Part shown: positions 1 through 23,830 of the stretch, one piece after another
How the letters are laid out: each line of letters begins with the position of its first letter
Position numbering within the stretch: position 1 is the first letter of the stretch
Virus record (IMG/VR): IMGVR_UViG_3300043426_000074
Coordinates: 1 to 23,830 of that record
DNA from: a virus
DNA: 23,830 nt
Direction: 5' to 3' (one strand)
Position numbers and translations under genes: made by a program
Notes under the pieces: generated by a model
Seen by the model: the letters and a program-made list of their open reading frames with translations, nothing else
Databases searched by the model: none
What the model was told of the DNA's origin: nothing

Positions 1-245
1 CCATAAGGAACTTCTATACACACCACATCAGCGTCAAGTGTATATTCCTGAATAGCTGTGTATAAAAGTTTTGCTTGCGAAATATCCCATGTAGAGTTTG
101 GGACTTTCTTGTTTGGGTTAGGTACGGTATGGACTGTATCGATATGGTTTACTGTGAGTATCCCTGTATCACAATCCATAGTACCAATAGCTATACCTAG
201 ATGTCTAAAGCTAGGATCAAGCGAGACTATCTTTAAAGTCTTCAT
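1..245 (-). CDS. RuvC-like Holliday junction resolvase, partial (3' end beyond the left edge)
   Basis: The reading frame starts at the ATG whose first base is 245 and runs off the left edge without a stop, so 81 codons of the N-terminus are visible. The protein begins MKTLKIVSLDPSFRHLGIAI, which matches the first RuvC motif (a beta strand ending in a catalytic Asp, here D9, then Pro, Ser/Gly and a later Gly). Near the edge the strand VVCIEVPYG supplies the second expected acidic residue (E in IEVPYG). RuvC-fold resolvases cut four-way junctions and, in phages, resolve branched replication intermediates. The start overlaps the end of the 77-codon gene upstream by 29 nt, which suggests translational coupling at the end of the replication operon. 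Only half of the fold is seen, so the resolvase role is an inference from the two motifs and the operon context. Confidence 0.6.
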   Translation of the reverse strand, partial: MKTLKIVSLDPSFRHLGIAIGTMDCDTGILTVNHIDTVHTVPNPNKKVPNSTWDISQAKLLYTAIQEYTLDADVVCIEVPY

Positions 246-450
246 TTGCTGTAATACCGCGGCTATTTGTAATAGTACGAATCTTATCAGCAGATACTTG
301 TAATTGTCGTGCAAGAGTAGACAGTTCTTCTACAACTGCAATAGGGAACTCGTTATATAAACCAACATTAAAACTGTCTTTAATATCCTGCCGTAACTGC
401 ATCAAATGATTGATTGTAGTTACAGCTGTTAGTCTATTCTGCTTACTCAT
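217..450 (-). CDS. Small hypothetical protein (77 aa)
   Basis: I do not recognise this protein. It starts MSKQNRLTAVTTINHLMQLR and looks alpha-helical and soluble, with no membrane segment and no cysteine. The ATG lies inside the end of the preceding gene (8-nt overlap, GATGAGTAA) and its own stop lies inside the RuvC-like gene. It is therefore embedded in a tightly coupled replication operon. Overlaps on both sides and typical phage codon use support a real gene; function is unknown. Confidence 0.6.
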   Translation of the reverse strand: MSKQNRLTAVTTINHLMQLRQDIKDSFNVGLYNEFPIAVVEELSTLARQLQVSADKIRTITNSRGITANEDFKDSLA

Positions 451-712
451 CTGCAGTTACACCTTTGATAGGGAAAGTATCTAATAACTCTAAAGCGTAT
501 TTAACACCCGCTAAGAATCCTGCACGATGATCAGCATTTCCATCAATAACTTCTGGAGTACCATCTTCTAAGATGTTACCTGTAGGGATATCAATACCTG
601 CATCTTCAGGCATATTCAATACGTGTTCAACTATACGTAATGTTTGGATGTGCCAAGAGATTACTGCATTGCCTAGTTCTTGTACGTCTGTGATTGGCTG
701 TTCTTGTTGCAT
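443..712 (-). CDS. Small acidic hypothetical protein (89 aa)
   Basis: Unrecognised, acidic protein beginning MQQEQPITDVQELGNAVISW and ending GVTADE. The middle reads like a helix-turn-helix-sized helical unit followed by a second helix (ADHRAGFLAGVKYALELLDT), but no named motif is visible. A purine-rich AAGAGAT stretch precedes the ATG. It is the first gene after a hairpin that separates it from the ssDNA-binding protein candidate, and its last codons overlap the next small gene. Being in the replication operon suggests an accessory role in DNA metabolism, but nothing in the sequence shows it. Confidence 0.6.
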   Translation of the reverse strand: MQQEQPITDVQELGNAVISWHIQTLRIVEHVLNMPEDAGIDIPTGNILEDGTPEVIDGNADHRAGFLAGVKYALELLDTFPIKGVTADE

Positions 713-732
713 GGTTTTATCTCTTAAAGTAG

Positions 733-750
733 AAGGGACTCTAATGAGTC
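733..750 (-). terminator. Hairpin / possible weak terminator after the SSB-like gene
   Basis: A perfect 7-bp inverted repeat GGGACTC / GAGTCCC with a 4-nt loop lies between two leftward genes. On the minus strand it is followed by TTCTACTTT, a broken U-tract, so it may be an attenuating terminator or an RNA processing hairpin rather than a full stop. Confidence 0.45.
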
Positions 751-774
751 CCTAGGTAAAACTAGACTGATCTA

Positions 775-1476
775 TTAAAGACCTTTGAATAAACCAGATG
801 ATGATGGAGCAGATACTGTTGTTGAGTTAGTAGACTCTAGTGATTTGTAGCGGTCATCTAACTTACCATCGTTATCTTTTTTCCATGATTCAAGGTAAGC
901 AGCTTCTTTACCTTGTTCAAGCTCTGCTTGTGTATGGAGAGTAGAAGGATGGAATACTTTATCAATCATGTTATATACACGATCTTCTGCAAGCGTAATA
1001 CGCTTAGCACCATCACCTGCTTTGGTTTTGTTTTCACGTACTTCTTTAATAGCTACCAGGATAGGCTGTTCTAATAGAGGTACGATAACCATAGCAGGCT
1101 TGTCTACTTGCTTACCTGCTTTAGAATCATACTGTTTAACAATACGTTCTTCTAGTTCAGGTTCTAATTCGTACAAGTCTTTACCTGTAGCGAATAGAGC
1201 AATTTGGTTTACAGTTAAGAAACCTGGTAAGTAACCAATAACACCCTCTTTTTCGTAAGTGTTACTACCTTGCTTGTTAGTAACGTAAATGGTTTCAAAG
1301 ATAGTTTTGCCTGAATCCAGTTTAACTTCTAACGATACTGAAGTAGCACCTCCTGATGACTTACCAATAAACGCATTTTTAACAGTGCCTTGGTATACAC
1401 CTGAATCTACTGTACGTTTTTGTTTATCAGTTACTGGGATTGCTTTATCGTTGTAGCCTTGACCAAATAATGACAT
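775..1476 (-). CDS. Putative single-stranded DNA-binding / replication protein
   Basis: A 233-residue soluble protein starting MSLFGQGYNDKAIPVTDKQ. Residues about 20-120 alternate short beta strands, compatible with an OB-like fold (SGVYQGTVKNAFIG, ATSVSLEVKLDSGKTIFETI). The C-terminus is low complexity (STNSTTVSAPSSSG) and ends GLFKGL; it lacks the acidic tip typical of bacterial SSBs. It lies directly downstream of a RecA-like ATPase and an HNH gene, the usual place for a phage SSB that works with a Sak4-type recombinase. The ribosome site AAGGA precedes the ATG with good spacing. The SSB call rests on beta-rich composition and context, so it is tentative; another replication accessory protein is possible. 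Confidence 0.45.
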   Translation of the reverse strand: MSLFGQGYNDKAIPVTDKQKRTVDSGVYQGTVKNAFIGKSSGGATSVSLEVKLDSGKTIFETIYVTNKQGSNTYEKEGVIGYLPGFLTVNQIALFATGKDLYELEPELEERIVKQYDSKAGKQVDKPAMVIVPLLEQPILVAIKEVRENKTKAGDGAKRITLAEDRVYNMIDKVFHPSTLHTQAELEQGKEAAYLESWKKDNDGKLDDRYKSLESTNSTTVSAPSSSGLFKGL

Positions 1477-1488
1477 GAAATGTATTCC

Positions 1489-2019
1489 TTAATGTTTAGA
1501 CCCATGGTTTTCATGGAATCCTAATTCAATTAACTTTGACTCTCTTTCAGCTACTGCCTGTTCGATATCATCAAAGCGTTTCAAGTAAACGCGCTTACGG
1601 TCCATAGAAATCTCAGCTACGTATTTATTACGTTGCTTGTCATACCATATCCCATGCTCGCCTGTTGTGGTTTTATCTCTACGCTTCCTGTTTCTAGCAT
1701 TCTCAGCTATAGACACTTCACGTAGATTAGCGATACGGTTATCACTACGTATATGGTTTATATGGTCTAATTGGTGTTCAGACCACTTCTTGTAATGAAG
1801 AAACCATGCTACATGGTGAGCCGCATAAGATACCCCAAAAATAGTAATTGTTCTATATCCTGTAGCTTTGTTAATACATCCAGCTATGGAGTTAGGTACT
1901 ACCGATTTAGAGTGTTTGTTGGTTCGCCAAATAAGCTTACCGGTGTGAGGATCATACCTGAGCAGTTCATCTAAATCTGCCCAGGTAAAGTCTTTGCGCT
2001 TACGCTTCGTAGTACTCAT
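1489..2019 (-). CDS. Free-standing HNH homing endonuclease with AP2 DNA-binding domain
   Basis: The 176-residue protein starts MSTTKRKRKDFTWADLDELL. Residues about 20-35 (YDPHTGKLIWR) form the N-terminal strand seen in HNH_3 nucleases. The HNH core follows with QLDHINHIRSDNRIANLREV and SIAENARNRKRR. An AP2-like domain comes last (GEHGIWYDKQRNKYVAEI, then VYLKRFDDIEQAVAERE). The open frame extends upstream into the ATPase gene, but that part does not look like an HNH protein, so I place the start at the ATG overlapping the ATPase end by 20 nt. Such genes nick DNA and spread into phages lacking them. It sits between the ATPase and the SSB-like gene without interrupting either. Confidence 0.85.
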   Translation of the reverse strand: MSTTKRKRKDFTWADLDELLRYDPHTGKLIWRTNKHSKSVVPNSIAGCINKATGYRTITIFGVSYAAHHVAWFLHYKKWSEHQLDHINHIRSDNRIANLREVSIAENARNRKRRDKTTTGEHGIWYDKQRNKYVAEISMDRKRVYLKRFDDIEQAVAERESKLIELGFHENHGSKH

Positions 2020-2731
2020 GAAGAATATCCAATAACAACTGTACGTCATTATCCATATATACTTCATTTGCTTTAAACATTCCAATTGGACCACGGATAC
2101 GCTCAGAAGTTGTCTTAGCTGTAACCTTGGTTTGGAATACGTGTTTGAATCCTTGAATACGTTCTTCTTCCGTAATATGTAAATACTCTGAAGGGTATTT
2201 CTCAAGTTCAACAATAGGTACTTTCTTAGCGTTCACTACTACAGATAAGTAAGCTTCTACACCTACTTTAGCTGAAGCCCCTTTAAGAGGTACTTGAACT
2301 TTCTTAGTCCCTGCAGACTCATCAATGTAGTCTGCAATGTGAGATAAGATAATAATGTTCTTAGTGCTTGCTGCAATGTACTCTTGCATCAATGTCTTGA
2401 GGTACTGTGCGTAATCTCCCCAAGCTGATCGAGTATCATCTGCACGTAATACAATCTGAGTTTCGTACATCTCCATCAAGAACGATAAAGTATCAATGAT
2501 GACTGTATGAATCTTTTCAGAACCATTAGCTGCTTTGATACCTTCAAGTACTTGCATAGGATGAGTAACTGTTACAGTATTAAACTTATGTCTAAAAGTG
2601 ATGCGTTTCCCTGCATCGCAATTAAGATATAAGACACCTTCAGGGTCTCGGATATTCATCAATGAGGTTGTCTTACCTGCACCTGATTCTCCTCCAATTA
2701 AAACCATAAAGTCATTTTGTTGGTCTAACAT
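2000..2731 (-). CDS. RecA-like P-loop ATPase (Sak4-type recombinase / replication ATPase)
   Basis: A 243-residue protein with Walker A GESGAGKT at residues 14-21 and Walker B VIID at 77-80, followed by TLSFL. After Walker B there is a sensor-like strand NIIILSHIADY. This short, single-domain RecA-fold plan is that of phage Sak4-like annealing or recombination ATPases and related RecA/RadB proteins. Such proteins bind ssDNA and act with a phage SSB in recombination-dependent replication. Upstream is the helicase/primase exon 2 and downstream an HNH gene and the SSB candidate. The ATG follows an AGAGGTAAAC ribosome site, and a GCAA-loop hairpin lies in its leader. The RecA fold is certain; the Sak4 role is inferred from size and neighbours. 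Confidence 0.75.
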   Translation of the reverse strand: MLDQQNDFMVLIGGESGAGKTTSLMNIRDPEGVLYLNCDAGKRITFRHKFNTVTVTHPMQVLEGIKAANGSEKIHTVIIDTLSFLMEMYETQIVLRADDTRSAWGDYAQYLKTLMQEYIAASTKNIIILSHIADYIDESAGTKKVQVPLKGASAKVGVEAYLSVVVNAKKVPIVELEKYPSEYLHITEEERIQGFKHVFQTKVTAKTTSERIRGPIGMFKANEVYMDNDVQLLLDILHEYYEA

Positions 2732-2748
2732 CTTGTTTACCTCTAAGT

Positions 2749-2762
2749 GGGGATTGCTCCCC
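2749..2762 (-). other. GNRA-type hairpin in the leader of the RecA-like ATPase
   Basis: On the minus strand GGGGA GCAA TCCCC forms a perfect 5-bp stem closed by a GCAA (GNRA) tetraloop, between the helicase/primase stop and the ATPase ribosome site. No U-tract follows, so it is more likely an RNA-processing or stability element than a terminator. Confidence 0.4.
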
Positions 2763-2792
2763 GATTACTCATAAAACCAAACAACGTTTGGA

Positions 2793-4717
2793 CTATTTTC
2801 GATTCATCTTATTACTTACAGATTTGAGTACTGTGTTCATTATCTCTTCATCAGAAAGACGATCACTTAGCTTATTGTTTAAGTTACGTGCTAACTCTCC
2901 AATCTGCTCTAATGATTTACCTGCATCTGCAAGTACCATTGCATACTTATAAATCTGATCGTTACGATTTCCTGCGCCTGTATGGTTTAGAACCCAACGC
3001 TCAAGATTGTCTAAGTCTGATTGGTTTTGAAATGCTTGCTGACGTTCATCACTTCGAGAAGTATTTGGAATGAACGGTAAGATATCGAATAGCTCGCCTT
3101 CTTGGTAGAAGTACTCTCCTTCGTTACACATCCACTTACGTGCAATATCTTTAGTTGCTGGATCACATTCAAACGGTAAGGTTTGAAGTACTGCATCCAT
3201 ACACGCATTGTATTCTTCACGATCCATTTCTACTTCGTAGTTGATCGGTAAGATAATACGATAGCGATGTACTTCTTCAGTATGAGACTTCGTTGTATAG
3301 AAGAATGCTCGATACTGTTTAAGTAAGTCTTGAGCTACGCCAAGTGGCATTGTCCCATCAATATCTAGAACAATCATATTGAATAGAGGTAATGCGTTTT
3401 CAGCTCTACGAATATCTCCTTGGAAGTGGTGACTACACCAATGATACTCATTGTTTGTAGCAAGTAAGTGTAGCTGATCAAATGGTACGCGTTTAGCTTC
3501 GTAACCTTCAGACAGACGAGTAGAGATAGACATAATCATCTCATCTATATTGGTTTGCTTTAAGCTGTCTGCAGCTAAGAACATAATGTTATTGTCAAAA
3601 GATTTCTTAATGACAACATTGTTTTTATATCCCCAAGCAGTAGCGTACTCAATCAAATACTCTTTCTGTTGTCTGCTTCCACGGAAGTAAGGTAGAGCAT
3701 ACTCAAGATCAGGTAGAGTAACTGGTTGGTTTAAAGCAGCTAAATACTTTGCTAACTTTTCATAGTTGTATTCAGGGGTCATTAGACGTTTAAAGTCTTC
3801 GCCTGAATCTTCTACGATACGTATAGCGTAATCCAAGTGATCAACAGTGATAACTGGACTGTAGTCTAAGAATGCGTAGCAACCTGCTAGTTTGAGTACT
3901 TTAAAGTAGCGATGGTCCATCTCAGCTTTAAGACTAAACTCATGGTCTTTAAAATGCTCTGCTCGTTCTGAACAGTTAATTTTATATTCCATTAAGTAAA
4001 CTGCTTCAGCTTCTTGGATTGTGATTTCTTTAGACAGGTTAGGATAATCAGCTAACTGTTCAAGATGAGTAGCAATGTTGTTTAGTACTGCATCTGACTT
4101 ACTATTAGTAAGTAACTGCACTAATGTTTGTGCATCAGAAGTAGTATCTTTTCCTAAATGGGTTGAGTACCCAAATAGACAACGTCTTGCATATCCCATC
4201 TCTAGCATAGCTTCGAGATACGCTTGAGTTTTACCTCCATCCATTACCTTACTTGGTGTACCAAATAGAAGCATGTTTGCTGGAGTCTGTCCCTCAATAC
4301 GTTCTACACGTTGATTTTCTTGCCCATTCTTAATGAGCTTATCTTTCATCTTACCTGTGTCATACAGTTCTAAGAAACCTGCTAGTACATCTTCTTGGTT
4401 TACAAGCTTTGTACCTACTTCATCTACCTGCAAGTTAACCGCACCTGAACCTGCAATGATAAGCTTATGGCGCATCTGTTTAACTGCTGCCATAGTTGCA
4501 TCATCAAATGAGAACATTAGCGAACCTGCTGCATTAAACTCTTTAATCAGGCGCTCAGTTTCATCTGTAACGTCTGTGCCTTTATGTAGAGCTTTATGTT
4601 TAGCTAGTGCATTGATATTGGTTTCTGCTTGTAGATGGAAAGTGTTATCCATGAAGTTAGCACGAAACTTATTAATAACTTCTGATTCAATAAGCCCTGT
4701 GGAGAAACCCTTACCGA
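2793..4717 (-). CDS. DUF3987-type helicase/primase, exon 2 (joins 5669-5885 after intron removal)
   Basis: The exon continues the P-loop with GKGFSTGLIESEVINKF. A hydrophobic strand ending in DE (VNLQVDEVGTKL) serves as Walker B, then come LFGTPSKVMDGG and ARRCLFGY, motifs of DUF3987/SF3-like helicases. About residue 522 of the joined protein begins IVLDIDGTM, then YTTKSHTEEVHRYRIILP. This Asp-x-Asp strand and the S-x-H/R strand resemble archaeo-eukaryotic primase (AEP) motifs I and II, so the C-terminal part may prime synthesis. Joined to exon 1 the protein is about 713 residues. An ATG at 4730 could start an unspliced ORF, but it lies in the intron tail with no ribosome site and would lack half of Walker A. 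The helicase assignment is strong; the primase activity is inferred. Confidence 0.8.
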
Positions 4718-5668
4718 CATATTGTCCCATACGTTCGTTATGCGTATGCGGTACGTTAAAGCACCCGCCCTGTATTTCTACAGGGATCAGACTAACTCTT
4801 ATACTTATTTACTTCTTAGCGCATGACTTACATGACGTAGCATCTAATCTACGTAATCTTGCAAAATCTATTTGAGCCTGTTTACCGCAAACACACTTAC
4901 AAAGTATGTATGCTTTACCTGCTCTATAGGATAAGTCTGGATCAATAACTTGCCAGGAATTAAATAATAAGCCTACGCTGTCTTGAGCTAGTTTATGTAA
5001 ATTAGCTGTGCTTATAGCACCTGCTACCTTACCTGCCTTAGACTGTGCGTGAAATAATCTACCCTGTTTTTGGGCATGTATCATATTCTCTGAATGAGTT
5101 ACCCATTCTATGTTAGACACCTGATTATTCTCTGCATCATTATCTATGTGGTTAATCATTGGTTTATTTAACGGATTAGGTATAAAAGCTTCTGCTACTA
5201 AACGATGTACTAAAAATCTAGAAGTAACGTGGTTCTTACATAAAGTAACTCTATGGTATGTAGAATTACTCATTACACTTTTATCCGTTTTTAAAACCCT
5301 TTCAGGATACTGTTGTAGTCTACCGTTCTTGTTGGTTACTGATCTGGCTAGTGCCTTTACAGAACCTTCATCACTTACTTGGTATAAACCTTCATACCCT
5401 AAAATATCTTTCCAAACTGTCATTGCACTTTCCTCAATGTTATAGCTAGATTTAAATATAGCACTAACGTTGTGGTAAGTAAATAAGCATCCTCCCATTT
5501 CAAACCCACTTGGGTCTTACTCTACTCAGTTCAGCTAAGCTGCTTTTCGATAGTCGTTACACACGGCTAATGCCTTGCTCGGTATTGTCTTCAACTTAAT
5601 GGTCAGAGTTTCACCGAATTAGGGAGGTTTGCTAATAGGTATCACTACCTATAGGGGCATGGTTGTTT
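4718..5668 (-). ncRNA. Group I self-splicing intron (td-like, subgroup IA) in the helicase/primase gene
   Basis: A 951-nt intron on the minus strand. The 5' exon ends GGGT (U at 5669) and the intron ends in G (4718), the group I rules. P1: exon GGGU pairs with GCCC at 5658-5655. P2: AUAGGUA-GUGA-UACCUAU, 5652-5635. P3: CCUCCC (5627-5622) with GGGAGG (5496-5491). P4: UCGGU (5617-5613) with ACCGA (5583-5579). P6: GGC/GCC, 5574-5565. P7: GACUA (5555-5551) with UAGUC (4794-4790). A CCCAAGUGGG hairpin precedes P3'. P8: 14 pairs, 5490-5477 with 4814-4801. P9: CCCUGUA-GAAA-UACAGGG, 4785-4768. P9.1: GGUGC/GUACC. P9.2: CAUACG/CGUAUG with UAACGA in its loop. From my memory of T4 td, UAACGACUAUC at P7 and CAAGU in P7.2 also match. 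Splicing has not been tested. Confidence 0.88.
4809..5423 (-). CDS. Intron-encoded HNH homing endonuclease (NUMOD4-HNH-zinc ribbon)
   Basis: The 204-residue protein starts MTVWKDILGYEGLYQVSDEG, a NUMOD4 motif, after a GAGGAAAG ribosome site. The frame is open for 25 more codons upstream, but those codons form P3' and P8 of the intron, so the ATG at 5423 is chosen. The HNH domain follows (HRLVAEAFIPNP, INHIDNDAENNQVSNIEW, VTHSENMIHA). The C-terminus carries a zinc-ribbon-like CKCVCG...CKSC. The whole ORF lies in the P8 loop, and its stop codon is inside the 3' strand of P8. The enzyme would nick the intron-less helicase gene near the P-loop codons and so drive intron homing. This is predicted from family behaviour. 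Confidence 0.88.
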   Translation of the reverse strand: MTVWKDILGYEGLYQVSDEGSVKALARSVTNKNGRLQQYPERVLKTDKSVMSNSTYHRVTLCKNHVTSRFLVHRLVAEAFIPNPLNKPMINHIDNDAENNQVSNIEWVTHSENMIHAQKQGRLFHAQSKAGKVAGAISTANLHKLAQDSVGLLFNSWQVIDPDLSYRAGKAYILCKCVCGKQAQIDFARLRRLDATSCKSCAKK

Positions 5669-5885
5669 ACCCTGATACTGCTAGGTTTAATGCGTAAATA
5701 TTCAGTGGAATTGGAGTGCTACCCCAACCTACTACCTTCGTATGCATCTGGGAAGCGAGTACTCCCCAATAATATTGACATGCAATGCGAAAGAACATTC
5801 TCTGTTTGTTCTGAGAACGCTCGCATAAGATGTCTACGATCTGCTCTGTCATTGGATGATAGGGCATTTGATCAAAACTTTTCAT
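5669..5885 (-). CDS. DUF3987-type helicase/primase, exon 1 (joins 2793-4717)
   Basis: Seventy-two codons plus one base. The peptide starts MKSFDQMPYHPMTEQIVDIL, contains FFRIACQYYWGVLASQMHT and ends PIPLNIYALNLAVSG. This is the conserved N-terminal region that leads into Walker A in phage DUF3987 helicases. The final T and the first two intron bases (AA) make an in-frame UAA, so unspliced RNA yields only a 72-residue fragment with half a P-loop. Splicing joins T to TC, giving Phe and the sequence SGFGKGFS. The ATG at 5885 is the first possible start because a TAA lies two codons upstream. It has only a weak ribosome site (GGTA) and follows the nuclease gene by about 30 bases, so translation may depend on that gene. 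Confidence 0.82.
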
Positions 5886-5918
5886 AAGTATTTACCATGG
5901 TATATGTAAGTAAAGGAT

Positions 5919-6887
5919 TTAAATCTTTAACTCACCTGACTCAATAAGTCTGTCTTTCTGAGTACATACGGTGAATGCGCTACAGTACAGACACGCGGAA
6001 ACTCCTCCTTTAACTGTCTTAACTAAGCCTACAGCGCCATCATCTAAGAAGCGTCTGTTAGCATCACTAAGGTTGTCAAAGTTAGCAGTTGATTTGCTTT
6101 GTTTTTGGGGGTTCTTATAATACTTAAAAGTATCTGGTTTACGCCATAGGTCTTTATCAGTACATAAGGGTAAATCTACTTCATGAACGTCCTGCAGTTT
6201 AATTAAAGTACGAACACGTTCTTCAACGTATGACTGCACAAAGGCTGCAGAATGCAGCTTAAAACTGCGAGAGATAATCTGACTTGAAGGGTAGCTTTGA
6301 GGAGCACTCAAATATCTGTTCTTCTGCCAATCAGTAAAGATGAAGCAAATATCCATGAACTCATCTGTAATGATTTCAGGATTAAGCCAACGATAAATAC
6401 TACCTTGCATAATGTAGTCTTCATCTTTATTACCTGAAGTGTATGCAAAGGTACTTGTAGTTTTAAAGTCAATCAGTTTGCCATTATCAATGAAGTCAAA
6501 CTTACCTGTAACCTTTACACCTAAAATATCTTTGCTTGTTCTAAGCTCAAGATAGATAGGGTAACAAGGACCTTCAATAGTTTCAGGATTAATCTTAACT
6601 CTTGATACTGTTTTATCTGAAGCACCTAGACTTTTAAGAGTAGCTTCTAAGCGATCACTCAGCCAGGCACGTTCAATAGCATCATGGATTGCAGTACCAA
6701 TACGTGACTTAATTAAACCACTAACGTCAGTAATACCTTCACCTTCAGGAACACGCTGAGAGAGTAGTACCTGTCTTATTGGTTTAAGTAAGCTTGTAGC
6801 AGATAGGCCTGCTTCAGCTCTATCATACGTATCGTGTGCAAGCCATACAGCTATAGCTGTAGGTAAGTTAGTTTGGTTTGAATACAT
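5919..6887 (-). CDS. PD-(D/E)XK nuclease, Cas4/RecB-like exonuclease
   Basis: A 322-residue protein. GTAIHDAIERAW (about residues 65-76) supplies the His/Glu of RecB-like motif I. VTGKFDFIDNGKLIDFKTTS (about 127-146) carries the GxxD and IDFKT (Asp and D/E-x-K) active-site strands. QGSIYRW is the downstream Q-x3-Y motif. A cysteine at LPLC, then CLYC and FTVC near the C-terminus make four cysteines placed as in the iron-sulfur clusters of Cas4/AddB-type nucleases. Such enzymes degrade DNA 5' to 3' and serve phage recombination or host DNA breakdown. The start follows an ATAGGATAG ribosome site and the preceding small gene ends within 4 bases. No helicase domain is fused. Confidence 0.85.
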   Translation of the reverse strand: MYSNQTNLPTAIAVWLAHDTYDRAEAGLSATSLLKPIRQVLLSQRVPEGEGITDVSGLIKSRIGTAIHDAIERAWLSDRLEATLKSLGASDKTVSRVKINPETIEGPCYPIYLELRTSKDILGVKVTGKFDFIDNGKLIDFKTTSTFAYTSGNKDEDYIMQGSIYRWLNPEIITDEFMDICFIFTDWQKNRYLSAPQSYPSSQIISRSFKLHSAAFVQSYVEERVRTLIKLQDVHEVDLPLCTDKDLWRKPDTFKYYKNPQKQSKSTANFDNLSDANRRFLDDGAVGLVKTVKGGVSACLYCSAFTVCTQKDRLIESGELKI

Positions 6888-6890
6888 AAG

Positions 6891-7046
6891 CTATCCTATT
6901 TCGTTAAGTGGTATTGGTATGTATATATCCCACGATTGCAGATACCGTTGTTGTTGTAACTCAACTAAATAGGCCACATCAAGCCCCTGCTTTTTACCTA
7001 AATAAATATGCAGTACGATTGTGTCTATACGTTGTTGCTGGGTCAT
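6891..7046 (-). CDS. Small hypothetical protein (51 aa)
   Basis: Starts MTQQQRIDTIVLHIYLGKKQ at an ATG overlapping the stop of the preceding gene (ATGA), after CAGGAGAACAAAGG, a good ribosome site. The open frame extends 11 codons upstream inside the neighbour, which I discard. The protein is short and helical with a glutamine-rich stretch (VELQQQRYLQSW). No function can be assigned. Confidence 0.55.
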   Translation of the reverse strand: MTQQQRIDTIVLHIYLGKKQGLDVAYLVELQQQRYLQSWDIYIPIPLNEIG

Positions 7047-7330
7047 CCTTTGTTCTCCTGTGCTTCGACCATTCTGCAATACTCAACAAAATCAGCTCTG
7101 CTTTCATGCACAGCTTTGAGTTGAGCTTTGAGATCGTCAATTTCAGCTTGTTTGGATTGTTGTATTTCGGGCACTGCTTGGGCTTTGGCTGCTTGCCATA
7201 CTATCCATCGTATTTGAGTTTGACGGTGTTCATATAGGTTTTCATTAGGTCTATAAACAAGCCCAAGTTCTTCTGCCTTTGGGTAGTATTTAAATAGCCA
7301 TGCTTCAAACGCTTCTCTTTCTTTATTCAT
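7043..7330 (-). CDS. Small coiled-coil hypothetical protein (95 aa)
   Basis: The N-terminus MNKEREAFEAWLFKYYP resembles the EAFEAWL opening of small accessory phage proteins of unknown function. Residues about 55-80 (QQSKQAEIDDLKAQLKAVHE) form a short coiled coil. An AAGGTGAC ribosome site precedes the ATG. The gene sits just downstream of the nrdB terminator, so it probably opens a new transcript or depends on read-through. Its stop overlaps the start of the 51-aa gene. Confidence 0.6.
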   Translation of the reverse strand: MNKEREAFEAWLFKYYPKAEELGLVYRPNENLYEHRQTQIRWIVWQAAKAQAVPEIQQSKQAEIDDLKAQLKAVHESRADFVEYCRMVEAQENKG

Positions 7331-7345
7331 CGTGTCACCTTAAAT

Positions 7346-7368
7346 AAAAAGCAGAGCCTAAGCTCTGC
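7346..7368 (-). terminator. Intrinsic terminator after nrdB
   Basis: On the minus strand a perfect 7-bp stem GCAGAGC / GCTCTGC with a TTAG loop is followed directly by TTTTT ATTT. It lies 20 bases past the nrdB stop and ends the thyX-nrdA-nrdB unit. Confidence 0.8.
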
Positions 7369-7389
7369 CTTGGTTATAGATCACAACCC

Positions 7390-8436
7390 TCAACCATTGA
7401 GAATCTCTTGTTCAGTATCATAGTCTGTTTTAAAGAATACTGGTGGATATTCCCAATCACCTGTAAGAGTACCTACAGCGTAGTTAGTGTTTGCTGCTTC
7501 AAAGAAGTTAACTAAGCTAGAGCCTGTAAACAGTAAACCTACTTGAGGTAATACTTCTTCAGATACTTCAGTAAAGATTTTATCTACTGAGATATCAATA
7601 GCATTAATACGAGCATTTGCTAATTGCTTTAAGAAGTTAGCAATCTGATTGATAGTTAAATCATGTAGATCACCTTCTTGATAAGCACGTTTAGCTAATG
7701 CAATACCACGCTGTACAGCAAGCTCAAACATAAACTTAATATCTGTAATTAGCTTCTCTGTAACGAGATTAGCATTCTCATGAAGTTCTTGGTTTAACAG
7801 CCATGTAAGACCTTCTACGTGTTGGTTCTCATCACGTGCAGACCACTGTACTACTTCTTGCCCTAGAGCCATCATCTGCCCAAAGCGTTGAGCGTTAATG
7901 AGCATTAAGAAGATACCGTAGATACCAATACCTTCTCCACAGATGTGCTTAACTAAAGTATACACACGATCTTCAAAGCTATCTGCTTGAGCATGTGCAA
8001 TCATGAACTGACGCTGATCATAGATCACATCAATATCAAGCATGTCACAGTACTCTTCCTTATTGATACCAAACTGTTCAGGAAGCATGTCATAACATTG
8101 AACGTGGGTAGCTTCTCGGTCAATAACACGAGCTAACCAGTATCGTTGTTCAGGTTGCTTGTACCACTTAGATAAGTTCTCAAAGTAAGAGCCTGCTACG
8201 TCTACGTCAGCTTGAGTAAAGTAAAGTAATAAGAACTTATATGTAGCCTTAGTCTTCTCGTCTAGCTCTTTCCAGTCCTTAATGTCTTGAGAAAGTTTAC
8301 GTACTTCGTTAATGGTCCAGTTCATCTTACGATGTGTCTCACCCAACTCGAATAGAGCAGGGTATCGCATAGGCTTCCAATAAGCACGGGTATCTGTAAG
8401 TCGTAGATGTTCATGTTGGTTTAAATTAAAAGCCAT
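7390..8436 (-). CDS. nrdB: Class Ia-type ribonucleotide reductase small (beta) subunit
   Basis: A 348-residue ferritin-fold protein that makes the radical used by NrdA to reduce ribonucleotides. The di-metal ligands are visible: D77 (QADVDV), E108 and H111 (DREATH), E168 (CGEGI), E203 and H206 (RDENQH). Y115 is four residues after H111, the spacing of the E. coli radical Tyr122, so this is a tyrosyl-radical enzyme rather than a Tyr-less class Ic type. The C-terminal tail (TDYDTEQEILNG) is the part that normally docks into the large subunit. The ATG lies 3 bases after the nrdA stop, and its ribosome site GAGGG is within the last nrdA codons, so the two are coupled. No intron or intein is present. 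Confidence 0.96.
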   Translation of the reverse strand: MAFNLNQHEHLRLTDTRAYWKPMRYPALFELGETHRKMNWTINEVRKLSQDIKDWKELDEKTKATYKFLLLYFTQADVDVAGSYFENLSKWYKQPEQRYWLARVIDREATHVQCYDMLPEQFGINKEEYCDMLDIDVIYDQRQFMIAHAQADSFEDRVYTLVKHICGEGIGIYGIFLMLINAQRFGQMMALGQEVVQWSARDENQHVEGLTWLLNQELHENANLVTEKLITDIKFMFELAVQRGIALAKRAYQEGDLHDLTINQIANFLKQLANARINAIDISVDKIFTEVSEEVLPQVGLLFTGSSLVNFFEAANTNYAVGTLTGDWEYPPVFFKTDYDTEQEILNG

Positions 8437-8439
8437 TCA

Positions 8440-10413
8440 TTAGCCCTCACATGATAGACATACTTGGAAGATGTCTGCACGGTTATAGTCAATAGTCATG
8501 ATAGAAGAGTCTACCTTCTTCGCTAGAGCATTAGATGTAGCCAACGCTTTACTACGAATATAGTAGCGGGACTTACATCCTTTCTTCCACATCTGGAAGT
8601 GAACAGCGTTCACATACTTACGTGGCACATCAGGACGGAAGAATAAGTTAGTAGAGATTGCTTGACATACAAACTGCTGTGCAGCAGCTACATGTTCTAC
8701 AATCCATAACTGATCTACTTCATAAGCAGTACGGAATACTTTCTTCTCTAATTCATCTAAGAAGTCTAAGTGTTGTACTGAACCATCCATATCCTCAATA
8801 GACTTACGGACTTCATAAGTATTTTTATTATACTTATCGAGTATCTTAGCCAATTCAGGCTCTACCATTTGGAATGTCGCAGACGTACATTGTTGTGGAT
8901 AGATATTCTGGAAGCGAGGTTCACGACTAGGAGTAACACCACCACAGATTAAACTGTTGGTAGCTGTTGGAGCATCAGCAAGTAAGTGAGAGTTTCTACG
9001 CTTACTACGGAACATGTCAGGAGCATGACCACGTTCAGCACCTAGATGGAAGCTTGCTTTAACAGCAGTCTCTTTAACCCATTTAGTTACTGTATACGTA
9101 ATGTCTAAAGCTTCAGTAGATTCATAAGGTAGCATCTTGGTTTTAAAGTAAGAGTCCCAACCCATAGAACCTAAGCCAATAGCTCGTTCTGATTTTGCTG
9201 AGTAGACTGCTTTACGTAAACCCATAAAGCGTTTCTCTACTAAAGTTTTCATAGCATCGTCTAATTGATCTTCTGCTACAAAGTCTTTAAGTACTTCACG
9301 TAAACCACTCCAGTCAAAGTCTTTAGTACATGAGTACAAAGCGTTCTGAATAAAGTATTCAAGGACGTTATCTAAGAACTCTACACAGTCAAATATAAAC
9401 TGTTCGTTATCTTTCCATTCATCATGTTTAAGCATGTTGTATGAAGACAGGCAGCAAACTGCTGTACGTTCTTCATTATTAGCCAATGTGATCTCAGTAC
9501 AGATATTGACGTTGTTAAAGTCTAACCCTAGCTCTTTCTGTTCTTCAGGGAGCATACGTTTACATGTATCTTCAAATACAATAAATGGACCTCCAGTTTC
9601 AAACATAAGCTCCATAGCAAGTTCCCATAGGTCACGAGCTTGGATGGTTTCTACAACCGTACCTTTGTTATCTACTAAGTCCCATGGTTTATTTTGAAGT
9701 ACAGCATACATAAACTTATCTGAGCATTTGAGTGCTTGGAATACGTTACGGCTACGTTTGTTAGGATCACCAGACATTTTACGTGACTCAATAAACTCAA
9801 TCACTTCTGGATGGTCACAACGAATGTTACCGCCGTATACAGCACGTCTATTACTACCTTGGTGAGCTGCTGTTACGAGAGAGTCTGTTACGTGGAAGAA
9901 TGGTACTAATCCTCCTGATACTCCTCCTGTAGACGTTATAGCTCCGCCTTGACGTAATGGAGACCAGTCAGATGCGTAACCTCCTCCGTTAGAGGCAATC
10001 CATAACATTTCTTGGTAATGGTCAGCAATACCTACACGACTGTCAGGCACATAACCTGTATAGCAAGAAATAGGTAATGGTCCGTATACAGATACGTAGG
10101 CTTCATGCGAGAAGTTACGTTCAAAATCTTCAAAGAATTTAATACGTACTGGAGCGTTAGCTAGTACCGGGGAAGCAGGACCAAACCATTGACGATGCAT
10201 ATAAGAGTACATACGTAAAGCATGTTGCTTATCTGAAGCAAACGCTGTAGCACAGCGCATGTAAGCATGTTGAGGAGAAGTCTCACCTTCAATAAGGTAA
10301 CGGTCAATGACTGTTACTTTACCTGCTTCAACCATGTGCTTATCTGCATCATAGTTAATGTGTTCTGAGAGTAATGGTTTATCTAGAGGGATGTTTAATT
10401 GGGGACGTATCAT
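8440..10413 (-). CDS. nrdA: Class I ribonucleotide reductase large (alpha) subunit lacking the ATP cone
   Basis: A 657-residue catalytic subunit converting NDPs to dNDPs. C117 (PISCYTGY) corresponds to E. coli Cys225. N303, C305 and E307 (NICTE) are the finger-loop radical residues. C320 or C321 is the partner of C117. A Tyr-Tyr pair (SRYYIRSKA) relays the radical, and VCLSCEG is the redox-active C-terminus. The N-terminus goes straight into the catalytic domain: the roughly 90-residue ATP cone of E. coli NrdA is absent, so dATP inhibition should not apply. The specificity-site loop region (GGVSGG...HQGSNRR) remains. The start overlaps the thyX stop (TAATG) and uses an AGGTG ribosome site. 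Confidence 0.96.
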   Translation of the reverse strand: MIRPQLNIPLDKPLLSEHINYDADKHMVEAGKVTVIDRYLIEGETSPQHAYMRCATAFASDKQHALRMYSYMHRQWFGPASPVLANAPVRIKFFEDFERNFSHEAYVSVYGPLPISCYTGYVPDSRVGIADHYQEMLWIASNGGGYASDWSPLRQGGAITSTGGVSGGLVPFFHVTDSLVTAAHQGSNRRAVYGGNIRCDHPEVIEFIESRKMSGDPNKRSRNVFQALKCSDKFMYAVLQNKPWDLVDNKGTVVETIQARDLWELAMELMFETGGPFIVFEDTCKRMLPEEQKELGLDFNNVNICTEITLANNEERTAVCCLSSYNMLKHDEWKDNEQFIFDCVEFLDNVLEYFIQNALYSCTKDFDWSGLREVLKDFVAEDQLDDAMKTLVEKRFMGLRKAVYSAKSERAIGLGSMGWDSYFKTKMLPYESTEALDITYTVTKWVKETAVKASFHLGAERGHAPDMFRSKRRNSHLLADAPTATNSLICGGVTPSREPRFQNIYPQQCTSATFQMVEPELAKILDKYNKNTYEVRKSIEDMDGSVQHLDFLDELEKKVFRTAYEVDQLWIVEHVAAAQQFVCQAISTNLFFRPDVPRKYVNAVHFQMWKKGCKSRYYIRSKALATSNALAKKVDSSIMTIDYNRADIFQVCLSCEG

Positions 10414-11174
10414 TATGCACCTAAGTCTTTTCTAGTTAATGCTTTCCATGAAATAGGGAATAAAGGTTCTACTACTTCTTGAATAGCTAAGGCTAAGTCT
10501 TGTACTTCTTTTTGTGCGTGAGGGTCAATACGTTTGTTAAACATATTTGCAAAAGACATTACATTACCTGTCCATACCCAGTTCACCATACAGCCTTGAG
10601 GCAGTACTAATCGAGCCTGTTCAGGACATACTTGGTTTGCAATCATTTCTTCATATAGTGCGATAGCTTCTTCACATTGTCTGGTATAAACATTAAGCCA
10701 ATACCTAGAATTTGGATGCTTACCTGCACTACCTTGCTTAACATCTACTGCTTTAGCACGAATGCTTTCAGGCAAGTAAAGTTCAGGAGTGGTTGTGATG
10801 TAGCGTCTTGATTCTTCGTTCTCAACGAAGCCAACCTTATGCTTAAAAGCTTGTGTTCTGATAGGTAATGGAGCAGTACACTGCACTGTGATAGCTGTAT
10901 GACAGAAGGGGGTGAAGTGTGTAGCAGTATTACGGATTTGATCGTAAAGCTTAGCTACTAGAGTACGGTCTGTAGCTTCTTGCAAGCTAGTTAGCATATC
11001 ATCATATTCTGATGTTTTAAGTCCTCGTGCTAGATAGTTAATTAATCCCACATCCTTTTGAGACGCTTCGGTCAGTGGGTCAAATTGCGTGTTGGCAAAC
11101 GATACTCTAGCAACGTCTGCAACAAGTTTATCTGTCCCTGCATGTGTAATGTATTTTACACGGATGTCGTTCAT
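10413..11174 (-). CDS. thyX: Flavin-dependent thymidylate synthase
   Basis: A 253-residue FAD-dependent enzyme that methylates dUMP to dTMP. The signature region reads FKHKVGFVENEESRRY at residues 110-125, matching the ThyX pattern RHRxxSxNExSxRY but with Lys-His-Lys for Arg-His-Arg and no Ser in the middle. The C-terminal motif VLPQGCMVNWVWTGNVMSF matches the second ThyX block. I use the ATG at 11174 because GAGGA lies 7 bases upstream. Sixteen more codons are open to 11222, but that start has no ribosome site and overlaps the upstream palindrome. It is the first gene of the leftward nucleotide-metabolism operon. Confidence 0.92.
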   Translation of the reverse strand: MNDIRVKYITHAGTDKLVADVARVSFANTQFDPLTEASQKDVGLINYLARGLKTSEYDDMLTSLQEATDRTLVAKLYDQIRNTATHFTPFCHTAITVQCTAPLPIRTQAFKHKVGFVENEESRRYITTTPELYLPESIRAKAVDVKQGSAGKHPNSRYWLNVYTRQCEEAIALYEEMIANQVCPEQARLVLPQGCMVNWVWTGNVMSFANMFNKRIDPHAQKEVQDLALAIQEVVEPLFPISWKALTRKDLGA

Positions 11175-11205
11175 ATAATAATCCTCGTACGTACTCATCA
11201 AACTA

Positions 11206-11220
11206 GGTCGCAAAGCGACC
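11206..11220. promoter_or_regulatory. Perfect palindrome in the divergent intergenic region between thyX and the tail operon
   Basis: GGTCGC AAA GCGACC is a perfect 6-bp inverted repeat with a 3-base centre. It lies between the thyX start and a candidate -10 box (TATACT, 11230-11235) for the rightward tail genes. No T-run follows on either strand, so it is not a terminator. The position fits an operator or a cruciform-type control site serving both operons. I find no convincing -35 box for either direction. Confidence 0.4.
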
Positions 11221-11260
11221 AAAATATTCTATACTTAGCTAAATTTAATAGGAGACTCGA

Positions 11261-12859
11261 ATGTCTGATTACACTTCAAAGTACCCATCAGAAGAGGGTG
11301 ACAATAGTAATAAGACTTCGTCCGAATTACTAGCAGAAACTTTGAGACCAATATATGTACCTCAAGATTTGATGCTTGCTTGGGAAATGCACTTAGCTAG
11401 TTATTCTAGCAATACGAATGCTTTGTTAGACCAGGTTAGGGATTCAGAAGCTGATCTAAATACTCAGTACCAAGCGTTACTTACACGGGTACGGAGATAT
11501 GAGCAGATGCTTCAAGATATCACTATGGATTCAAATGAATTCACTATGGATACTGATGAAGTAAATTTTACTGGATGGAATATATTAGCTCAGGCATCTT
11601 ACTGGGATTACTTGCTACGTAAAGAAATTACAAAGTTAAGCGATCAGATCAAAAGTGCTGAGTATAAAGGTGAATTGGTAGCTGATGTTTCCGATAGTGT
11701 TCTTGAAAGCCTATCTACAGGTAATCAGTATATTAGTAATATTATCGGAGCATTAACAGATAGTCCGTTAATACGTGATCTAGGTGCAGCTCTTAGTGGT
11801 ACGTCTACTAGTTTAAGTGATTTACGTTTAGCGCATGAAACACTTAAAGCAAAACAATATGCAGATGCTATTGCTTTAGCAGAACAGAATGGTGAAACCT
11901 TTGATCAATTAACGCTTACGTTCAATGATTTAATTTCTGAGCAGATAGGTAAAATTGCAGAGGAAGCTGCTATACGTACCAGTTTATTCCAGGAATTAGA
12001 AGACGGTATTACAACAGAAGCTCAACTACGTTATGAAGGGCAAGAAGCTATAGCCACACAAGTACTTGCTATTAAAACAAGCACAGAGACTGCTGTAGCA
12101 GGCATCCTTCAAGACTACAGTACAATTGCGGGGACTGATGAAGCCATCACTACAGCGTTAAATACGTACAGCGCTCAAGTAGATGGAACTATTGCTACCA
12201 TTCTTACTGATTATGTTTCGTATGCTAATTTAAATACTGCATTGGTAAGTAAGTCGGATGAATTGCTTGCTATTGTTAACGACAACATTGCACAGTTAGA
12301 TATCACTAATGAAATCCAAGCAGGACTGTCATCCATTAAAGCATTGAGTACTGTAAGTGTAGACCTTAATGGAGTAGTTGCAGGATATGGTTTAATCTCT
12401 GAATTAGAGAATGGAGTCGTTAAATCAGCTTTTGGTGTTAATGCAGATACTTTTTATATTGGTAAACCAACAGATGCAGTAAAACCTTTTGTAGTCACTA
12501 CTGTACCTACTAATATTGATGGTGTTGATTTTCCTGCAGGTACTTGGATTAATTCAGCTATCATTGCTAATGCAACTATTGGTACTGCTCACATTGCTGA
12601 TGCTGCTATCACTAACGCTAAGATCGCTAACATTGATGCTGCTAAGATCACTGCAGGTATAATCAATGCAGATCGTATAGGTGCAGGTTCCATTACTGTA
12701 GATAAAATGAATGTTAATGAGTTAAGTGCTATTACAGGTAACTTTGGTACATTCACTACAGGCACTGCAGGGGGTGCTCGTATTGAGCAACGAGGTACTG
12801 GTATTACGATCTACGATGCTAGTAATAAATTAAGGGTTAAAATAGGTAAGCTGAACTAA
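11261..12859 (+). CDS. Tail-tip / host-specificity protein with gpJ-type (DUF1983) C-terminal domain
   Basis: A 532-residue structural protein. Residues about 1-170 are helical with coiled-coil character. Residues about 170-360 are Ala/Thr/Glu-rich, probably a trimeric stalk. Around 365-405 the sequence VDLNGVVAGYGLISELENG...FGVNADTFYIGKP is the DUF1983 module found near the C-terminus of lambda gpJ-like tail tips. From about 430 an imperfect repeat (IGTAHIADAAITNAKIANID, AAKITAGIINADRIGAGSIT) looks like a triple-stranded beta fibre. The start follows TAGGAGA with 5-base spacing. A full gpJ exceeds 1000 residues, so only the distal part is on this polypeptide. Its stop overlaps the next ATG. 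Confidence 0.8.
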   Translation: MSDYTSKYPSEEGDNSNKTSSELLAETLRPIYVPQDLMLAWEMHLASYSSNTNALLDQVRDSEADLNTQYQALLTRVRRYEQMLQDITMDSNEFTMDTDEVNFTGWNILAQASYWDYLLRKEITKLSDQIKSAEYKGELVADVSDSVLESLSTGNQYISNIIGALTDSPLIRDLGAALSGTSTSLSDLRLAHETLKAKQYADAIALAEQNGETFDQLTLTFNDLISEQIGKIAEEAAIRTSLFQELEDGITTEAQLRYEGQEAIATQVLAIKTSTETAVAGILQDYSTIAGTDEAITTALNTYSAQVDGTIATILTDYVSYANLNTALVSKSDELLAIVNDNIAQLDITNEIQAGLSSIKALSTVSVDLNGVVAGYGLISELENGVVKSAFGVNADTFYIGKPTDAVKPFVVTTVPTNIDGVDFPAGTWINSAIIANATIGTAHIADAAITNAKIANIDAAKITAGIINADRIGAGSITVDKMNVNELSAITGNFGTFTTGTAGGARIEQRGTGITIYDASNKLRVKIGKLN

Positions 12860-13281
12860 TGGCAGATATTTACGGTATTAAAGTCTGGGATGCAAATAAT
12901 AAGTTGCTCCTAGATTCTTCTGATAAGATCACTAGTATTATTTGGTCAGGTACTATAGCTTTTCCGAATGATGTATCTACTGGACCTAACTGGCCCAATA
13001 TGTCACTTAACAATTTTAATAATGCTACGCGCCATCTAGTAGTTGAATCGGATGCCTTCTTACAAGGTACTCCTTATGTTATGTACCATGACCATAATGG
13101 TAAGTATACTGCATCAGGTACACAGCAGATGGCAGGAATACGTCAAGCAGTACATTGGACAATGTTAAGCCCTACTAAGATGTGGATTCTTTATACCATA
13201 TTCTCCCCTGGGTGGTCTCAGGCTGATATTTACTCAAGATATAACAATGTTCCGGTAACAGTAATGGTAGGTATTTACTAA
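12859..13281 (+). CDS. Small tail-associated protein with YGIKVWDANNKLLLDS module
   Basis: A 140-residue protein starting MADIYGIKVWDANNKLLLDS. This opening module (YG-hydrophobic-hydrophobic-W/F-D/N-A-N...D-S) is common in small minor tail proteins encoded after gpJ-like genes and is repeated in the next gene. The rest is beta-rich and aromatic with no catalytic motif. The ATG overlaps the stop of the tail-tip gene (TAATGG) and its own stop overlaps the next gene, so the three are translationally coupled. A role on the tail tip or in receptor contact is inferred from position. Confidence 0.7.
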   Translation: MADIYGIKVWDANNKLLLDSSDKITSIIWSGTIAFPNDVSTGPNWPNMSLNNFNNATRHLVVESDAFLQGTPYVMYHDHNGKYTASGTQQMAGIRQAVHWTMLSPTKMWILYTIFSPGWSQADIYSRYNNVPVTVMVGIY

Positions 13282-13973
13282 TGACAGACGAATATGGTAT
13301 TAAAATTTGGAATACCCAAGGCAGCGTGCAAATAGATTCTAATTATAGAAATATTGGATATATAAGCACCATCTATATTACCGATTTAACTGCTGGTTGG
13401 GCAGAAGTAGAGATTGAAGACTTTAAATGGTATGTTATCGAACCGCTAATGTTTGACTCTACACGTGCTACCCCATTCTTAGATTCATATACTACTATAG
13501 GCGGTTTTAAGAAAACTGTAAAAGTAAATCGAGCATGTAACATACATGTCTTTGGTTTTATTCCTACCCCCTCAAACATGGAATATGGATTTAGGGTATG
13601 GAATGCAAATAGTGAACTGGTTTATGACAGTACATTCCTACCCTTTAAAGTATTAGACCATATTAAAGGCACTCTCAGTAGTGCTCAAATTGATAGTAAT
13701 ACTGTAGTAAATATATTAGAAAAAAATTATGGTAAAAGAGTGGGTTTTTGTGTATCTAGGCAGTTACAGTGCAGTGGACTCCAGTCCCCTAATTTTTATC
13801 AACGATGTCTATTTTTTACTGCGTTAAGTAATGGATATGCTAGAGTAGATTTTAAAACTGCATATACAACAACAAATGCTGCAGACACCCCTGCAACAAC
13901 TACCAGTCTTACAGATAGTACATTAAATACTTATGAGTTCACTGTGGTTGATTGTAGTTTTTTACCTCAGTAA
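13281..13973 (+). CDS. Tail-associated protein with two copies of the YGxxxW module
   Basis: A 230-residue protein. The first module is at the N-terminus (EYGIKIWNTQGSVQIDSN) and a second begins near residue 100 (MEYGFRVWNANSELVYDST), so it appears to be a two-domain version of its upstream neighbour. The sequence is beta-rich with aromatic patches and ends FTVVDCSFLPQ. There is no signal peptide or membrane segment. It starts by overlapping the previous stop (TAATG). Probably a minor tail or tip component; function is not shown by any catalytic motif. Confidence 0.7.
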   Translation: MTDEYGIKIWNTQGSVQIDSNYRNIGYISTIYITDLTAGWAEVEIEDFKWYVIEPLMFDSTRATPFLDSYTTIGGFKKTVKVNRACNIHVFGFIPTPSNMEYGFRVWNANSELVYDSTFLPFKVLDHIKGTLSSAQIDSNTVVNILEKNYGKRVGFCVSRQLQCSGLQSPNFYQRCLFFTALSNGYARVDFKTAYTTTNAADTPATTTSLTDSTLNTYEFTVVDCSFLPQ

Positions 13974-14011
13974 AGAGAACTCTACACATTACACAGATAT
14001 AGGTGATACAG

Positions 14012-14269
14012 ATGGCTGAACAATATTTTAAAACAGGTGCTGATTTTGAATACCCTTTAGAGTTATTTGATGAGGATGCAAACGCTGCTGTAGCTATTAC
14101 AGGGGATATGCAAATACAAGCTAGTAACGCGGAATTTGGCACATCAAGTATCATAAAGATTAGACATACTCCGGGTGGTGCTAATCTCTCACTACATTCT
14201 AGTACTAATCTTCCGAGCGGTATCTACATATTACAGCCAGTTGCTTTGGGTAGATTACTTACACCGTGA
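14012..14269 (+). CDS. Small putative tail/baseplate accessory protein (85 aa)
   Basis: Starts MAEQYFKTGADFEYPLELFD. The pattern, a short start, then a strand followed by LELFDEDANAAVAITGDMQI, resembles the N-terminal beta-sandwich of small phage structural proteins that describe an added or input property (BppU-like). I choose the ATG at 14012 preceded by AGGTGAT; a GTG three codons upstream is possible. It is the last gene before a strong terminator, closing the tail-tip operon. Assignment is by general appearance only. Confidence 0.6.
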   Translation: MAEQYFKTGADFEYPLELFDEDANAAVAITGDMQIQASNAEFGTSSIIKIRHTPGGANLSLHSSTNLPSGIYILQPVALGRLLTP

Positions 14270-14301
14270 TAGGTTAATTATCTCGTTGCACATCAAAATA
14301 A

Positions 14302-14331
14302 AAAGCCCCATACAGGGGCTTTACTTTATCT
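14302..14331 (+). terminator. Intrinsic terminator closing the tail-tip operon
   Basis: An 8-bp stem AAAGCCCC / GGGGCTTT with a 5-base loop, followed by ACTTTATCTGTT. Its A/T ends let it work in both directions. Confidence 0.75.
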
Positions 14332-14371
14332 GTTATTATTCTACATGTTTTATATAACTAAGGTATTAAAC

Positions 14372-15988
14372 ATGCGTAATGCAATGTGGGTAGGTAGAGG
14401 TATTAGAGGTATGGGTGGAATTCCTATGCTTGGTACTGGTGCTAGAGGTTTAACAGCCTTAATCAGAGGGATATTTCGTAATAACGAACAAGGCTTCTTC
14501 TACGACCCAAACGATCTAAGCACGATGTATCAGGATGCAGCAGGTACTACTCCTGTGACGGCTGTGGGGCAACCAGTGGGGTTGGTACTGGATAAGAGTA
14601 AAGGTTTAGCTTTAGGTGCTAACTACCTAAATACTGCTACGTTAGATTTCACTATTGGTTGGTCTAGTACAGCAAGCGTTACAGCAAAATCTAAAAATTC
14701 ATTTACAGTAAACGGTTCAGGTGGATGCTATAGAAACTTGAGTGGGTTGATAAGTAAAGTTGTACGTATTAGATTAAAAGGTCGGTGCGGTGTTTCATGG
14801 ACGTTACGCAATAGCGGTGACGCTAATGGCGCGGTAAATGTGCCTGCTGGAGAGTTCGATGTAACTTCCAATAACGCTGAGATATTTAAAAACTCTGCGT
14901 CAATATATTTTATAATTAATGGGGCATCTACGCTTACTTTAGACTCTATTTCAGTTGATGAATTAAAAGGCAACCACGCATACCAAACCACATCAGCAGC
15001 AAGACCTATCTTGCAGCAGACACCTATACTTGGTAATGAGCTGGTTGTTAATGGAGACACATCAAATGGAACTGACGGTTGGATAACAACGAATGCTACA
15101 CTACAAACTATAGATGGCTCATTTGTTATGGCTTCTTCTGCTCAATTTGGTGGTGTAACAAAGCCTATTTCCCTAGACACTTCTAAAACGTATGAACTTA
15201 CTTTTACTGTTATAGGTAATACAACAAATGTTGTATTAGCAGCAATTATTCGCCCCGCTAGCACAATAACAAACTACGCAAGTGTGACTATCACTACAGC
15301 AGGAAAGTATAAACTGATATTTAAACCTACAGAAGTATCATCTAGGTTTATGTTCCAACACAGTAATGTAGCACCTACTGGTAGCTTAACTTTTGACGAT
15401 GTAAGTATTAAAGAAATCACAGGCTACCGCACAGATCAAAACTACCTAGCATTTGATGGTGTTGACGACTTCCTACAGACGAATAATATTGACTTCACTG
15501 CTACAGACAAGGTGAGCTTGTTTACTGGGGTGCGTAGGTTGAGTGATGCTGCGCCATCAGTTCTTGTTGAATTAAGCGCATCTATAGCAAATGTTGGCAC
15601 ATTTAACATACAAGCCCCCCGAACAGGAAACTCTTATGGTGTTGGTGTTCGCGGCTCAACACTCAATGCAGTAGACTATTCAACGTACACAGCACCAATT
15701 TCTAATGTTATTTCATTGAAACTCACTACATCAGCAACCAACTATCTTGGAGCGATTATGGGTAGATTTGATGGTGTAAATACCGCAGGATCTGCCAATT
15801 CAAGTGCTGCATCAATAGGCAACTACGGCAACTACCCACTCTACATCGGCAGACGAGGCGGCACATACCTGCCGTTCAACGGTCATCTATACAGCTTAAT
15901 CGGCATTGGTAAATTAACTTCAGACAGTGAAACATTAGCTATTGAAAAAGAACTAGCTAAACGAATAGGGGTCACGCTCAGTGTTTAA
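14372..15988 (+). CDS. Long tail fibre / adhesin-like protein with carbohydrate-binding folds
   Basis: A 538-residue protein. The N-terminus MRNAMWVGRGIRGMGGIPML is Gly-rich. Then comes a collar motif (GFFYDPNDLSTMYQDAAGTT, then PVTAVGQPVGLVLD) widespread in phage structural proteins. Residues about 100-230 and 240-370 look like beta-sandwich carbohydrate-binding modules (ELVVNGDTSNGTDGWITTN is typical of CBM-like repeats). From about 375 (YLAFDGVDDFLQTNNIDF) to the end it resembles a LamG/concanavalin-like lectin domain. I choose the ATG at 14372 with AAGG upstream rather than 14345. It lies after a terminator and may have its own promoter. Parts near 14820-15900 look richer in G+C than neighbours, suggesting mosaic acquisition. 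Receptor binding is inferred. Confidence 0.75.
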   Translation: MRNAMWVGRGIRGMGGIPMLGTGARGLTALIRGIFRNNEQGFFYDPNDLSTMYQDAAGTTPVTAVGQPVGLVLDKSKGLALGANYLNTATLDFTIGWSSTASVTAKSKNSFTVNGSGGCYRNLSGLISKVVRIRLKGRCGVSWTLRNSGDANGAVNVPAGEFDVTSNNAEIFKNSASIYFIINGASTLTLDSISVDELKGNHAYQTTSAARPILQQTPILGNELVVNGDTSNGTDGWITTNATLQTIDGSFVMASSAQFGGVTKPISLDTSKTYELTFTVIGNTTNVVLAAIIRPASTITNYASVTITTAGKYKLIFKPTEVSSRFMFQHSNVAPTGSLTFDDVSIKEITGYRTDQNYLAFDGVDDFLQTNNIDFTATDKVSLFTGVRRLSDAAPSVLVELSASIANVGTFNIQAPRTGNSYGVGVRGSTLNAVDYSTYTAPISNVISLKLTTSATNYLGAIMGRFDGVNTAGSANSSAASIGNYGNYPLYIGRRGGTYLPFNGHLYSLIGIGKLTSDSETLAIEKELAKRIGVTLSV

Positions 15989-16313
15989 ATTATCTGTAGT
16001 AAACATCGTCCCTGATGCTCACAAAGATGCGATTAACCAGATTGCTGGAGCTTATGGCTGTGGTGATAACAATCTTTCCATAAAACTACAAGGTGAAGAT
16101 GGTATCTATTGGGGTTGTCATTCATGGTGGAAGCCAGAAGATTACGCAGTATTCAGTGATGATGGGTTACGTAACCTAATGGTTCCTGTAGAATTACGTG
16201 AGTCACTTAATCATTTGTATGAACGTCTATCTTTAGATGGTGATGCGCAAGAGAACTGGCAAGCAGCCTTAACTGAATTAAACCTTATTGCTTATACTCA
16301 AGAGGAAGTCTGA
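15981..16313 (+). CDS. Small protein downstream of the fibre gene (110 aa), unknown
   Basis: Starts at GTG (an AGGGG ribosome site precedes) inside the fibre gene's end and reads MFKLSVVNIVPDAHKDAINQ. It is soluble, with several tryptophans (WGCHSWWKPEDYAVF) and an acidic helical C-terminus. It resembles small conserved proteins placed right after tail fibres; a fibre chaperone or accessory role is possible but not shown. Overlap of 8 bases with the fibre gene and of one base with the next gene suggests a coupled trio. Confidence 0.65.
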   Translation: MFKLSVVNIVPDAHKDAINQIAGAYGCGDNNLSIKLQGEDGIYWGCHSWWKPEDYAVFSDDGLRNLMVPVELRESLNHLYERLSLDGDAQENWQAALTELNLIAYTQEEV

Positions 16314-16543
16314 TGACTACTAAAGTTTTACTAACCAACGCACCTGTGAAGATTGTTACTGCTGAAAACTGGGCATTACTATCTTCTACGTCAGGGATAG
16401 ATTTTAAAATCCACGTAGGTGCTACTGTATCTAGTGTAGATGCCTTCCACTTAATCCGAGAGATTGGCTTCGGTGTAGGTGTAACAGTATGGGCATGGAC
16501 TGATGGTGTTACGCCAGTCTATGTCAACGTATCACAAGGATAA
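16313..16543 (+). CDS. Small beta-rich hypothetical protein (76 aa)
   Basis: Starts MTTKVLLTNAPVKIVTAENW at an ATG overlapping the previous stop (TGATG). It is rich in Val, Thr and Gly and likely all-beta, as in small phage virion-decorating proteins. It has no cysteine or membrane segment. It ends the fibre operon just ahead of a terminator. Function is unknown; a virion role is inferred only from context. Confidence 0.6.
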   Translation: MTTKVLLTNAPVKIVTAENWALLSSTSGIDFKIHVGATVSSVDAFHLIREIGFGVGVTVWAWTDGVTPVYVNVSQG

Positions 16544-16549
16544 CTTAAC

Positions 16550-16580
16550 AGGCACTTCTTAGGAGGTGCCTTATTACTTC
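16550..16580 (+). terminator. Intrinsic terminator after the fibre operon
   Basis: A 9-bp stem AGGCACTTC / GAGGTGCCT (one G-T pair) with a TTAG loop, followed by TTATTACTTC, a moderate U-tract. Confidence 0.65.
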
Positions 16581-16610
16581 AACTAATTTGTAAGTTACTA
16601 GGAGAAAACC

Positions 16611-16655
16611 ATGAGTGATAAACCAGAGTTAACTCATGTAATTAGGTATCTATAG
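16611..16655 (+). pseudogene. Remnant of the original endolysin start (14 codons)
   Basis: A strong ribosome site (TAGGAG) precedes ATG and the peptide MSDKPELTHVIRYL then stops. Its first nine residues (MSDKPELTH) nearly repeat the endolysin start MSATPELTH at 17313, and the two DNA stretches also agree in most positions. Homology ends near 16640, exactly where the opposite-strand HNH gene ends. I read it as the old lysin start cut off by insertion of the HNH cassette. Confidence 0.6.
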
Positions 16656-17235
16656 CTCTATCCGCATCCCAACCATACTTATGCATACGTTGGTACACCT
16701 TCTTGTAGCTAATACCTTTCTGTTCGCATAACTCTATTAGTATATGTTCTTTACCTTTGTAATTTACTTTTACAGTATCCTGCCTGTTACGCATATTATT
16801 ACTACGTGTAACCCAATGACAGTTATCCTTGGTATAATTCCCATTATTATCTTTACGATCTAATTGGTAATCTTTACTAGGTCGCATACCTAAATCACGT
16901 ACGAAACAAGAAAAGCCAGAAAGTTCAGCAGTACCTTCTAACCAATCTTTTTGTACCGTTATCCCACGACCTCCATAATTTTTATAATCTTTACGGGTTT
17001 GGTCATAGCATCTTCTTTTCATATCGGCATAACTATTCATAGTAGGTGAATCTGCTAAACCGTGGGTTACATTAATTGGTACGCCTTTACGCATACTGTA
17101 AGAACATGTTTTACAGCATACAGATTTGCCTGATTTAATATCATAAGTATTACGTTTTGCAGTGTATCCACAAGTACAACGTACTTTTGCGTATTTTCCT
17201 GATATCTCTAAAATAGCCCAAGAACTTTTAGACAT
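16642..17235 (-). CDS. Free-standing HNH endonuclease with N-terminal zinc ribbon
   Basis: A 197-residue protein. A zinc-ribbon-like CTCG...CCKTC lies at residues about 19-43. The HNH region follows: HGLADSPTMNSYADMKRRCY, KNYGGRGITVQKDW, QLDRKDNNGNYTKDNCHWVT and SNNMRNRQ. A C-terminal NUMOD-like helix (ELCEQKGISYKKVYQRMHKY) probably binds DNA. The start follows AAGGAAT. It is transcribed against the tail and lysis genes around it and sits between two copies of the endolysin start, as expected for a homing cassette. HNH enzymes of this type nick DNA and spread by recombination. Confidence 0.85.
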   Translation of the reverse strand: MSKSSWAILEISGKYAKVRCTCGYTAKRNTYDIKSGKSVCCKTCSYSMRKGVPINVTHGLADSPTMNSYADMKRRCYDQTRKDYKNYGGRGITVQKDWLEGTAELSGFSCFVRDLGMRPSKDYQLDRKDNNGNYTKDNCHWVTRSNNMRNRQDTVKVNYKGKEHILIELCEQKGISYKKVYQRMHKYGWDADRAIDT

Positions 17236-17312
17236 GGTATATTCCTTTTATGCTTTTGGGGTATGTATATGACAATACTCCATGGGTAACTTTATTATAT
17301 GAGGATATATTA

Positions 17313-17816
17313 ATGAGTGCAACTCCTGAGTTAACACATATAAAAGTAGCTCGTAGCTACTTAGGTTTAACTGAAATTAAGGCATCGAATAAACACCCCA
17401 CTATAGACGCATGGGCTAAAACACTATCAGGTAAGTGGTTAATAGGACAACCCTGGTGCGGTACTTTCTGCGCTCAAGTGTTTAAAGAAGCAGGTCTCAG
17501 CGCCAAAGTACCTAAAGAGTTCTTTAGAGCTAAAGAGTGGGAGAATGCAGGCACTAAACTTAGTAAGCCTGCGTATGGTTGCGTAGTAACCTTTACACGT
17601 GATGGTGGAGGTCATGTTGGTTTTGTAGTAGGTAAGACTAAATCAGGTATGCTTAAAGTATTAGGTGGAAACCAATCTAATGCTGTAACTATTCAGGACT
17701 TTGACCCTAAGCGTGTTACAGCATATCGTTGGATTAGTACAGGTACTACTCCACATGATTATCGCTACGATCTACCTGTACTAGCAGCAGGTCGTATCTC
17801 TACTAACGAGGCTTAA
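17313..17816 (+). CDS. Endolysin, CHAP-like (TIGR02594-type) peptidoglycan hydrolase
   Basis: A 167-residue soluble protein starting MSATPELTHIKVARSYLGL. C49 in GQPWCGTFCAQVF is the predicted catalytic cysteine and H101 in GGGHVGFVVG the predicted histidine; GGNQSNAV completes the NlpC/P60-CHAP-like fold. It has no signal peptide or membrane segment, so it should need a holin. I use the ATG at 17313 (GAGGATATATTA before it); the frame is open 21 codons upstream but lacks a ribosome site. The enzyme would cut the peptide part of peptidoglycan at the end of infection. Its start region appears to have been replaced by the adjacent HNH cassette. Confidence 0.85.
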   Translation: MSATPELTHIKVARSYLGLTEIKASNKHPTIDAWAKTLSGKWLIGQPWCGTFCAQVFKEAGLSAKVPKEFFRAKEWENAGTKLSKPAYGCVVTFTRDGGGHVGFVVGKTKSGMLKVLGGNQSNAVTIQDFDPKRVTAYRWISTGTTPHDYRYDLPVLAAGRISTNEA

Positions 17817-17841
17817 ACCATGCTAATTATGGAGTACACAA

Positions 17842-18411
17842 GTGACTAGAGAAGTTATATCAATAGGCTTAGCAGCTAACGATAAGAAGGGTGATTCTGC
17901 TATTGTCTTTGGAGCTAAATGTGAAGACGCTTTTAAAGAACTTTATTTATTCTTATCAGGTAATAGTTCTACTGTTACTCTTCCAACTGCAGGTGTTCCT
18001 GTATCTAAAGGTGGTACAGGAGCAGAGACCATTCAAGGTGCTAGAGACAATCTTGGTTTACTTACAGACACTAATAACAGCTTTGTTCTAGGAGGTTCAG
18101 CTACTAAGCTGTATGACGATAGACTCGTCAACTACCCTCAAGCTGTTAGACCATTTACTATGACTAAGCAAGACATTAATACCTACGTTATTACGTCAGC
18201 TACCTCTCATGGTTTAAATGGTTTTAAGTATATTCTTCCTAGAGATGAGTTAGGTAACTTACTCTGTACTTGTACTATCGAATTTGCTGCAGCGTCTACT
18301 GTTGTTGTAAAAGTCTATGACGTATTATTTAGCAATGGTAAGTATTTACCTGATCTAAACGTACCTATGAGCATTCCTGCAGGAAGATGTATAGATATTA
18401 GTTTACGTTAG
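17842..18411 (+). CDS. Short tail fibre protein with KGGTGA-type motif
   Basis: A 189-residue protein starting at GTG (GGAG 7 bases upstream). The N-terminus (TREVISIGLAANDKKGDSAI, then FKELYLFLSG) is the attachment domain common to phage fibre proteins. VPVSKGGTGAETIQGARDNL at about residues 52-71 is the fibre linker motif. The rest is beta-rich with a conserved-looking TSATSHGLNGFKY. It is the last rightward gene and ends at a bidirectional terminator. A role in surface binding is inferred. Confidence 0.75.
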   Translation: MTREVISIGLAANDKKGDSAIVFGAKCEDAFKELYLFLSGNSSTVTLPTAGVPVSKGGTGAETIQGARDNLGLLTDTNNSFVLGGSATKLYDDRLVNYPQAVRPFTMTKQDINTYVITSATSHGLNGFKYILPRDELGNLLCTCTIEFAAASTVVVKVYDVLFSNGKYLPDLNVPMSIPAGRCIDISLR

Positions 18412-18416
18412 TTTAA

Positions 18417-18444
18417 AAACCCCTCTTCTGAGGGGTTTAATTTT
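18417..18444. terminator. Bidirectional terminator between convergent genes
   Basis: A 9-bp stem AAACCCCTC / GAGGGGTTT with a TTCT loop. AATTTT follows on the plus strand and TTAAAC on the minus strand. It separates the fibre gene from the Nudix gene. Confidence 0.85.
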
Positions 18445-19069
18445 ACAGTTGTTGAATGATAAGCTGAGACCAGGGTTCATAGATGTCTACAGTAGCTTTA
18501 AGCTCTTCAACACTAATCCAACGAGCATCTAAGAACTCTGACTGCTCTAGTACAATACCAAACTCAGGTACTTCAAGTTGCATAGGTAAACCTACATGTA
18601 CCTGAGAGGTGATATTACTATCTGATACGAGTAGCTGGTTTGCTTCCATGTAAGTACCAATATCAATACCTACTTCTTCGAGGAGTTCTCTACGTAAACC
18701 AAGTTGAATAAGCTCAGTTAACGTAGGAAGCTGTGTAGGATCATCTGAACGATAGATAGCTGTAACTAGCTCCTCATGTGATACATGCCCTCCTACGCCA
18801 ATAGAACGTAATCCATGCAGTCCTTTCTCTTTACCTTTACGAGCGTAAGATAAGATTTCACCTTGTTCATTCACAAGCTGTACGTACCCTAGGATTTGAG
18901 GGAATAGCTTACCTAAAGCTACTGAACTATCAGATTTGTTGTCTGCAATGTGACGAGGTAATAAAGCATACGCTTCACTATCAATACTATTTAGATCAAT
19001 AGGGAAGATACCGGATTCAGTACCTACACCTAAAGCTTCACGAGATACTGCTAATACTAATTCATTCAT
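18443..19069 (-). CDS. Nudix-family hydrolase
   Basis: A 208-residue protein. GVGGHV at residues 91-96 and the Nudix box E119...RRELLEEVGI at 126-135 are clear; the pattern REUXEEXGU is complete (R127, E128, E131, E132, G134). The usual first Gly of the box is separated from the rest by a roughly 17-residue insertion (ELVTAIYRSDDPTQLPT), and an N-terminal extension of about 60 residues precedes the fold. This arrangement resembles the COG4112 MutT-like group. Nudix enzymes cut nucleoside diphosphates linked to other groups; the substrate here is unknown. It starts 3 bases after the neighbouring gene's stop. Confidence 0.8.
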   Translation of the reverse strand: MNELVLAVSREALGVGTESGIFPIDLNSIDSEAYALLPRHIADNKSDSSVALGKLFPQILGYVQLVNEQGEILSYARKGKEKGLHGLRSIGVGGHVSHEELVTAIYRSDDPTQLPTLTELIQLGLRRELLEEVGIDIGTYMEANQLLVSDSNITSQVHVGLPMQLEVPEFGIVLEQSEFLDARWISVEELKATVDIYEPWSQLIIQQL

Positions 19070-19072
19070 GGA

Positions 19073-19429
19073 TTAATGAGCCTTGTAGATGTGGTTTAAG
19101 GGTTTGTATTCTTCACACCAACTAGAGATGTTTGAACTGAGTTCTTCACTCGTCTGTAAAGGTGATGCATAGATTTGAGTACCAAAGTGAGTGTTATGCA
19201 CCTTAGCAAGTATGTATCGTTTACGTTTAAGTAATACATCAAACCATGATTGTTTTACTTCGTTGTAGATGTAGGTAAACGTAATCTGTTTAAACTGCAT
19301 AGACGTTGTCTGCATGTGAATACATGGGGGTGTGTCCAAGTCTTTAGTATAAAAAGAGACTAAAGCCTCTTCTTTTAAGATGACTTTTTTTAGTTCTGCA
19401 AAAGGTACGGATAAGTATTTTGAATTCAT
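19073..19429 (-). CDS. Hypothetical protein (118 aa)
   Basis: Starts MNSKYLSVPFAELKKVILKE after an ideal AGGAG ribosome site. The frame is open 21 codons further upstream, giving a hydrophobic stretch, but that part has no ribosome site and overlaps the previous gene. The protein is basic with aromatic residues in the middle (TFTYIYNEVKQSWFDVLLKR) and has no recognised motif. It lies between a P-loop protein and the Nudix hydrolase, and I cannot assign a function. Confidence 0.6.
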   Translation of the reverse strand: MNSKYLSVPFAELKKVILKEEALVSFYTKDLDTPPCIHMQTTSMQFKQITFTYIYNEVKQSWFDVLLKRKRYILAKVHNTHFGTQIYASPLQTSEELSSNISSWCEEYKPLNHIYKAH

Positions 19430-19482
19430 AGGGTTTCTCCTGAAAAGGTAAATGAGCTGTATATAATTTATTATTAATAAAC

Positions 19483-20094
19483 TTACCAGCATTTGTTACT
19501 TAGTTGTATCGGCTTTATCTTCACAACACCTTCAGATGGATGTTCTTGAAGAATGTCAGCAATAACCTGAACACGCTCATAAATTTTAGTAGTCTCTACA
19601 GGGACATGTACTACCTTAGCTTTAAGTAAAGGGTGTAGATATAGTCCTTGTATGATGTCTTGAATTTCCTGTGCAGAATCTTTAGTAAAAGATTTAGGAG
19701 TATCTTCAATGTTGAGAGAAGATATAGGTACAGACACGATTACATCATCTTTATCGATGCTACTCAGACAGCGATCTACATAGCCTGAAAGCCATGTATT
19801 TAATTCAGGACTGTTACGTGTATGGTAGATAGCATAAGCTGCTAGGTCTACGTGAGAACGATCTACAATGGTAGCAGTGCTAATATAGTTAGAGTTCATA
19901 CGTACTAACATTAGTTCTTGTATAGGCAAATACATTGAAGGTGTAATAGTATCTTGAGGTGTAGTACCTAACTGACTATACACCTCTGATAAATTAGCCT
20001 CTCTAAAGTCAATGCCAAGACAGTGAGCTGAAATAGAAGCTAAGTATGACTTACCTGTTCTATGAGCACCTGATAAGTATATTGTATTATTCAT
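19483..20094 (-). CDS. P-loop NTPase / AAA_28-like nucleotide kinase-like protein
   Basis: A 203-residue protein with Walker A GAHRTGKS at residues 9-16 right after an N-terminal strand. DRSHVDLAAYAIYH near residues 78-91 matches the conserved D-R-S element of AAA_28/NadR-like kinases, and DDVIVSVPI may be the Walker B-type strand. The family includes phage proteins thought to phosphorylate nucleotides or nucleosides. Neighbours are a Nudix gene and small unknown genes, so a nucleotide-related role is plausible. The ATG overlaps the preceding stop by 8 bases. The substrate cannot be told from the sequence. Confidence 0.7.
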   Translation of the reverse strand: MNNTIYLSGAHRTGKSYLASISAHCLGIDFREANLSEVYSQLGTTPQDTITPSMYLPIQELMLVRMNSNYISTATIVDRSHVDLAAYAIYHTRNSPELNTWLSGYVDRCLSSIDKDDVIVSVPISSLNIEDTPKSFTKDSAQEIQDIIQGLYLHPLLKAKVVHVPVETTKIYERVQVIADILQEHPSEGVVKIKPIQLSNKCW

Positions 20095-20377
20095 GCATGG
20101 TTTCCTTGCTTTCTAATCCAAGAGACTCACGGTAGATAGTGAGCATTTGTTGTTGAATATTGTTAGTAGCATCTTTAAATGAAATGTTATTTACCTCAGC
20201 TAAGTGCATAGCAGCAATACCTGCAAACTTAATACTGTCAGTAGCTTTAAGGTTACTGCAGATAAAAGGTTTACTATTACTATCTACTGTAGCAATTAAG
20301 AAAGGTTTATTAGTAGATACAGCTATAGCTAGGGTACTGATAACTGAAATACGTTGCTTGAGTTGCTTGATGTTCAT
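20087..20377 (-). CDS. Small hypothetical protein (96 aa)
   Basis: Starts MNIKQLKQRISVISTLAIAV. A moderately hydrophobic N-terminus is followed by a strand-rich segment (NKPFLIATVDSNSKPFICSN) and a helical C-terminus (ATNNIQQQMLTIYRESLGLE). It overlaps the P-loop gene downstream. An AGGTAAACC sequence precedes the ATG. No function can be assigned. Confidence 0.55.
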   Translation of the reverse strand: MNIKQLKQRISVISTLAIAVSTNKPFLIATVDSNSKPFICSNLKATDSIKFAGIAAMHLAEVNNISFKDATNNIQQQMLTIYRESLGLESKETMHE

Positions 20378-20392
20378 GGTTTACCTGTAGAT

Positions 20393-20415
20393 AATAGAAA
20401 CCCTCCGAAGAGGGT
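20393..20415 (-). terminator. Terminator after the holin gene
   Basis: On the minus strand ACCCTC TTCG GAGGGT is a 6-bp stem with a UUCG tetraloop, followed by TTCTATT. It lies just past the holin stop. Confidence 0.6.
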
Positions 20416-20419
20416 ATAG

Positions 20420-20731
20420 TTACGATGGAAAGGCTTTATTTGCTTTCTCTTCAAGAAGTAACACGAGCCTTGAGCCGCTATAGACGCACAGAATCACAAA
20501 GACTGATTTAGGCATCCAAGAAAGCATGGATACAGCTTGAATACTAGGATAAGATTCATAGCCAATGAAACCTGCTAAGATACATGAACCAATCTCAGTG
20601 CTGAGCCATAGCCATGAGAATTTAGTACGTGCATTATAAATCTTACGACCTATTGATACGAAAGCTGCTACACATCCGAGTAAGATGGTAATAACAATTG
20701 CCATTACATCAGGTTGAGTTGAATCATCCAT
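20420..20731 (-). CDS. Holin (three membrane segments)
   Basis: A 103-residue protein with three hydrophobic segments: about residues 10-28 (VMAIVITILLGCVAAFVSIG), 40-60 (FSWLWLSTEIGSCILAGFIG) and 70-92 (SWMPKSVFVILCVYSGSRLV, then LLL), with basic loops (RKIYNARTK) between them. Size and topology match class I phage holins, which form the membrane lesions that release endolysin. The start follows AGGAGA. The gene is on the opposite strand and about 2.6 kb from the endolysin. No clear second holin or spanin pair is seen beside it, although another small membrane protein lies 300 bases away. Confidence 0.75.
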   Translation of the reverse strand: MDDSTQPDVMAIVITILLGCVAAFVSIGRKIYNARTKFSWLWLSTEIGSCILAGFIGYESYPSIQAVSMLSWMPKSVFVILCVYSGSRLVLLLEEKANKAFPS

Positions 20732-20747
20732 TCATACATCTCCTGAG

Positions 20748-20776
20748 TTGACGTACACATTCTAGATATTTATTGT
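20748..20776 (+). promoter_or_regulatory. Candidate sigma70 promoter with overlapping inverted repeat
   Basis: TTGACG (20748-20753), a 17-base spacer and TATTGT (20771-20776) resemble a host sigma70 promoter upstream of the 54-codon rightward gene. A perfect 8-bp inverted repeat TAGATATT N9 AATATCTA (20763-20787) overlaps the -10 box and could be an operator. Bases are seen; regulation is inferred. Confidence 0.45.
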
Positions 20777-20820
20777 TAGAATATCTATGCCAAAATGATT
20801 AAGCTTTTTAGGAGAGTACC

Positions 20821-20985
20821 ATGGCTTATGTTTTAGATGTGAACGGTAATGCAAAAACTACCTTGAATGTTGTTGTTCCAACACTTCATGACAAAGTTGT
20901 TGCAGGTAAAGATGTAATCCCACTAACTGTAGGTGGTGTTGCATTAGTAGATAAGGGAACTAAAGAGCTTACTAAAAAAGCTTAA
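20821..20985 (+). CDS. Isolated 54-codon rightward gene, unknown function
   Basis: Starts MAYVLDVNGNAKTTLNVVVP and ends KGTKELTKKA. A strong ribosome site (TAGGAG) lies 8 bases before the ATG, a candidate promoter lies upstream, and a strong terminator follows the stop. The protein is Val/Lys/Thr-rich, probably beta-structured, with a basic tail and no cysteine or membrane segment. It is the only rightward gene within the leftward block, with its own signals at both ends, as expected for a highly expressed early or late single gene. It could be a host-takeover or a minor virion protein; nothing decides between these. Confidence 0.7.
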   Translation: MAYVLDVNGNAKTTLNVVVPTLHDKVVAGKDVIPLTVGGVALVDKGTKELTKKA

Positions 20986-21001
20986 TAGTTTACTTATCTA
21001 G

Positions 21002-21028
21002 AAGAGGAGTTATCTCCTCTTTTTTATT
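21002..21028 (+). terminator. Strong intrinsic terminator of the 54-codon gene
   Basis: An 8-bp stem AAGAGGAG / CTCCTCTT with a TTAT loop runs into TTTTTATTTA, a textbook terminator. Confidence 0.85.
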
Positions 21029-21050
21029 TATAAAAAATAATCATCCATGT

Positions 21051-21215
21051 CTAAAGCTCCATTTCAATAGCTATACGTAGAGTGTTAAACAACATTCCTA
21101 AATTGAGTATGGCAAGAAGATATTGAAGAATACTTGAAGTAATTACGAAGCTAATCACACAAGCAGTAAAAGCAATAAGTAATACTGCAATCGTAAAGTA
21201 GGTTTGTTTGATCAT
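21051..21215 (-). CDS. Small membrane protein (54 aa), unknown
   Basis: Starts MIKQTYFTIAVLLIAFTACV. Two hydrophobic stretches cover residues 7-25 and about 29-47, and the tail is short (LRIAIEMEL). An AAGGA ribosome site precedes the ATG, and the gene follows the 96-codon gene within about 10 bases, so they share a transcript. It may be a second small lysis or membrane protein (holin or antiholin-like) or a superinfection-exclusion protein. Only membrane topology is visible. Confidence 0.6.
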   Translation of the reverse strand: MIKQTYFTIAVLLIAFTACVISFVITSSILQYLLAILNLGMLFNTLRIAIEMEL

Positions 21216-21225
21216 GGTTTATTCC

Positions 21226-21516
21226 TTAAAAAGGTAATTCATCAGGTTCTGGTACAGGAATTGAGATAACACCTGTAAGTGTAGAAGCAGTTATAAATAT
21301 AGGCTTAACTATGATAGTTATGCGAATGCCTAATTGAGAAAACATATCAATACTTTCACTGTGATTTATATTTAAAGGACCTTTCCCTGTTTTACTATCA
21401 AAGATTAGGTGTAAGAATTCTTTACGCCTTTTTGCATTTATTACGTTACCGGAGAGATCAATTAGCAATGCATTACGAGTAAGTATATAAGACATGTAAA
21501 ATTCAAAGATTGTCAT
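21226..21516 (-). CDS. Small protein (96 aa) with an SSB-like acidic C-terminal tip
   Basis: Starts MTIFEFYMSYILTRNALLID after a TAGGA ribosome site. It is beta-rich (LGIRITIIVKPIFITASTLT, GVISIPV) and ends VPEPDELPF. The last residues resemble the acidic-hydrophobic tip (DDIPF) through which bacterial SSBs recruit partner enzymes. It lies just downstream of the DNA polymerase gene, as a small OB-fold SSB would. I do not recognise the body of the protein, so a small SSB, or a protein that mimics the tip, is only an idea. Confidence 0.55.
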   Translation of the reverse strand: MTIFEFYMSYILTRNALLIDLSGNVINAKRRKEFLHLIFDSKTGKGPLNINHSESIDMFSQLGIRITIIVKPIFITASTLTGVISIPVPEPDELPF

Positions 21517-21540
21517 TAGAGTTCCTAGATAGATTAGTAC

Positions 21541-21559
21541 CTAGGGATTACCCCTAGGA
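21541..21559 (-). other. Hairpin at the end of the polymerase gene
   Basis: CCTAGG(G) ... (C)CCTAGG is a 6-7 bp inverted repeat with a short loop that overlaps the polymerase stop codon. On the minus strand it is followed by TACTAATCTATC, not a U-tract, so processing or attenuation is more likely than termination. Confidence 0.4.
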
Positions 21560-23830
21560 TTGTTTAGAGACCGTCTCGTAGATTTCCTCAATACTGCTGT
21601 TGTTCTTTAACGTTATGGCATTTGCCCAGTGGGGGTAAAATAAATCTAAATTACTGCCTAACTTAACAACGTCATGCTGTAACTCAGGTAAGTCTTGCCA
21701 AGACATACACTCAGTTAAGTTGTCATTAACCCATTTAACAATGTCTACATCATCAGGGAAGATATAGTACTGTGCATCATGGATTTGCATAACAGGCATA
21801 ATGTCGTACTTGTATGGAGATGCGTATACACGCTCCATGAAGTCATTTGCAGCTTTACAGTTAAGCAAACCAAAAGATTGGCCTGATAAAGCATTGCCAG
21901 CAGTACGTGCTTCTGCTGAGCTGATGTTAGCCTTCATTGAACTACCCATTACTGTTCTAGCTAGTAATGGAGTACGTAAACGTAAACCAAAGGCTAAGTC
22001 TGTATAGCCTAGCTTTGATGCTTCTAATAGCTTAGCTTCAAGCCATATATCTGAAGCTTCATACATGACGTGATAGTTCTTCTCTACTTTCTTGGCTTCC
22101 TCTTCAGAGAAACCACAGTTGTTCATTAGAGTAAGCCACGTACCCTGGTAAGTTAATGCAAATGAAGGAGCTTTGCTCTTACTACGTAAGTCAGGGTATT
22201 TGTCTGCAATAGAGTTAATACTTTCTACAGTATCAACGATATCAGGCATCTGATCTTTCCAATAATAAAATGTACGGAAACAATGACCGTCAAACCCCTC
22301 ACTGTAGACTTTAACTTTATTGGGATCACCAGTAAGTAATGTATTAATCTTATCTTCTAAAGCTGTGTAGTCTGCTCCAGCAAAGATAGAACCTTGTGGT
22401 GATACAAAACATGATTTAACCAACTTACCCAATTTACCGTGAGCAGGTAGGTTTTGTAGATTAGGGCTTGAGCTTGATAATCTTCCTGATTTAGTACCTC
22501 CTAGATTGAAACTGCCATGTAAGTACAAGTACCCATCTGCCTTAAGCCATCCATCTTCAAATGATGGTATAAAACCTTCTAAGATTTTATTTACCTTAGA
22601 CAGTTCAATAAGAACTTTAAGACAGTTACGCATATCATCGTTATGAGCATGGTTTATTAACTTATCTAATGTCTTCGTACCTGTAGCAGGTTCTTTGGTA
22701 TCAGTGAAGTCAATAACAGGTAGTTCCATTACTTCGTACAAAAGTACTTGTAATTGTTGTGGGCTACCAAAGTTAAGAGGCTCAGTAAATTCATGGCGAT
22801 GTACTATCTTCTTTTTAAGAGAAGCTTGTTTATCTTTCCATGCACGTTCTTGTAGCAAGTCTGTTGCGTATACTATGTATTCAGAGCTATCAAGCTGATC
22901 AACATACATTCGCTGTAGTCGGAGTAGTTCTGCTTTAACTTCTACTACCTTTGAAGGCAATAGAGGTACTCCATGACATTCCATTTGAATAATGGTTTTA
23001 AGTGAAGGCAACATAATAGATTTATAAATATCTAACTGTTGGTCTTGGATCATTAGAGGTTCATAGACTTCTTTAACGTACCAAGTACTCAAGCAGTCTT
23101 TTAAGTTATAAACCAATAAATCATGTGGTTTAATCTTACGTACGTCTTTGATGTCTTCTTCAGCCCAGTTACCTGCAAAAGGTTGAGCTAACTTCTTCAA
23201 TCCATACTCTTGCTTAGCACATGAGTTTAAAGCTAAGTATGCAATGATTTTGGTATCGTCAAAGCTACGCGTTAAGACTTCTAAACCATTGATCATACCT
23301 TTAACATCTAACGGGTGTTCCATCCATAGAGCATGGATTAAACACTTGAAATCAAAGGATGCGTTATGGGCTATAAGTTTACCTTGATAGCTATCGAAGA
23401 ATGCTCGTAGGAGCTTACGTACGGGGATGTTATCTCTACGTGTTCCATAGATACCAGAATCCTCTGGAATAGGTCTGTAATCACATAAGAATGATGCTCC
23501 GTTGTGTTTATCATAAGCAAAGCCTATAGAAGCTAATCCTGCATTCTTTAAGCGTAGGTCGAATGTTTCTATATCTACTACTAATTCAGGATATGTTTTT
23601 AAACCCTCAAGAACTTGCTCTATTTCAGAGAGTGTTTGAGGGTAGTTGGCTGAGTGAATAATGTCATTACCTACAGCAACGTAGTTACCTTGGCAATGAG
23701 TGGTTAGTGCATAAATACTACGAGTAATCTTTTCTTCTTGGTTTGGGTTATGAAGCAATGCTCCATACCCTAATGAATAGATTATGTTTAAAGATTCAAA
23801 ACCTACAAGAGGACATTGAACTACAGAACC
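21554..23830 (-). CDS. Family A DNA polymerase with 3'-5' exonuclease, partial (5' end beyond the right edge)
   Basis: The frame has no stop up to the right edge, giving 758 visible residues; a TTG at 23758 is not a convincing start because coding continues upstream (PLVGFESLNIIYSLGYG). The exonuclease domain shows Exo I VVDIETF, Exo II IAHNASFDFKCL and Exo III YNLKDCLSTWYV. The polymerase domain shows motif A FAGADYTALEDKIN, motif B RSKSKAPSFALTYQG and motif C MQIHDAQYY. The residue equivalent to E. coli Pol I Phe762 is Phe (KAPSF), which in published viral surveys goes with virulent phages. Motif C reads His-Asp-Ala instead of His-Asp-Glu. This is the phage replicase. Confidence 0.93.
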   Translation of the reverse strand, partial: GSVVQCPLVGFESLNIIYSLGYGALLHNPNQEEKITRSIYALTTHCQGNYVAVGNDIIHSANYPQTLSEIEQVLEGLKTYPELVVDIETFDLRLKNAGLASIGFAYDKHNGASFLCDYRPIPEDSGIYGTRRDNIPVRKLLRAFFDSYQGKLIAHNASFDFKCLIHALWMEHPLDVKGMINGLEVLTRSFDDTKIIAYLALNSCAKQEYGLKKLAQPFAGNWAEEDIKDVRKIKPHDLLVYNLKDCLSTWYVKEVYEPLMIQDQQLDIYKSIMLPSLKTIIQMECHGVPLLPSKVVEVKAELLRLQRMYVDQLDSSEYIVYATDLLQERAWKDKQASLKKKIVHRHEFTEPLNFGSPQQLQVLLYEVMELPVIDFTDTKEPATGTKTLDKLINHAHNDDMRNCLKVLIELSKVNKILEGFIPSFEDGWLKADGYLYLHGSFNLGGTKSGRLSSSSPNLQNLPAHGKLGKLVKSCFVSPQGSIFAGADYTALEDKINTLLTGDPNKVKVYSEGFDGHCFRTFYYWKDQMPDIVDTVESINSIADKYPDLRSKSKAPSFALTYQGTWLTLMNNCGFSEEEAKKVEKNYHVMYEASDIWLEAKLLEASKLGYTDLAFGLRLRTPLLARTVMGSSMKANISSAEARTAGNALSGQSFGLLNCKAANDFMERVYASPYKYDIMPVMQIHDAQYYIFPDDVDIVKWVNDNLTECMSWQDLPELQHDVVKLGSNLDLFYPHWANAITLKNNSSIEEIYETVSKQS

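Follow-up and report, generated by a model that had tools for sequence, protein, structure and literature searches.

Homing genes are usually thought either to need an intron or intein when they sit inside an essential gene, or to settle between genes. The locus described here raises the question of how an HNH endonuclease gene, lying antisense to a phage lysin gene and flanked by two similar versions of its start, could have entered that coding sequence while a full-length lysin is still encoded. The window, by which we mean the whole stretch of DNA analysed, is a 23,830-base fragment from a Schitoviridae-like phage, to which the Acinetobacter phages At2, XC38 and nACB1 are the closest named relatives. 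A near-identical second record (IMGVR_UViG_3300046821_000076, 72 kb) has the same lysin/HNH arrangement and shows 4 mismatches to the window over 7,849 bases, 0 of them at the lysin/HNH locus; the structure is therefore not a one-off assembly error. The gene at window positions 15981-16313 occurs in two versions in this second record, one at either end (L018), and one of these departs from the window after about position 16264, perhaps reflecting a strain variant or an assembly join across a circular genome.

Judging from sequence comparison, we consider it very likely that a free-standing homing-endonuclease cassette carrying a replacement 5' end for the lysin invaded the lysin coding sequence without the help of an intron.

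Anatomy of the lysin/HNH locus

The initial annotation had described two similar gene starts with their own ribosome sites around an opposite-strand HNH gene, and this description held. The two 27-base starts, at 16611-16637 (MSDKPELTH) and 17313-17339 (MSATPELTH) on the plus strand, are identical at 21/27 nucleotides and 7/9 residues, a level reached in 0 of 3,000 dinucleotide shuffles of the intervening region, and the next best match to the 27-base start on either strand of the window is 18/27. The ATG at 16611 stands behind what appears to be the original ribosome site (AGGAG, 16600-16604) and opens a stub ORF of 14 codons (16611-16655, MSDKPELTHVIRYL, stop codon at 16653-16655). The second ATG, at 17313, stands behind GAGGA at 17301-17305 and opens the intact lysin, which begins MSATPELTHIKVARSYLGL (in a longer reading MSATPELTHIKVARSYLGLTE) and ends at 17816.

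Homology of the first copy had been said to end where the HNH gene ends, and indeed the HNH stop codon (16642-16644) starts four bases past the ninth lysin codon of the stub. The stub had also been called a 14-codon lysin remnant; its codons 1-9 are lysin-like (27 nt, possibly 4-7 nt more), but its last four to five codons correspond to the end of the HNH gene, read from the opposite strand. At the left junction (16638-16641, GTAA, possibly four more native bases before the HNH stop codon) the stub ends ...CATGTAA, and the corresponding sequence in phage Ab1-TPeters is CATGTAAAAGTA / CATGTAAAAGTAGCT (CATGTAA AAGTA across the junction), so the break possibly lies a few bases beyond codon nine. 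A promoter scan returned 6 sites against 7.9 expected by chance, and none of our readings is based on promoters.

The HNH gene occupies 16642-17235 on the minus strand, preceded by a ribosome site (AAGGAA, 17243-17248, minus strand), and encodes 197 residues. By alignment the protein has an N-terminal Cys4 zinc-ribbon-like segment and an HNH region with conserved blocks (YGGRGI ... LDR.D..G.Y...NC.W). It matches phrog_374 (E=9.9e-43) and phrog_3377 (E=1.7e-41) and has no significant match in Pfam-A or NCBIfam, its assignment resting on PHROGs. The closest named relative is the HNH protein of Obolenskvirus LZ35, with 40% amino acid identity. Between the HNH gene and the second lysin start, 17236-17312 holds the HNH leader on the minus strand and the new lysin leader on the plus strand, a stretch that we take to be borne by the cassette. 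The codons at 17313-17339 are likewise proposed to have arrived with the HNH gene, on the basis of the start comparison, the leader comparison and parallel cases.

The intact lysin (17313-17816, plus strand, 167 aa) is a CHAP / TIGR02594 peptidoglycan hydrolase, matching PF05257 (E=1.9e-7), TIGR02594 (E=4.5e-34) and phrog_1259 (E=4.7e-33), and it is 86% identical to the At2 lysin over the full length (167 vs 167 aa). Its best PHROGs match is a tail-lysozyme family and endolysins are also matched; this CHAP-type hydrolase is likely, though not certainly, the endolysin.

The HNH gene appears to have entered the lysin gene without an intron, as had been proposed. Within 16600-17400, an Rfam search returned no group I or group II intron match even at E<=10, including no group I catalytic core, whereas the same search found the primase intron of the window at E=0.003 as a positive control; a group I intron at the lysin was rejected as a candidate on this result. 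Being antisense to the lysin, the HNH gene cannot be an intein, and it thus lies outside any intron or intein.

Two further homing-type genes lie elsewhere in the window. The primase gene (4730-5885, minus strand; 57% identical to nACB1/XC38) is interrupted in its P-loop region, between ...LNLAVSG and GQYVGKGFSTG..., by about 930 nt that contain a NUMOD4/HNH_3 gene at 4809-5498 and match the group I intron core RF00028 on the 5' half (E=0.003, below the gathering score). Another HNH gene, at 1489-2214 on the minus strand, overlaps the 3' end of an AAA ATPase gene (2000-2731) and combines HNH_3 with AP2-like domains, a combination called IPA-HNH in PMC10448857. The primase, lysin and 1489-2214 loci thus place at least three homing-type genes of different kinds in 24 kb.

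HNH-free relatives and the native start

Relatives lacking the HNH gene had been expected to carry a single, uninterrupted lysin start, and, as far as the relatives allow resolution, this expectation was borne out by At2, the closest HNH-free relative (86% lysin protein identity), which has one start, MSAKPELKHIEIARSYLGLTE, in continuous frame with the lysin body. Ab1-TPeters, whose lysin is 61% identical to that of the window, also has no HNH gene, so that presence and absence of the gene vary among related phages, with a parallel polymorphism in Obolenskvirus. Neither At2 nor Ab1-TPeters has an ORF like the 14-codon stub ORF. HNH-free relatives carrying both starts, which would have spoken against an insertion, were not seen among the relatives examined.

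Upstream sequences distinguish the two copies. The 67 nt before copy 1 align with the 77 nt before the At2 lysin (TATTACTTCAACTAATTTGTAAGTTACTAGGAG vs TAATACCCCAACTAAAACAT-ACTTACTAGGAG, p=0.002 by shuffling), whereas the 77 nt before copy 2 show no significant similarity to the At2 leader (p=0.11 by shuffling), and the two leaders of the window are unrelated to each other (p=0.98). Because the At2 leader aligns with that of copy 1 and not with that of copy 2, copy 1 is most likely the original start, still at its original position, and copy 2 part of the inserted DNA. The native upstream region would accordingly span 16543-16610 on the plus strand, including a terminator-like hairpin at 16550-16571. 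Together, the single At2 start and the leader match argue for the cassette with a replacement 5' end, inserted near codon 10, that had been suggested for this locus, and the argument is sharper in the Obolenskvirus and L295/L296 loci described below.

Over the 27 nt of the start, copy 1, copy 2 and At2 are about equally distant from one another. Differences between the window and At2 lysins are spread evenly along the gene and do not bear on recoding of copy 2 relative to the lysin body; at 86% protein identity, that of the closest HNH-free relative, import of the first nine codons and import of the whole lysin would look alike. Scanning viral contigs with the lysin returned only the same phage again and relatives at or below about 51% identity, and a single scan of a genome collection returned three relatives at 44-45%.

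At2, XC38 and nACB1 share a conserved small minus-strand gene (L009 7714-7923, L115 7837-8046 and L116 6866-7060) situated 71-77 nt ahead of the lysin, and the intervening stretch contains a conserved motif, AGAGTCTGYAATAATAC. In the window the HNH gene occupies the spot of this small gene, and the AGAGTCTGYAATAATAC motif is absent before copy 2.

Replaced and duplicated gene ends in other phages

In LZ35 the HNH gene also lies on the opposite strand directly before the lysin, a GH108 enzyme (assigned on the IME-AB2 orthologue) unrelated to the lysin of the window. The 5' end of the LZ35 lysin is not recoded (0.056), and the insertion there is therefore merely next to the gene. In further Obolenskvirus phages, AbP2 and WCHABP1 among them, this gap is occupied by an unrelated antisense NUMOD4/HNH_3 gene, whose protein has no detectable similarity to the HNH protein of the window. 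We compared seven HNH-bearing with five HNH-free Obolenskvirus lysins and observed that 7/7 of the former share one invariant 48-nt 5' end through codon 16 (MNFDQAFKVTIGHEGS), in place of the MNFDKAFDTTIGHEGG of the five HNH-free lysins. Divergence between the two groups was 0.337 in nucleotides 1-48 and 0.083 in the rest, and within the HNH-bearing group it was 0.000 in nucleotides 1-48 vs 0.055 thereafter. Between AbP2 and IME-AB2, 17 of the 53 lysin differences fall in the first 48 nt, which occurred in 0 of 20,000 permutations. Among HNH-bearing phages, diversity stays at about 0.5% across the cassette, made up of the HNH gene plus the 48 recoded nucleotides, and increases to 5-15% in the flanks, a profile as expected of a cassette spreading by homing with co-conversion. 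Comparison of these lysins, and of these only, demonstrates a foreign origin of the 5' end by itself. The AbP2/WCHABP1 gene thus resembles that of the window in lying opposite to and directly before a lysin whose 5' end is replaced and which has a new ribosome site; it differs in its NUMOD4/HNH_3 type, in its position at codon 16 of a GH108 lysin and in the loss of the old lysin start except for its ribosome site. Acinetobacter phage vB_AbaM-SPA (L120) has an LZ35-type HNH gene with stops in all frames before its lysin, a decayed homing gene at the same site.

Searching with the AbP2 HNH protein revealed a further locus (L295/L296), in which an antisense NUMOD4-type HNH gene separates MAQFEPAFELMMVDEG from MAQFEPAFEIMLADEGGFLLHE; a complete GH108 lysin starts with the latter. 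The two L295 start copies are identical at 40/48 nucleotides and 14/16 residues, and the HNH stop codon follows immediately after codon 16 of the stub. Read from sequence, the anatomy seen in the window recurs here with a different HNH family and a different lysin family. L295 and AbP2 are 51% identical in their HNH proteins and only 31% in their lysins, and the L295 and Obolenskvirus lysins are both interrupted or recoded up to codon 16, in the conserved E-G-G of GH108. In the phage collection, all 18 top matches to the L295 HNH protein come from Obolenskvirus records; seven of these phages were within the loci read, and in all seven the HNH gene is at the lysin.

We then assembled 160 loci of the HNH family of the window and examined the flanks of the 134 that were distinct and testable for gene ends present twice. 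By strict protein criteria, 4/134 loci showed terminus duplications: a 34-codon 5' stub of an IMPDH/GMP-reductase (GuaB-like) gene (L131), a duplicated dNMP kinase 3' end (L201), a duplicated DUF7484 3' end with 16 identical residues (L229) and an ambiguous small gene (L260). Looser inspection added a DUF1289 5' end (L271), a DNA ligase 3' end (L159) and a 3' end fused to the HNH protein (L233), and at L295, L131 and L271 the stubs end at the HNH gene. Applied to 386 other ORFs, this test yielded three positives, all of them HNH loci (L129 and, twice, L295), leaving 0/383. The start pair of the window is too short for the strict protein test and was detected by DNA comparison (z=6.8). As the strict cases are a minority of the HNH loci, terminus duplication is, on these sequences, one of several ways in which HNH genes settle. 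Flank matches at L164, L225, L244, L193 and L125 were rejected as GC-rich low-complexity sequence, that at L290 as paralogous tail genes, and those at L137 and L192 as apparently repeated flanks of tandem HNH genes. At L129/L131, the GuaB-like gene with its 5' end duplicated around the HNH gene also has a probable internal LAGLIDADG intein and a GIY-YIG-like gene directly upstream, placing three kinds of homing element at one gene.

Competing readings, mechanism and significance

A different history would be recombination with a donor whose lysin was preceded, in the intergenic gap, by an HNH gene; this would have brought in the HNH gene and the entire lysin, leaving a crude left junction in old codon 10 and the remainder of the old lysin lost. 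The small gene of At2, XC38 and nACB1 makes an opposite-strand neighbour a normal layout in this phage group, and both the even spread of differences between the window and At2 lysins and the LZ35 HNH gene beside an unrecoded lysin are compatible with such a transfer; we nevertheless regard it as unlikely, given that close Obolenskvirus relatives show replacement of the first 48 nt only, with a sharp edge, that the L295, L131 and L271 stubs end at the HNH gene, and that an HNH stop codon at the junction, in the window and in L295, fits insertion into a defined site. If the lysin start had first been duplicated in tandem in a single genome and the HNH gene had then inserted between the duplicates, two copies with start and ribosome site would also result, yet this history is very improbable: the copies differ from each other as much as each does from At2, their leaders are unrelated, the duplicated stretch stops at the HNH stop codon, and no such duplications surround the 383 control ORFs.

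The good ribosome site and start codon at 16611 could alternatively belong to a functional leader peptide that regulates the lysin, with no insertion involved. We find this scarcely credible, as 657 nt and an antisense gene separate the stop of the stub ORF from the lysin start, the final codons of this ORF are the end of the HNH gene in reverse, and At2 and Ab1-TPeters have no such ORF. Nor do we give more than a negligible chance to splicing of copy 1 onto the lysin body through removal of a group I intron that has the antisense HNH gene inside it. The primase gene of this phage does contain a probable group I intron harbouring an HNH gene, but the lysin locus matches no intron family even at E<=10 and the second complete start makes splicing unnecessary.

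Sequence comparison establishes the anatomy of the locus, the most likely native place of copy 1, the single start of an HNH-free relative and the recurrence of the arrangement in unrelated phages, and the favoured invasion by a cassette with a replacement 5' end can be sketched from there. The cassette would comprise three parts: the HNH gene, which runs antisense to the lysin, a new leader that includes a ribosome site, and the replacement first nine or so lysin codons. The HNH enzyme would cut or nick an HNH-free lysin gene near codon 10, and repair would copy the cassette from a co-infecting phage. The old 5' end would remain upstream as a cut-off stub that reaches as far as the HNH stop codon, and the new 5' end would be joined in frame to the resident lysin body, such that lysin is still made. 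The carrier would not be recut, with its site interrupted and a new 5' end that differs in DNA but little in protein. Lysin cutting, the cut position, the repair route and immunity are modelled here on established free-standing homing genes (PMC2988022; PMC12724721).

Replacement gene ends are known from mobile ORFs of fungal mitochondria, in atp6 of Allomyces macrogynus and in atp6, atp9, cox2 and nad3 of Glomus sp. (PMC3630166). As in those elements, the window combines a free-standing endonuclease ORF with a terminus, duplicated and diverged (21/27 nt), that would be foreign and replaces the resident one in frame, here with the 167-aa lysin; the native terminus, copy 1 with its At2-matching leader, is displaced and left over, and the supplied and native copies are diverged in DNA and similar in protein. 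The fungal elements replace C-termini and are of LAGLIDADG or GIY-YIG type, whereas the cassette of the window replaces an N-terminus with an antisense HNH gene in a phage; it works like the fungal family and is not filed as a member. C-terminal phage versions were found in our scan (L201, L159 and L229). The free-standing HNH genes mobE in Aeh1 nrdA and mobA in T4 gene 60 likewise lie inside essential phage genes without an intron (PMC2988022), but there the gene is split into two working polypeptides, whereas in the window the lysin is full length, the other piece has nine codons, and a single polypeptide is restored by the supplied 5' end. There are free-standing homing genes whose carriers are immune since the neighbouring target sequence differs, as summarised in PMC12724721; by analogy, divergence beside the nuclease gene, transferred with it, may make the carrier of the window cassette uncuttable, although those genes lie outside their target gene and the HNH gene of the window lies within it. 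In the open-access literature searched, the fungal cases were found and a phage description of N-terminal terminus replacement was not, and terminus replacement was not seen in the available portions of surveys of phage homing genes near essential genes (PMC10448857) and of lactococcal HNH genes (PMC12724721).

On balance we favour a broader proposal, in which phage homing endonuclease genes have a general, previously undescribed route into essential coding sequences: a cassette with a recoded 5' or 3' end would restore the gene and remove its own target, with neither intron nor intein needed. Its instances would be the lysin of the window, the codon-16 site of GH108 lysins shared by unrelated phages, and the loci at GuaB, DUF1289, kinase, ligase and DUF7484 genes, with independent origins in two or more HNH families that are not related. 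Obolenskvirus phages that carry the cassette and others that lack it are culturable, which makes the proposal directly testable, and the stubs left by a cassette are recognisable and orient the insertion event. A cassette that supplies the missing gene end would represent a third route into essential genes, and by moving gene ends between phages it would recode lysins and enzymes at their termini.
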